Notes under the pieces: generated by a model
Database searches by the model: none
The model's input: only the letters and a program-made list of their open reading frames with translations
What the model was told of the DNA's origin: nothing
Source: Desulfobacteraceae bacterium
GTDB lineage: Bacteria; Desulfobacterota; Desulfobacteria; Desulfobacterales; Desulfosalsimonadaceae
Assembly (NCBI GenBank): GCA_014237465.1
Contig: JABZFM010000025.1
Coordinates: 1-55,469 of the forward strand
Direction: 5' to 3'
Length of the DNA stretch: 55,469 bases
Made by a program: the position numbers and the translations under genes
Part shown: positions 1-55,469 of the stretch, one piece after another
Layout of the letters: each line of letters starts with the position of its first letter
Position numbering within the stretch: position 1 is the first letter of the stretch

Positions 1-3000
1 ATCTGCTGTTTGACGTGATTCCACGAACCCGCCGCCGGAAAGACTCCCAAGGTTTGTTCTAAAGGTTATTACGGTTCCCTGTGGAACAGGCTGTCCAACA
101 CTGTCTCTTACTGTTGCCGTAATTGCGGTAGAACTGCTTCCGTCAGCAGGAATGCTTTCTAAGTCAGAAGTCAATAAAATACTACCCACTACAAAGGGGG
201 CTTCTTCCACCTGAATATCAACAGAGCCATTGATACTTTGATTGCTGTCAAGAGTTACTTTGATCTGATCAACCCCTTCAAGTATTCCGGCCGCATAAAC
301 CATGGTTGCCTGGCCATTTACGTCCGAAGTCGCACTGGGAGAGGCCAGTCTGCCGCCAGTGTTATTTTGGGTTATCTGAAAATTAAGCCATTCATCTCCC
401 ACCGGATTACCATACTCGTCTGTCAATGTGGCAATCAATGTCACATCACCACTGGGAACAACCGGATTTGGAATAGCCGTGATGGAAATATTGTCAGGTT
501 CTGAAGCCGTCATTATAACATTTTCCTGAGCCGTAAATCCTTCGACATCAGCGGTCACGACCGCAGTTCCGGGGAAAGTGCCGGATTTAAGAGTAATCAT
601 GGCGACTCCGGCCAAATCAGTCGTCACTGTGGGGACAGAAGTAAAACTTCCCAGCGTGGTTGTAAACACAACAGTCTGACCGGGCATTGGTTTATTATCT
701 GTGTCAAGAACGGTTGCCCTTATGACTGATGTGCTGTCCCCGTCTGCAACGATTGGTGAGAGACCGACTGAGACACTGATTGATTTAATTTGCTGCTCTA
801 CTTCCTCAAAATAAAATGGAGATCCCGGAAGGGCACAATTATCGGAATCTTCTATCGACCAGGGAAGCGTAAACGAAAAGGTGGAAAGGGTCTCCGTTCC
901 GGAAACAACGGTACTGGCTGTTAAGGCATCACGGATCCACACGGCTGAAGATTTCATGTAAATCATATCAAAATTCGCCAAACCGTTTTCATCTGTGACC
1001 ACTGTCGCTGGAATAGCACCCGATGCTGAACTGGGCGGGGTCAGCAACCCATCCTGATTGAGATCCTCACCTTCATCGAATATGAGGTTTTTATTTGCAT
1101 CCTCATTTGGCCTTTCCCCTTCGACAACCGGGACACAATACGTAACTATAGCGCCACTCGATGTCACCGTCTTCCTTATTTCCCAAAATCCTGTTCGATA
1201 GTGAGAAGGCCACAGATTAAGAGACACCATGGCTTGATTGACCGGACTGCCATTGGCATCAGTGACAAGGACAGACATGGGGAGCTTGTAAGCGGTATCA
1301 TTATTGATGGATTCGACCTCCGTGCTAAAGCCAATACTAAGGGATGCGGCTTTTCCACTGATGATAATAGACACAGTGTCTGATACGTCTTTATCGATCA
1401 ATTCAGCTTTAATCTGAATACCATCCGCCCCGGCCACTAAAGATCCAGATGTAAAAACAGATGTCGCAATTCCGGAAGAGTCGGAAAAAGCGATGGCCGG
1501 AAATACGTATTCGCCACCACCGGATGGCGTTATTATAGAAAACAAAACAGGCGCGCCTCTTACTACCTGGTTATTGGCGTTAGTGACTTTAGCGGTAAGG
1601 GTCACGGAATTTTTTACATCCTTAGTGCTGGGTGTCACAACAGTAGAAGAAGTTTGAAAAATTATTTTACTGGCTTCACTGGAGGGTGCGGATATAGCAA
1701 CTTTCATGGAGTCCGAAACTGCCGGATCTGCAACCGGATAGACTTGTATGGTTGATGTGCCGGCACTAGCAGCTTTAAAAACTGCAGTCACTGTACCACT
1801 TACTACTGTCTTTTCAATTACTTTTTGCACACTGCCATCCCAGGCCCCGATGGTGGCAGCAAATATCACCTTGTCGTAACCAGGCGATAATACAGTTACT
1901 GTCAGGTCTTCGCCGGTTGACAGGCTAGCCACATCCGTGGCCGGTTCAATGATGCGAAAAGCCTTGTTTGGATCATCCACAAGATATGTTTGTAAGCCAA
2001 TAGCACCCAATGATTCCACCTGCACAACAGCAACGCCAACACCAGTTCCGGTCAAGGTGGACAAAAATTCGCCATTAATGTCTGTTTTGCCAATGGCCGG
2101 CGTAAAGAGCATAGTGCCGGTAGAGTCAGAGGAAAGACTCAAACTGACCGGCGCATCAAATACCGGAGCATTACTCGCATCGTAAACGGCCACTTTAATA
2201 ACCGAAGTATCGTTGATTTCAAGACTAGTTTCCCCTTCAGCGGAAATCACAAGATAGGTACCTGTGACCTGAATCGGAATCTGTTTAGATCCCAACCCAT
2301 CCACTTTTGCCTCAATGGTTACAACCTGGTTTCTTTTGTCTCCAACTCCCGAAGAAAATTGTACAATCGCCTCGCCTTTTTCATTCGCTAACAGAGAAGA
2401 AGCACTTAGCTGACCAGCACCTGAGGTACCATCACCTGAAGTGGTGCTGAAAAATACAGTTACCCCAGCAACCGGGGCTCTGTCTTTATCCAGAACAACA
2501 GCTATAATATCTGCACTGTCGGAATTGTCGGAATTTACTGAATTTGTTGACGAACCAAGGGTAAGATATTCTGGTAAAATGATAATGTTCCCAGTAAAGG
2601 AAATATTTATATTTTGCGTAATTTGATTGGATGATGCCGTTATAATACCCTCTCCTGTATCATTTTCAGCAATCAGGGAAACCACCAAAAAACCTGAATC
2701 ATCCGTCGTGCTTTGTTGATATTCCTTATTTCCGTTTTGAAACATTCCCAATGTAGTATTTAGCTTGACGGAGGTCCCCATATCAACTGCATTACCTGAT
2801 GAATCGCTAAGCGTTATTAAAATTGCAGTTGAACTGCTGCCGTCAGCCGGTAGGCTTTCATTTTCGAGACTGAGGCTTATCACTGCCGTTTGCCCAGGAA
2901 CGCCTCCGGGAGGGCTGTCCTCACCGCATCCTATAAGTATTAATGCAAGAAAACTTATAAGGATAATCCGAAAAGTCATCTTTGCATACGTATGTTTCAT
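1..3000 (-). CDS. Large Ig-like-domain surface lipoprotein (C-terminus outside window)
   Basis: One uninterrupted minus-strand frame of exactly 1000 codons runs from an ATG at 3000 to the left edge and continues beyond it. An AAGGA ribosome site precedes the ATG. The N-terminus (MKHTYAKMTFRIILISFLA, then LILIGCGED) is a lipoprotein signal with Cys at about residue 24. The rest is a series of bacterial Ig-like (Big_1, invasin/intimin-type) repeats. Each carries a motif such as LPADGSSSTAI, IPADGSSSTAI or IVADGDSTSVI, followed by a TLGxF-type strand and a TDxxGxA turn. Around nucleotides 1040-1110 there is an acidic DANKNLIFDEGEDLNQDG insert that resembles a calcium-binding loop. Such proteins are typically surface stalks or adhesins; the ligand cannot be inferred. 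It lies 75 bp downstream of pilQ on the same strand, so co-transcription with the pilus operon is plausible. Confidence 0.85.
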   Translation of the reverse strand, partial: MKHTYAKMTFRIILISFLALILIGCGEDSPPGGVPGQTAVISLSLENESLPADGSSSTAILITLSDSSGNAVDMGTSVKLNTTLGMFQNGNKEYQQSTTDDSGFLVVSLIAENDTGEGIITASSNQITQNINISFTGNIIILPEYLTLGSSTNSVNSDNSDSADIIAVVLDKDRAPVAGVTVFFSTTSGDGTSGAGQLSASSLLANEKGEAIVQFSSGVGDKRNQVVTIEAKVDGLGSKQIPIQVTGTYLVISAEGETSLEINDTSVIKVAVYDASNAPVFDAPVSLSLSSDSTGTMLFTPAIGKTDINGEFLSTLTGTGVGVAVVQVESLGAIGLQTYLVDDPNKAFRIIEPATDVASLSTGEDLTVTVLSPGYDKVIFAATIGAWDGSVQKVIEKTVVSGTVTAVFKAASAGTSTIQVYPVADPAVSDSMKVAISAPSSEASKIIFQTSSTVVTPSTKDVKNSVTLTAKVTNANNQVVRGAPVLFSIITPSGGGEYVFPAIAFSDSSGIATSVFTSGSLVAGADGIQIKAELIDKDVSDTVSIIISGKAASLSIGFSTEVESINNDTAYKLPMSVLVTDANGSPVNQAMVSLNLWPSHYRTGFWEIRKTVTSSGAIVTYCVPVVEGERPNEDANKNLIFDEGEDLNQDGLLTPPSSASGAIPATVVTDENGLANFDMIYMKSSAVWIRDALTASTVVSGTETLSTFSFTLPWSIEDSDNCALPGSPFYFEEVEQQIKSISVSVGLSPIVADGDSTSVIRATVLDTDNKPMPGQTVVFTTTLGSFTSVPTVTTDLAGVAMITLKSGTFPGTAVVTADVEGFTAQENVIMTASEPDNISITAIPNPVVPSGDVTLIATLTDEYGNPVGDEWLNFQITQNNTGGRLASPSATSDVNGQATMVYAAGILEGVDQIKVTLDSNQSINGSVDIQVEEAPFVVGSILLTSDLESIPADGSSSTAITATVRDSVGQPVPQGTVITFRTNLGSLSGGGFVESRQTAD

Positions 3001-3075
3001 GAAAAATTCCTTTCAATTCTAGAAGTGGGGCAATATAACCTGATCGCTAAAAAACATTTAAATATAATCTCTTTA

Positions 3076-5493
3076 TCAATTTTCAGCTTGAACCATCCCT
3101 CGCTGCTCAAGCTGAACGATTTTCGGAGTTAAGAAAATCAACAGCTCAAGGTTGCTATTGTCGACTTTTTTACTCTTAAACAACCAGCCTATCATGGGGA
3201 TTTCTTTTAATATCGGAAATCCGCTTTCCTGCATGGTTTCAGAAATTTTGGCCACTCCGCCAATCACAACCGTATCCCCATCATCAACGAGAAGCAAAGT
3301 TTCAGCTTCATTGGTTGACGTAATTGGATAGCCTAATGGTTCCGTAAATCCAATGATTTCATTTTTAGTGGTTAAAACATGCAATGAAATCCGGTGGTCA
3401 GGGGTGACATGGGGCGTAACTTCAAGCAGCAAATCGACATCTTCAAAATTTATTTCCACCGACCCATCTTCGATGGTCGGATACGGAATCCGCTGACCCT
3501 GCTTAATCATTGCTTTTTGGTTATCCAGGGTTAAAATTTTGGGCGATGAAATAATTTTACCTTGACCTTCCTGTTCCATGGTGCGAAGCGCCGCATCAAG
3601 TACTATCGGGGTTCCCCACGCCTGCAGCCGAGTGAAGTTTACGCCAAGAGTGGTTGCCCCTTGCATACCATTTTCCGCTTGATCTGCATAAAAAGCAGTA
3701 CCTGGAAGATTCATTGCAAAATTATATGAATACTGGCCATCCAGGCCGGATTTGTAAATATCCTCGCCACTGACTGACCAGGCGACACCAAATTCACGAC
3801 CGAAATCGTCATTTACTTCTACAATTCTGGCCTCGATGAGAACCTGCGGGGTGACTTTGTCAATCTGGGAAATTATTTCTCTGGCCTTACGAAGCTTGGC
3901 CCGGGTATCGGTAATGATAATCTGATTGTTTCGGGCATCAACGGTTATGTTTCCCCGTTCTTTGGTTAATATCTCTTGAATATGCGGCAGAATTTCACTG
4001 TGAGCATTCGCATAATTGATGGGAATATATTCAGTTACAAGGGGTTCCAATGTTTTTTCCTGTTCCCTGCGTTCCCGAATGGCTTCAATTTTTTTCTGCT
4101 GAGCCACCTCTTCCGCGCTTAAGGTTGCAACGGTTGCGATGCGTATAATATCATCCTGCTCGACTTTACCGAGTTGATTCATCTGTAAAATCAAATCAAG
4201 TACCTGGTCCCAGGGGGCCGGCTTTTCAAGCGAAATGGTAACTTCCCCGGTCACATTTTTGTCAACTGCGTAATTCTTTCCACTGACCTGCTGCAGAATT
4301 CGAAAAACATTTTTTATATCTGTTTTATAAAAATCAAGCGCAATTTTCTGACCGGTATACTCTTTCTTGCCACCTAACATATCTTTGTATGTATCTTCAA
4401 CGACAGCCTGTTCTTTTGCCTGCGCTTCCGGAACCTGAACAGAATAAGTTACTTCTTCTAAAACCTGCTGCCAGGGCGGCAAATTTGCTGATTCAAATGG
4501 CCGAGGACCAATTGAAGATGGATCAAAAGTTATTGTTAACAGATTATCTTCGGCAACCGGCCGGTAGGGTACCCACTCCCGGAGCTCAACGATAAGGTCT
4601 GTCGCATTTTTTATATCTGTTGCCTGAATCGGGCTGATGCGGTCAACAGCGCTTTCAAACCGTGTCGTAATTAAAGGTCGGTGGCGACGGTATTCTGGAA
4701 GCCGGCTGTTATAAACTCTGACTTTTAATGTTCGTTCAGCTATTTTTTGGATGTCAAATTCCACCGGAAAATCCGTACCAACGATAATCATTGATTTTCC
4801 GGACTCCTGGGTTGAAAAATCGATCCGGTTAATAACGGCTGCTTCTTTATTTACTTCTGAAGTGACAATCTTTTCCGATTCCTCTTGTTCACCAACAACT
4901 GCTTTTTTTTCTGTTGTTTTTTCCTCTGTCACTTCAGAGGAGCCGGCAACAACCGGTGTATTTAAAGAACTTTCTTCTTTGACCGCCGACATTTCGCTTG
5001 ATTCAATAGCCTGATTTTCTTCAGTTGAGACCGTACTCGGGCGCAGAAATACGATATTAAGATTTGTACCTTCCTTCTTCACATCATAAGGAAGATCTTC
5101 CTTTAATCCTATTTCAAGCCGGGTGTTTTTCTGGTCTGATGACAGAGAAGGAATTATTGTCTTTATTATTTCACTGTCCGGCCTAAGTTCAGGAGGAATT
5201 TCTCCAAGCGTTGTTTCCGGAAACAATAATATCACTCCCAGCGGATCATGCTGTTTGACGGAAGTATAATTCAGTTGTTTGTTGGCACTGATAATCACAC
5301 TTTCAGAATCAGCTGAAACAACTGTATTTATGCCGGTTATTATCTTTTGTGGATCCGCTTTCACCGATTCTGCATCTTTTTTTCCCGACATGGACGCGCA
5401 ACCGGCAGAAAGCAATAAAAGGATCGACAAAAATAAACAACAAATCGACCGCCCGAAATTTTTTCCCGATATCATGCGACTACAATCATACAT
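3076..5493 (-). CDS. pilQ: Type IV pilus secretin PilQ
   Basis: Outer-membrane secretin through which the type IV pilus is extruded. The 805-residue protein starts with a lipoprotein signal (LLLLSAGC, Cys32). Two AMIN-like peptidoglycan-binding regions follow (about 60-150 and 220-325), separated by a low-complexity Glu/Ser/Lys linker. Next come an STN/N0 domain (about 380-450, GQKIALDFYKTDIKNVFRIL), an N1 secretin_N domain (about 487-545) and the C-terminal secretin barrel (about 550-795, VLIEARIVEVNDDFGREFGV and GGVAKISE). The length is normal for PilQ. The first ATG is chosen because GGAGAG sits seven bases before it. It is the last pil gene of pilMNOPQ, 15 bp after pilP. Confidence 0.95.
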   Translation of the reverse strand: MYDCSRMISGKNFGRSICCLFLSILLLLSAGCASMSGKKDAESVKADPQKIITGINTVVSADSESVIISANKQLNYTSVKQHDPLGVILLFPETTLGEIPPELRPDSEIIKTIIPSLSSDQKNTRLEIGLKEDLPYDVKKEGTNLNIVFLRPSTVSTEENQAIESSEMSAVKEESSLNTPVVAGSSEVTEEKTTEKKAVVGEQEESEKIVTSEVNKEAAVINRIDFSTQESGKSMIIVGTDFPVEFDIQKIAERTLKVRVYNSRLPEYRRHRPLITTRFESAVDRISPIQATDIKNATDLIVELREWVPYRPVAEDNLLTITFDPSSIGPRPFESANLPPWQQVLEEVTYSVQVPEAQAKEQAVVEDTYKDMLGGKKEYTGQKIALDFYKTDIKNVFRILQQVSGKNYAVDKNVTGEVTISLEKPAPWDQVLDLILQMNQLGKVEQDDIIRIATVATLSAEEVAQQKKIEAIRERREQEKTLEPLVTEYIPINYANAHSEILPHIQEILTKERGNITVDARNNQIIITDTRAKLRKAREIISQIDKVTPQVLIEARIVEVNDDFGREFGVAWSVSGEDIYKSGLDGQYSYNFAMNLPGTAFYADQAENGMQGATTLGVNFTRLQAWGTPIVLDAALRTMEQEGQGKIISSPKILTLDNQKAMIKQGQRIPYPTIEDGSVEINFEDVDLLLEVTPHVTPDHRISLHVLTTKNEIIGFTEPLGYPITSTNEAETLLLVDDGDTVVIGGVAKISETMQESGFPILKEIPMIGWLFKSKKVDNSNLELLIFLTPKIVQLEQRGMVQAEN

Positions 5494-5508
5494 GTTTAAC
5501 TCTCCAGG

Positions 5509-6231
5509 TTATTGCTGAAGTTTCATTTCTCTTTCACGTACAGAGATTTTCCCAAAAACGTCTAAATACTTTTCTTCAACCATTATTCGATCTTTAAATA
5601 TTCTGGAAACCTGACCGCCTTTATTACCAATGTATGTACCTTCATTGATAACATATCCTTTGCCGGAAACCTCCTGAACAAGGGCTCTTGTTTTTGTCGG
5701 AGTCCGTAAAACTGCGGTCAGTCTCAGCTGACTCAAGTCAATTTTTTCCAAAGGAGTCCGGGGGACACGTCGCTTTAGCTTAGCCTTTTCATCGATTGTA
5801 ACTTCAGGTTCCGGCTTCCGGAGAAAGGGTTCAAAGGGATCAACACGTCCCTTTCGGCTGTAAAAACGTTCTTTCTTACCGATTAACGCGGATACTTCTT
5901 CTCTGATCGCGGCTTCAGACATTTCTTCAGACACATCACCGCCATTCTCCGGCCCTCCGGTTGCTGGAATTTGAACCTGAGTATCCAGCTGAGTTTCCGG
6001 CTGAGTATCCGGCAGAATTTTCGGCACTGCGGCGATCTTTATTTCAGCTTCTTTAACTGCAAAGCCTGAAGAAACCGAATCAGAAGTTTTCACAATTTTT
6101 TCAGGCCGTACAATTTTCACATGATTACTGATATATCGTACCGCATCAGATGCATCCGCATCTTGACCATGCCCTGAAAAACAAACTCCCAAAAAAAGAA
6201 TAGATATTACACAACTATAAATTTTACACAT
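5509..6231 (-). CDS. pilP: Type IV pilus assembly protein PilP
   Basis: PilP links the inner-membrane PilN/PilO complex to the N0 domain of the PilQ secretin in the periplasm. The 240-residue protein has an N-terminal hydrophobic segment (about 4-18) that acts as a signal; a Cys at residue 17 could be lipidated, but the lipobox (FLGVC) is not canonical. A long disordered linker follows, rich in Pro, Gln and Thr, with a short QPETQLDTQVQ repeat. The C-terminal PilP beta-domain (about 155-235) is clear: LEKIDLSQLRLTAVLRT, ALVQEVSGKGYVINEGTYIG and GGQVSRI. It lies between pilO and pilQ with short spacers, and no internal terminator is visible. Confidence 0.93.
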   Translation of the reverse strand: MCKIYSCVISILFLGVCFSGHGQDADASDAVRYISNHVKIVRPEKIVKTSDSVSSGFAVKEAEIKIAAVPKILPDTQPETQLDTQVQIPATGGPENGGDVSEEMSEAAIREEVSALIGKKERFYSRKGRVDPFEPFLRKPEPEVTIDEKAKLKRRVPRTPLEKIDLSQLRLTAVLRTPTKTRALVQEVSGKGYVINEGTYIGNKGGQVSRIFKDRIMVEEKYLDVFGKISVREREMKLQQ

Positions 6232-6244
6232 AATTTATCTTCTT

Positions 6245-6913
6245 TTATTTCTTTTTCTTTTTTTTGCCTTTCCCCTTAGCATCGTCATCGGATGCAGGCG
6301 GGGGGGATTCCACAAATTTATATGTTTCAGCAGTGCATGCTATATTTAAGCCAGACCCAGGCACAGATCCCTTTTTTCCCTTTTGGGAAATTTGTATATC
6401 AAACTTTTTAATATTAACAATTCTGGACATTCCAGCCAGTTGATCAAAAAAAACACCCAGGTCATGATAGGAACCGGATAAATTCATTGTTACAGGAAGT
6501 TCCGCATAAAACTCTTTCATTGTTTCGGGTTCGGGTTTAAATAGCAAAAAAGTAAGACCGGCATCTTTTCCAACCTGAGAAATACCTGTCAGCAGAGAAG
6601 GAACCTCATCGGTTACCGGCAGGGCTTTTGCGACAACATTAAACTTTGCCTGGGCTGCTTCCAGTTTTTTTTGAAATTTAGCATATTGTTGAGCACTTTT
6701 TTTTGTTTCTTTTAACTTTTCCTCCTGCTGAGCAATTTCTTTTTTTAATTTATTTATGTCTTCATATTTCGGCATATACAGAAAATATACAAAGACACCA
6801 ACGATCAATGCAACCAACACGCAGCATATAATAATTCTCTGAACTTTTGTAAGTTCACTAATTTGTTTAATCAGCGGCTCAATAGAATTTAATGAGATAT
6901 CAATTTTTTTCAT
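6245..6913 (-). CDS. pilO: Type IV pilus assembly protein PilO
   Basis: Inner-membrane alignment subcomplex protein that pairs with PilN. The 222-residue protein has a short cytoplasmic N-terminus, one transmembrane helix (about 25-47, IIICCVLVALIVGVFVYFLY), a periplasmic coiled coil (about 52-100, rich in Lys/Glu/Gln) and a ferredoxin-like PilO domain (GISQVGKDAGLTFLLFKPEPE, AELPVTMNLSGSYHDLGVFF). An unusual poly-lysine tail (KGKGKKKKKK) ends the protein. The gene lies 13 bp before pilP and 24 bp after pilN, in the standard M-N-O-P-Q order. Confidence 0.93.
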   Translation of the reverse strand: MKKIDISLNSIEPLIKQISELTKVQRIIICCVLVALIVGVFVYFLYMPKYEDINKLKKEIAQQEEKLKETKKSAQQYAKFQKKLEAAQAKFNVVAKALPVTDEVPSLLTGISQVGKDAGLTFLLFKPEPETMKEFYAELPVTMNLSGSYHDLGVFFDQLAGMSRIVNIKKFDIQISQKGKKGSVPGSGLNIACTAETYKFVESPPPASDDDAKGKGKKKKKK

Positions 6914-6937
6914 TTCTTCTTTCGCCTTTTCCTTGCC

Positions 6938-7525
6938 TTAATTAGGCTTTCCAGCCGATTTTGATTCAGAGTCTATTGTTTTCGGTACAGGCTTTTTGCA
7001 TTTAATATTAAACTGTTTCATATCAACATTGTATTTATTCACTTGTTGAGAGCTTGCCAGATCAACATCCGAAAACAAGCCGGACCGTTCAAGACGAAGC
7101 ATAAATACTGCAACTGTTTCATTATCCAGAGCGACACCTTCAAGCGTCAGATTTGCATCGTCAGAAATGAGCCGTGTTAACTGCATGCGCCCGGGAATTA
7201 TCGTTTCCGTCATTTTTGCCAGAAGCTTTGGCGGTTTTTCCCGATACTCTTTAAGCTGATTAACGATTTCAATCTGTTTATTGAGTGTATCAAGTTTTTT
7301 CTTTATTTCCTCCACCTGCCTGGCTTTTTCTTCATAAATGGCGACTTCTTTTTTTAAGTTGTCCAGGTTGTTTGACAGCTTTTCTTCTCTCGAACTCAAA
7401 TAGCTATTGAACACACCTAACACAACAATTAAAAGGACAAAAGACAATAGAAAAATTGATACCTGTTTTCGAATATTTTCTTTGGATCTTGCTGCCCGGT
7501 AGGGTAATAAATTGATACGTATCAT
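6938..7525 (-). CDS. pilN: Type IV pilus assembly protein PilN
   Basis: PilN binds cytoplasmic PilM through its conserved N-terminal peptide and pairs with PilO in the inner membrane. The 195-residue protein begins MIRINLLPYRAARSK, which carries the INLLP motif that docks on PilM. A transmembrane helix follows (about 24-44), then a coiled coil (about 48-105) and a small periplasmic ferredoxin-like domain (about 110-180). Its ATG overlaps the pilM stop in an ATGA arrangement, indicating translational coupling. Confidence 0.94.
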   Translation of the reverse strand: MIRINLLPYRAARSKENIRKQVSIFLLSFVLLIVVLGVFNSYLSSREEKLSNNLDNLKKEVAIYEEKARQVEEIKKKLDTLNKQIEIVNQLKEYREKPPKLLAKMTETIIPGRMQLTRLISDDANLTLEGVALDNETVAVFMLRLERSGLFSDVDLASSQQVNKYNVDMKQFNIKCKKPVPKTIDSESKSAGKPN

Positions 7526-8577
7526 TTGTCGTCCACTCTTCTGATTGCAAGCCCCGTCGAAATAGCGGCCTGAGGTGCTAGCTGTTTCAGATAAGCATCA
7601 TCCAACTGCTCACTGGTTATATTTATTTTCTCAAAGGGATTTATTATTTTTACTTCAGCCGACGACTGCATGGCCAGCAGCTCTCTGAATTCTTTGATAT
7701 TCGCAGCTCCCCCACTTAAAACAATCTGCTTGATCCGTTCATCCGGGTTGGTTGAATAGAAAAAATCAAGCGCACGCCGGATTTCATCACACCAGTCAGA
7801 GACGCTGGATGAGATAATTTCCCTGAGTTCTTCAGTTGATAGTTTATCCGGTTTATCACTGTGCATGATATCTTCAGCTTCAGTCATCGTGCAGTTCGCG
7901 ATTGAAACAATCCGTTGATAAATCTGGTTACAGCCGAGAGACACATCACGCATAAAAACCGATGTATTGTTTTTCAAAATATTGACCGATGTTTTACTCG
8001 CGCCGATATCAATCAGCGCAACATTTTCTCCCTGAGCACCGTAATTGAATTCATATATATTCTGTAGTGCAAATGCATCGATATCAATGATACATAAATT
8101 AAGGCCCGCCATATCGATAAGATTGATATAGTCGTTGACCATATCTTTTTTCGCGGCAACCAGCAGAACATTCATCTGGTTCGGGTTATGCTCGGCTTCT
8201 CCCAGGATCTGGAAATCAAGATTAACATCATTTATATCAAAAGGGATATACTGCTCGGCCTCAAAGTTGATGGACTCATGAAGCTGATCTTCCGGCATAT
8301 TCTGTATAGTGATATTCTTGACGATGACAGAATAACCGCCAATGGAAATCGCAACGTTATGCTGCTTTATGTTATAATTCTGGTAAAGTTGACGAATAGC
8401 ATTCGCCACATTCTGGTGGTCCTTGACAACCCCTTCTTCTATCGCCCCGGGGTCAATGTCAATGGTTCCAAACTTTTTTAGAGTCCATCCTTTTTTGGCC
8501 TCCGTGACTTCCGCCACCTTAATAGTACGGGATCCGATATCCAGTCCGACAACTTCATTTTTGGGTCCAAATAGCAT
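7522..8577 (-). CDS. pilM: Type IV pilus assembly ATPase-like protein PilM
   Basis: Actin/FtsA-like cytoplasmic protein of the pilus alignment complex. Nucleotide-binding motifs are visible: VVGLDIGSRTIKVAEV (phosphate 1), ALIDIGASKTSVNIL (phosphate 2) and IVLSGGAANIKEF (adenosine motif). The frame is open upstream to 8622, but the better start is the ATG at 8577 (MLFGPKNEVVGLDIG). It has a GGTGGA ribosome site and gives 352 residues, the usual PilM size. It is the first gene of pilMNOPQ, with a long AT-rich upstream region that probably holds the operon promoter. Confidence 0.94.
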   Translation of the reverse strand: MLFGPKNEVVGLDIGSRTIKVAEVTEAKKGWTLKKFGTIDIDPGAIEEGVVKDHQNVANAIRQLYQNYNIKQHNVAISIGGYSVIVKNITIQNMPEDQLHESINFEAEQYIPFDINDVNLDFQILGEAEHNPNQMNVLLVAAKKDMVNDYINLIDMAGLNLCIIDIDAFALQNIYEFNYGAQGENVALIDIGASKTSVNILKNNTSVFMRDVSLGCNQIYQRIVSIANCTMTEAEDIMHSDKPDKLSTEELREIISSSVSDWCDEIRRALDFFYSTNPDERIKQIVLSGGAANIKEFRELLAMQSSAEVKIINPFEKINITSEQLDDAYLKQLAPQAAISTGLAIRRVDDK

Positions 8578-9659
8578 GATTACTATCCACCATAAATTGA
8601 AATAAATTGATGACCGACGCACAACCTCCCAGTCAAACCCGGAACCGTTGATGCTGAAAGGACTGTTCCTAAACTATAAACTACTGAAATAATAATACCT
8701 GAAATTGAATTGCAATAGAAAGTGATATTTTCACAGATAAAAAGATATTTTTGTTTAAAAAGATGGGCTTTTTGTTTCAAGGCACTTACCTAAACTGGCC
8801 GCAGTAGAGACAGCCTTTATTTTTAAATATTAATGCCAGATAAATACGCTAAAGCAAGCGACAATCAAGTTGAGAAGCAGAGCTTGTCATCCACATACGG
8901 CTATAACCTTACGTTAAATTATTGTTATGTCAAGGAAATTATAAAAAAAAAAATTAATGGAATTTATTTTGTGCCTCATATCGAATAAAAACCACTATAT
9001 ATTGTGCATTGCTTATATCAACTACACTGAATTGAATTGAATAAGGGACATAGAATTTTCTAATGTACCGGTTCAGAATAGCCTTTTTCAGTGTAAAGAT
9101 TTTTATCAAATAGGATACATGGGTGTATGCACAGGATAGTTTTTCTGTTGTAAATGGTATTTTAATAATTTTCGAGTCCCTAAGCAGTCTATCATTTCTG
9201 TTTTAAATATTGTTCGGTTCAGATTAAATCGAGCTACTCTTGCGTTTTGATAATATATTTGCAAGAGAAATGCCAATAATGAGGCTTTTTATTTTTTGAT
9301 AATATTTTTATGAATAATATCAGCTTTAGCACAGGAAACGGACCACTGATTTTGAAACGACACCTCATTTCAAGACAAATTTTTTTTAAAATCAGATACT
9401 TATGGTTTTAAATAGGATTATTTAAGGCATAAAAAATGTTTATTGTGATAGGCCCGGAAAAAATAAAAAAATGGTTTTAATGGGATTGTATATAAAATAA
9501 TAACTTTTAATGCGGGCAAAAGTGTGCCTTTTTGTGTACATTTATATGAAAAAGTATAATCTGGACGGGGAAAAATGAAGTGTGCCAGATGTGATGTTTT
9601 TGGGGGTATTATTTTTTCATAACCGAACAATCTGCCCCATCAGAATTAAGGCAAAAACA
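8578..9659. other. 1.1 kb AT-rich intergenic region upstream of pilM
   Basis: No convincing gene is seen in this gap between pilM and the HD-GYP regulator, both on the minus strand. Short open frames exist (for example 9418-9630, minus) but lack a ribosome site, domain signal or sensible composition. The stretch is strongly AT-rich with many A/T runs. The clearest structure is a CTCTTGC/GCAAGAG inverted repeat at 9237-9243 and 9261-9267. It should contain the pilM promoter; no confident sigma-54 or sigma-70 box pair could be fixed. Confidence 0.5.
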
Positions 9660-11228
9660 CTACTCCAGCAACCGGTATATCTGCTCAAACCTGCCTTCAG
9701 CCTGCAAAGATAAAAAGAGATCCACAATCCGGGGGTCAAATTGTATTCCCCTTCCTGAGCTGATTATTCCAAGGACTTCGCCTTCGGGCATTTCTTTTCT
9801 GTAAGCCCTGTCTGACACCATGGCATCATAAACATCCGCCACTGAAAGAATCCTGGCCAGCAGCGGGATTTTATCCCCCTGCAGACCATCCGGATATCCT
9901 GACCCGTCAAACCATTCGTGGTGATGCCGGACAATTTTTTTCTCCCGGTCCCAGAGGCCCAGCTGGCCGATGATGCTTTCCCCGATCAGCGGGTGTTCCT
10001 TGATTTTTTCATATTCGGCATCCGTCAGCCGCCCGGGCTTTAAAAGGATATCATCCCGGATACCGATTTTACCGATATCGTGGAGACGACCGGCAAAATC
10101 AAGCACATCAATCTCTTCTTTCGAACATCCGTAAGCCATGGCAATAATAATTGCTGTATCTTTTACCCGGCTCGAATGCTCTTTGGTATAGGCGTCTCTG
10201 GCTTCAACCGTTTTGACAAACGCAGAAAGGGTTGAGAATAAATTTTCATAAATGTTTTCATACAGAGCAAGATTTTCAACCAGGTAGGCCGCCTGTTGAA
10301 TCATAAACGATAGATAATACAGGTCTTTTTCTGTAAATGCTTTTTTTTCGGTTGTTGTCAGTGCAATTAAAACCCCGAACACTTTATCTCGGATTTTAAG
10401 GGGAATTCCCATCAATGAACGAATCTGGTCCGGCAGGTTTTGATTTGTATTCTCGACAATCATCAGAGGCGTTGCATCAATTGCGATTTCCTTGATCAAA
10501 TCACTTAAAGCGGAATTAAAAATCTCATGTTTAATTTCCTCTCCACACTCCGGGTTCTCTGAATTGTCAATATTGCAGCGGTCAAAGCTTGTCAGTTCAA
10601 ACGGGGAATCAAACGAATTGCTGACTGCATAAAAAACCGCCCGGCTGGCAGGGGTAATCAATGTCGCCATTTCAGCAATATGATACAACACTTCCGAGCC
10701 GGTATTTAACGACATCAACTCGGTCATAATCCTGTTTAAAACCCGAAGTTCCTCGACCTTGAAAACCAGTTCACGGTTTAATTCTTCGAGCCGTTTTTTA
10801 CTCTCCAGTTCTTTATTGAGTAAAATATTTTTAATGAACAACTCCCGCTCCCGCAAAACACGCTGGAGACAAATGGTCATCTGCTCCAGGTTTACGGGCT
10901 TTACCAAAAAATCGACCACACCGTTTTTCAATGTTTGCAGGGTGTTATCCAGCGAAGGGTAACCGGTCATTATGACAACAGGAATCGAGTTATCATAATT
11001 CCGCAAGTATTCGGCAAGCTCAAGGCCGTCCATCTCGGGCATGTTAATGTCAGTAAAACAACAGTCAATGACATGGTTTGCATCTTCAAAAGTCTTTACT
11101 GCTTCCCGTCCGTTTCTTGCAGTGAGAACTTGATACCCCAGGTTTTGAAAATGCTCACTGGCAATCTCGAGAATCGTTTCCTCATCATCGACAAATAAAA
11201 TTGTCTTTTGGGTTTCCATTTCAATCAT
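9660..11228 (-). CDS. Response regulator with GAF and HD-GYP (c-di-GMP phosphodiesterase) domains
   Basis: A 522-residue cytoplasmic signalling protein. An N-terminal receiver domain (about 6-125) keeps the acidic pair (VDDEE), the phospho-acceptor Asp in CFTDINMPEMDGLE, the Thr in VVIMTGYPS and the Lys in DFLVKPV. A coiled-coil linker follows (about 125-170), then a GAF-like domain (about 175-325) and a complete HD-GYP domain (about 345-515). The latter has RLHDIGKIGI, EHPLIGE, HHHEWFDGSGYPDGL and ADVYDAM. HD-GYP domains hydrolyse cyclic di-GMP, and intact metal ligands suggest activity. No histidine kinase is adjacent. Proximity to pilMNOPQ hints at a role in surface motility, which is inference only. 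The start could also be the ATG at 11219. Confidence 0.9.
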   Translation of the reverse strand: MIEMETQKTILFVDDEETILEIASEHFQNLGYQVLTARNGREAVKTFEDANHVIDCCFTDINMPEMDGLELAEYLRNYDNSIPVVIMTGYPSLDNTLQTLKNGVVDFLVKPVNLEQMTICLQRVLRERELFIKNILLNKELESKKRLEELNRELVFKVEELRVLNRIMTELMSLNTGSEVLYHIAEMATLITPASRAVFYAVSNSFDSPFELTSFDRCNIDNSENPECGEEIKHEIFNSALSDLIKEIAIDATPLMIVENTNQNLPDQIRSLMGIPLKIRDKVFGVLIALTTTEKKAFTEKDLYYLSFMIQQAAYLVENLALYENIYENLFSTLSAFVKTVEARDAYTKEHSSRVKDTAIIIAMAYGCSKEEIDVLDFAGRLHDIGKIGIRDDILLKPGRLTDAEYEKIKEHPLIGESIIGQLGLWDREKKIVRHHHEWFDGSGYPDGLQGDKIPLLARILSVADVYDAMVSDRAYRKEMPEGEVLGIISSGRGIQFDPRIVDLFLSLQAEGRFEQIYRLLE

Positions 11229-11457
11229 TGTGTACCCGTCATTAGAAAATCCAAACCTGAAAAGAATCTTTTAAACAACACAAGTTTCAGGATTTCAATT
11301 GTATTAGAATCCAATATCCATGGCTTTTTGTCAAGTTTTAAGCCATCAGCATCCTGTATTATCTTGAAAACAATCTCAAAAATGTTTATGTTGTTACGAT
11401 ATTTTTATATCGATTCAAAACCATTGAACCATTCAAATATATAAGGAGATTAGCCCT

Positions 11458-12720
11458 ATGCCGATGTCTGATGACTTCAAAAAAAGACTACTGCCTGCTC
11501 TGGCAGACATCGTTGCACACTTTGGGACCCCTTTCCACATATATGACGAAGTCGGGATTCTTGATACCGGACTTAGCTTGAAAAATGCGTTCTCAAATAT
11601 TGCCGGATTTATGGAATACTATGCGGTTAAAGCGCTTCCCAATCCAAGCATCATGGCCATTATGCAAAAAATGGGATTCGGGTTTGACTGCAGTTCCATA
11701 CCGGAACTCGTGTTAAGCCGTCAATTGGGCGCCACAGGCGAAAAAATCATTTTCACCTCAAATAATACCACAAATGATGATTTCAAGGTAGCACTTTCTG
11801 ATGGCGGATGCATATTGAATCTTGACGATATTACCCTGATTCCGAAGCTTCCGGCAACTCCCGAACTTATCTGCTTTCGTTACAATCCCGGCCCCCGCCG
11901 AACCGGTAATGATATCATCGGAAATCCGGTTGAGGCCAAATACGGGGTCAGCCATGATCAGATTTTAGACGCCTACCGGCAAATGACTGTGTTGGGGAGT
12001 GCCCGCTTCGGCCTGCATACCATGCTTGCTTCCAACGAACTCAATTATTCCTATATTGTTAAAACCACCCGAATGCTTCTTCAATTGATCGAATGGCTAT
12101 CCGGGGAACTCAATATTCGGTTCGAATTCATTAATATCGGCGGCGGCCTCGGGATTCCGTACCGCCCGGAAGACACCCCGTTAGATCTGGCCGAAATGAG
12201 CAGGGAAATAATTGCACTGTTTGATGCTTACCGGTCAAAACACGGATATGTGCCAAAACTATTTATGGAAAGCGGCCGGTATATGACGGGGCCCCACGGT
12301 GTATTGGTCACAAAGGCGATTAACCAAAAAGATATTTACCGAAAGTATATTGGCGTGGATGCATGCATGTCCGCGCTGATGCGGCCGGGAATTTACGGTG
12401 CCTATCATCATATAGACATTTTAGACAAAGATCCGGCACGTCTTCCCACCGAAAAAGTTGATATTGTGGGATCGCTTTGTGAAAACATTGACAAATTTGC
12501 TGTTGAACGTGAACTCCCGGAAATTGAAACAGATGATATTCTCATCATTCATGACACCGGCGCCCATGGTCATGCCATGGGGTTTAACTATAATGCAAAA
12601 CTGCGTCCCAAGGAATTGCTGCTTCGACAAGATGGGTCAGTGGAGCTGATCCGGAGAGAAGAAACCATGGCGGATTATTTTGCCACACTAACCTTTGAAA
12701 AGAATATTTTGAGCAGATAA
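11458..12720 (+). CDS. lysA: Diaminopimelate decarboxylase (PLP fold-III)
   Basis: Predicted to decarboxylate meso-diaminopimelate to L-lysine. The 420-residue protein has the fold-III barrel with the PLP lysine in YYAVKALPNPSIM (Lys58), a glycine loop in INIGGGLGIPYRP, MESGRYMTGPHGV, a SLCENIDKFA segment that replaces the usual CESGD-type motif, and DTGAHGHAMGFNYN near the C-terminus. The family also includes carboxynorspermidine and ornithine decarboxylases, so specificity is inferred from overall resemblance. An AAGGAG site lies nine bases before the ATG. It is divergent from the HD-GYP gene, with a CGATAT/ATATCG inverted repeat at 11397-11412 between them, and converges on the PEPCK-like gene across a shared terminator. 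dapL at 53214 supplies another step of the same pathway. Confidence 0.78.
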   Translation: MPMSDDFKKRLLPALADIVAHFGTPFHIYDEVGILDTGLSLKNAFSNIAGFMEYYAVKALPNPSIMAIMQKMGFGFDCSSIPELVLSRQLGATGEKIIFTSNNTTNDDFKVALSDGGCILNLDDITLIPKLPATPELICFRYNPGPRRTGNDIIGNPVEAKYGVSHDQILDAYRQMTVLGSARFGLHTMLASNELNYSYIVKTTRMLLQLIEWLSGELNIRFEFINIGGGLGIPYRPEDTPLDLAEMSREIIALFDAYRSKHGYVPKLFMESGRYMTGPHGVLVTKAINQKDIYRKYIGVDACMSALMRPGIYGAYHHIDILDKDPARLPTEKVDIVGSLCENIDKFAVERELPEIETDDILIIHDTGAHGHAMGFNYNAKLRPKELLLRQDGSVELIRREETMADYFATLTFEKNILSR

Positions 12721-12742
12721 ACACCATTGGTTGGATAAACAA

Positions 12743-12782
12743 AAAACAGCGAGTTCAGTATGACAACTGAACTCGCCGTTTT
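12743..12782. terminator. Bidirectional terminator between lysA and the PEPCK-like gene
   Basis: GCGAGTTCAGT at 12749-12759 pairs with ACTGAACTCGC at 12766-12776 around a six-base loop. A run of A precedes it and a run of T follows. It lies between the convergent ends of lysA and the PEPCK-like gene, so it can serve both. Confidence 0.8.
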
Positions 12783-12835
12783 GATCTTCTATATTACTGA
12801 AATTGACCTGGCAGGCCTTTGATAAACGCTCTCTA

Positions 12836-14476
12836 CTAGCTGATGGATAACCCAAAATCCTCCAGATCCAGTTTGTCATCAATGGAAATGATTTGTGACA
12901 GCATGGTGCGCATTTCTTCGGGGATAACATCCTCATACTGTTCAAAATGCTTCATAAACTCCGCAACCAGACGAATGGCCCGCAGTTCATATTCACCGGC
13001 ATCTTCAGCGGCCTCTCTCGGATTTAAAATATTTGCGGGCACCACATCACCCGGCGCTTTTTTAGGAATTTCAAACTGAAACACCGGGTCGGCTTCAAAT
13101 TCCATTTTTGAAAGTTCCCCGGAAATGGCCACTTTAACCAATGCCCGGGTGTGCTCAATTTTGATCCGTTCACCCTTAAAGCTTGGCTCCCCGCTCCACC
13201 CGGTATTCACCAGCCAGCAATTGATATTGTATTTAATAATATTTTCCATCAATCGCTTGGCATATGCGTATGCCGGCAATGCAATCATTGTGTCCCCAAA
13301 AGCAACACTAAACAAGACCTGGGCCTCAAACTCGCCGGATTCCACCTGATTGAATTTTGATGTATATGCTGACAAAAATGCATAAACCGCCTGTTCAGGG
13401 GTCAGCCGGGCAATGGGGGGAAGTACGCCATATGCGTCGCAGGTCAGCAAAAAAAGATTTTGGGGGTGATTAAACAACCCTTCACGATAAGCATGGGGAA
13501 TATGGGATATGGGATAGATGCACCGGGTATTCTCTGTCAGACTGTCATCTTTTAAATCAACCCGCCGGGTATCCATGTCAATGGCAACATTTTCCAGAAT
13601 GGAGCCGAACTTTCGCGTACATTCATAGATAAAAGGCTGTTTTTCTTTTTCAATATTCATAATCTTGGCGTAGCCGCCCCATTCAAGATTAAACAGACCT
13701 TTCTCGCTCCAGGCATGTGCATGGTCCCCGATCAAACTTCGCTCAGGATCAACCGCCAGCGTTGATTTACCCGTATCCTCCCGACCTAAAAATATTGCCA
13801 CATCGCCATCTTTGCCCACATTGGCCGAACAGCGCATACAGAAAACAGATTCCGGCATCAGATAACTAGCAAGGGTAAACACCACCTGCCGGAGTTCACC
13901 GGCATAACTGGAACCACCCAACAGAACAAGCTTCTGACTCAGGTTGATAATAACAAATGAAGTTGAATGGGTCCCATCGAGTTCCGGAATCGCATTAAAA
14001 CCGGGAATATGAATAATCGTAAATTCCGGCGCAAATGTTTCAAGTTTTTTCAAATCATCCACCTGAAAAAACATATTACGGACAAACAGACTGTGCCATG
14101 CTGTTTCCGTTACGATCCGGATGGGCATCTGATATTCTTCCTCACTCCCGACCAGGCAGTCCTGAACATACGCTTCCTTATTATGCATATAGGCCATCAT
14201 GCGATGAAACAATGTATTAAAATGATTTTCCGATAATTCATTTTTGTCCTCGCTCCAGAAAATCTTTTTTTCACTGTCCAGGTCTTTGACAAAAAATTTA
14301 TCTTTGGGCGGCACTTCTGCATAATGACCGGTCCGAACAACGACCGGTCCCAAATGCGCAATCTGACCTTCACGGTTGTTCACGATCTCTTCATACAAAA
14401 CAGAAGTGGGCAGATTTCGATAGATACGTCTCAAATGCTTACGCCCGAAATATTCAAGGTCCAGACTTTCAACCAT
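12836..14476 (-). CDS. pckA: PEP carboxykinase (ATP)-family protein with altered active site
   Basis: Full-length homologue (546 residues) of ATP-dependent phosphoenolpyruvate carboxykinase, alignable throughout with E. coli PckA: ITEVAWQ-like VTETAWHSLFVRNMF, CSANVGKDGDVAIF, TENTRCIYPI, DAYGVLPPIARL and NTGWSG. Several catalytic positions differ. PEP-binding Arg65 is Val55 (VPPKDKF instead of RSPKDK). Lys212/Lys213 are Arg196/Gln197. Metal ligand His232 is Arg215 (MRCSANVG). Metal ligand Asp269 is His252 (IGDHAHAW). The Walker A lysine and following Ser are kept (Lys237, Ser238 in EDTGKS), as are Asp251 and Arg318. It may therefore bind a nucleotide without doing the PEPCK reaction, or use other ligands. 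The ATG at 14476 is chosen because AAGGAG lies five bases upstream. The family is certain; the activity is doubtful. Confidence 0.85.
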   Translation of the reverse strand: MVESLDLEYFGRKHLRRIYRNLPTSVLYEEIVNNREGQIAHLGPVVVRTGHYAEVPPKDKFFVKDLDSEKKIFWSEDKNELSENHFNTLFHRMMAYMHNKEAYVQDCLVGSEEEYQMPIRIVTETAWHSLFVRNMFFQVDDLKKLETFAPEFTIIHIPGFNAIPELDGTHSTSFVIINLSQKLVLLGGSSYAGELRQVVFTLASYLMPESVFCMRCSANVGKDGDVAIFLGREDTGKSTLAVDPERSLIGDHAHAWSEKGLFNLEWGGYAKIMNIEKEKQPFIYECTRKFGSILENVAIDMDTRRVDLKDDSLTENTRCIYPISHIPHAYREGLFNHPQNLFLLTCDAYGVLPPIARLTPEQAVYAFLSAYTSKFNQVESGEFEAQVLFSVAFGDTMIALPAYAYAKRLMENIIKYNINCWLVNTGWSGEPSFKGERIKIEHTRALVKVAISGELSKMEFEADPVFQFEIPKKAPGDVVPANILNPREAAEDAGEYELRAIRLVAEFMKHFEQYEDVIPEEMRTMLSQIISIDDKLDLEDFGLSIS

Positions 14477-14575
14477 GATCACTCCTTTATTTTCAATAGG
14501 TTAAGAACAAATTGATCGCGCATCCGATTGTCTTAATCAGAGTCGCCACTAAAATATTTTCAAGCTTAAAACATT

Positions 14576-16765
14576 TTAAATGCTTCCTGTTGATGACAGT
14601 GCATAAATCACCAGCTTCTGCATCATTTTTTCCTTAGCGGAGCCCGGATTATCAAGATGCAGTCTTTCAAGATACGGTTTGGCGGTTTCCGGGACGGACA
14701 TGATCGTCATTGCCTTACCCAGGCTTGAGACCTTGCTCAACCCTTCCGTCATCTGCGCTTTCAGCCATTTCAGGGACTTTCCAATAACCAGCTCTTCATC
14801 TGTAAAATCCGAACCAAACGGGAATGGCTCAAAAAAGCCTTTTTCCTTAAATGGCGTAATTTCGTCTTCAAGCCGCTGGGGATAATTATTTCTGAACTGG
14901 TCAGCAATGGTATAATCCGATGGAATTTTTCTATATTTTTTTGCTGTTTCCAGCAATTCATCCTGAAACCGGGAATCTGTTATGTTAAGCAACTGCGCAA
15001 TAATTTCCTTGTCCATTTTTCCCCGTAAATCCGCAATACCGTATTCCGTAATCACAAAATCCCGTAAATGCCGGGGAATCGTTGTGTGACCATAATTAAA
15101 AACAATATTCGAGGCTGCGGACTTTCCAGCCCCCCTTACCCCCTTGCACATGAGTATGGATCGTCCATCCGGGAGCGCATGGGCCTGGGACACAAAATTG
15201 TACTGCCCGCCAACACCACTGACGACCTGCCCGCTTTCCAATCCATCGGATACGACTGCACCGGAAAGGGTCACCATCAAGCACGCATTGACAAACCGGC
15301 CTTCGCGTCGCTGGAGGACCTTGAGTTCTTCACTGTAGTACGGATTATTGCCATAAAGCTGATTCACGTTCAGGACGCTGGTCATAAATATCTTTTTGCG
15401 TTCTTCGTCGCTCATATCATTGAGCATTTTATAGAACCCTTCAGGCCCCAGGAAGAATCCACCGTGAATTAAAATATCATTCTTCAGCAGTGTCCCCAGG
15501 CATTGGGCAACAACCTGGTCCATATTCTTCGGATCTGATAAATCCGCAGGGATCTCTTTTTCACCGTTCTTAATGACACTGTTTTCAAAGGACAGCCCTT
15601 CTTTAAATATGCCATATTCAGTTAAAAAAGCAAAATCTTCAGCAGTTAAAACCGGCTTGACAGCCCCTTCTTCAATAAGAAACTCCAACGTTTTCGGCGT
15701 TACTTCATCCGTAATCTTTTTTTCATTTAACAGGCGTTGAAGGGGAACATTGTTATACGTCTTCCGCTTGACAACCCCGCTTTCCAGCAAGTACAGGTAG
15801 CCATCCACCAGCATCTCAGTGGAACCTGTGATGCCTTCATCAAAAATATCCACCCCGCCGATCCGCTCAATCACATTGCCAGATTTACCCAATATGCCCG
15901 TATCATTCAAAAACTTCTTGTATTCGGCGTTTTGTGTATGGCGCATCCGAAGCCCATAACATAACGCATCCCCCAGTGATCCAATACCGATCTGCAGCGT
16001 GCCGCCATCTTTAATCAATGTACTTGCGTGAAGTCCGATCATATAATCCGGTGTGGTGATCGACATTTTCGGCGCTCCAAAAAGGCGGGTGGTATATTCC
16101 GGCGCATCAACAATGGCATCAAACTCATCTCCTTTCACCACTGCATCCCCGTACATGAATGGAAGGTTCTGGTTGACCTGGGCAATGATCGCAATTTTCC
16201 GTCCCTGTTTTTCCAGTTCCCGCATAGCCGGGGTAATATCCAAAGACACTTCCGGATTACAGCTCATGCTGTAAAGGGTTTCCCCGTTAATTTCTTTTTT
16301 ACACACCATCTGGGCAACCACATTAATCCCGTTATCTATAGAGTCCCGCCAGGCATGCGTATAATTGGAACTGATATAATTCATCTGGGTATGGTCAACA
16401 TTGATATAAGACCCTGCTTTTGCATAAAACTCTCTGAGCTCAAAATTTTCCGGGAGTGTTCCTTTTCGAAGATCCAGCATATAATCCAGCTCAACATATC
16501 CATCAAACAGTCTTTCCACAAACGGCCCCAAAAACTTTTGCTCAAGATCACTTGCCCCTGAAGGCTTTTCAAGCGACAGCGCGGTACAGAAAATAAGTTG
16601 CATTGACGGGTCTTTTTTGGCCCTTCTGTATAATGCGTTTGCAAACTGATTCGGCTTTCCGAGACCCAGGGGCATTCCAAAAATAATTTTTTTCCCCACC
16701 TTGCTGATTACGTCATCCACACATTTTTCCACATCCTGATAATATACCGGCCTTTTTCCTTCCAT
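14576..16765 (-). CDS. Acetyl-CoA hydrolase/CoA-transferase family protein, long form
   Basis: Member of the acetyl-CoA hydrolase/transferase family (acetate, succinate, butyrate or 4-hydroxybutyrate CoA-transferases). At 729 residues it is clearly longer than the usual 430-510; the extra length lies mainly in the N-terminal half and between the two lobes. The N-terminal lobe holds GIGSLGDALCYGLR and STEMLVDGYLYLLESGVV, the region where family members carry the catalytic Glu. The C-terminal lobe has GVGGQYNFVSQAHALPDGRS, TTIPRHLRDFVITEYGIADL and RGKMDKEIIAQLLNI. It probably moves CoA between short acids in anaerobic acid metabolism; the substrate is not readable. The start has a GGAGG site eight bases upstream. 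Its neighbours are the PEPCK-like gene and a GlcF-like gene, with 350 bp of leader. Confidence 0.82.
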   Translation of the reverse strand: MEGKRPVYYQDVEKCVDDVISKVGKKIIFGMPLGLGKPNQFANALYRRAKKDPSMQLIFCTALSLEKPSGASDLEQKFLGPFVERLFDGYVELDYMLDLRKGTLPENFELREFYAKAGSYINVDHTQMNYISSNYTHAWRDSIDNGINVVAQMVCKKEINGETLYSMSCNPEVSLDITPAMRELEKQGRKIAIIAQVNQNLPFMYGDAVVKGDEFDAIVDAPEYTTRLFGAPKMSITTPDYMIGLHASTLIKDGGTLQIGIGSLGDALCYGLRMRHTQNAEYKKFLNDTGILGKSGNVIERIGGVDIFDEGITGSTEMLVDGYLYLLESGVVKRKTYNNVPLQRLLNEKKITDEVTPKTLEFLIEEGAVKPVLTAEDFAFLTEYGIFKEGLSFENSVIKNGEKEIPADLSDPKNMDQVVAQCLGTLLKNDILIHGGFFLGPEGFYKMLNDMSDEERKKIFMTSVLNVNQLYGNNPYYSEELKVLQRREGRFVNACLMVTLSGAVVSDGLESGQVVSGVGGQYNFVSQAHALPDGRSILMCKGVRGAGKSAASNIVFNYGHTTIPRHLRDFVITEYGIADLRGKMDKEIIAQLLNITDSRFQDELLETAKKYRKIPSDYTIADQFRNNYPQRLEDEITPFKEKGFFEPFPFGSDFTDEELVIGKSLKWLKAQMTEGLSKVSSLGKAMTIMSVPETAKPYLERLHLDNPGSAKEKMMQKLVIYALSSTGSI

Positions 16766-17117
16766 TTAAATAACCTCCGGAAACTAAAACTCACAAAAGA
16801 TTAATATCAGCTTGTCTGCCAACAGTGTTGATGTGCAACACGACTCGCCATGTCCCGCCATTTTTTCCCGGCAAAGGATACCGCCAAATGCGCCGGAAAC
16901 GGTTTGCACCCATTATTTTTTTGGAGATAGAACCTTGATCAGGTCCTATGAATAATTTCATTTCGCATCGTCAGGAGTGGTCGCCGACAGTGAACGATGC
17001 TTCAAATTATTAGGATTCCTCAATAAAGAGATCATTAATTTAAAAAAATGTCAATATTATTTCTTGGCAAAACCAACGGAAATTTATTCAACATTTTAAA
17101 ATTAAAGCTTAAATTTA
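16766..17117. other. Intergenic region with a nested inverted repeat
   Basis: No gene is seen. The main structure is a nested stem: AATAATTT (16951-16958) pairs with AAATTATT (17004-17011), and inside it GCATCGT (16965-16971) pairs with ACGATGC (16994-17000). No U-run follows on either strand, so it is not a textbook terminator. It sits about 190 bases upstream of the acyl-CoA hydrolase/transferase gene and could be a leader structure or a processing site after the GlcF-like gene. Confidence 0.55.
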
Positions 17118-18461
17118 TTATCTGCAAAGAATATCCGGATGCGAAATATTCTCAGAATAAAGTTCAACCACATGGGCAACACGAATTTGTTTTTTTCCCC
17201 TGGCAAGCATATCTGATAGCTGAATCATGCAGGCCGGGCAACCGGTTGCCACGACAGAGGCGCCTGTGATTTCGATGCTGGCAACTTTCTTTTTACCAAT
17301 ATCTGCGGAAAGATTATAATGCGCCAGATTGAAACTGCCACCCATACCGCAGCAGGAAGCGGCATCCGGCATTTCCGCGAATGCATACGCATCATTGGCT
17401 TGAATCAAAAGTCTCGGCTGGGAATACACATCCAGCGTTTTTCTTAAATGACAGGGGTCGTGATAGGTTGCAACCGGTTTCGACACTTGTCGTTCCGGTT
17501 TTTCCGGTAGCCGAACCCCTATGACATCAACTAAAAACTGGCTGATATCATATGTTTTTTCAGCAAGCTGATCAACCACCGCCTTCTGATCTTCCGATGA
17601 TGATTTAAACATAGACGGCCAGATTTTTTTAATTGTGGCCGTACATGTGGCACAGCCGGTCACCAGATAATCAAAATCGGACGGGGCAAACAATTCCAGG
17701 TTATATGCAACCAGTCGATTAAACGTTAAATGATCCCCTGAAGACAAAGCAGGAATGCCGCAGCACCCCTGGGAGCGAGGAATAATTACCTGCACACCGT
17801 GAAAATTCAATATACGTACTATGTCTAAGGCAACCCGGGGAAACACCTTGTCCAGGAGACAGCCGACAAAAAAAGCAACGCGAGGACCGGTTTCGATTTT
17901 TTTTTTTACCGGTACACCGCTCATTTTATGAAATGGGACCGGGGCCAGCGGTAGCATCCAGCGGTCTGAAAACAATGGTGAGATCATCCCGGCACAGGAC
18001 GCATCGACCTGAAAATCCGTCTTCTTAAAAAACAGATATTGCCATTTTGAACCCCATGAGATGATCCGGTCAAAGCGATCCGGGTTAGACAGCAGATGAC
18101 GAAAAATAATTTTTTTTAACAGCGGCATCCTTCTATAACCGGATATGATCACGCGGGCATTTAAAAATATTTCCACGACATTGACCCCTCGGGGACAGTT
18201 TGCCGCACAGGACCCGCATAACAGACATTGATCCAGCCTTTGCCAAACCCCTTTGGGATCTTCAAAAAACGCCCGCATCAATCCATCTAAAAGCATGAGC
18301 TTGCCCCTGGCGACATCACTTTCATTTTTCGTGATATTATATAAAGGACAAACCGACTGGCACATACCGCACCTGGAACATCGCGCCACCTGCTGATCCA
18401 GTGTTCTCATCATTCGGATCAGTTCCGCCATTTTTAATTGTTTTCTTCTTAAATTCAGCAT
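17118..18461 (-). CDS. GlcF/LldE-type (Fe-S)-binding oxidoreductase subunit
   Basis: Iron-sulfur subunit resembling the glycolate oxidase GlcF or lactate-utilisation type. The 447-residue protein has two 4Fe-4S ferredoxin motifs near the N-terminus (CSRCGMCQSVCP and CLLCGSCAANCP), then two CCG (cysteine-rich) domains. The CCG motifs are CCGIPALSSGD, CATCTATIKK, YHDPCHLRKTL, CCGMGGSFNL and CPACMIQLSDM. Such subunits pass electrons between an FAD dehydrogenase and the quinone pool or a heterodisulfide-type partner. No GlcD-like FAD subunit is adjacent, so the donor is unknown. The start may instead be the in-frame ATG at 18428 (MAELIRMM); neither has a strong ribosome site. An acyl-CoA synthetase gene lies upstream on the same strand. 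Confidence 0.87.
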   Translation of the reverse strand: MLNLRRKQLKMAELIRMMRTLDQQVARCSRCGMCQSVCPLYNITKNESDVARGKLMLLDGLMRAFFEDPKGVWQRLDQCLLCGSCAANCPRGVNVVEIFLNARVIISGYRRMPLLKKIIFRHLLSNPDRFDRIISWGSKWQYLFFKKTDFQVDASCAGMISPLFSDRWMLPLAPVPFHKMSGVPVKKKIETGPRVAFFVGCLLDKVFPRVALDIVRILNFHGVQVIIPRSQGCCGIPALSSGDHLTFNRLVAYNLELFAPSDFDYLVTGCATCTATIKKIWPSMFKSSSEDQKAVVDQLAEKTYDISQFLVDVIGVRLPEKPERQVSKPVATYHDPCHLRKTLDVYSQPRLLIQANDAYAFAEMPDAASCCGMGGSFNLAHYNLSADIGKKKVASIEITGASVVATGCPACMIQLSDMLARGKKQIRVAHVVELYSENISHPDILCR

Positions 18462-18558
18462 AGAAACAACAATTTTAATCCCAGCGAGGCATATGACATC
18501 AACATCGCAAAAGCACTTTTAAAAAAACCGAATAAAACTATAACATCAATTAATTATA

Positions 18559-20115
18559 TTATATTTTAGCGTATTTTTTTCTGAGTTTCGGTTTTTCAAT
18601 CTTGCCGGTCGGATTTCTCGGCACTTCTCCTAAAATAACTTTTCTCGGGCGTTTATATCTCGGCAGAGCTTCACAAAACTGTATGATTTCTTCTTCAAAA
18701 ATCAGGATACCGGGCTTTGGCGATATAACTGCCGCGACGATTTCCCCCATGCGGGTGTCGGGAATGCCAATCACCCCCGCATCAAGAATTTTATCATTTG
18801 ACATTAAAAAATTTTCAATTTCATTTGGAAAGATATTTTCACCGCCGCTAATAATAATATCTTTTTTCCGGTCAATCAGCCAGACAAATCCCTCCTCATC
18901 CATGCGGGCAATATCGCCGGTATGCAGCCATCCATCCCGTATCGCCTGTTCCGTTGCCTCCGGATTTTTATAGTATTCTTTCATGACCCCCGGGCCTTTG
19001 ACCAGTAGCTCCCCCGGATTTCCCGGCGGCATTAAATTCATGTTTTCATCAATAATCCGGCATTCCCAGTCAAACCCCGGAACACCGATGGAACCGACCT
19101 TATGATAATTTTCAATACCCAGATGAACACATCCCGGGCCGGTGGCCTCCGTCAGGCCGTAATTGGTGTCATATTGATGGTTTGGAAAGGTTTGTTTCCA
19201 TTTCCGAATCAGGATCGGGGGGACCGGCTGGGCCCCGATATGCATCAGCCGCCATTGATCCAGGTGATAATCATTTAAATTAACTTCATTATTCTCAATG
19301 GCAACCAGAATATCATGCGCCCAGGGAACCAGAAGCCACACAATGGTTGCCTGTTCCTCAGAAACAGATTCCAGGATGGCCGTGGGGCTGACGCCTTTTA
19401 AAATAACCGCTTTGGCACCGACAATCAAATTCCCAAACCAGTGCATCTTCGCCCCGGTGTGATAAAGGGGCGGAATACACAAAAAATTATCTGAATGAAC
19501 CTGGTTATGATGCCGATTTTCAACATAACAGGAAAATTCCAGATGCCGATGCTGGAGATACACGCCCTTGGGATGACCGGTGGTTCCGGATGTAAAATAA
19601 ATGCCGGCACCGTCAAACAGGTCCAGCGCCACATCCGGTTCGTCAATGCTATATCCGGACAGCGCATCCGGATACCAGGTCGCAAATGCCGGTTTTTTTA
19701 CAAATTCACCAACAAAAAAATAATTGCGAACCATCTGATCGCGTACGGTTTTTGATTCATTGATGCGACCAATAAACTCTTCTCCAAAAATAACTGCGTT
19801 TGATTCAGACAATTGAATGCAGCGTTGTATATCATCTGTCTGAAATCTGAAATTCAAGGGCACCGCAATGGCGCCGGCCCTTAAGATTCCGAAATAAATC
19901 GGAAGCCATTCAATACAATTCATCATTAACAAGACAACACGGTCTCCTTTTTGGATGCCATGAGCGCCCAGACTGTTCGCCAGTTGGTTGGACAGATGAT
20001 AAAACTCCTTCCACGTTATTTCACAACGTTTTCCAGTGGACGGCTCACGTTCCACCAATGCTGTTTCGTTTCCGTATATTCTAAAATTTCGGGCCAGCAT
20101 TTCAGTAATCAGCAT
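18559..20115 (-). CDS. AMP-dependent acyl-CoA synthetase/ligase
   Basis: ANL-superfamily enzyme that activates a carboxylic acid with ATP to an acyl-adenylate and then an acyl-CoA. All core motifs are visible in 518 residues: YFTSGTTGHPKGVYLQHR (P-loop-like), YGLTEATGPG, the hinge region WLHTGDIARMDEEGFVWLID, RKKDIIISGGENIFPNEIE, and the catalytic Lys in NPTGKIEKPKL. Overall form is closest to long- or medium-chain fatty acid-CoA ligases, but the chain length preferred cannot be read. It is the most upstream gene of the minus-strand metabolic block; 97 bp separates it from the Fe-S protein gene. Together with the acyl-CoA transferase and a distant enoyl-CoA hydratase it fits fatty or aromatic acid use. 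Confidence 0.88.
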   Translation of the reverse strand: MLITEMLARNFRIYGNETALVEREPSTGKRCEITWKEFYHLSNQLANSLGAHGIQKGDRVVLLMMNCIEWLPIYFGILRAGAIAVPLNFRFQTDDIQRCIQLSESNAVIFGEEFIGRINESKTVRDQMVRNYFFVGEFVKKPAFATWYPDALSGYSIDEPDVALDLFDGAGIYFTSGTTGHPKGVYLQHRHLEFSCYVENRHHNQVHSDNFLCIPPLYHTGAKMHWFGNLIVGAKAVILKGVSPTAILESVSEEQATIVWLLVPWAHDILVAIENNEVNLNDYHLDQWRLMHIGAQPVPPILIRKWKQTFPNHQYDTNYGLTEATGPGCVHLGIENYHKVGSIGVPGFDWECRIIDENMNLMPPGNPGELLVKGPGVMKEYYKNPEATEQAIRDGWLHTGDIARMDEEGFVWLIDRKKDIIISGGENIFPNEIENFLMSNDKILDAGVIGIPDTRMGEIVAAVISPKPGILIFEEEIIQFCEALPRYKRPRKVILGEVPRNPTGKIEKPKLRKKYAKI

Positions 20116-20202
20116 ATTTTACACCCTGATATCTTTAAATCCATAAACAGATTTTCAATTTAGGTAAGAATTTAAATATAATGCACCTATCAAACCACTG
20201 AA

Positions 20203-20243
20203 AAAAGTCAACCTTGATGTCTCCATAAAAAGTCGACCTTGGG
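20203..20243. repeat. Imperfect tandem repeat upstream of the acyl-CoA synthetase gene
   Basis: AAAAAGTCAACCTTGATGT is followed shortly by AAAAAGTCGACCTTGGGGT: two copies of about 19 bp that differ at three positions. The pair lies in the 286-bp gap between the acyl-CoA synthetase gene and the dnaK end, on the upstream side of the synthetase gene. It could be a regulator site or a decayed repeat; no family is recognised. Confidence 0.45.
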
Positions 20244-20304
20244 GTGGGTTCTTTTTTAAAATACTGAATTTATTGATGATAGAAATCAGCAAACAGCCGT
20301 TTTT

Positions 20305-20325
20305 GACTTTTTACGAATCCATCAA
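20305..20325 (-). repeat. Dispersed intergenic repeat, copy A
   Basis: On the minus strand this reads TGATGGATTCGTAAAAAGTC preceded by T. It is one of four related copies in this window (the others are at 28989, 47774 and 54581), all between genes or touching a stop codon. This copy lies between the dnaK terminator and the acyl-CoA synthetase gene. Confidence 0.6.
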
Positions 20326-20341
20326 CATTATTCAATCACAC

Positions 20342-20378
20342 AAAAAAACCCGAAACATGGATTATGTTTCGGGTTTTT
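20342..20378. terminator. Terminator after dnaK
   Basis: AAAAACCCGAAAC at 20344-20356 pairs with GTTTCGGGTTTTT at 20366-20378 around a nine-base loop. The stem is perfect and flanked by A and T runs, so it works in both directions. It directly follows the dnaK stop on the minus strand. Confidence 0.88.
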
Positions 20379-20401
20379 AATTAATGAACGAACGATATTA
20401 T

Positions 20402-22339
20402 TTATTTCTTATCATCTTTAACTTCTTCAAAGTCGGCATCAACGATATCTTCATCGTCTCCGGCAGCCTGGTTCTGTGCTGCATCACCTGCCGCACCAGC
20501 TGCATCGGGGCCATCAGCCTGTGCACCGGCCTGGGAAGCCTGTTGATAAATTGCTTCTGCCAGTTTGTGGGAAGCCTGGGTCAACTCTTCACTCAACCGC
20601 TTGATTTCATCCGTATCATCGCCTTCCATGGCTTTTTTGAGCTGTTCTATGATTCCTTCCACTTTGGCCTTGGTTTCACTGTCCACCTTGTCGCCCAGTT
20701 CGGTCATGGATTTTTCAGTCGAATATATCAGCGAATCCGCATTATTCTTTGCTTCGACTTTTTCCCTTAAGTTTTTATCTTCTTCAGCATGAAGCTCGGC
20801 ATCTTTCACCAGATTATCAATTTCTTCCTGGGACAAGCCGCTGGAAGCGGTAATCTGGATGGACTGTTCTTTTCCGGTTGCCATGTCCTTTGCCGACACA
20901 TGAACAATACCGTTTGCATCAATATCAAATGCGACTTCAATCTGCGGCACGCCGCGGGGTGCCGGCGGGATATCAGCCAAGTCAAACCGGCCCATTGTTT
21001 TATTGTAAGCTGCCATCTCGCGCTCTCCCTGAAGCACGTGAATGGATACCGCCGGCTGACTGTCCTGGGCAGTTGAAAATACCTGGCTCTTTCTTGTGGG
21101 AATCGTAGTATTTTTTTCAATCAGTTTTGTCATCACGCCACCTAAGGTTTCAATACCCAGCGAAAGCGGTGTTACATCCAGCAACAGAACATCTTTTACA
21201 TCGCCCATTAAAACACCGCCCTGGATCGCGGCACCGATGGCAACCACTTCGTCGGGATTCACTCCTTTATGCGGTTCTTTACCGAAAATTTTCTTTACAC
21301 GAGCCTGAACCGCCGGCATCCGTATCATTCCGCCGACCAGGATGACTTCATCGATTTGAGATGCGGTAAGTCCCGCATCTTTTAAAGCCGTCATGCAGGG
21401 ACGTTCAAGATTGTCCAGAAGGTCGCTCACAAGTGCTTCAAGCTTTGCCCGGGTCAGCTTGATGTTCAAATGTTTCGGGCCATTGGCATCCGCCGTGATA
21501 AAAGGAAGGTTCACATCCGTCTGCAACGCGGTGGACAGTTCCATTTTTGCTTTTTCCGCACCTTCCTTCAGCCGCTGAAGTGCCATTTTATCACTCCGGA
21601 TGTCAATCCCGTTTTCCTTTCTGAATTCATCGGCCAAATAATCAATCAAACGCAGATCAAAATCATCACCGCCCAGATGCGTATCACCATTCGTCGATTT
21701 TACTTCAAACACCCCGTCACCGATTTCAAGAATGGAAACATCAAACGTTCCCCCGCCAAGATCGAACACTGCAATTTTTTCATCGGATTTTTTATCCAGA
21801 CCATATGCCAGGGATGCGGCGGTGGGTTCGTTGATAATCCGAAGCACATTCAACCCGGCGATTTTCCCGGCATCTTTGGTCGCCTGACGCTGACTGTCGT
21901 CAAAATACGCAGGGACCGTAATCACCGCATCGGTCACTTTTTCCCCTAAGTATTCTTCAGCGGTATGTTTGATATCAGCCAGAATAAACGATGAAATTTC
22001 CGCCGGACTGTGCTGCTTTCCCCGTAAGTTAATGCGGACATCGCCATTGCCGGCTTTTTCAATTTTATATGGAAGGTTTTTGATATCATTCTGGACGATT
22101 GTGGAGTCAAACTTTCTCCCAATCAGCCGTTTGACGCCAAAAACCGTATTTTCCGGATTCGTGATCGCCTGACGCTTTGCCACCTGCCCGACTACCCGTT
22201 CGCCGCTTTCGGTAACGCCTACAGTAGAAGGGGTTGTACGGCCGCCTTCAGGGTTCGTGATAACTTTGGTGTCATTCTGTTCTCTTATCGCGACACATGA
22301 GTTTGTCGTGCCGAGATCAATTCCTATGACCTTCCCCAT
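20402..22339 (-). CDS. dnaK: Chaperone protein DnaK (Hsp70)
   Basis: Cytosolic Hsp70 chaperone of normal length (645 residues). Hallmarks are visible in order: [72 protein letters not shown], the interdomain linker [16 protein letters not shown], a substrate-binding domain, a helical lid, and an acidic tail ([18 protein letters not shown]). A strong AAGGAGG site precedes the ATG. It is 48 bp downstream of grpE in a grpE-dnaK operon; dnaJ is not adjacent and neither is hrcA. Confidence 0.98.
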
Positions 22340-22387
22340 TTTTGCCTCCTTATTATATATTGTAACCTTATTTATAATATGTAATTT

Positions 22388-23002
22388 TTAAGATTTCCCC
22401 TTGGAAACTACGACCATTGAAGGCCTTAGCAGCCGATCATGAATCAAATATCCTTTTTGGAATTCATTGATGACCGTATTTTCAGGTTGCCCATCAGATT
22501 CTTCCTGCATGACGGCTTCATGAAAAACGGGATCAAATGGTTTTTCCAAAGACTCAATCGGGGTCACATTAAACTTGGATAAAATTTTTAATATCTCGTT
22601 TAATGTCATTTCAACACCTTCGGTCAAGCAAGCCTGCATCGATTCATCGGTATCTTCGCCGGATGTATTGAGCGCCCGTTCAAGGTTATCCACTACAAAT
22701 AAAAGGTCCTTAAGCAGGGCTTCATTCGCGTATTTCCGAAAATCATCCATTTGCCGGTTCATTCGTTTTTTATAATTTTCAAATTCCGCCGACAAGCGCA
22801 GGAACCGGTCATGCTCCTGGACGATTTCCTGCTTTGCTTCTTCCAGTTGCTTTTTTAACTGTTCTGTATTTTCTGTTTCTTCCGTTTGATTTATTTCTAA
22901 TGGTGTAGCAGCTTCAACAGGTTCCTGTTCATCTGATTTTTTGGAAATATTGTCATCTGTTTCAATGGTGATGTTCTTTTTTTTATGTGAATTGTCTGTC
23001 AA
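22388..23002 (-). CDS. grpE: Nucleotide exchange factor GrpE
   Basis: Exchange factor that releases ADP from DnaK. The 204-residue protein has an acidic, disordered N-terminus, a long coiled coil (about 45-95, EETENTEQLKKQLEEAKQEI) and the DnaK-contacting beta-domain (PFDPVFHEAVMQEESD, then ENTVINEFQKGYLIHDRLLRP). The start codon is TTG, with AGGAG seven bases upstream. Directly upstream is a TGTTGTGAA/TTCACAACA inverted repeat that may be an operator. No CIRCE element is seen. Confidence 0.96.
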   Translation of the reverse strand: MTDNSHKKKNITIETDDNISKKSDEQEPVEAATPLEINQTEETENTEQLKKQLEEAKQEIVQEHDRFLRLSAEFENYKKRMNRQMDDFRKYANEALLKDLLFVVDNLERALNTSGEDTDESMQACLTEGVEMTLNEILKILSKFNVTPIESLEKPFDPVFHEAVMQEESDGQPENTVINEFQKGYLIHDRLLRPSMVVVSKGKS

Positions 23003-23050
23003 TTTACAACTCCTGAATCCATAAGAATTTTATATCTTATAAGAATAACC

Positions 23051-23082
23051 TGTTGTGAATAAGAATAAAAAGGTTCACAACA
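23051..23082. promoter_or_regulatory. Inverted repeat upstream of grpE (possible operator)
   Basis: TGTTGTGAA at 23051-23059 and TTCACAACA at 23074-23082 form a perfect 9-bp inverted repeat with 14 bp between. It lies about 50 to 80 bases before the grpE start on the minus strand, a normal place for a transcription factor site. It does not match the CIRCE sequence of HrcA. The factor is unknown. Confidence 0.5.
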
Positions 23083-23224
23083 ATTCAAATTTCATCAAAA
23101 AAATAAGACGCAAACAGGGATTGTCAAGGGAAGTTTTTGAAGAAAATTAATAAAAGGAATGAGGCGGTTCGGTGGGTTAAAACAATCACGGGATGAAAAA
23201 ACAAGATTTAGATAAACTCCATAA

Positions 23225-23338
23225 TTGTAACAGATTACAGGGGTGCCGTAGATGCGCGAAAGAGACCTGCGATGTGTACAGGTGTTACATGAACAGGCCG
23301 ATGACAAAGCAGATGCGGTGCCCTGTGATCTGTTATAA
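23225..23338 (+). ncRNA. Candidate rod-shaped structured RNA
   Basis: Positions 23225-23242 pair with 23321-23338 as an 18-bp stem containing two G-U pairs. After a one-base bulge seven more pairs follow (23244-23250 with 23314-23320), then a tandem G-A/A-G mismatch (23251-23252 with 23312-23313) and three further pairs. An ACCTG/CAGGT hairpin lies inside. Five pairs are G-U in the plus-strand RNA and would be C-A mismatches in the minus-strand RNA. Together with the tandem GA this points to a plus-strand transcript. No known RNA family is recognised. A 99-codon frame (23193-23492) crosses it, but it also crosses the SRP RNA and is not credible. Confidence 0.45.
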
Positions 23339-23385
23339 GTCTGGTTGTGAACCCCCCGTCGAATATGTACGGGAAATAAATTATA

Positions 23386-23490
23386 ACATAACCGGGATCG
23401 ATCCACGACACAGACTGAGTTACTTATCGCTGCTTCCTTCCGGATCTGACGAGGTTCGTAATCGTCTGTTGCGCGGCGACCGGTCAGAAT
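23386..23490 (-). ncRNA. ffs: Signal recognition particle RNA (small bacterial 4.5S type)
   Basis: The minus strand holds the SRP RNA signature GTCAGATCCGGAAGGAAGCAG (plus-strand 23430-23450): the symmetric loop and GGAA tetraloop that bind Ffh. Flanking sequence pairs as expected for helix 8 (ACAGAC with GTCTGT) and the closing arm (ACCGG with CCGGT at 23391-23395 and 23480-23484). A CGCAAC segment matches the same place in the E. coli RNA. The ends are approximate. It works with Ffh in co-translational membrane targeting, alongside YidC encoded later in this window. Confidence 0.93.
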
Positions 23491-23640
23491 AACTTATCAC
23501 CCCGCATTCAACCCTTAGGAGGGAATTCTGCCCCGCATAAAGCGGATTTCGGGAAACAAGGTACCGCTGACACCCCGCATATCACAACCAGGCATATGGT
23601 TATAAAACGGAATTTTATTCTTTTCAAGAAAGAAAAGTAA
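23491..23640 (-). other. GC-rich stretch immediately upstream of ffs with three TGCGGGG copies
   Basis: Reading the minus strand, TGCGGGG occurs three times, each in a different hairpin-like setting (CCGC-loop-GCGG and CCCT-loop-AGGG stems are visible). The stretch is clearly less AT-rich than its surroundings and precedes the SRP RNA in the same direction. It could be the ffs promoter region, a longer 5' part of the same transcript, or another small RNA. A resemblance to the FMN riboswitch core (GGGGCAG then ATTCCC) does not hold further along. Confidence 0.35.
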
Positions 23641-23740
23641 ATTTTTCAGGCTTCTTTTTTTGTTGTCACCGTATTGTTATCTATTATAGGATAATTACCA
23701 ATAAAATCAAAACTCACTGCAAGATTCACGGCAAACTGAT

Positions 23741-25231
23741 ATGTTCAATCCAATCCCAAAAAACATTTTAATTAATCATCTGTTTATCCGAAAAGTTTAC
23801 CAGACGGTAAAACACTATAGCATGTTGCAAAAAAAAGATTCCGTTCTTGTCGGGGTTTCAGGTGGCCCGGATTCCATGGCTCTTTTGCATGCCTTAGTCG
23901 CCTTATCGGATCTCATGGACCTGCGACTGGGTGTGGTCCACTTAAATCACTGCCTCCGACAAAAGGCGTCGGATAATGATGAAGAGTTTGTGAAATCCGT
24001 GGCAAAAAAACACGGGTTGCCTGTTTTTATTAAAAAAAAAGACATCTTACAGGAACGGGGAAAAACCGGATTATCCCTGGAAGAAGCCGGAAGAGAAGCC
24101 CGGTATCATTTTTTTAATGCTGTTTGCCGAAAAATGCAGTTTGATAAAATTGCCGTGGGTCATCATCAGGATGACAATGCCGAGTTGATATTACTGAATC
24201 TCCTTCGTGGAAGTGGCCCTGCGGGTATTGGCGGGATTGCGCCGGTCAGAAAAAATATCATCCGTCCTTTGATTCGGGCCCCACACACTGAAATAATTGA
24301 TTATCTAAAATCGCAGAAAATTGACTATATCATTGATCAATCAAACTATGATGAACGGTTTGCCAGAAATAAAATCCGGCATCAACTCATGCCCTTACTG
24401 AAAAATACCTATAACCCGAAGATGTCTGAAACTCTCAACCGCCTGGGCACCATTCTGCAGTCAGAAGAAGAATGGATAAACGCTTTGGTAAGCCCTTTTT
24501 TTGATCAAGCGGTCTTAAATTCAGACAGCCAAAAAATGAATCTGTCTATTTCCGAACTGCTGAATTTTCATATGGCAGCGCAACGCAGAGTGATTCGAAA
24601 AGCTATTTTGGAAATCAAAGGAAACTTAAGACGGATCACCTATTCACATATTGATTCTATTATACAGCTGATAAACAAGGATTTTACTGCTGCCCGTTTA
24701 GATCTGCCGGATCAGATCCGAATTTTAAAACAAGCCGATCTACTGATCATCCAAAAAGAAACGAAAAACCTGCGCACCGCAAAACCGCCGGCAGAAGACG
24801 CAAAGCCGGCTGTTTTTGAGTATTTGGTATCCAGACCTACGGTAGAATCAGAGGATCCTGTTTACATTCATGAAATAAAAACCCGTATCACATTTAGCAA
24901 AATAACCCCCGACCAAAGCCAAAATCTGTCCGGGCATGGGGACCATGCGGCTTTTTTCGACTGGGACACCATACAATTTCCTATCGTTATCAGAAACTTT
25001 CGTTCTGGAGACCGGTTTTCGCCCATTGGCATGACAGGCACCCAGAAACTAAAAAAATTTTTCATTAACAATAAAATCAACCCCTTTAAGCGTGCCTTCA
25101 TCCCGATATTTCTGAGCGGCGAAACAATTATCTGGGTGGGCGGTTTCAGAATTTCAGAACCGGTTAAAATCACGTCGGAAACCCAAACCGTTCTTAAAGT
25201 AGAAATATTTACCGAAACCGAAAGTCTTTAA
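23741..25231 (+). CDS. tilS: tRNA(Ile)-lysidine synthetase
   Basis: Converts C34 to lysidine in the CAU anticodon of tRNA-Ile2, using ATP and lysine. The 496-residue protein has the PP-loop (VLVGVSGGPDSMALLHAL, about 36-53), LNHCLR, VGHHQDDNAEL, DQSNYDERFARNKIRHQLMP, and a C-terminal domain of the lysidine synthetase type (IRNFRSGDRFSPIGMTGTQK, then KKFFINNKINPFKR). The first ATG is kept because the residues before the PP-loop form the usual helix. It is transcribed away from the ffs region and is 216 bp upstream of ftsH. Confidence 0.95.
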   Translation: MFNPIPKNILINHLFIRKVYQTVKHYSMLQKKDSVLVGVSGGPDSMALLHALVALSDLMDLRLGVVHLNHCLRQKASDNDEEFVKSVAKKHGLPVFIKKKDILQERGKTGLSLEEAGREARYHFFNAVCRKMQFDKIAVGHHQDDNAELILLNLLRGSGPAGIGGIAPVRKNIIRPLIRAPHTEIIDYLKSQKIDYIIDQSNYDERFARNKIRHQLMPLLKNTYNPKMSETLNRLGTILQSEEEWINALVSPFFDQAVLNSDSQKMNLSISELLNFHMAAQRRVIRKAILEIKGNLRRITYSHIDSIIQLINKDFTAARLDLPDQIRILKQADLLIIQKETKNLRTAKPPAEDAKPAVFEYLVSRPTVESEDPVYIHEIKTRITFSKITPDQSQNLSGHGDHAAFFDWDTIQFPIVIRNFRSGDRFSPIGMTGTQKLKKFFINNKINPFKRAFIPIFLSGETIIWVGGFRISEPVKITSETQTVLKVEIFTETESL

Positions 25232-25320
25232 AGCCCGTGCAGGCATAAGATTTCTATATTATTTACAACACATAAACAACCACAGATAAAGCTCAAATTA
25301 TTTATTGTTAATTTAAGCGG

Positions 25321-25349
25321 TTGACAATTATGTTATCAGTAAAATAAAT
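25321..25349 (+). promoter_or_regulatory. Possible sigma-70 promoter of ftsH
   Basis: TTGACA at 25321-25326 is a perfect -35 box. With a 17-bp spacer the -10 would be ATAAAT at 25344-25349, which is a weak match. It lies about 100 bases before the ftsH start in an AT-rich stretch. Confidence 0.45.
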
Positions 25350-25447
25350 AATATGATTTACTAATTTAAAATCGTTATTATTATATACTGATTGAATTAC
25401 GCATCAGAGACCACATCAGAGACCAATTTCGTGCAGAGGAGAGAATT

Positions 25448-27289
25448 TTGAACCCTTTTAATAAAAATATAGCACTGTGGATCATCATCGTACTGATGAT
25501 GATCATGCTGTACAATATTTTCAACCAGCAACACCAAAGCGAGACGGAAATCGGCTACAGTGAATTTCTTGCAATGGTTGAAAGTGAAAAAATCTCAAAG
25601 GTCGTTATCCAGGGAGACAATTTACTTATAACCGATCAAGGGGGTGTCCGCTACCATGTATATGCGCCCCAGGATAGCGAAATGATCAGCATTCTCCGAA
25701 ATAAGGGGGTGCCCTTTGAAGCAAAACCCGAACAGCAGACCCCCTGGTTTATTTCAATCCTGGTTTCATGGTTTCCGATGGTATTACTGATCGGCGTCTG
25801 GATATTTTTCATGCGGCAGATGCAAAGCGGCGGCGGTAAAGCGCTTTCTTTCGGGAAAAGCAGCGCACGCATGCTTTCTGATCAAACGGAAAAAATCACA
25901 TTTGACGATGTGGCCGGCGTTGATGAGGCCAAGGAAGAGGTTGGTGAAATAGTTGATTTTTTGAGAGATCCTAAAAAATACACCCGGCTGGGCGGAAGAA
26001 TTCCCAAAGGCGTTTTGATGGTTGGCGCCCCCGGAACCGGCAAGACCCTTCTTGCCAGAGCCATTGCCGGAGAAGCCGATGTCCCTTTTTTCAACATCAG
26101 CGGATCAGATTTTGTTGAAATGTTTGTCGGCGTCGGCGCATCAAGGGTCAGAGACCTTTTTGTTCAGGGTAAAAAAAACGCCCCCTGCCTGATTTTTATA
26201 GATGAGATTGATGCCGTGGGAAGACATAGAGGCGCCGGGCTCGGCGGGGGGCATGACGAACGGGAGCAGACTTTGAACCAGTTGCTGGTTGAAATGGATG
26301 GTTTTGAATCCAATGAAGGCGTCATCCTGATTGCGTCAACAAACCGTCCGGATGTTCTGGATCCCGCACTTCTCCGGCCCGGCCGGTTTGACCGCCAGGT
26401 GGTCGTCTCAATGCCGGATATCCGGGGAAGAAAAGCCATTATTGAAGTTTATATTAAAAAGACCCCCCTTGATCCGGATGTGAACCCGGACATTCTGGCC
26501 AAGGGAACACCGGGATTTTCAGGTGCTGATTTGGAAAATATGGTCAACGAAGCCGCGTTAATTGCCGCCAAAAAAGGCAAAGAACGCTTGGAAATGGTCG
26601 ATTTTGAAGACGCCAAAGACAAAATCGTCATGGGACTGGAACGCAAATCAAAAGTCATCAAAGACGAAGACAAAAAAAATACCGCGTATCACGAAGGCGG
26701 ACACGCCATTGTGGCCCGATTTCTGCCGGAAACGGATTCCATCAACAAAATCAGTATTATCCCCCGGGGACGGGCCGCCGGTGTCACATGGTTCCTGCCG
26801 GAAGAAAAGGATTTTCAATATAAAGACCAGCTTATTAGTGAGCTGGCGGTTGCCATGGGCGGTCGCGTGGCTGAGGAACTGATTTTTAACCGCATCAGCA
26901 CCGGCGCATCCAATGATATTAAACAGGCTACCAATCTGGCAAGCCACATGGTCCGGTCATGGGGAATGAGCGAGGAACTGGGGCCGTTGTCATTTGCCAA
27001 GCAGGATGAACAGATATTTTTAGGCAGGGAAATCGCCCAGCATCGAGATTATTCGGAAGCCACGGCCCAGAAAATTGACAATGAAATATCCAACCTGGTG
27101 AAAAACAGTCATAGCAAGGCCAGGCAGATTTTAGAAAAAAACGTTGATATTCTGCATAAACTCGCTGATCTGCTAATAGAAAAAGAAACCGTTATGGGTA
27201 AAGAACTGGATGAACTGATATATGAAATGCGCCCGGGAATCACCATACCGGGAACAACATCAACTTCATCAGACGATTCTACGACTTAA
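25448..27289 (+). CDS. ftsH: ATP-dependent zinc metalloprotease FtsH
   Basis: Membrane-bound AAA+ protease that degrades misassembled membrane proteins and regulatory proteins. The 613-residue protein has an N-terminal transmembrane helix (about 8-24), a periplasmic segment, a second helix (about 100-121), the AAA module ([39 protein letters not shown]) and the zinc protease domain. The latter has HEGGH, where most FtsH have HEAGH; the HExxH ligands are intact. The C-terminus is a coiled coil and a Ser/Thr-rich tail. The start is TTG with GAGGAGAG upstream. It is followed after 37 bp by folP and then coaX, likely one transcript. Confidence 0.97.
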
Positions 27290-27326
27290 AATCACTGATT
27301 AAAGCAAATTCATAGACGGGACCCAA

Positions 27327-28277
27327 ATGCCGACTAAAAAATTTAATCTGGTTTGGGGGAACCATTGCCTGGAACTGGGGGAACGCACCCGCATCATGGG
27401 GATACTGAACATTACCCCGGACTCGTTTTCAGACGGCGGCAAATTCTTTGCCCTGGATAACGCCCTCGCTCAGGCTGAAAAAATGATCGCGGCAGGAGCG
27501 GATATCATTGATATCGGTGGTGAATCTACCCGGCCTTTTTCCGAAGCTGTTTCGATTGAAGAAGAAACCCGGCGTGTTATCCCAGTTATCGGCTACCTGG
27601 CAAAAAAAATCTCCATTCCCATTTCCATTGACACAACCAAATCTGTCGTCGCCCGGCGGGCTGTCTCCGCAGGCGCGTCTATTATAAATGATATCAGCGC
27701 ATTACGATTTGACCCCGACATGGCGGAGGTTGCGGCAAACAACGATGTCCTCCTTATTCTGATGCATATGAAAGGAACCCCATCAGACATGCAGGCGTCT
27801 CCCTTCTATGATGATCTGATGGGTGAAATCAAAGATTTTCTGGCACAAGCGATTGTTCGGGCTGAAAATTCGGGTGTTGCAAAAAATAAAATTATTATCG
27901 ACCCGGGCATCGGGTTTGGCAAAACAGTGCAACACAATCTTTTTTTAATCAATAACTTAAATGAATTTCAAGAGCTGAATGTTCCGGTACTTTTCGGGTC
28001 ATCGAGAAAAGCGTTTATCCGAAGAATTCTTGTTCAAGACGAGAAGACTGAACCCAAGCCGGATCATCCGCTGGTCGAAACCGGCACCCAGGCAACGGTT
28101 GCAGCAGGAATCATAGGCGGCGCACATATAGTTCGCGTCCATAATGTTTCCAACACCTGTGCAACGGTCAAACTCATTGATGCGATACGAAATTCTGTAT
28201 TAAAAAAAACTCAGGAGAGCAATGATGCTTCTGGTAGTGGATGTGGGAAACACCCATACGGTCATCGGGCTGTTTGA
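27327..28277 (+). CDS. folP: Dihydropteroate synthase
   Basis: Folate pathway enzyme that joins p-aminobenzoate to the pterin pyrophosphate; the target of sulfonamides. It carries both family signatures: MGILNITPDSFSDGGKF near residue 29 and DIIDIGGESTRPFS near 60. Further conserved segments are SIDTTKSVVA, IINDISAL, DPGIGFGKTVQHN, FGSSRKAFI and VRVHNV. At 316 residues it is longer than the common 270-285. The last 18 codons overlap coaX in another frame, which suggests the original stop was lost or moved. It lies between ftsH and coaX. Confidence 0.95.
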   Translation: MPTKKFNLVWGNHCLELGERTRIMGILNITPDSFSDGGKFFALDNALAQAEKMIAAGADIIDIGGESTRPFSEAVSIEEETRRVIPVIGYLAKKISIPISIDTTKSVVARRAVSAGASIINDISALRFDPDMAEVAANNDVLLILMHMKGTPSDMQASPFYDDLMGEIKDFLAQAIVRAENSGVAKNKIIIDPGIGFGKTVQHNLFLINNLNEFQELNVPVLFGSSRKAFIRRILVQDEKTEPKPDHPLVETGTQATVAAGIIGGAHIVRVHNVSNTCATVKLIDAIRNSVLKKTQESNDASGSGCGKHPYGHRAV

Positions 28278-28992
28278 AAACGATAAATTGATTTGCGACT
28301 GGCGGATCCGTTCAGCCTCCCGGATTACGGAAGACGAGTTCAACATTGTTATTTCAAACCTTTTTCAAAGCAGAAAAATCAACCCGTCAGACATCCGCAA
28401 AACCATCATCTCCTGCGTAGTCCCTCCGATGATGAAGATACTTGATGATTATTGCGTAAAATACCTGGGACATGCCCCCTGCTGGATTGAGGCAGACTTA
28501 GTTAATATGCCCATCCTATATGATAATCCGGAAGAGGTCGGCGCAGACCGGCTGGTAAACGGTATTGCCGCCTATCATATTTACCGGACCAGCCTGATTG
28601 TCATTGATTTCGGCACTGCCACAACATTTGACGTCATCACGGCCCAGGGAGAATATCTGGGCGGCGCAATTGCTCCCGGCATTGGGATTGCTGCTGAGGC
28701 ATTATTTAAACACGCATCCAGGCTTCCCCGGGTGGAACTGTTTAATCCGCCGAAAACAGTTATTGGAAAAAATACTGCCCACAGCATGAAATCCGGGATT
28801 ATCTATGGATATGCGGAAATGGTCGATGGAATGGTTCGCCGAATCAAAAAAGAACTTCCGGCGGAGCCTGAGCCAAAAGTGATTGCAACCGGGGGATTGG
28901 CGCCATTAATGCAGAATATTTCAAATACCATTGAATCCGTGGAAACGGGATTAACACTGGAAGGGTTGAAAATTATCAGCAAACAGCTTTGA
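28222..28992 (+). CDS. coaX: Type III pantothenate kinase
   Basis: First step of coenzyme A synthesis: ATP-dependent phosphorylation of pantothenate. The 256-residue protein is of the ASKHA-fold type III form, with phosphate-1 motif VVDVGNTHTVIG, the pantothenate-site segment EEVGADRLVNGIAAYH, the phosphate-2 motif VIDFGTATTFDVI, and GGAIAPGIGIAAEAL. The start at 28222 (or the next codon, also ATG) is supported by AGGAG five bases upstream and lies inside the end of folP, an overlap of 56 bp. Its TGA stop is part of copy B of the dispersed repeat. Confidence 0.95.
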   Translation: MMLLVVDVGNTHTVIGLFENDKLICDWRIRSASRITEDEFNIVISNLFQSRKINPSDIRKTIISCVVPPMMKILDDYCVKYLGHAPCWIEADLVNMPILYDNPEEVGADRLVNGIAAYHIYRTSLIVIDFGTATTFDVITAQGEYLGGAIAPGIGIAAEALFKHASRLPRVELFNPPKTVIGKNTAHSMKSGIIYGYAEMVDGMVRRIKKELPAEPEPKVIATGGLAPLMQNISNTIESVETGLTLEGLKIISKQL

Positions 28993-29009
28993 TGGCTTCG
29001 TAAAAAGCC
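28989..29009 (+). repeat. Dispersed intergenic repeat, copy B
   Basis: T followed by TGATGGCTTCGTAAAAAGCC. It begins on the last bases of coaX, so the repeat supplies the coaX stop codon (TGA at 28990-28992). It matches copy A at about 18 of 21 positions. Confidence 0.6.
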
Positions 29010-29156
29010 CAATGCCTATTTTAGCTTTGGGTTGCGCTGTATCTTTCGTTTCTTCATAATACGATAAGCACAAATCATCACTGACAAATTTGCGCGCCTT
29101 GCCAATTTTATATGAATAGTGGAGCTTTTTTCTTTGCCATTAGAATCTGACTGTTT

Positions 29157-29315
29157 TTATATCATTTCCATTGTGGATTCAAGCTGCCGAATCTGCTTTT
29201 GGATCATTTCTTTTTCCGATTCCGGCAAATTCTCTTTATTTAATCGCAGCCGCAATGACAGCAGAATCATTTCCTGTCTGTATTCATTGCAGGTGTACTT
29301 ATTCTGATCTCTCAT
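29157..29315 (-). CDS. Small hypothetical protein (52 aa) after the zinc-ribbon gene
   Basis: A 52-codon frame starting MRDQNKYTCNEYRQEM and ending LESTMEMI. It begins 11 bp after the stop of the zinc-ribbon pseudo-receiver gene and reads in the same direction. The composition is charged and helical, rich in Glu, Gln, Lys, Arg and Leu, with heptad-like hydrophobics (MILLSLRLRL, MIQKQIRQLE), so a short coiled coil is likely. There is no strong ribosome site, so translation may be coupled. No family is recognised. Its position at the end of the pilT-pilU cluster suggests a link to pilus control. Confidence 0.6.
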   Translation of the reverse strand: MRDQNKYTCNEYRQEMILLSLRLRLNKENLPESEKEMIQKQIRQLESTMEMI

Positions 29316-29326
29316 TTTTTAAAAAT

Positions 29327-29995
29327 TTAAGCCGTACCTAATTTTTTTGCACTGTCCCTGAATGTGGCATAAAACAATTCATATTCATTGATACCGCGGC
29401 TGAGTATCCTGTCGATGCTGTCAATATCTTTGACATTAATTGTTATATTGACACTCTTTAAAAACGCCGCCATGTTATCCATGGTCGGAAACCGCTGGGT
29501 CAGCAAGCCCACAAAAATATTGCGGCGCACATCCATGCTTAATCGCTCCACATACACCAGAAGACCGTTTGCATCCGGATCACTGCCGTCAAACGTTTCA
29601 TTGATCAGCATCATATCATACGAATGATACTTCATTTTCTTCAAGGCATCACGGACCGTCTCGGCGGTGGCCACGCTATAATCCATTATGCCCAGAACAA
29701 TGTTAATCTGCTTTATTATCTCAGGAGCATTTTCACAGATAAGCGCCGTTTTTCCCTCTTCTTCAAGAAAGTCAAAGGGTTTTTCACTGGCATCATAATC
29801 ATCGCCTCCCTCGTCAAAGTTAAACGAATTCGGCTTGACAGAGTCTGCGACATTACCGTTTTCGGGACGATTCCGTAAATCAATGGATATTTTGTTTTTA
29901 CATTTCGGGCACCGTATGGAAGCGGCTTTGCCTTCCGGAAGCTTATCATCGGCAACGCTTAACTTGCTGTTGCAATTATTACAAATAATCTCCAT
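29327..29995 (-). CDS. MJ0042-type zinc-ribbon protein with degenerate receiver domain
   Basis: A 222-residue protein with an N-terminal zinc ribbon (CNNCNSKLSV ... CPKCKNKISID, two CxxC pairs within 34 residues), an acidic linker, and a C-terminal domain that resembles a CheY receiver (about 85-200). That domain starts KTALICENAPEIIKQINIV where a receiver has its acidic pair, and reads YDMMLINETFDGSDP at the third strand. The usual phospho-acceptor Asp is replaced by Asn and the acidic pair is missing. It would therefore be a phosphorylation-independent pseudo-receiver. It is downstream of pilT and the pilU-like gene on the same strand (45 bp), so it may regulate pilus retraction. This function is inferred. 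Confidence 0.72.
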   Translation of the reverse strand: MEIICNNCNSKLSVADDKLPEGKAASIRCPKCKNKISIDLRNRPENGNVADSVKPNSFNFDEGGDDYDASEKPFDFLEEEGKTALICENAPEIIKQINIVLGIMDYSVATAETVRDALKKMKYHSYDMMLINETFDGSDPDANGLLVYVERLSMDVRRNIFVGLLTQRFPTMDNMAAFLKSVNITINVKDIDSIDRILSRGINEYELFYATFRDSAKKLGTA

Positions 29996-30040
29996 TTATT
30001 ACACCCCGATCCAATTATAATCTAAAAAATTAACGGCTTA

Positions 30041-31210
30041 TTACCTGGAATTTTTCCCATAGCCCATATCAATTTCAAGCTTATCAATCTTGCTGGTTGA
30101 TTCACCTCTTGAGCTTTTCACCAGATCGATCCCCCGGCCGACAATCGATCGGCGGGAAGCATAGCCGATGGCGATTTCTTCTGAAATCAGGCCTTTTTCA
30201 AACAAACCGACAATAAAATTGTCAAAAGTCGACCACCCGAATGCGGTGGATGCTTCCATCATGTCATAATAGGTTTTTCCTTCCGCTTCTCCGTGCAAAA
30301 TGGAATCTTTTACCCGCAGACTGGTTCCCAGAATCTCAAATGCCGCCGTACGACCGCCACCGACTTTTGGAAGCAATCGCTGACAGACCACCCAGCGGAG
30401 TGTATCCGCCAGACGGATCCTGATCTGATTTTCTTCTTCTATTGAAAACATACCCAGGATACGGTTGATTGTTTGCCCGGCATCAACGGTATGCAGGGTG
30501 GTAAAAACAAGATGTCCGGTTTCAGCCGCCGACAAGCCGATTTCAACAGTTTCCCGGTCCCGCATTTCACCGACCAGAATGACTTTTGGCGCCTGCCGGA
30601 GCGCAGCTCTTAATCCGGTTGCAAAAGAGCTGAAATCTTTTCCCATCTCCCGCTGGTTAAACGTAGCTTTCTTATGGGTATGAATGTACTCTACCGGATC
30701 TTCGAGGGTTATGATATGTACGGATTTTTCCTTGTTGATTTCTGATAAAAGGGCGGCCAGCGAGGTGGTTTTACCCGTCCCTGTGGCCCCGGTAAAAATT
30801 ACGATTCCGTTTCTTTCCCGGGAAATTTTGTAAAAAATTTCCGGAAGATTCATTTCTTTAATTGTCGGCACTTTTGTCTCAAGCTGACGAAGAACGATGG
30901 AATAATTCCCGGACTGGGAAAAAACATTAACCCTGAATCTGGCTTTTCCGGGCAAAGAATATGAAAGGTCACAGGAACCGTCGTTAAGCAGCATATCAAT
31001 CAATCGCCGATCTCTGCCAATCAGGTTTAAAGCAATCACTTCCGTTTGAAAGGGGGTCAATGTTTTCAGCGGCGGCTTCATGTCCACAGATGTCAATTCA
31101 CCGTAGGTTTCAACCTGAAGCGGTTTTCCTGCGGTAAAGTTCAAATCCGACACGCTTTCATGGGAATCCAGCATTGCGGTTAAAATATAATCGGTTTCCG
31201 GCTTTTTCAT
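30041..31210 (-). CDS. pilU: PilT/PilU-like type IV pilus retraction ATPase
   Basis: Hexameric GspE-family ATPase, second PilT paralogue of the locus (389 residues). It has Walker A (FTGATGTGKTTSLAALLSEI), the Asp box (HIITLEDPVEYIH), Walker B (KVILVGEMRDRETVEIGLSA) and the His box (TGHLVFTTLHTVDA). The N-terminal PAS-like domain is divergent (MKKPETDYILTAMLDSHESV). PilU proteins are usually secondary retraction motors that depend on PilT; assignment to pilU rather than a second pilT rests on divergence and gene order. It follows pilT by 74 bp, with an AAGGAAAT ribosome site. Confidence 0.85.
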   Translation of the reverse strand: MKKPETDYILTAMLDSHESVSDLNFTAGKPLQVETYGELTSVDMKPPLKTLTPFQTEVIALNLIGRDRRLIDMLLNDGSCDLSYSLPGKARFRVNVFSQSGNYSIVLRQLETKVPTIKEMNLPEIFYKISRERNGIVIFTGATGTGKTTSLAALLSEINKEKSVHIITLEDPVEYIHTHKKATFNQREMGKDFSSFATGLRAALRQAPKVILVGEMRDRETVEIGLSAAETGHLVFTTLHTVDAGQTINRILGMFSIEEENQIRIRLADTLRWVVCQRLLPKVGGGRTAAFEILGTSLRVKDSILHGEAEGKTYYDMMEASTAFGWSTFDNFIVGLFEKGLISEEIAIGYASRRSIVGRGIDLVKSSRGESTSKIDKLEIDMGYGKNSR

Positions 31211-31284
31211 ATTTCCTTATTCCTTATTATATATTTTTAATTAAACACCCGAATAAGGTCTTTTTAAAGACTCAGAATTTTTGC

Positions 31285-32367
31285 TTAAGCCTCCGTAAAA
31301 TCAGCCGGAGCGCTTTTCAGCAATGCCCTGAATCTCTGCTTATCATTTGACTTGTTATAAGAGTCTTCAGCACTGATCCATCCCCGGTTATACAGGTCCA
31401 TAATCGCATCATCCAAAAGGATCATACCATATTTTTTACCCGTCTGCATTGAAGACGGCACCTGATGTGTTTTTGATTCCCGGATCAGGTTTCTCACCGC
31501 CGGGGTGGCAATCAATATTTCAAGCGCAGGACATCTTCCTTTACGGTCAATCCGCTTAAATAATACCTGTGCAATAACCGCCCGGATACTGTCCGCCAGG
31601 CCGGCCCGGATCTGTGCCTGCTGCTCAGCAGGGAACACTTCAACCATACGGTCAACGGTTTTCATGGCGCTTGACGTATGCAGTGTGGAAAACACCAGAT
31701 GACCGGTGGAAGCGGCTTCAATGGCTAGAGACATGGTTTCCAGATCCCTCATTTCACCGACCAGAATAATGTCCGGATCTTCACGCAGCGCGCCTCTAAG
31801 CGCTGCGCTGAAATCCTTTGTATGCACACCGATTTCCCGCTGATTGACAATACATCCCTGGCTTTCATGCACAAACTCAATGGGATCTTCAACTGTGATA
31901 ATATGATCCTTGCGGGTCCGATTGGCTTCATCAATAATTGCCGCAAGGGTCGTCGATTTCCCGCTGCCTGTGGGACCTGTGATAATTACCAGCCCCCTCG
32001 GCAGGGATGCCAGTTTTGAAATTACCGGCGGAAGCCCCAACTGTTCACACCCCATAATGTTATTGGGAATCTGACGAAAAACCGCGCCAACACCGTTTCT
32101 CTGCATAAAAAAATTTGAACGGTACCTGGCAAGCCCTGGAATTTCATAACCGAAATCAACATCCCCGGTTTCTTCAAACACCTTGATTTTATCTTCAGGC
32201 GCGATTTCATAAACCATGCTCCGAAGTCCATCATTATCAAGGGGTTTATACTTGATTCGTTCAATTTCACCCCGAATCCTCAGGGCCGGCTGCTGTCCGG
32301 CCACTAGATGAAGGTCCGAGGCACCTTGATCATTCATCAATTTAAAAAACGCATCAATTTTTGCCAT
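31285..32367 (-). CDS. pilT: Type IV pilus retraction ATPase PilT
   Basis: Cytoplasmic hexameric ATPase that depolymerises the pilus for twitching motility. The 360-residue protein has the N-terminal MNDQGASDLHLVAGQQPALR domain, Walker A (ITGPTGSGKSTTLAAI), the Asp box (HIITVEDPIEFVHE), Walker B (DIILVGEMRDLETMSLAIEA), the His box (TGHLVFSTLHTSSAMKTVDR) and VFPAEQQAQIRAGLADS. The AIRNLIRE-type motif of PilT is present as AVRNLIRESKTHQ. AGGAG precedes the ATG. First gene of a minus-strand cluster with pilU, the zinc-ribbon gene and a 52-residue protein. Confidence 0.95.
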   Translation of the reverse strand: MAKIDAFFKLMNDQGASDLHLVAGQQPALRIRGEIERIKYKPLDNDGLRSMVYEIAPEDKIKVFEETGDVDFGYEIPGLARYRSNFFMQRNGVGAVFRQIPNNIMGCEQLGLPPVISKLASLPRGLVIITGPTGSGKSTTLAAIIDEANRTRKDHIITVEDPIEFVHESQGCIVNQREIGVHTKDFSAALRGALREDPDIILVGEMRDLETMSLAIEAASTGHLVFSTLHTSSAMKTVDRMVEVFPAEQQAQIRAGLADSIRAVIAQVLFKRIDRKGRCPALEILIATPAVRNLIRESKTHQVPSSMQTGKKYGMILLDDAIMDLYNRGWISAEDSYNKSNDKQRFRALLKSAPADFTEA

Positions 32368-32485
32368 AAACGGCTCCTGTTATCAAAGAATTCACCACAA
32401 TCCAAGACGGTCACAATTACAACATATCAGGAATTTTTTACATCTTTCTATTCAGCTTTCAACTATTTGAAAAAAAGCATTATAA

Positions 32486-32785
32486 TCAGGACAGTATCAT
32501 TGACAAACGCATCAAACTTTCAACAATAAAAATTTTTAGAAAAACGACCCCTAAAAGAACAATAATCGGTGAAAAATCAATCCCCCCAAATGCAGATGGG
32601 ATCCGGCTCCTGATTTGATATAATAAAGGCTCGGTGACCTGGTTGATAAACCGGACGATGGGATTAAACGGATCAGGCCGTACCCAGGACAAGATGGCAT
32701 GCGCGATAACGATCCACATAAATAAAGTCAAACCGATATTGATGACTTCTGCCAGGGCTCTGATAAAATTACCAAGTATAAACAT
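32486..32785 (-). CDS. YggT family integral membrane protein
   Basis: A 99-residue protein with two hydrophobic segments (about 15-35 and 70-92) around a conserved loop (ILSWVRPDPFNPIVRFINQVTEPLLYQIR). YggT proteins are inner-membrane proteins with links to osmotic shock uptake or cell-division topology in other bacteria; the exact role is unsettled. The gene is commonly found next to proC and related genes. Here proC is divergently transcribed 200 bp away, which fits that context. Confidence 0.88.
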   Translation of the reverse strand: MFILGNFIRALAEVINIGLTLFMWIVIAHAILSWVRPDPFNPIVRFINQVTEPLLYQIRSRIPSAFGGIDFSPIIVLLGVVFLKIFIVESLMRLSMILS

Positions 32786-32982
32786 ATAAGAACTTTCTAA
32801 GCGACAGGCTGTCTAAATGTATCTATCATCATTAAACATCAGTATATTAAATAAATAAAAATATCGTTAGAAGTCAAGCCATTTCCATGATATTGGGATA
32901 ATGATTGACATTGGTTTGGTAAATCATGTTAACACAGTCAAGAATTTTAAAAAATAATCAATATAACCTAAAAGGATTTAAA

Positions 32983-33837
32983 ATGCCGGAACTTCTCCAT
33001 AAAATCGGTTTTATTGGTGCGGGAAATATGGGCCAGGCAATGATTGGGGCTTTAATTAAATCAAAATGTTCTGTCCCTTCAGACCTGTTTGTCTGTGATG
33101 TAGTGAAAAAACAGACAGATATTTTAAAAAAAACTTATGGAATAACGGTGTTAACAGACAACGGGGCCGTCATTGACGCATGTGATGTGATCATTTTTGC
33201 CGTAAAACCCCAGTCCGTTGAACAGGTATTGTCTGAGCTGAAAGATGCGGCCGTTTTTAAAAAAATATCCGGTAAAAAAATTTTTATCTCCATTGCCGCC
33301 GGAACGCCCATCAAAAAATTTGAAAACTATATATATGATGCCATCGAAAACGACAGAAAAAGACAAATGCCGATCCTGCGAGTCATGCCGAATACCCCGG
33401 CCCTTGTTCTTTCCGGGATGTCCGGCCTTTGTGCAAATTCTTACGCCACATCAGAACACATTGAGATCGCAAAAACAATTCTAACCTCAATGGGCAAGGT
33501 CATTGAATGCCGCGAAAGCGACATGGATGCCGTCACTGCTGTATCCGGCTCCGGCCCCGCATATTGTTTCTATCTGGTTGAAGCCATGATTGAAGCCGGA
33601 GTAAAGCTTGGAATTTCGCCTGAGGATGCGGCTGTAATGACTGCCGCAACGCTGAAAGGTTCGCTTATTTTACTTGAGAAGCAGAAGATTTCCGCCGAAG
33701 AACTCCGAAAAAAAGTGACTTCTCCGGGAGGAACCACGGAGGCGGCGATAAAAGTCCTGGAAGATAACTCTGTAAAACAAATTATCACCCAGGCCGTTAT
33801 TGCTGCTGCTCAGAGATCCAAGGAACTCAGCGGCTAA
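32983..33837 (+). CDS. proC: Pyrroline-5-carboxylate reductase
   Basis: Last step of proline synthesis: NAD(P)H-dependent reduction of pyrroline-5-carboxylate. The Rossmann motif KIGFIGAGNMGQAMIGAL is at the N-terminus, followed by IIFAVKPQ, ISIAAG, RVMPNTPALVLSGMSG, and the family signature near the C-terminus (TAATLKGSLILL and KVTSPGGTTEAAI). The open frame begins at 32926, but the ATG at 32983 (MPELLHKIGF) is chosen because AAGGA lies seven bases upstream; this gives 284 residues, close to the family norm. Confidence 0.95.
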   Translation: MPELLHKIGFIGAGNMGQAMIGALIKSKCSVPSDLFVCDVVKKQTDILKKTYGITVLTDNGAVIDACDVIIFAVKPQSVEQVLSELKDAAVFKKISGKKIFISIAAGTPIKKFENYIYDAIENDRKRQMPILRVMPNTPALVLSGMSGLCANSYATSEHIEIAKTILTSMGKVIECRESDMDAVTAVSGSGPAYCFYLVEAMIEAGVKLGISPEDAAVMTAATLKGSLILLEKQKISAEELRKKVTSPGGTTEAAIKVLEDNSVKQIITQAVIAAAQRSKELSG

Positions 33838-33838
33838 T

Positions 33839-33977
33839 CCGAATTTCTCATGAAAAAAATTAAAATTATATGCTTTCAATAGATTATGTTTGATCTAAGC
33901 ATAAATATAAAAAACAGTTTGTGCCGATCAGATTTATATTTATAAAAATTTTTTAATTTTTTTCATGAGAAATTCGG
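33839..33977. mobile_element. MITE-like element with perfect 27-bp inverted ends
   Basis: Positions 33839-33865 and 33951-33977 are perfect inverted repeats of 27 bp (ends CCGAATTTCTCATGAA.../...TTCATGAGAAATTCGG), with 85 bp of AT-rich sequence between and no coding frame. The whole unit is 139 bp. It starts two bases after the proC stop and ends 57 bp before ccdA. The size and long perfect ends resemble a miniature inverted-repeat element. It could also simply act as a large hairpin terminator. A clear target duplication is not visible. Confidence 0.55.
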
Positions 33978-34034
33978 GTTAAGCTTTTTTGCTATTTTAT
34001 TTGATTTATTAAAATTAGTTATTATTGTTATAAA

Positions 34035-34754
34035 ATGTTTACTCAAACCGTATCATACTCAGCCGCATTTTTAGCCGGATTACTCTCATTTCTTTCCCCC
34101 TGCGTACTTCCGTTAATTCCGGCATATTTTACGTTTATCACCGGATTCTCCATGGAGGAATTATTTCAAGGTGATTCCCCGAACATTCGAAAAAAAGTCT
34201 TTTTCTCCACGCTGTCGTTTGTCTTAGGGTTTACAGTTGTTTTTGTTATTATGGGTGCAGCGGCCTCCGGGTTGGGCGGTTTGATTGCCCAGTACAAGGA
34301 TTACATCAGAATAATCGGCGGCCTTATCATTATTTTACTTGGGATCCATATGACCGGATGGATTCGAATCAAAAAACTGGACATTGAAAAACGCATCCAT
34401 ATCCAAAAAAAACCGATTCACCTATTGGGAACGTTTGTCGTGGGAATGGCGTTTGGGGTGGGGTGGAGTCCCTGTATCGGACCGCTTCTCGGTTCAATAC
34501 TCATTATTGCCGGGAGCAAAGAAACCATCTGGCAGGGGGTTCTCCTTTTGGCTATTTATGCCGCCGGCCTGGCATTGCCGTTCATCATCATATCAATTTT
34601 TATCAATTTTCTGCTGGAATTCCTGCGACGTGCGTCACGTGCCATGAAATATATCAACCCCATTGCCGGCATTTTATTAATCGTTGTGGGTCTTTTTCTG
34701 GTGACCGACAGCTTTACTGTGTTTAATACACTGATTACTTTTTCACATGAATAG
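34035..34754 (+). CDS. ccdA: Cytochrome c biogenesis/thiol transporter CcdA
   Basis: Inner-membrane protein that moves reducing electrons from cytoplasmic thioredoxin to periplasmic thiol proteins (DsbD transmembrane family). The 239-residue protein has six predicted membrane helices. The two redox cysteines lie in LSFLSPCVLPLIPAY (helix 1) and GWSPCIGPLLGSI (helix 4). It is followed by a periplasmic thioredoxin-like protein, so the two together may replace a full-length DsbD. The MITE-like element is directly upstream. Confidence 0.93.
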   Translation: MFTQTVSYSAAFLAGLLSFLSPCVLPLIPAYFTFITGFSMEELFQGDSPNIRKKVFFSTLSFVLGFTVVFVIMGAAASGLGGLIAQYKDYIRIIGGLIIILLGIHMTGWIRIKKLDIEKRIHIQKKPIHLLGTFVVGMAFGVGWSPCIGPLLGSILIIAGSKETIWQGVLLLAIYAAGLALPFIIISIFINFLLEFLRRASRAMKYINPIAGILLIVVGLFLVTDSFTVFNTLITFSHE

Positions 34755-34783
34755 TCATCAAAATCACAAGGGTTACAATTAAA

Positions 34784-35284
34784 ATGAATATAAAAAAAAT
34801 TACACTGTTTTACTTTGTTGTCTTTTTTTCTTTAATGATCTCTTCTGCCGCATCGGTTGCGGAAAAAAAAGAAATTCAATGGCAATCCTATGAGACCGGT
34901 ATTAAAATGATTCAAGACCAAAACAAAAAAGGGTTTCTTCATTTTTATACCGACTGGTGCACTTACTGCAAAATAATGAACAATCAAACATTTAGTGATT
35001 CAAAAATCATTGAATATCTTAATAATAACTTTGTTGCCATTCGGGTCAATGCCGAAAAACAAAAAAATGTTGCAAAAAAATATGGGGTGAACCGGTTTCC
35101 GAATACCTGGTTTATCGCTGAAGACAGCTCTTCACTATCAAGCCAACCCGGATTCATACCTCCGGAAATGCTGTTGGATATGTTAAAATTTTTAAATACG
35201 GACAGCTTTAAAAATATGAAATTTTCTGAATTTATTAAAAAGCAGGAAAAAACTCAGGCGCAGAAAAAAGCCGTCACCCAGTAA
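34784..35284 (+). CDS. Periplasmic thioredoxin-like protein
   Basis: A 166-residue protein with a signal peptide or anchor (about 1-26, LFYFVVFFSLMISSAASVA), then a thioredoxin-fold domain with the redox motif DWCTYCKIM (CTYC, about residues 62-65), a FPNTWF segment that contains the cis-Pro region, and a Lys/Gln-rich tail. It resembles the C-terminal domain of DsbD and thioredoxin_7 proteins. It starts 29 bp after ccdA, so it is the probable periplasmic electron acceptor of CcdA, for cytochrome c maturation or disulfide repair. Confidence 0.85.
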   Translation: MNIKKITLFYFVVFFSLMISSAASVAEKKEIQWQSYETGIKMIQDQNKKGFLHFYTDWCTYCKIMNNQTFSDSKIIEYLNNNFVAIRVNAEKQKNVAKKYGVNRFPNTWFIAEDSSSLSSQPGFIPPEMLLDMLKFLNTDSFKNMKFSEFIKKQEKTQAQKKAVTQ

Positions 35285-35312
35285 CACACATAATATAAAG
35301 TCTTTATTTTTA

Positions 35313-35927
35313 ATGCTAAATGAACTTAATTCCTGGTTTTTAAAACGCCTGTTAAGCACAGCAGATATACCATCTCCAACAAATGATAAGAAATATGATT
35401 GTACCAGTGTATTTTTTCTTATCTACAACAAAAACAATACCCCTTTTCTGCTGGCGATTTTAAAAGCTGATAACCCCGGTTATGCCTGGCGCAATCAGGT
35501 TGCGCTCCCCGGCGGCCATATTGATGAAAAAGACAACAGTCCCCTTGAAGCGGCATACCGAGAACTCGATGAGGAAATCGGCATTTCAAAAGATCAGGTT
35601 GAACTTGTCGGCTCATTAGGACATTTTCAAACGATTCAGCATAAAGATATCGAAGTATTTATTGGCATCTGGGAAGGTAATGCGGAAAAGATCTCATATG
35701 ACCCGAAAGAGATCTCTAAGGTTCTTGAAATCCCGGTTGAGGTCCTGTTAAAAACACATATTTTAAATAATTTTCATGGACATATTCCGAATATCGCGGA
35801 ATTGCTCTATCCGTTTGAAGATGTGGTCGTCTGGGGTGTGACCGCGAGAATTTTTCATTATTTTTTTGAATTACTTTTAATTAATATGGGTGACACGTTT
35901 ATCTCTGAATTACAGCGTAACTCTTAA
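35313..35927 (+). CDS. Nudix hydrolase, CoA pyrophosphatase-like
   Basis: The Nudix box is complete: GGHIDEKDNSPLEAAYRELD followed by EEIGI, fitting G-x5-E-x7-REUxEExGU with a normal spacing. The 204-residue protein resembles NudL-type CoA diphosphatases (PFLLAILKADNPGYAWRNQV, then ALPGGHID), which cleave CoA to phosphopantetheine and 3',5'-ADP. The typical upstream signature is only partly kept, so other nucleoside diphosphate substrates are possible. It follows the thioredoxin gene by 28 bp. Confidence 0.83.
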   Translation: MLNELNSWFLKRLLSTADIPSPTNDKKYDCTSVFFLIYNKNNTPFLLAILKADNPGYAWRNQVALPGGHIDEKDNSPLEAAYRELDEEIGISKDQVELVGSLGHFQTIQHKDIEVFIGIWEGNAEKISYDPKEISKVLEIPVEVLLKTHILNNFHGHIPNIAELLYPFEDVVVWGVTARIFHYFFELLLINMGDTFISELQRNS

Positions 35928-35969
35928 GCATTTCCGTTCTGCGCTTTTTTAGATTAAATTCACTTTTCT

Positions 35970-36227
35970 TCACATTGCAGAACTTCCGGTATATCGCTTG
36001 ATTAAACGGATTAAATTTACCACAAACACGATGACGCTCAGCACAAAAAGCATTATAGGAACCCAGACATAATCGTTATAAGCGTCTATTTGCCTGGCAA
36101 CCTTTATTCCATCAAGTCCAAACAGAACAACAACAAGCATCACCACCGCCTTTATCAGACAGGCCGTATCAGAGGCATACCAGGGAATGATGGCTTTTCT
36201 AAAAAAAGGGCTTTTATCAATTTGCAT
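35970..36227 (-). CDS. Small two-helix membrane protein, unknown
   Basis: An 85-residue protein on the strand opposite to its neighbours. It has two hydrophobic segments (about 22-42, CLIKAVVMLVVVLFGLDGI, and 54-76, YVWVPIMLFVLSVIVFVVNL), joined by a short polar loop (KVARQIDAYNDY), and basic ends. No family is recognised. It sits between the Nudix gene (convergent) and the ChaN-like gene (divergent). Good composition and a clean frame support a real gene. Confidence 0.6.
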   Translation of the reverse strand: MQIDKSPFFRKAIIPWYASDTACLIKAVVMLVVVLFGLDGIKVARQIDAYNDYVWVPIMLFVLSVIVFVVNLIRLIKRYTGSSAM

Positions 36228-36304
36228 AATCTGAAATTATATAATTTATAAAAGATCTAAACGGATCGCCAAAATCCAAACAAATTTCCTAACCAATACC
36301 GTAT

Positions 36305-37273
36305 ATGATAAATATTTTTAATTCTCACAGTCAAAATCACCTGCCGAAGTCCTTTCCGGCTCCTTGTTTTAATAAAATTTTATCAGCGATTTGTCTATTA
36401 ATTCTTTTGTTAAATTCAACGGGATGCTCACAATTGCCCCGCAGGATGCATATTAAGGATATGTCCGAATCATTTCCCGAAAACACCATCATTTCATCAG
36501 AACGCAAGTCTCCCATATCTTTTGATACGCTTATGAAAGACCTGGAAACCATGCGTATCGTTTTTGTGGGGGAGCACCATAACAATCCCGCCCACCATGA
36601 TTTTCAGTTAAAGATTTTAACCGCGCTTTATGAAAAAAACCCGCAACTCACTGTCGGCATGGAAATATTTGACCAAACCTATCAGCCGATTCTGGATCAA
36701 TGGTCAGCCGGAGCTCTTGACCGACAAGCTTTTATTGAAAAAGTGCACTGGTATGCCAACTGGAAATTTGACTTTGAGTTATACGGCAAGTTGCTCGATT
36801 TTATTAAAAATAATCAGATTCCAATTGTGGCCCTAAACATACCGTCCCGGGTAACTGCCAGAATAGCTGTCGGCGGAATCGATAATCTTTTTCCGTCCGA
36901 CAGTCAATTTCTCCCCCAAAGCATCGACTTATCCAACTCTGACCATAGAACATATATTGAAAAAATATTTTCCCACCACAACATAAAGGGAAGAGATAAT
37001 TTTGAATATTTTTATTCCGCCCAATGCGTTTGGGAAGACGTCATGGCGGAATCAATTTCCAAACATATTGATAATTCCGTAATGCTCGTATTTACCGGAA
37101 ATGGCCACCTTGTCAGAAAATTTGGAATTCCGGACCGCGTTTTTAAACGCGCAAAACTTCCGTATCGAACAATTTTACCATACCCGGCCGGCCGGCAAAC
37201 CGAGTTAAAAGATGCTGATTATATTTGGGTTAGCCCTTTATCGGGACGTTCATCTGTTCCGGCAGCTGATTAA
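36305..37273 (+). CDS. ChaN-family haem-binding/EreA-like lipoprotein
   Basis: The 322-residue protein has a long N-terminal region that ends in a lipobox (LLILLLNSTGCSQ, Cys about 41). The ChaN/Tiki-type domain follows, with RIVFVGEHHNNPAHHDFQL (His-rich active region), GMEIFDQTYQP, NIPSRVTARIAVGG and VMLVFTGNGHLVRKFG. Campylobacter ChaN binds haem in the outer membrane for iron uptake; related Tiki domains are proteases. Which activity applies here is not clear. It stands alone between the membrane-protein gene and nrdD. Confidence 0.85.
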   Translation: MINIFNSHSQNHLPKSFPAPCFNKILSAICLLILLLNSTGCSQLPRRMHIKDMSESFPENTIISSERKSPISFDTLMKDLETMRIVFVGEHHNNPAHHDFQLKILTALYEKNPQLTVGMEIFDQTYQPILDQWSAGALDRQAFIEKVHWYANWKFDFELYGKLLDFIKNNQIPIVALNIPSRVTARIAVGGIDNLFPSDSQFLPQSIDLSNSDHRTYIEKIFSHHNIKGRDNFEYFYSAQCVWEDVMAESISKHIDNSVMLVFTGNGHLVRKFGIPDRVFKRAKLPYRTILPYPAGRQTELKDADYIWVSPLSGRSSVPAAD

Positions 37274-37287
37274 ATTTTTCACCAAAA

Positions 37288-37339
37288 ACACAATATATTG
37301 ATTTTTTTATTGACACGAGTCAATATATTGTGACATATT
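37288..37339 (+). promoter_or_regulatory. nrdD promoter with two NrdR boxes
   Basis: Two NrdR-type palindromes are present: ACACAATATATTGATT (37288-37303) and AGTCAATATATTGTGA (37318-37333). Their common core CAATATATTG is repeated exactly 30 bp apart (37291 and 37321), about three helical turns. A -35 box TTGACA lies at 37310-37315, between the boxes, and a plausible -10 (ACATAT or CATATT) at 37333-37339 touches the second box. Bound NrdR would therefore cover the promoter. NrdR is the dATP/ATP-sensing repressor of ribonucleotide reductase genes. Confidence 0.82.
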
Positions 37340-37429
37340 CTTACACAGACGAATACTGTTCTGAGTTAAAACTTTTTTTGCTGAATTCTTCTTACTTCTA
37401 AAATCTATAAAAGGGTTAAAGGAATTGAT

Positions 37430-39535
37430 ATGTTTAATCACATAAAAAAACGTAATGGCCGAGTGGATGATTTTGATTCTTCAAAAATTACGGCAGCGAT
37501 CGCCAAGGCTGGCAAGGCAACCGGCGAATTCGAAGAAAAAGAAGCCAAAAAAATGACATTGCGTGTCTTAACCCTTGCCCATGAGATGCATCTTTCCAGT
37601 TGCCCGGAAGTTGAAGACATTCAGGATATTGTTGAAAGAGTATTTTTGGACTCACCTTATTACAAAACCGCTAAAGCCTATATTATCTACCGGGAACAGC
37701 ACGCACAGATCAGGAAGATTACAACAAAAGCGCATGTAAAAATAGTGGAAAACTATGTCCAGAAAATGGACTGGAAAATAAAAGAAAACAGCAACATGAG
37801 CTATTCATTGCAGGGATTGAACAATTATATCTCTTCTGACATAACCGCGGAATACTGGCTGAACAGAATCTATCCCCCGGAAGTCCGGGATGCACACAAA
37901 AATGGGGATCTTCATATCCATGATTTAAGTCTTTTATCCATTTACTGTGTCGGCTGGGACCTCCAGGATCTTCTCACCGTCGGGTTTATGGGCGTTCCCG
38001 GAAAAGTAGAAAGCGCTCCACCAAAACATCTCCGGTCCGCACTGGGGCAAATCGTAAACTTTTTTTACACCCTTCAGGGTGAAGCTGCCGGCGCACAGGC
38101 GGTTTCCAACTTTGACACCCTGCTGGCGCCTTTTGTCAGACAAGACGGACTTTCATACAAGGAAGTCAAGCAGGCTCTGCAGGAATTTGTGTTTAATATT
38201 AACATCCCCACCCGTGTCGGTTTCCAGACGCCGTTTACCAATATCACAATGGATTTAAACGTTCCAAGTACGCTGAAGGATGTTCCCATTGTTATCGGCG
38301 GCAAACACCAAACAGAAACCTATGGTGACTTTCAGGATGAAATGAATACCATCAACAGTGCCTTTGCCGAGGTCATGATGGAAGGAGATGCCAAGGGACG
38401 CGTTTTTACCTTTCCCATCCCCACATACAACATCACGGAGGATTTTGACTGGGAAAACCCGAACCTGGAAAATATCTGGAAAATGACCGGCAAATACGGA
38501 ATCCCCTATTTTTCTAACTTCGTGAATTCAGACATGTCGCCGGAAGATGCCAGATCCATGTGCTGCCGACTGCGCCTGGATAACCGGGAACTCCAAAAAA
38601 GAGGCGGCGGTCTTTTCGGGGCCAACCCGCTCACCGGCTCCATCGGCGTTGTCACGATCAATCTTCCCAGGATCGGATATACAGCCAAGGATAAAGCCGA
38701 TTTTTTCGATCAGCTGACAAAACAGGCGCACATCGCAAAAGAAAGTCTGACCATTAAACGAAAAGTGCTTGAAAAATTCACCGAACAAAACCTTTATCCT
38801 TATTCAAAATTCTATTTAAGGGGCATTAAGGAAAAAACGGACGCTTACTGGACAAATCACTTCTCAACCATCGGAATCATCGGGATGAATGAAGCCTGCC
38901 AGAATTTTTTCGGCGAGGACATCGGCAGCCAGACCGGACATGCGTTTGCAGTTGAAGTGTTAGATCACCTGCGGCACATCATGGGAAAAATCCAGAAAGA
39001 AACCGGCGAATTCTTTAACCTGGAAGCAACCCCCGGAGAGGGAACCGCTTTCCGCCTGGCGATGATTGATAAAAACCAGTACCCGGGGATTCTTTGTGCA
39101 AATGAATCTTTTTATAAAGAAGGGGCGGATCCGTTTTACACAAACTCCAGCCAGCTGCCGGTCAATTATACGGACGATATTTTTGAGGCCCTTGAACTCC
39201 AGGATGAACTTCAGACAAAATATACCGGGGGCACTGTCTTTCATATTTTCCTCGGTGAACAGGTAAATAACATTGAAGCCACACGAGGCCTGGTTAAAAA
39301 AATAACAAACAATTTCCGACTGCCATACTTTACGATCTCTCCAACGTTCAGTGTTTGTACGGGACACGGATATATAACCGGCGGGCATACGTTATGTCCG
39401 GAATGCAGTCAACCGGTCGAAGTATATTCCAGAATTGTCGGCTACTTAAGACCCGTCAGCCAGTGGAATAACGGCAAACTGTCAGAATTTAATATCCGTA
39501 AAACATATATAATGAATAAAGTCAGCGCGATATAA
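37430..39535 (+). CDS. nrdD: Anaerobic (class III) ribonucleoside-triphosphate reductase
   Basis: Makes deoxyribonucleotides without oxygen by glycyl radical chemistry. The 701-residue protein has an ATP-cone domain at the N-terminus (IKKRNGRVDDFDSSKI, about 3-92) for allosteric control by ATP/dATP. The catalytic barrel includes NGDLHIHDLSLLSIYCVGWDL and SNFDTLLAPFV. A C-terminal zinc site follows (SVCTGHGYITGGHTLCPEC), and the glycyl radical loop near the end is RIVGYLRPV. It is paired with nrdG 10 bp downstream and is under two NrdR boxes. Its presence fits a strict anaerobe. Confidence 0.97.
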   Translation: MFNHIKKRNGRVDDFDSSKITAAIAKAGKATGEFEEKEAKKMTLRVLTLAHEMHLSSCPEVEDIQDIVERVFLDSPYYKTAKAYIIYREQHAQIRKITTKAHVKIVENYVQKMDWKIKENSNMSYSLQGLNNYISSDITAEYWLNRIYPPEVRDAHKNGDLHIHDLSLLSIYCVGWDLQDLLTVGFMGVPGKVESAPPKHLRSALGQIVNFFYTLQGEAAGAQAVSNFDTLLAPFVRQDGLSYKEVKQALQEFVFNINIPTRVGFQTPFTNITMDLNVPSTLKDVPIVIGGKHQTETYGDFQDEMNTINSAFAEVMMEGDAKGRVFTFPIPTYNITEDFDWENPNLENIWKMTGKYGIPYFSNFVNSDMSPEDARSMCCRLRLDNRELQKRGGGLFGANPLTGSIGVVTINLPRIGYTAKDKADFFDQLTKQAHIAKESLTIKRKVLEKFTEQNLYPYSKFYLRGIKEKTDAYWTNHFSTIGIIGMNEACQNFFGEDIGSQTGHAFAVEVLDHLRHIMGKIQKETGEFFNLEATPGEGTAFRLAMIDKNQYPGILCANESFYKEGADPFYTNSSQLPVNYTDDIFEALELQDELQTKYTGGTVFHIFLGEQVNNIEATRGLVKKITNNFRLPYFTISPTFSVCTGHGYITGGHTLCPECSQPVEVYSRIVGYLRPVSQWNNGKLSEFNIRKTYIMNKVSAI

Positions 39536-39545
39536 GCATCAGAAA

Positions 39546-40238
39546 ATGATCATCGGCGGCATTCAAAAAAACTCACTTATTGATTTTCCTTCAAAAATAA
39601 GCTGCGTAATTTTTACAGCCGGCTGTAATTTCGACTGTCCCTATTGTCATAACCCGGAGTTGGTGAACCCGCCTTTTACGACAATTAATCCAGAAGAGAT
39701 TTTTGCTTTTCTAAAAAAACGAAAATTTCTTCTGGATGGTGTCGTCATCACTGGCGGAGAACCGACTCTGCAACAAAATCTGCCTGATTTTTGCGACCAA
39801 ATAAAAACGCTGGGCTTTCCGATAAAAATGGATACAAACGGCAGCCGTCCGGAGGTCATTCACTCTCTGATAAAAAAAAATCTGATTGATTATATTGCGA
39901 TGGACATCAAAACCCTTCCTGAAAAATATTCTCCGCACATCGCTCAAAATATTCACCCGGACGCGATTTTAGAAAGTATTCACTCTATAAAAAACTCCAA
40001 AATCCCTCATGAGTTTCGAACTACCTGCGTAAAGCCATTTGTGGACGCTGACATAATTTTCAAGATTACCCGCATAATTGAAGGGGCGGATCTGTTTGTT
40101 CTGCAAAAGGCAAATATTTGTAATTCAATTTTGCACCCGGAATTTTTTCAAAATTATGATTGGAAATTTGTTGTGGAAGATATAACTTCCTTCCAAAAGA
40201 TTGCTTCTCCGTTTGTCAAAAAGACAATGATTCGATAA
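39546..40238 (+). CDS. nrdG: Anaerobic ribonucleotide reductase activating protein (radical SAM)
   Basis: Radical SAM activase that installs the glycyl radical on NrdD. The 230-residue protein has the cluster motif TAGCNFDCPYCHNPEL (CxxxCxxC, about residues 26-33), then VITGGEPTLQ for SAM binding, and KMDTNGSRPEVI. The length and pattern match the NrdG/YjjW-like form found in anaerobes. It is 10 bp after nrdD and surely co-transcribed. A hairpin terminator follows. Confidence 0.93.
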   Translation: MIIGGIQKNSLIDFPSKISCVIFTAGCNFDCPYCHNPELVNPPFTTINPEEIFAFLKKRKFLLDGVVITGGEPTLQQNLPDFCDQIKTLGFPIKMDTNGSRPEVIHSLIKKNLIDYIAMDIKTLPEKYSPHIAQNIHPDAILESIHSIKNSKIPHEFRTTCVKPFVDADIIFKITRIIEGADLFVLQKANICNSILHPEFFQNYDWKFVVEDITSFQKIASPFVKKTMIR

Positions 40239-40259
40239 CCTGTTCCCACAACAAAACGA

Positions 40260-40290
40260 GCATGTTTGAAAAGTTTAAACATGCTTTCCT
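40260..40290 (+). terminator. Hairpin terminator after nrdG
   Basis: GCATGTTT at 40260-40267 pairs with AAACATGC at 40277-40284, followed by TTTCCT. The T-run is short, so efficiency is uncertain. Confidence 0.6.
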
Positions 40291-40327
40291 ATCAAAAAGG
40301 GATTTTTAAGCACGGAGGAAATTTTTT

Positions 40328-40528
40328 TTGGAAAACTTAATCACTCTCATCAAAATTATTGCCGTATTCACGGCAGCCGGCATTCTCGGCAGCTGGTTTT
40401 CATCAGAAGTCAAAAAAAGCAAGCACAGGGGAGAACCTGCGTATAAACCATATCTTTCACTCCCGGGGATTATTATTGCAATGATCGTGCTGCTGTTGCC
40501 GATAATCACCTGGTTTTTAAAGAATTGA
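40328..40528 (+). CDS. Small membrane protein, unknown
   Basis: A 66-residue protein with two hydrophobic helices (about 4-24, LITLIKIIAVFTAAGILGSWF, and 46-63, LPGIIIAMIVLLLPIITWFL) separated by a Lys-rich polar loop (SSEVKKSKHRGEPAYKPY). The start is TTG with a clear GGAGGA site eight bases upstream, which argues for a real gene. It follows the nrdG terminator and precedes a long noncoding stretch. No family is recognised. Confidence 0.62.
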   Translation: MENLITLIKIIAVFTAAGILGSWFSSEVKKSKHRGEPAYKPYLSLPGIIIAMIVLLLPIITWFLKN

Positions 40529-41003
40529 TATGAAAAATATTATTCAGGTGGCAAAAACCGGATGATTGGTCCCCTTGAATACCGGCAACGTAAAAATTTT
40601 TAATCCGGAATACCCTCCCCAAATCTTTTTTGGAAAAAGATAGGATTAGAAAAACGAAAACTTTTTGACGGTGTTTGTCAAAAAGCTTTTCGTTTTTCTA
40701 ATTGCCCCGCTTCCTGTCACACCACAACACGCCATCTTAAAATCGGACAAATAATTTTTTTTAGTAAGAACGGCGCCTAAAAAAATAAGTTTTTTTCATT
40801 TTTCCTGTAAAAAAACCTAAAAAAGCAGCCAGTGCCTCAAATTTCAACGATTTTACAAAACCTGAACAAAGGGACTTGACAGTGTGCGTTCGTCGCAAAC
40901 AGGAGTCATCACAGGGTCTTTTTCGGACATCAAATTCAAAATTTTTTATTTATCGACAAAGACCGGACAGGGAATTTACTTAACAAAAAAACCATAAAAA
41001 AAT
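40529..41003. other. Noncoding region with a long near-perfect hairpin
   Basis: No gene is seen in these 475 bp. The dominant structure is a hairpin at 40646-40701. The rest is AT-rich with several T and A runs (40750-40800), and AGGGACTTGACAG near 40872 contains a -35-like TTGACA on the plus strand without an obvious gene to drive. The downstream genes read on the minus strand and end at 41004. Confidence 0.5.
40646..40701. terminator. Long hairpin, possible strong bidirectional terminator
   Basis: TTAGAAAAACGAAAACTTTT (from 40646) pairs with the region ending GCTTTTCGTTTTTCTAA at 40701. The arms are 24 and 25 bases and differ by a single bulged G; the loop is seven bases (40670-40676). It lies between the plus-strand small membrane gene and the minus-strand YkgJ gene pair, so it may stop both transcripts. 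Confidence 0.7.
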
Positions 41004-41354
41004 TTATTTATTTTTATACCCTTCTTTTATTAATAATTCTCTGTACCAGCATGCAAAGTCAAACATACCCTGATATTTTTCATTCTCATTAATAATCCCA
41101 AGACAGATTTCAAAAGCGCCCTTGGCATAATCATTACTGTAATCGATTGAATCCAAACTTTGAAGAAATTCACGTATCAGCGTCTGGGATGTTCTTTTGG
41201 TTTTATCCTGGCGAATATCAATGGGGTCCTTGGGTTCCTGAAACGGATCCCATTTGTCAAACCCCCTTTTAAGAATCTGTTTCTGACGCCTTGGGGACAT
41301 ACTGTCAAAAATAACCTGTTTTCGAAAAGCTTCTTCTTTAGAGGAATCAGTCAT
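41004..41354 (-). CDS. Hypothetical protein coupled to the YkgJ gene
   Basis: The open frame starts at 41390, but the ATG at 41354 (MTDSSKEEAFRKQVIFDSMS) is preferred: it overlaps the stop of the upstream YkgJ gene by 8 bp, giving 116 residues. The protein is soluble, charged and mostly helical, with SPRRQKQILKRGFDKWDPF, DPIDIRQDKTKRT, and a C-terminal half rich in aromatic residues (GMFDFACWYRELLIKEGY). No domain is recognised. The coupling suggests it acts with the YkgJ protein. Confidence 0.65.
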   Translation of the reverse strand: MTDSSKEEAFRKQVIFDSMSPRRQKQILKRGFDKWDPFQEPKDPIDIRQDKTKRTSQTLIREFLQSLDSIDYSNDYAKGAFEICLGIINENEKYQGMFDFACWYRELLIKEGYKNK

Positions 41355-42042
41355 TATTGCCTCCGTTTTCTTTGTTGCCTTCAGGTTCATTTTCAGTTCT
41401 GATCCCCAGATATTCCTCGTTATAATCAGTAATCAGCGCCATGGAAAGGGGGACCAGTACTTCCGCCATCTGAATGTGTTTTGACCGGATCGCCTGTACC
41501 AGGTCCGAGGATATAGTCATCAACTGATCATGAATAATATCATGATTCAATGTTGGATAGTTTTCCCCGGCCTTAAATCCTGACAAACCACAAGTACGTC
41601 CCTTTCCCCCGATGGCTTGCGGAATACCGTATACTCGGCACGCAATGGGCCGAAACGCATACGTTTCGCATAGATTTTCCTCCCCCAGCAGTGGACAGCG
41701 GATTCGCTTCTGACCAATTTCTTCGACAACAGCTTCTTCCTCTTTGCCTCCCTGTGTGGAACGATACGCCTCTTTTTTGATTTTGTATATCTGGCGATCT
41801 GCCTTGTTGGCTTTCTCAATCAAATCGATTTTTTCTTTTCCAGAAAACTTTTCATTAAAGCGATAATTAATATACAGTGCTTCAATCAGGGTAAGGTCAA
41901 ACAGCGCATGACAGCAATCCGCACAGCCTTCTTTGCATTTCACCTCATTCGGATACTTGGTTTTAACCTGTTCAAAGACACTTTCCGCTTTTGAAACCAG
42001 TGCTTCATATTTTTTAAATAATGGCATCAAATCAATTTTCAT
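41347..42042 (-). CDS. YkgJ-type Cys-cluster (zinc/iron-chelating) protein
   Basis: A 231-residue protein with the cysteine cluster of the CxxCxxxC/YkgJ family: CKEGCADCCHALFDLTLIEA near residue 37, and a second set in RCPLLGEENLCETYAFRPIA followed by CRVYG. These proteins bind zinc or an Fe-S cluster; their biological role is mostly unknown. AGGAG lies upstream of the ATG. It is 145 bp downstream of mnmE (beyond the parS palindrome) and translationally coupled to a hypothetical protein. Confidence 0.85.
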   Translation of the reverse strand: MKIDLMPLFKKYEALVSKAESVFEQVKTKYPNEVKCKEGCADCCHALFDLTLIEALYINYRFNEKFSGKEKIDLIEKANKADRQIYKIKKEAYRSTQGGKEEEAVVEEIGQKRIRCPLLGEENLCETYAFRPIACRVYGIPQAIGGKGRTCGLSGFKAGENYPTLNHDIIHDQLMTISSDLVQAIRSKHIQMAEVLVPLSMALITDYNEEYLGIRTENEPEGNKENGGNND

Positions 42043-42144
42043 CTGACAAAGATCTCCTCTACATTAAATATCACGGCAACCGGCCATGATAACGCTTCAG
42101 TTTTTTATGAGTAAACATGAAAACATTTTCTTCAACTCCAGGCG

Positions 42145-42182
42145 GGCGGTTAAAATGTTTCACGTGAAACATTTTAACCGCC
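42145..42182. promoter_or_regulatory. parS: parS centromere site in a 38-bp perfect palindrome
   Basis: The core at 42156-42171 is TGTTTCACGTGAAACA, an exact match to the chromosomal parS consensus bound by ParB. The two-fold symmetry continues outward without mismatch over 42145-42182 (19 bp per arm). It starts four bases after the mnmE stop. The outer arms may also form the mnmE terminator stem. parS sites cluster close to the replication origin, in line with the rpmH-rnpA-yidD-yidC-jag-mnmE genes next to it. parA and parB are not in this window. Confidence 0.93.
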
Positions 42183-42186
42183 AAAA

Positions 42187-43602
42187 TTACTTCCCAATAC
42201 AAAATCTGCTGAAAATATTATCCAGGATATCCGGCCTAACGCCTTCTCCTGTAATTTCAGATAACGCGTCCAACGACACCTTCAAATCAATCGAAATCAG
42301 TTCCAGCGGCAGTGATTGACACAGCCCTTCTTTGGCCGTTATCAATGAAAGCAGGGCTTTTTCCAAAGAAAGTTTATGTCTTAAGTTGGGAACAATCCTT
42401 TCTTCCAGATTAGGACTGGTGTTACATGCCGTTTCTGCGATCAGACCCTTTAATTCGTCTATACCCTGATTATACAGAGCAGAAATCCGGATGCTATCAA
42501 TATGTCGCCACTCTGCCGGCAGCTCAAAGCAGATCTGCTCTGCTGGTAAATCAATTTTATTGATCACGATAATTATTTTTTTACTCCGGAGATTCTTGAA
42601 AAGATCCAAATCGTTTTTGGAAACGGGATTGCCTGCATCTACCGTGTATAGAATAATGTCAGCTCCGGTTATGTAATCCCACGCTTTCTCGATACCAATC
42701 TGCTCGACAGTATCCGGGTTATCATGTATCCCGGCCGTATCCGTTAAAACAATGGGAACTCCGCTGGCAATAAATGAGTCTTCTATAAAATCCCGGGTTG
42801 TACCAGGAATATCGGTGACAATTGAGCGCTCTTTGTCAAGCAGGCGATTCATCAGGCTTGACTTGCCCACATTGGGACCACCGACAATCACTATTTTTAA
42901 GCCTTCCCTTAAAAAATTCTGATCATCGCAACGGTCAATCAGCTTGACAACCTTTGTAATAATCTCGTCTTCCAAACGTTCGGCCAGCAACTTTATATCA
43001 ATATCACCGCCGACCTCACCGGGAAAATCAATTGCAGCTTCGACATAAGTCAAAATGTCCAGCAAGGTAGAACGAAGGGATTGAATGACAAGATTTAACT
43101 CACCGGAAATTTGAGCCATGGCCATATCAATCGCTTTTTCGGACCGGGCATTAATTATATCGACAACCGCCTCAGCTCGTGTCAGATCAATCCGACCGTT
43201 TAAAAATGCGCGCCGCGTGAACTCTCCGGGTTCCGCAAGCTGGACCCCTTTTTTGATCAATGATCTTAGAATTGCTTTCAGAACAACGGGGCCGGCATGG
43301 GATTGTATTTCAACGACATCCTCTGCAGTGTAGGAGCCGGGAGCCCGCATAACGACAAATAGGACCTCGTCAAGGACATGTTCCGAGACGCCATCGACAA
43401 CATTACCGTAATATAGATAACGGGATTGCGGAGAAAAAGAACCGGACCGGTGGTCTGAATGGTGGTTTGGATCATTCAAAGACCCTATTGGTCTGAAAAC
43501 AGACAAGGCAATATTAATTGATTCCGGGCCTGATATTTTAATAATACCAATTCCGCCGTGTCCGGGTGGCGTTGCAATTGCTGCAATTGTTGAAACTTCC
43601 AT
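42187..43602 (-). CDS. mnmE: tRNA modification GTPase MnmE
   Basis: With MnmG, modifies U34 in tRNAs that read split-box codons. The 471-residue protein has the folate-binding N-terminal domain (TIAAIATPPGHGGIGIIKIS), a helical domain, an inserted G domain with G1 GGPNVGKSSLMNRL, G3 DTAGIHDNPD and G4 NKID, and ends with the diagnostic FCIGK, which holds the catalytic Cys. The gene is last in the origin-type cluster. mnmG is not adjacent; a parS palindrome follows instead. Confidence 0.97.
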   Translation of the reverse strand: MEVSTIAAIATPPGHGGIGIIKISGPESINIALSVFRPIGSLNDPNHHSDHRSGSFSPQSRYLYYGNVVDGVSEHVLDEVLFVVMRAPGSYTAEDVVEIQSHAGPVVLKAILRSLIKKGVQLAEPGEFTRRAFLNGRIDLTRAEAVVDIINARSEKAIDMAMAQISGELNLVIQSLRSTLLDILTYVEAAIDFPGEVGGDIDIKLLAERLEDEIITKVVKLIDRCDDQNFLREGLKIVIVGGPNVGKSSLMNRLLDKERSIVTDIPGTTRDFIEDSFIASGVPIVLTDTAGIHDNPDTVEQIGIEKAWDYITGADIILYTVDAGNPVSKNDLDLFKNLRSKKIIIVINKIDLPAEQICFELPAEWRHIDSIRISALYNQGIDELKGLIAETACNTSPNLEERIVPNLRHKLSLEKALLSLITAKEGLCQSLPLELISIDLKVSLDALSEITGEGVRPDILDNIFSRFCIGK

Positions 43603-43659
43603 ATCGTGTTAAGCGCTGTTATTGGCATTACAAAGCGCAAAAAATGAATTAAATAAAGC

Positions 43660-44622
43660 TCATTTCTTTGATTGGGCTTTATCTGTCTTTTTCTGCGAGT
43701 TCTTTTTTGGAAAAATAATCAGCTTTCTGTAATAGCCATCCCCCACACTCTGGGTCCGCACCGATCGGTTTCTTTTTAGCGTGACATGAACAATACGGCG
43801 ATCATGCGCGTTCATCCGTGTCATGGTAGATGGTTTTCCGGTTTTGACAGCCTTACTGGCCAGTCGTGAGGCAAGGTCTTTTAACTCAGATTTACGCGAT
43901 TCAACATACCCTTCAACATCGAATATTACCCGATTGCCTTTCCCGCATTGTTTATTGACGACCTTGTCCACCAGGTATTGAATGGCCTCGAGCGTCTGAC
44001 CTCTTTTTCCGATCAGTATGCCCGGTTCCTCCACTTTGACATTGATCCAGCATTGATCCGAGTCGGTGTTTACAGACATCTCTGCATCAATAGACATGGC
44101 TTCAAAAACTTCCCGGGCCAGTCCCTGGGCAACGCGAAGGGCAGCCTCACTATTTATAGTTTGGTCTTCTGTTGCGGCAATCGGCGTTTTGCTTATCTCA
44201 GATTTTTCCGTTTTCTCTGTTTTTTCTTTTTTCTCTGGTTTTTCAACTTTTCTGGGCTTCTTGATTTTCTTTGGTTTTTCCAGCGCCCTAGCAGCAATTC
44301 GGACAGGTTCTTTTACCTCTCCGAAAGCTTCATCAACTAAAGCACTGACGGTATCCTTTTCAGATTGGGTGATATCAGAATTTAAAATTTTGTCCCTATA
44401 ACCGGCAATGGCAGATGCATCAGAAATTGATTGACCATTTGGTAAATCAGGAACAAATACGCGAATTAAGGCTTTTTTGGCTCCTACCAACCCAAAAATA
44501 CCACTAGATCCATGAGAAATGATATCATACTTTAATTTTTCATGTGTCACATTGAGATCAGTGCATGCTTTTTGAACAGCTTTCTCAACATTTTTTTCCT
44601 CAAAGTCTAAAAAAGACTTCAT
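43660..44622 (-). CDS. jag: Jag/KhpB RNA-binding protein
   Basis: A 320-residue protein with the three expected domains: Jag-N (about 1-52, KSFLDFEEKNVEKAVQKACT and SSGIFGLVGAKKALIRV), a KH domain (about 195-255, GILIGKRGQTLEAIQYLVDK) and an R3H domain (about 260-305, AHDRRIVHVTLKRNRSVRTQ). The linker between Jag-N and KH is long and strongly basic/acidic (KPKKIKKPRKVEKPEKKEK). Jag proteins bind RNA and are linked to envelope growth and YidC/SpoIIIJ function. GGAGG precedes the ATG; yidC is 14 bp upstream. Confidence 0.94.
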   Translation of the reverse strand: MKSFLDFEEKNVEKAVQKACTDLNVTHEKLKYDIISHGSSGIFGLVGAKKALIRVFVPDLPNGQSISDASAIAGYRDKILNSDITQSEKDTVSALVDEAFGEVKEPVRIAARALEKPKKIKKPRKVEKPEKKEKTEKTEKSEISKTPIAATEDQTINSEAALRVAQGLAREVFEAMSIDAEMSVNTDSDQCWINVKVEEPGILIGKRGQTLEAIQYLVDKVVNKQCGKGNRVIFDVEGYVESRKSELKDLASRLASKAVKTGKPSTMTRMNAHDRRIVHVTLKRNRSVRTQSVGDGYYRKLIIFPKKNSQKKTDKAQSKK

Positions 44623-44636
44623 GTAAATCCTCCGTA

Positions 44637-46298
44637 CTAAACCGTTTTCTTTGTAATATAATACTGTTGTGAAATTGACAGAACGTTATTTACAAGCCAA
44701 TAAAGAACAAGACCTGCGGGAAAATTAATAAAGATGAAAGTAAAAATCAGCGGCATCATCATCATAAACTTCGCCTGGGTGGGATCTCCCGGGGGCGGGG
44801 ATAGCTTCTGCTGTAAAAACATTGTCGCCCCCATGATAATCGTTAGAACCGGTATGCCGTAGGGGGGTGCCATCAAAGGAATTGTAAAATTAAATGTAAA
44901 AAGACGGTCCGGTGCCGACAGATCATTAATCCACCATAAGAAAGGGGCATGTCTCAGCTCAATCGATCCGTATAACATGCGGTAAAAAGCAAAAAATACA
45001 GGTATTTGTACAACCATCGGGAGGCACCCGCTCATGGGGTTGACTTTGTAAGTCTTGTACAGCCCCATGATTTCTTCATTCATTTTCTTTTTATCGTCTT
45101 TATGTTTCTGCCTTATTTCCATCATCAAAGGCTGAAGCCGTTTCATTTCCGCCATGGATTTATAACTTTTGGTTCCCAGCGGCCAAAAAATAATTTTGAA
45201 AAGAATTGTCAGCAAAATAATAGCAATGCCGTAGTTGGGTATGAAGCGGTCATGGATGGCGTTCATCAGCCACAGGCAGGGCTTTGCAATAATATCAAAA
45301 AACCCGAAATTAATCGCTTTGTCCAGATTTGAGCCAATGGCTTTCAAAACAGATATTTGCTTGGGCCCCATATAAAGCGAGTATTCAAACTGCTGCTTTG
45401 CGCCCGGCAGAAGCTTTTTTCCCTGCTGAATATACTTAACTTCGACAAGATTCTCTTCCGGATCGTAATCCAGGCGAACGGTGGATGCAGAAGATATTTC
45501 CGGAATTATCACGCTCATGAAATACTGCTCACTCAGCCCTGACCAGTCGATATTTCCCGAAATCGTATTTTTTTCATCCAGGTCTTTGACTTTGATTTCG
45601 TCCAGTTTATTGTCAACAAAGGCAAAAGGTCCTTCAAAAGAAAACTGTCGTGTGTTTTCAGGACCGGAATTAACCAGCGAAATAGTCAAGTTCTCTTCAA
45701 AAGTCCGGGGGGAGGTATTTGTCAGTATAACATCCATTTGAACTTTATAGGTTTCCGGATAAAAAGAAAACCGCTTTTCAATTTGCACGCTGTCTGCCGA
45801 CTGCCAGAAAAAAGAAATCGATTTAGAAGTGTCCCGCACCTCCAGTGTTTCCCCTGAAAAATCCGTTGTAAAAACAGCGTCAGATATTTTCGGCAAGGCT
45901 TTATTTGTAAAGCCTAAAAGGGCAGTTCCCGACTTGTTGCTTGCAGATATCAGCTCTTTATTTGCTGAGCCTTTGTCCACAGCCTCCCTGTAGTCTTTAA
46001 GAACAAAACTGACAATCGCAGCCCCTTTTTCTGAAATTTCTGCTGAATACAACGGGGTGTTAATTCTAAGTGAATTGAAAAAATTACCGGGTGTTGCAAC
46101 CCTTTCCAGACTGTCTTCCGTCGATTTTTCGACCGCTACAATCACGTCTTCTTTCAAATCTTCTGCAACTGTTGATTCGACGACTTTTTCCGGGGGCACA
46201 GGCGATTGTACATCCTGTTTTCCAACAAAAAGAAACTCCCAGACGACAAACACCAGAAAAGAAAGCACTATTGCCAAAAACAAACGGCCTTGTTCCAT
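44637..46298 (-). CDS. yidC: Membrane protein insertase YidC
   Basis: Inserts and folds inner-membrane proteins alone or with SecYEG. The protein (553 residues from the chosen start) has the Gram-negative layout: N-terminal helix (about 4-22), a large periplasmic beta domain (about 60-330) and a five-helix core with YGIAIILLTILFKIIFWPLG, MSGCLPMVVQIPVFFAFYRM and GLVLYWLVNNVLSI. The frame opens with TTG at 46304, but the ATG at 46298 (MEQGRLFLAIV) has AGGAG six bases upstream and is preferred. It lies 14 bp before jag; the gap to yidD is unusually long (over 300 bp). Confidence 0.95.
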   Translation of the reverse strand: MEQGRLFLAIVLSFLVFVVWEFLFVGKQDVQSPVPPEKVVESTVAEDLKEDVIVAVEKSTEDSLERVATPGNFFNSLRINTPLYSAEISEKGAAIVSFVLKDYREAVDKGSANKELISASNKSGTALLGFTNKALPKISDAVFTTDFSGETLEVRDTSKSISFFWQSADSVQIEKRFSFYPETYKVQMDVILTNTSPRTFEENLTISLVNSGPENTRQFSFEGPFAFVDNKLDEIKVKDLDEKNTISGNIDWSGLSEQYFMSVIIPEISSASTVRLDYDPEENLVEVKYIQQGKKLLPGAKQQFEYSLYMGPKQISVLKAIGSNLDKAINFGFFDIIAKPCLWLMNAIHDRFIPNYGIAIILLTILFKIIFWPLGTKSYKSMAEMKRLQPLMMEIRQKHKDDKKKMNEEIMGLYKTYKVNPMSGCLPMVVQIPVFFAFYRMLYGSIELRHAPFLWWINDLSAPDRLFTFNFTIPLMAPPYGIPVLTIIMGATMFLQQKLSPPPGDPTQAKFMMMMPLIFTFIFINFPAGLVLYWLVNNVLSISQQYYITKKTV

Positions 46299-46304
46299 AT
46301 TCAA

Positions 46305-46623
46305 CTCCTGAATATTATATAATTAATTGAATTAAATTCAATTAGGCCAAGCCTATCAATTACGCTTAATGTCAAACGTTTCATAAAACAAATGAATCAC
46401 ATTGAGTTCAATGAATATTTCAGCAGGACTGGCATAAGGAAGGTGTATGATGTTACGTTGAAAAATTATCAGGGCTTGATTCTTATATTAATCGTATCAA
46501 AAAAACCTTCATCGTATCAACAGATCTTACAGCAGAAACACAGCTTCCCAAGGCCGGGTAAATTAAATCAACGCATTTCAGGATCAAAAGAGAAAATGCT
46601 GCTCATCATGATACAAAAAACCA
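46305..46623. other. Noncoding gap between yidD and yidC
   Basis: About 320 bp with no convincing gene on either strand. In most genomes yidD and yidC are adjacent or overlapping, so this gap is unusual. The side next to yidC is AT-rich with an AATTATATAATTAATT-type stretch that could hold a promoter for yidC. A plus-strand open frame (46392-46655) has no ribosome site and runs into yidD antisense; it is rejected. Confidence 0.45.
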
Positions 46624-46824
46624 TTATGGAACCGGATCTATGCCGCCCGGATTAAAGGGGTGACATCTTAATATTCGCTTTGCTGCCAAATAGCCGCCTT
46701 TTAATGCGCCATATCTGGAAACCGCTTCAATTGCGTACTCAGAGCATGATGGATAAAAGCGACATGCCGGCCCTATAACAGGGGACAAAACAAGCTGGTA
46801 AGTCTTTATTATCAATATTAACAA
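46624..46824 (-). CDS. yidD: Membrane protein insertion efficiency factor YidD
   Basis: A 66-residue protein with the full YidD signature: [40 protein letters not shown] and [15 protein letters not shown]. It assists YidC-dependent insertion. The start is a TTG at 46824, four bases after the rnpA stop; translation is probably coupled to rnpA. Confidence 0.94.
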
Positions 46825-46828
46825 ATGT

Positions 46829-47185
46829 TTAATCTTGTTGCCCCCCTAATTTACCGAATATTTTCTCCAGCGACATGAAAACCTGGTGTGAAGCCAGTCC
46901 AGCTGCAGTTTTTTTTGCGATAATGTTGAATTCCCAACACCCCTGAATGCTTGACTTATTCATACGAAACCACTCGCGAATCAATCGTTTAAGCCTGTTT
47001 CGTATAACTGCGTTCCCGACCCGTTTAGATACTGTGATGCCCAAACGCGAACATTCAGACTCACCCGGCATATAAGCAACAATAAAATAGTGATCCTGAA
47101 ATTTTTTACCACATTTTGAGAGCAAAACATACTCTGATCGATCCAGGATCTTATGCGATTTTTCTAAACCAAATTTTTTCAACAC
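46829..47185 (-). CDS. rnpA: Ribonuclease P protein component
   Basis: Protein subunit of RNase P for 5' maturation of tRNAs. The 118-residue protein has [20 protein letters not shown] followed by LIREWFR, the basic RNR helix typical of RnpA, and a central FKxxxx-like strand (SECSRLG). The start is GTG at 47185 or TTG one codon later; the ribosome site is weak. It lies between rpmH (204 bp upstream) and yidD (4 bp). Confidence 0.94.
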
Positions 47186-47389
47186 CTATCCATATTATGG
47201 ATCAGATTTTTTCTCACACAGAGATTTGATATTTTGCCGCTCATGGCTTGATCCGGTAAGTCCAAAGGCACTTTGCACTTGTTCAACCGTCTTCACTGTA
47301 ATTGAAATTTTGCTGGAGAAATATCGATCAGATCTGCTGATTTTTACCAATTAAATACAATTACTCTTAATCAATAAAATAAACGCACA

Positions 47390-47524
47390 TTAAACAACTA
47401 ACCGTTTTCTTCCTTTGGCTCTGCGTCTGTTAACAATTCGTCTACCCTGCTTTGTAGACATTCGTTTTAAAAAACCATGTGTTCTTGCCCGTTTCACTCT
47501 GCTTGGCTGATATGTTCGTTTCAT
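47390..47524 (-). CDS. rpmH: Ribosomal protein L34
   Basis: A 44-codon gene with sequence [20 protein letters not shown], continuing [20 protein letters not shown] and ending RLVV. This is an unmistakable L34 at the normal size. It heads the rpmH-rnpA-yidD-yidC-jag-mnmE set and has a sigma-70-like promoter about 200 bp upstream (47721-47750, minus). In many bacteria dnaA is divergent from rpmH; here the neighbour is RNase G. Confidence 0.97.
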
Positions 47525-47698
47525 ACCCTTCCGTCCTTATTCTCTTAATTATTAATTCATTGCAATCCGGGCCGAAAGATTGATCAAAAACCCCGATTTT
47601 CTCAGACTGCATTGCTTTTAAACACAATATTATAAATAGATAGCATCAACCGCTATGGCTTTTTCAAAAATTTCCGGTGATTTTATTACACCAAAGAA

Positions 47699-47727
47699 TT
47701 GACTATAAGCTAACCAAAAAATATAAT
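47699..47727 (+). promoter_or_regulatory. Strong sigma-70-type promoter, plus strand, no gene downstream
   Basis: TTGACT at 47699-47704, a 17-bp spacer, and a perfect TATAAT at 47722-47727. Downstream on the plus strand there is no coding frame before the RNase G gene, which is antisense. The transcript could be a small RNA ending near the hairpin at 47867-47888 or an antisense RNA to the end of RNase G. Confidence 0.55.
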
Positions 47728-47750
47728 CATATCATATATGACTTTGTCAA
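47721..47750 (-). promoter_or_regulatory. Probable promoter of rpmH
   Basis: On the minus strand TTGACA (47745-47750) is followed after 18 bp by TTATAT (47721-47726). It points at rpmH, about 200 bases downstream. It shares its -10 region with the opposed plus-strand promoter, so the two cannot be open at once. Confidence 0.5.
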
Positions 47751-47773
47751 CCTCAAAAGTTTGATCCGGAATA

Positions 47774-47794
47774 TTGATAAACTCGTAAAAAGTC
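47774..47794 (+). repeat. Dispersed intergenic repeat, copy C
   Basis: T followed by TGATAAACTCGTAAAAAGTC; the CGTAAAAAGTC end is identical to copy A and the left half has three changes. It lies downstream of the plus-strand promoter between rpmH and RNase G. Confidence 0.5.
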
Positions 47795-47955
47795 AGATTC
47801 GGATGACAAAAAAAAGATTCACCATTCTTATAAAAATTGGCAAGACGCGCAAATTCTGATGAAAAATGGGTAGTTATCCCACTACCCAGAGACGAAGAAT
47901 GCAGTGCACCCCAAAAGCTAAAATAAACATTAGACTTTTTCCAAAGCCATCTATA

Positions 47956-49509
47956 TTATTTCAGATAGACTTCTACAATATTGAACTCCTCAACATGAAA
48001 TTCGGCAACCGGGTAAATGACAACCTGCCGCTGAAGATGTTTTTCCAAGGATATAATAATATCATTTGCTTCGCCCAGTAAAAGATCGGCGATTTCCGGA
48101 TGCACCCGAAGACTGATTTTTTCACCCTGTACATCCTGTGAAAGACGCAGTACTTCCCGGTAAATATTGTTGCAGATGGTCTGTTGTGACAGTAGCGTCC
48201 CCTCACCGTCACAATAAAAACAGGGCTCGCACAGCATACGATTCAGAGACTTGACCACCCGCTTACGGGTCATTTGAACCAATCCCATGTCCGATATCGG
48301 CAGTACATTTGTTTTGGACTTGTCCTTTTTCAACGCCTCGACCAATGAGCTATAAACTTTCTCCTGGTTTGATTTTCTTTCCATATCAATAAAATCGATA
48401 ATAATAATTCCTCCCAGGTTTCTGAGTCTTACCTGATAGGCAATCTCCTTAACGGCTTCAAGATTTGTTTTTAATACTGTTTCTTCAAAATTATGCTTGC
48501 CGACATAGCGACCGGTATTCACATCAATGGCAATCAGCGCTTCGGTTATTTCAATAATAATATAGCCGCCGCATTTCAACCACACCTTCTTTTTCAAGGC
48601 TCGGCCAATCTCGCCTTCAAGGTTGTAGGCATCAAAAATGGGCTCCGAGCCTTCATATTGGGACACGGACCCCCTGAGTCTTGGCATGAATTTTTCTATA
48701 AATGACAGAACGGATTTATATACCGCCGGAGAATCAATGGTGACTTTATCCGCATCATGGGTCAGCAAATCCCGGACGCTCCGCAAAGTCACCGTTAATT
48801 CCTGATGCAATAGCGCCGGCGGGGCAGCGGTACGGAAGATTTCCTGAACATCAGACCACAGGTTGACCAGAAAATCCATTTCCTTGACTATCTTTTCTTC
48901 GGTCAGTCCTTCACCGGCCGTGCGAACAATATAACCGAAGTTCTGGGTCCTTCGTGAGAGCACCAGGTCTTTTAACCGCTGTCTTTCTTCTTCATCGTTG
49001 ATTCTCCTGGAAATCCCGATATGATCAACCGTGGGCATCAACACCAGAAACCTTCCGGGGATTGATATATAGGATGTCAGGCGGGCGCCTTTGCTCCCAA
49101 TCGGTGACCGGGCAATCTGCACCAGCACATCCTGACCCTCAGCAAGAAGCGTTTCAATGGACGATTTGCTTTTGGGCTCCGAGAAATCTTTTTCACTGAC
49201 AACTTCTTCCGGCTGCAGACTCGCCTCATCTTCTTCTTCCTTGTTGGATAAATAAACATGCTCCAGATAGCCGTTTGCTCTCCCGTCAATCACGTCATCC
49301 ACATATATAAACGCCGCCTGGTTCAGCCCGATATTCACAAACGCCGCCTGCATCCCCGGAAGCACCCGCTGAACGCGGCCTTTGTAAATATTACCCGAAA
49401 TATTTGATTCATCACTGCGCTCCACATACAACTCGACAATGGTGCCGTCTTCTAACAGCGCCACCCGAATTTCCGGGCCAATCGCATTGATGACAAGTTC
49501 TTTATACAT
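47956..49509 (-). CDS. rng: Ribonuclease G (RNase E/G family)
   Basis: Endoribonuclease for rRNA maturation and mRNA decay. The 517-residue protein has an S1 domain with an insert (GNIYKGRVQRVLPGMQAAFV, about 39-120), an RNase H-like/DNase I-like catalytic core with both metal-binding aspartates (EALIAIDVNTGRYVGKHNFE and LGGIIIIDFIDMERKSNQ), the VLPISDMGLVQMTRKR strand, and the zinc-link CEPCFYCDGEG. Size fits RNase G rather than RNase E: no long C-terminal scaffold. It is 62 bp downstream of the radical SAM fusion gene, a pairing seen in many anaerobes. Confidence 0.95.
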   Translation of the reverse strand: MYKELVINAIGPEIRVALLEDGTIVELYVERSDESNISGNIYKGRVQRVLPGMQAAFVNIGLNQAAFIYVDDVIDGRANGYLEHVYLSNKEEEDEASLQPEEVVSEKDFSEPKSKSSIETLLAEGQDVLVQIARSPIGSKGARLTSYISIPGRFLVLMPTVDHIGISRRINDEEERQRLKDLVLSRRTQNFGYIVRTAGEGLTEEKIVKEMDFLVNLWSDVQEIFRTAAPPALLHQELTVTLRSVRDLLTHDADKVTIDSPAVYKSVLSFIEKFMPRLRGSVSQYEGSEPIFDAYNLEGEIGRALKKKVWLKCGGYIIIEITEALIAIDVNTGRYVGKHNFEETVLKTNLEAVKEIAYQVRLRNLGGIIIIDFIDMERKSNQEKVYSSLVEALKKDKSKTNVLPISDMGLVQMTRKRVVKSLNRMLCEPCFYCDGEGTLLSQQTICNNIYREVLRLSQDVQGEKISLRVHPEIADLLLGEANDIIISLEKHLQRQVVIYPVAEFHVEEFNIVEVYLK

Positions 49510-49571
49510 AAAACAAATAACCTTTTTTTGTTTGTTTTTAAATTTATGTTAATCACCGGAACCAATTTCTG

Positions 49572-52136
49572 TCAACATACCAGTGTATCTTTTTGTTTTT
49601 CTTTTATAATTTCAGCCCGCAAAATCACCTCGTCTGAAAGCTGAAAAACCGATCGAATCACATCCGCAGGCCTGACCGACAAGCCCTCCATCATCTTTAA
49701 CTGTATCCTCAGCTTTGTCGGCCCAAGCAGCTGAATGCTTAAAATGATATCTTTTAAGTTAATCTGCTTTTTTCGGCCCTTTTTTGTCGTCCGAATCACT
49801 ATCCATTCAGAAGCATCATTAAATGCCGTTATTTTTTGATCCTCAAATTCTTCTTCTATGACAGTCACCCTGTAAACAGCCCTTTCCGACAATTTCGGAC
49901 GTTTATTGGCAGGGATATTTCGGCAGCCGGTCACTAAAAGACCTTCCGGCAACTGGTTGTTCACGGATAAAACAATTTCTTCGCAGTCCGCAGATTCCCT
50001 GAGAGTAATATAAAATGATTCTTCTTCACTTTCCATTCCCACCGGCAGGGGGTTGTGAAATGATATTTTCGGTTTGGGATGAAACCCCTGGGTAAACTTG
50101 ATTTTCATGCCGGCACGCCGGATGGCCCGGGTAAAAATATTGACCATTTCCAGGTGACCGAAAAACTTTGCAGGGCCGGTTTTGGAATAAAAAATTTCAA
50201 TCCGCATCTCCTGACTTGGTAAAGGGTGCCGAACACCGCTGCCGGCACCTCCGCCTGAAAAAGAAGCGAATGTTTTATCCAGTGTAAAATCCGGGGTAAA
50301 ATTCGGGGCGACGTAAACCGGCTTTATCTTGTCAAAATCACAGACTCCACAGCCCTGACAATCACCGAAACGGCAGTCTGACAAGGGGGTGCCCGTCAAT
50401 GCATTTTCATATTCGGAAATTAAAAATTCTTTGGATATACCCGTGTCAATATGATCCCATGGCAGCGGTTCATCGGCTGACCGGAGTCGGGTCGTATAAT
50501 AATTAATATCAATCCCGGCCTCATGGATCGCTGCTTCCCACAACGGATAATCAAACCGGTCCGACCAGCCGTCAAAGCAGCACCCTTTGCAGTAAGCAAT
50601 TTCCAGCAACCGGCTTAAACGCCTGTCGCCTCGCGCCCAGAGGCCTTCCAGGAGGCTCAGCTCCGGCTTCTGCCATTTAAATTCAACTCCCGGCATCTTC
50701 AATTGCCGTTTCAAATCAAAAATAATTTCTTTGGATTCGGCAAGGGAAATCTGAAGCGACCATTGAAAAGGAACGTGCGGTTTGGGAATAAACGTGCCGA
50801 TGCTGACATTGATATTCGGCCGGTGGCCCTCGGATTTTAATTTTTGGCGGATTCGCTTGACCAGATCGACGATTGCATACCGGTCTTCTTCGGTTTCCGT
50901 GGGTAGACCAATCATAAAATAAAACTTGATCAGCTTCCACCCCAGTTCAAACGCACTGGATACAGTATCGAAAACTTCCTGTTCAGAGATATTTTTATTT
51001 ATCACCGCCCGGAGGTGCTCGCTCCCGGCTTCCGGTGCGATGGTAAATCCGGTTTTGCGAACCTGCTTCACCAGGCTCATGATTTCCGGAGAAAGGGTGC
51101 CCGCGCGAAATGAAGGAAAAGAAAGTGCGATGTTTTCAGATGAATAACAATGAAACAACCCCTGCATCAGCGTGGACAGACAGCCATAATCGCCGGTACT
51201 GAGGGAAAGCAGGGAAATATCGTCATACCCGGTGGCGGCAATCGATTTTACCGTCAGGTCCATCAGGTTTTCCACGGACCGCTCCCGCACCGGCCGGTAA
51301 ATCATACCGGCCTGACAGAACCGGCATCCCCGGGTACATCCGCGGGCAACCTCAAGGCGAAGTCGGTCATGAATGGGACGGCCGTAGGCCACCACCGGAG
51401 AGTCCGGGAATTTTGCCTGATTCAGATCTGCCACAATTGCCCGGCGAACGCGCTGGTAATCGTTGAACTTTGGCTGGATTTCTTTAAAATCAGGCCCGTC
51501 ATAGACCGGCTGAAAAAAAGACGGGATATACACACCCTCGATTTTCGCCCAGTCTTTTAAAAGGCTGATTTTATCACGCCCACCACTGTTTTTCCATGCC
51601 ATCCAGGTCCGGGCCATTTCCACAACCACCGATTCCCCGTCACCGATTACCATGGCATCAAAAAAATCCGCCACTGGTTCCGGATTTACCGTACACGGAC
51701 CGCCGGCAATAATAATCGGATGGGAAACATCCCGGTCGGATGCATAAAACGGAATGCCGGCAAGATCGAGCATCATCAACACATTGGTATAGTTCATCTC
51801 ATACAGAAGACTAAACCCGATGATGTCAAACCCGGATAAAGGCGTACCGGTTTCCAGAGAACTTAACGAAATCCCCGCGGATTTAATATATGCCGCCAAA
51901 TCCGAACCGGGCGCATAAACACGCTCTGCAGCAACATGAACCTGTTCATTCAAAATATGATACAGAATTTGCAGCCCAAAATGCGACATCCCGATCTCGT
52001 ACAAATCGGGAAACGCAAGCGCTATGTGAAGACTGATACTTTCTATATCTTTTTTGACTGAATTTTTCTCATTGCCCAGATACCGGCTCGGTTTTTCAAT
52101 CAGCGGCAGTATATCCTTTATGCTTTGGTTTTTCAT
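49572..52136 (-). CDS. B12-binding-type radical SAM protein fused to a TIGR03936 domain
   Basis: An 854-residue fusion. The N-terminal part (about 30-200) resembles a cobalamin-binding domain without the usual DxHxxG. It is followed by a radical SAM domain with VARGCTRGCRFCQAG (Cys267, 271, 274). Then comes a Cys-rich segment (CRFGDCQGCGVCDF, about 610-625), which could hold a further cluster. The C-terminal part (about 655-845) is the radical-SAM-linked DUF2344 domain (IEIFYSKTGPAKFFGHLEMV). Such fusions (TIGR03960 plus TIGR03936) are linked by context to RNase G and ribosomal RNA or protein genes. The substrate is unknown. RNase G is the next gene downstream. Confidence 0.88.
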   Translation of the reverse strand: MKNQSIKDILPLIEKPSRYLGNEKNSVKKDIESISLHIALAFPDLYEIGMSHFGLQILYHILNEQVHVAAERVYAPGSDLAAYIKSAGISLSSLETGTPLSGFDIIGFSLLYEMNYTNVLMMLDLAGIPFYASDRDVSHPIIIAGGPCTVNPEPVADFFDAMVIGDGESVVVEMARTWMAWKNSGGRDKISLLKDWAKIEGVYIPSFFQPVYDGPDFKEIQPKFNDYQRVRRAIVADLNQAKFPDSPVVAYGRPIHDRLRLEVARGCTRGCRFCQAGMIYRPVRERSVENLMDLTVKSIAATGYDDISLLSLSTGDYGCLSTLMQGLFHCYSSENIALSFPSFRAGTLSPEIMSLVKQVRKTGFTIAPEAGSEHLRAVINKNISEQEVFDTVSSAFELGWKLIKFYFMIGLPTETEEDRYAIVDLVKRIRQKLKSEGHRPNINVSIGTFIPKPHVPFQWSLQISLAESKEIIFDLKRQLKMPGVEFKWQKPELSLLEGLWARGDRRLSRLLEIAYCKGCCFDGWSDRFDYPLWEAAIHEAGIDINYYTTRLRSADEPLPWDHIDTGISKEFLISEYENALTGTPLSDCRFGDCQGCGVCDFDKIKPVYVAPNFTPDFTLDKTFASFSGGGAGSGVRHPLPSQEMRIEIFYSKTGPAKFFGHLEMVNIFTRAIRRAGMKIKFTQGFHPKPKISFHNPLPVGMESEEESFYITLRESADCEEIVLSVNNQLPEGLLVTGCRNIPANKRPKLSERAVYRVTVIEEEFEDQKITAFNDASEWIVIRTTKKGRKKQINLKDIILSIQLLGPTKLRIQLKMMEGLSVRPADVIRSVFQLSDEVILRAEIIKEKQKDTLVC

Positions 52137-52159
52137 AATTAGATACCGCCCGGCCGGTT

Positions 52160-52921
52160 TTATGCCATACTGGCCTGGACAAACTCAAGGGTCTGGCGAA
52201 CATCCTCCCTGAAAAAACAGTTCAGCCCTTCATGCCAGTTTTCCTCTTTGAGTTTCTTTTGAATGCGTCTTGCCGTATCCATTCTTAACAGCTGCTTCAT
52301 GCGAATAAACGGACGGTTGGGCGTATCAATCCACTGTGTGATCACCTGTTTGGCCCGATCGATCAGCTGATCTTCTGCAACCACTTCGTCAACGAGTTTC
52401 AATTCCTTTGCCTTGTAGACGTCCATCATTTCACCAAAGAACATGACATCTCTGAATTTTCGGTTGCTGTCAAACCCGAAACGCATGACTTCATCCTGTG
52501 CGATCGTCAGGGGCAGGCCGATTTTAATTTCCGACATACCGATTTTAATTTTCGGATGGTCTTTGACAATCCGATAATCCGCGGCCATGGAATAAATCAG
52601 GCCGGCGGCGGCACAATGGCCGTTCATGGCGGATACGACCGGTTTTTCGCAGGTAAAAAGCGCAAGCAGCACCTCTTCTTCCATATCAAAAAAATCGGTG
52701 GCTTCTTTCAGTTCTTTAAAGTTGATAAAAATAGGGAGATCAAAACCGCTGGAAAAAAACCGGCCGTCACCGGTTAAAATAAGGCCCTTGGGTATCGGGT
52801 GAGCGTTTACTTCATCAATGATCTCCTTGAGCTGCAAAAGCATTTCCTTGTTGATCGGGTTTGTTTTTCCATTTTTAAACATCACGATTTTAATGTCGTC
52901 CTGGATGGTTTCTTCAAACAT
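52160..52921 (-). CDS. Enoyl-CoA hydratase/isomerase family protein
   Basis: A 253-residue crotonase-fold protein. The oxyanion-hole segments are visible: LTGDGRFFSSGFDLPIFINF (first) and AMNGHCAAAGLIYSMAADYR (second), followed by KIGMSEIKIGLPL, where a catalytic Glu is usual. It probably hydrates or isomerises an acyl-CoA in beta-oxidation-like metabolism; the family is broad and the substrate is not readable. GAGGAG precedes the ATG. It is 23 bp upstream of the radical SAM fusion gene in the same direction, probably by position only. Confidence 0.85.
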   Translation of the reverse strand: MFEETIQDDIKIVMFKNGKTNPINKEMLLQLKEIIDEVNAHPIPKGLILTGDGRFFSSGFDLPIFINFKELKEATDFFDMEEEVLLALFTCEKPVVSAMNGHCAAAGLIYSMAADYRIVKDHPKIKIGMSEIKIGLPLTIAQDEVMRFGFDSNRKFRDVMFFGEMMDVYKAKELKLVDEVVAEDQLIDRAKQVITQWIDTPNRPFIRMKQLLRMDTARRIQKKLKEENWHEGLNCFFREDVRQTLEFVQASMA

Positions 52922-53100
52922 TTGTTTCTCCTCAATATTTAAATAATTTAAAAATTAATTAATTTTAATAGAATTTCATTAGTTTATGTAATATTTGAGT
53001 AATGTGTCAAGAGATGAATGATGGTAATGAAAAAAGCCCGGTCCTGCCGGTTCGAATCAGCGGATTATTTAGATCTTCCGGCCATAAATATCCACATGGA

Positions 53101-53129
53101 TTGACACGCGCTGATCTTTTTATTATAAA
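53101..53129 (+). promoter_or_regulatory. Probable dapL promoter
   Basis: TTGACA at 53101-53106, a 17-bp spacer, and TATAAA at 53124-53129. The -10 lies in the first unit of a 15-bp tandem repeat, so the second unit carries another TATAAA 15 bp further on. The dapL start is about 85 bp downstream. Confidence 0.7.
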
Positions 53130-53149
53130 CCCGGTTATTATAAACCCGG
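53120..53149 (+). repeat. Perfect 15-bp tandem duplication over the dapL -10 box
   Basis: TTATTATAAACCCGG occurs twice without a gap. Each copy contains TATAAA. The duplication moves a second -10-like box 15 bp downstream of the first. Confidence 0.8.
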
Positions 53150-53213
53150 CTAACCCTTTAATCCCTATGCAGACTTTTTTTATAAATTACATATATAATT
53201 AATGAGGCAGGTT

Positions 53214-54440
53214 ATGATCAGGATCAATGAAAATTATCTAAAACTTCAGGCATCGTATCTTTTTTCCACCATTGCAAAACGTGTCAACGAATTTCAAAAC
53301 CAAAACCCGAATACTGAAATCATCAAACTCGGCATTGGCGACGCCACCCGGGCGCTCCCTGCCGCATGTGTTGAGGCATTTCACACATCTGTAGATGAAA
53401 TGGCGGCCGACGCCACCTTCCGGGGATATGGACCGGAACAGGGCTACCCGTTTTTAAGGGAAAAAATCGCAGAAAATGATTTTCAGGCCCGGGGTGTGGA
53501 CATAGCCGCGGATGAAATTTTCATCAGCGACGGCGCCAAATGCGATACCGGTAATTTTCAGGAAATTCTGTCAACCGATATCTCCTTTGCCATTCCGGAT
53601 CCGGTATATCCGGTATACGTGGACACCAATGTCATGGCTGGACGTACCGGCGATTTTGAAAACGGGCGATATCGGAATATCGTGTACCTGGAATGCACGA
53701 AAGAAAACGATTTTATTCCGGATCTTCCGGCAAAACCGGTGGACCTGATTTACCTGTGTTTTCCCAACAACCCGACCGGGGCCACCATTTCAAAGGACGG
53801 ACTGACAAAATGGGTCAATTATGCGGCATCAAACAAATCATTGATTTTGTTTGACGCGGCTTACGAAGCATTTATCAGGGATGAGGCATTGCCGCATTCT
53901 ATTTATGAAGTGGACGGCGCAAAAGAGGTGGCAATTGAATTCCGAAGCTTTTCTAAAACCGCCGGATTTACCGGCACCCGATGCGCGTTTACGGTGATCC
54001 CCAAAGAATGCATGGCTTATGACAGCCAGGGCAGCCAACAAAGCCTTCACGCGCTCTGGAACCGAAGGCATTCGACAAAATTCAACGGGGTGTCCTATCC
54101 GGTCCAGCGGGCAGCCGAAGCGGTTTACAGTGATGCCGGCAAGCAGCAAATCAATGAAATTATTGCAGATTACATGAAAAACGCCGACTTGATCCGACAG
54201 GAAATGGATGCGCTGGGGCTTTCCTATGTTGGGGGGGAGAATTCCCCGTATATCTGGATTGACGCCAAAGGAGACTCCTGGGATTTCTTTGATAATCTGC
54301 TAAACAACGCCGGTCTGGTCTGTACCCCGGGGGCGGGTTTCGGCACCTGCGGAAACCAATATATCCGGCTTTCCGCGTTTAACAGTTATGAAAATGTGGA
54401 AAAGGCCATGAAACGTATTCGGGAAGCGTTGGAAAAATAA
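53214..54440 (+). CDS. dapL: LL-diaminopimelate aminotransferase
   Basis: PLP enzyme that converts tetrahydrodipicolinate directly to LL-diaminopimelate, skipping the acylated steps. The protein (408 residues from the chosen start) is class I fold with [63 protein letters not shown], and the PLP lysine in [14 protein letters not shown]. These match DapL closely. The frame opens at 53202, but the ATG at 53214 has GAGGCAGG just upstream. It is usual in anaerobes including Desulfobacterota. lysA in this window supplies a later step. Confidence 0.94.
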
Positions 54441-54466
54441 TTTCATTGATTGTCGGTCAAACAAAT

Positions 54467-54533
54467 CGTAGGTCGGGATTCTTTCCCGACAAATGAAATT
54501 TGATCATTGCCGGGTAAAAAAACCCGGCCTACG
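54467..54533. repeat. REP/BIME-like double hairpin
   Basis: Two GC-rich hairpins stand side by side: GTCGGGA/TCCCGAC (54472-54478 with 54484-54490) and GCCGGGT/ACCCGGC (54509-54515 with 54522-54528). The pair is bracketed by CGTAG at 54467-54471 and CTACG at 54529-54533, so the entire unit is roughly palindromic. A GTAG foot at the base of a GC-rich hairpin is typical of REP sequences mobilised by RAYT (TnpA-REP) proteins. It lies between dapL and the integrase gene. Confidence 0.65.
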
Positions 54534-54580
54534 CGGCAGAAGTTATTTATTGATACAGCGGCGCGCAGCGACGTCCCATA

Positions 54581-54599
54581 GCTTTTTACGACGCCATTG
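54581..54599 (-). repeat. Dispersed intergenic repeat, copy D
   Basis: The minus strand reads CAATGGCGTCGTAAAAAGC; the TCGTAAAAAG core matches the other copies. It lies between the REP-like unit and the end of the integron integrase gene. Confidence 0.5.
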
Positions 54600-54607
54600 T
54601 ATTTGCC

Positions 54608-55469
54608 TTATAACAAATCCAGAGGACTTTTAACGGAATCGATATCCTTTTTCATGACATGGGTATAAATTTCCGTGGTTTTTACATCGGCATGGCCCAT
54701 CAGTTTTTGAACTACCCGGATATTCGTGCCGGTTTCAAGTAAATGAGTCGCAAAGCTGTGACGAAACGTATGGCAACCGGCTTTTTTGTAAATTTTGGTT
54801 TTGTTTAAGGCTTGCTTGACCGCTTTTTGAAGTCCCGATTCCATAACATGATGCCGCATGGTTTTGCCGGATCTGGGATCTTTTGACATCTTTTTTGAAG
54901 GGAAAACATACTGCCATCCGGTCTCTTTGGAAGCATTAGGGTATTTGCGAGAAAGCGCATCAGGGATATATACCTCCCCGAATCCTTCCCGAAGATCCTC
55001 ATGATGCAATGCAATAACATTATCAATTTGCTCTTGCAGTTCCTGGTGTATGGAATCAGGCAGAATTACGGTGCGGTCTTTACCGCCTTTTGAGTTACGT
55101 ATAAAAATTCTGCCCTGGCCAAAGTCCACATCCTTGACCCGCAACCGGACACACTCCATAAGCCGAAGACCGCAACCATATAACAATTTCGCCATCAGGG
55201 CATGCTTTCTCTTCATATTGCCAAGTAGCTTAGAAACTTCTTCCTGCGTCAATACGGTTGGCAGATTCTTCCTGCGTTTTGACCGTGTCGGGGCGATACC
55301 TTCTCCTAAATCAACATCCAGAACTTTTTTGTATAAAAAGATCAATGCGTTCAATGCCTGATTTTGAGTTGCTGCAGAAACATTTCGCTTTTCTGTGAGA
55401 AAACTTAAAAACCGCTCAACCTCATTTTTCCCCATATCTTTGGGATGTTTGTCATTGCCATAAAATCTT
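54608..55469 (-). CDS. intI: Integron integrase IntI (5' end outside window)
   Basis: Tyrosine recombinase of the integron type. The IntI-specific extra helix region is clear: LHHEDLREGFGEVYIPDALS followed by RKYPNASKETGWQYVFP. Catalytic residues are present: Arg in GCGLRLMECVRL, Lys in SKGGKDRTVILP, HTFRHSFATHLLETG, LMGHADVKTTE and the nucleophile Tyr in IYTHV. An internal ATG at 55435 would give 275 residues, but the frame stays open upstream with FYGNDKHPKDMG, which matches the N-terminal region of known IntI (GKRHPREMG-like), so the true start lies beyond the right edge. In the usual layout attI and any cassettes would be past that edge. No attC was found in the 167 bp on the near side. 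Confidence 0.93.
   Translation of the reverse strand, partial: RFYGNDKHPKDMGKNEVERFLSFLTEKRNVSAATQNQALNALIFLYKKVLDVDLGEGIAPTRSKRRKNLPTVLTQEEVSKLLGNMKRKHALMAKLLYGCGLRLMECVRLRVKDVDFGQGRIFIRNSKGGKDRTVILPDSIHQELQEQIDNVIALHHEDLREGFGEVYIPDALSRKYPNASKETGWQYVFPSKKMSKDPRSGKTMRHHVMESGLQKAVKQALNKTKIYKKAGCHTFRHSFATHLLETGTNIRVVQKLMGHADVKTTEIYTHVMKKDIDSVKSPLDLL

Follow-up and report, generated by a model that had tools for sequence, protein, structure and literature searches.

A non-canonical ATP-PEPCK homologue with a replaced metal site, encoded beside a family I CoA-transferase in Desulfobacterales

Phosphoenolpyruvate carboxykinase (PEPCK) is a classic gluconeogenic metalloenzyme of central carbon metabolism. 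In the ATP-dependent enzyme of E. coli, PckA, we take Lys213, His232 and Asp269 to be the metal ligands, Arg65 to be the substrate (oxaloacetate) arginine and residues 389-413 to be the lid; solved structures of E. coli mutants with R65Q, K213S, S250A, K254S and D269N in their titles show only that these sites were studied. HPr kinase/phosphatase is grouped with PEPCK in PMC1079889 and provides an example of protein-kinase activity for this fold. No description of the group of homologues analyzed here was found in the open-access papers searched, PMC4370629 and PMC1079889 among them.

The window, the whole 55,469-nucleotide stretch of contig JABZFM010000025.1 from a Desulfobacteraceae bacterium (GCA_014237465.1), encodes a member of this group, here referred to as PCK-B. 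The initial annotation described it as an intact PckA homologue, conserved over its full length, with a good reading frame and ribosome site, and our analysis agrees. The open frame spans 12836-14482 on the minus strand, and the likely start is the ATG at 14476; the GTG start of the listed 548-aa frame falls inside the ribosome site. Residue names (V55, R196 and so on) follow the resulting 546-aa numbering, and positions in the C-terminal tail and of pLDDT follow the 548-aa numbering.

12836..14476, minus strand: PCK-B, a non-canonical ATP-PEPCK homologue of 546 aa (open frame, PF01293, Foldseek match to 1xkv)
14482..14489, minus strand: ribosome-binding site of PCK-B, TAAAGGAG, with a 5-nt spacer to the ATG at 14476

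Full-length homology was evident from PF01293 (548.5 bits, cut-off 26.5) and from the phmmer match to 1j3b (E 4e-146). An AlphaFold2 model built on 35 sequences (pLDDT 82.3, pTM 0.85) had the Thermus ATP-PEPCK 1xkv as its best Foldseek match (E 3.8e-62, 43% identity, TM 0.87), and the predicted fold is that of PEPCK. PCK-B matched six NCBIfam PEPCK models, each below its cut-off, among them TIGR00224 (503.8, cut-off 590.05) and NF006820 (608.1, cut-off 636). Codon usage (0.71-0.79 for ribosomal genes, 0.67-0.77 for window genes) gave no sign of high PCK-B expression or abundance.

The pocket of PCK-B is altered in a selective manner. Val55 stands at the position of E. coli Arg65, Arg196 and Gln197 at Lys212 and Lys213, Arg215 at His232 and His252 at Asp269, exactly as first read from the sequence; the P-loop lysine, Asp251 and Arg318 (E. 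coli Asp268 and Arg333) and the arginine at the Arg449 position are all kept. The motifs around these sites align gap-free with the Thermus, Actinobacillus and E. coli enzymes, so the canonical residues are not merely shifted. PCK-B thus carries Gln, Arg and His in place of the three metal ligands.

13886..13888, minus strand: codon of Gln197, equivalent to E. coli Lys213 (Gln in 28/34 clade rows)
13832..13834, minus strand: codon of Arg215, equivalent to E. coli His232 (Arg in 33/34 clade rows)
13763..13786, minus strand: P-loop GREDTGKS (Lys in 34/34 clade rows; an Arg specific to the clade at the E. coli 249 position in 33/34)
13721..13723, minus strand: codon of His252, equivalent to E. 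coli Asp269 (His in 33/34 clade rows)

Homologues were searched for and residue-checked in 60 relatives and then in 291 genomes of the class. The substitutions were found in 31 of the 291 genomes and in three relatives from the set of 60 (G004, G009, G011); a further genome, G295, holds a fragment without the pocket columns. In a tree of 79 rows, the 34 non-canonical rows formed one group with support of 100, which was still 100/100 after masking 54 pocket and lid columns. The group is nested within canonical PEPCKs when rooted at the midpoint or on E. coli, and support for its sister group is 55/9. Tree and column counts use 34 clade rows, excluding L058 (cut on the N side), L116 (a fragment) and the named duplicates L150-L162, L167 and L201; the rows are related, many of them congeners, and are unweighted, so that residue counts do not represent independent events.

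Comparison of the 34 clade rows with 45 canonical rows identified 6 of 520 columns that are conserved in both groups with a differing residue, namely H232R, L249R, S258A, D269H, H382A and A389S (canonical residue first). Four of these (232, 249, 258 and 269) lie at the metal site or P-loop, and the 45 canonical rows uniformly carry His232, Leu249, Asp269 and Lys213. K254, R333 and R449 are each present in 34/34 clade rows, and D268 and Y207 in 33/34. The earlier proposal that a substrate and metal set has changed while the nucleotide site is retained extends to the clade. Its expectation of a clade sharing Val, Gln, Arg and His was borne out in part: Arg at 232 and His at 269 (33/34 each) and Gln at 213 (28/34) are shared, but Arg65 persists in 5 of 33 rows readable at this site, and Lys212 in 13/34. 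Arg65 and the lid (389-413) vary within the clade. The rows with Arg65, a feature beyond the initial annotation, comprise 5 of the 9 readable rows outside the window's family and none inside it, and because of this retention the loss of Arg65 looks later than the change of the metal site. A second clade copy in G280 (L103) has Gln for Arg at 232 and no adjoining CoA-transferase.

In our samples the clade was seen only in the window's order (Desulfobacterales in taxon-titled records). The best 80 named loci included 15 of the PCK-B clade, titled Desulfobacteraceae, Desulfobacterales, Desulfosarcinaceae, Desulfococcus or Desulfonema, with L201 titled only Deltaproteobacteria; the other 65 were canonical save for Thr455 to Ser in some. 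Spread to other orders was not seen in the samples used. In a search of 395 genomes, 45 had a match at E 1e-200 or better, and the 29 loci checked among these besides the window, three of them from the same order, were all canonical. A fragment on contig C87 of G249 that matched the clade profile proved by sequence overlap to be the start of that genome's canonical copy.

PCK-B is under purifying selection. Its dN/dS between the window and six relatives was 0.052-0.078, compared with 0.043-0.063 for the canonical copy and 0.042-0.067 for the neighboring CoA-transferase over four relatives, although several dS values exceed 1.5 and are rough. No stops occurred within the PCK-B clade matches of the 291-genome search. 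The substitutions were initially held to be coordinated rather than random decay, and a single clade, fixed new residues and low dN/dS (0.05-0.08) are in line with that view. Between the window and L038 (G005), the dS of PCK-B was 0.42, about one third of that for the canonical copy (1.50) and the transferase (1.33); codon usage gives no explanation for this low value.

PF01293 matched twice in the window genome, at PCK-B itself and at a canonical copy on contig C46 (L001), the second pckA that had been anticipated. The latter matches E. coli at 34 of 37 tabulated sites, including all pocket sites, and differs at 318, 355 and 407. Eight genomes at least 90% complete have PCK-B as their sole PF01293 match (G004, G010, G024, G041, G059, G101, G150 and G280), all of them drafts and G004 with 7% contamination. 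Because these lack any other PF01293 match, PCK-B is probably not simply a partner or subunit of canonical PEPCK, and we disfavor that candidate. A further, distant group of ATP-PEPCKs with a canonical pocket (clade C: L017, L045, L055, L070 and others) replaces the usual canonical copy in part of the window's family (e.g., genera g4 and g8) and occurs elsewhere in the order.

Directly upstream of PCK-B, on the same strand, lies a gene for a CoA-transferase, an association that the initial annotation did not include.

14576..16765, minus strand: family I CoA-transferase of 729 aa, upstream partner of PCK-B (PF13336, similarity to 3gk7/3eh7)
12743..12782, no strand assigned: hairpin of 17 pairs between PCK-B and a convergent PLP-decarboxylase gene, terminator-like on both strands

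The protein matches PF13336 (127.4 bits), and its best solved relative is the 4-hydroxybutyrate CoA-transferase 3gk7. It has the SGVGGQ loop, and in an alignment with the 4-hydroxybutyrate CoA-transferase 3eh7 its Glu317 (codon 15815-15817) falls on the TEM motif, the glutamate of which is catalytic in family I enzymes. Glu317 is present in 24/24 linked-clade transferase rows and 27/27 others, and also in G063, which stands outside those counts. The model of the transferase was poor (mean pLDDT 53.8). Relative to 3eh7 it carries ~100 additional residues in the 335-482 region, and a part of this segment (~351-420) is among the better modeled regions (pLDDT 82-90).

Among clade loci for which upstream sequence exists, 32 of 34 have a CoA-transferase gene directly before PCK-B on its strand. 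The corresponding count for canonical loci is 0 of 43, and in 39 of these the upstream sequence spans 300 bp or more. The 34 loci comprise the window locus, 31 fetched clade loci whose upstream sequence is 300 bp or longer (29 of these with the transferase), and G166 and G002, where PCK-B is split over contigs with its N-terminal piece beside the transferase (L117 and L058 being the respective far pieces); L049 and L116 had too little upstream sequence to be counted. The exceptions are the second G280 copy and G226, where about 1 Mb separates the two genes. In the overlapping set of named loci, the pairing holds for at least 14 of the 15 clade loci among the best 80 (the fifteenth, L158, has 230 bp upstream) and for 0 of 65 canonical loci. 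All of these counts take in related genomes and not independent events. The two genes are separated by 99 bp in the window and, among the fetched loci, by 7-238 bp in 28; the trimmed PCK-B start of L067 overlaps the transferase and was probably placed too early. No terminator-like site was found between the two genes on their strand, and since the hairpin follows PCK-B, they probably form one transcript, bearing in mind a scan background of 8 sites found against 4.5 expected.

In a search with a threshold of E 1e-30, 30 of 31 PCK-B genomes yielded a transferase match; in the exception, G028, the contig ends at that point. Conversely, no residue-checked PCK-B is present in 51 of the 81 genomes that yielded a transferase, although in G249 the contig ends 139 bp past the transferase. 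The linked transferases form one clade of 25 rows (support 100), consisting of 22 linked rows plus G226, G249 and G063. The G063 member (L245) has a very long branch, and its genome lacks any PCK match; this transferase was perhaps free to drift after loss of PCK-B. Transferases from genomes without PCK-B have the same motifs and few fixed differences, and 7 of 27 such loci directly adjoin a LysA/NspC-like decarboxylase gene (G044, G048, G055, G071, G076, G164 and G220). The same type of gene follows PCK-B in the window and is found in 18/35 fetched clade loci. Because of these shared motifs and adjacencies, transferase plus decarboxylase looks like the locus without PCK-B, and PCK-B like an add-on. 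Near the divergent out-of-family members (L052, L057, L101, L102 and L105), no other of 16 compared window proteins was kept, with the exception of HD-GYP-type matches (27-30%) in L102 and L105. Elsewhere in the window, at 3076-8622 and 9660-11228, a gene run that we take to be PilMNOPQ-like adjoins an HD-domain response regulator (Pfam), and much of this run recurs next to the decarboxylase gene in related loci.

Row comparison also revealed a C-terminal extension that had not been noted before.

12839..12919, minus strand: last 27 aa of PCK-B, a C-terminal tail specific to the clade and a candidate docking peptide

In each of the 32 clade rows whose C-terminus is intact, the position of window residue 521 is followed by 25-28 further residues. 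A conserved helix of PEEMR type comes first, then an acidic segment, and the tail closes with a few hydrophobic residues, which read DFGLSIS in the window and GFSM or GFSI in many of the other clade rows. Canonical rows have 7-23 apparently unrelated residues at this position. The tail is poorly modeled (pLDDT <50 at 535-548); it is a candidate docking peptide.

For the role of PCK-B, the initial annotation listed a pseudoenzyme, a regulator or a different kinase-type reaction. Taken together, our observations lead us to a reading that we would accept about as readily as doubt: PCK-B would be an ATP-binding protein of PEPCK descent that has ceased to make PEP and instead partners the CoA-transferase, probably as a regulator. 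Mg-ATP binding is likely because the residues that grip ATP (the P-loop lysine and the Asp268, Arg333 and Arg449 positions) are kept, and decarboxylation of oxaloacetate by the window protein is unlikely because the metal ligands and, in the window, Arg65 are absent. With the catalytic divalent-metal site replaced by an Arg/Gln/His set and the oxaloacetate arginine and lid sequence lost, Arg215 may occupy the former place of the metal, since the old set (neutral Lys, neutral His, negative Asp, 2+ metal) and the new one (Gln, positive Arg, neutral His) have equal net charge. A new job with the CoA-transferase is probable because the two genes nearly always adjoin. PCK-B would then most likely be a nucleotide-responsive accessory or regulatory subunit that docks on the transferase through its tail, thereby tying CoA transfer to the level of ATP. 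We infer ATP binding, loss of PEPCK activity, physical contact and regulation of the transferase alike; the separated genes of G226, the second copy of G280 and the G063 transferase without a PCK match count against such a partnership.

The complete set of phosphoryl-holding residues (K254 and R333 in 34/34 rows, D268 in 33/34) exceeds what a pure scaffold would need and would fit an active kinase or ATPase equally well. We therefore give a substantial share, though a tentative one, to PCK-B being a new enzyme that transfers the ATP gamma-phosphate without Mn2+ or another metal to a small molecule or protein of the transferase's pathway, for example a hydroxy- or carboxylic acid or the CoA-transferase itself. 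Positions 232, 249 and 269 are fixed to new residues (33/34 each) with no drift, Arg at 232 could substitute for the charge of the metal, and the PEPCK kinase group includes a protein kinase, HPr kinase/phosphatase (PMC1079889). However, the lid and Arg65 vary within the clade, unlike the active site of an enzyme with a fixed substrate, and this proposal is without a candidate substrate. An accessory nucleotide-sensing role is favored because related transferases exist without PCK-B in other genomes. A two-part, ATP-driven acyl-activating machine, in which PCK-B would move the gamma-phosphate metal-free via Arg215, Gln197 and His252, perhaps through phospho-His252, and the transferase would make acyl-CoA from the activated acid, seems a long shot. 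It is similarly improbable that PCK-B has remained a PEPCK, perhaps one that is slow or uses its metal differently: homology is full-length (43% identity with the Thermus enzyme in the structure alignment), L032 keeps both K212 and K213 and R65 persists in 5/33 rows, but three metal-ligand positions are altered together, the score falls short of all six NCBIfam models and the window genome (G000) keeps a canonical copy. The missing catalytic residues might suggest a decaying paralogue, or an assembly artefact or sequencing error, which is hardly credible given an intact frame, clade matches without stops, a dN/dS of 0.05-0.08 and changes residue-checked in 31/291 genomes, and we reject it on these grounds.

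Our interest in PCK-B rests on two metal-ligand positions and one P-loop position that are fixed anew while the ATP grip is kept. If the accessory-partner reading is true, the clade would illustrate how a PEPCK can come to assist or regulate an enzyme of acyl-CoA chemistry in anaerobes. These genes score far over the cut-off of the Pfam PEPCK model, and metabolic models that use Pfam would then wrongly credit PEPCK activity, most plainly in the eight near-complete genomes with PCK-B as sole match.

Compared with ATP-PEPCK (EC 4.1.1.49, PF01293), PCK-B shares the fold, the P-loop lysine and the Asp268, Arg333 and Arg449 positions, but has residues 213, 232 and 269 replaced, Arg65 mostly lost, a changed lid, an extra tail and a CoA-transferase pairing. 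The canonical PEPCK of the window genome belongs to the same family, whereas it falls on a different branch of the tree and has no CoA-transferase within 1.4 kb on either side. HPr kinase/phosphatase is a kinase of the PEPCK group, a likeness to PCK-B drawn from the grouping in PMC1079889 and not from a sequence match, and PCK-B is plainly nearer to ATP-PEPCK. The window transferase shares the C-terminal PF13336 domain, SGVGGQ loop and TEM glutamate with the 4-hydroxybutyrate CoA-transferases 3gk7 and 3eh7; it scores below all four NCBIfam cut-offs matched, with no PF02550 match reported, and differs from these enzymes in its length (729 aa vs. 434-448) and extra segments.
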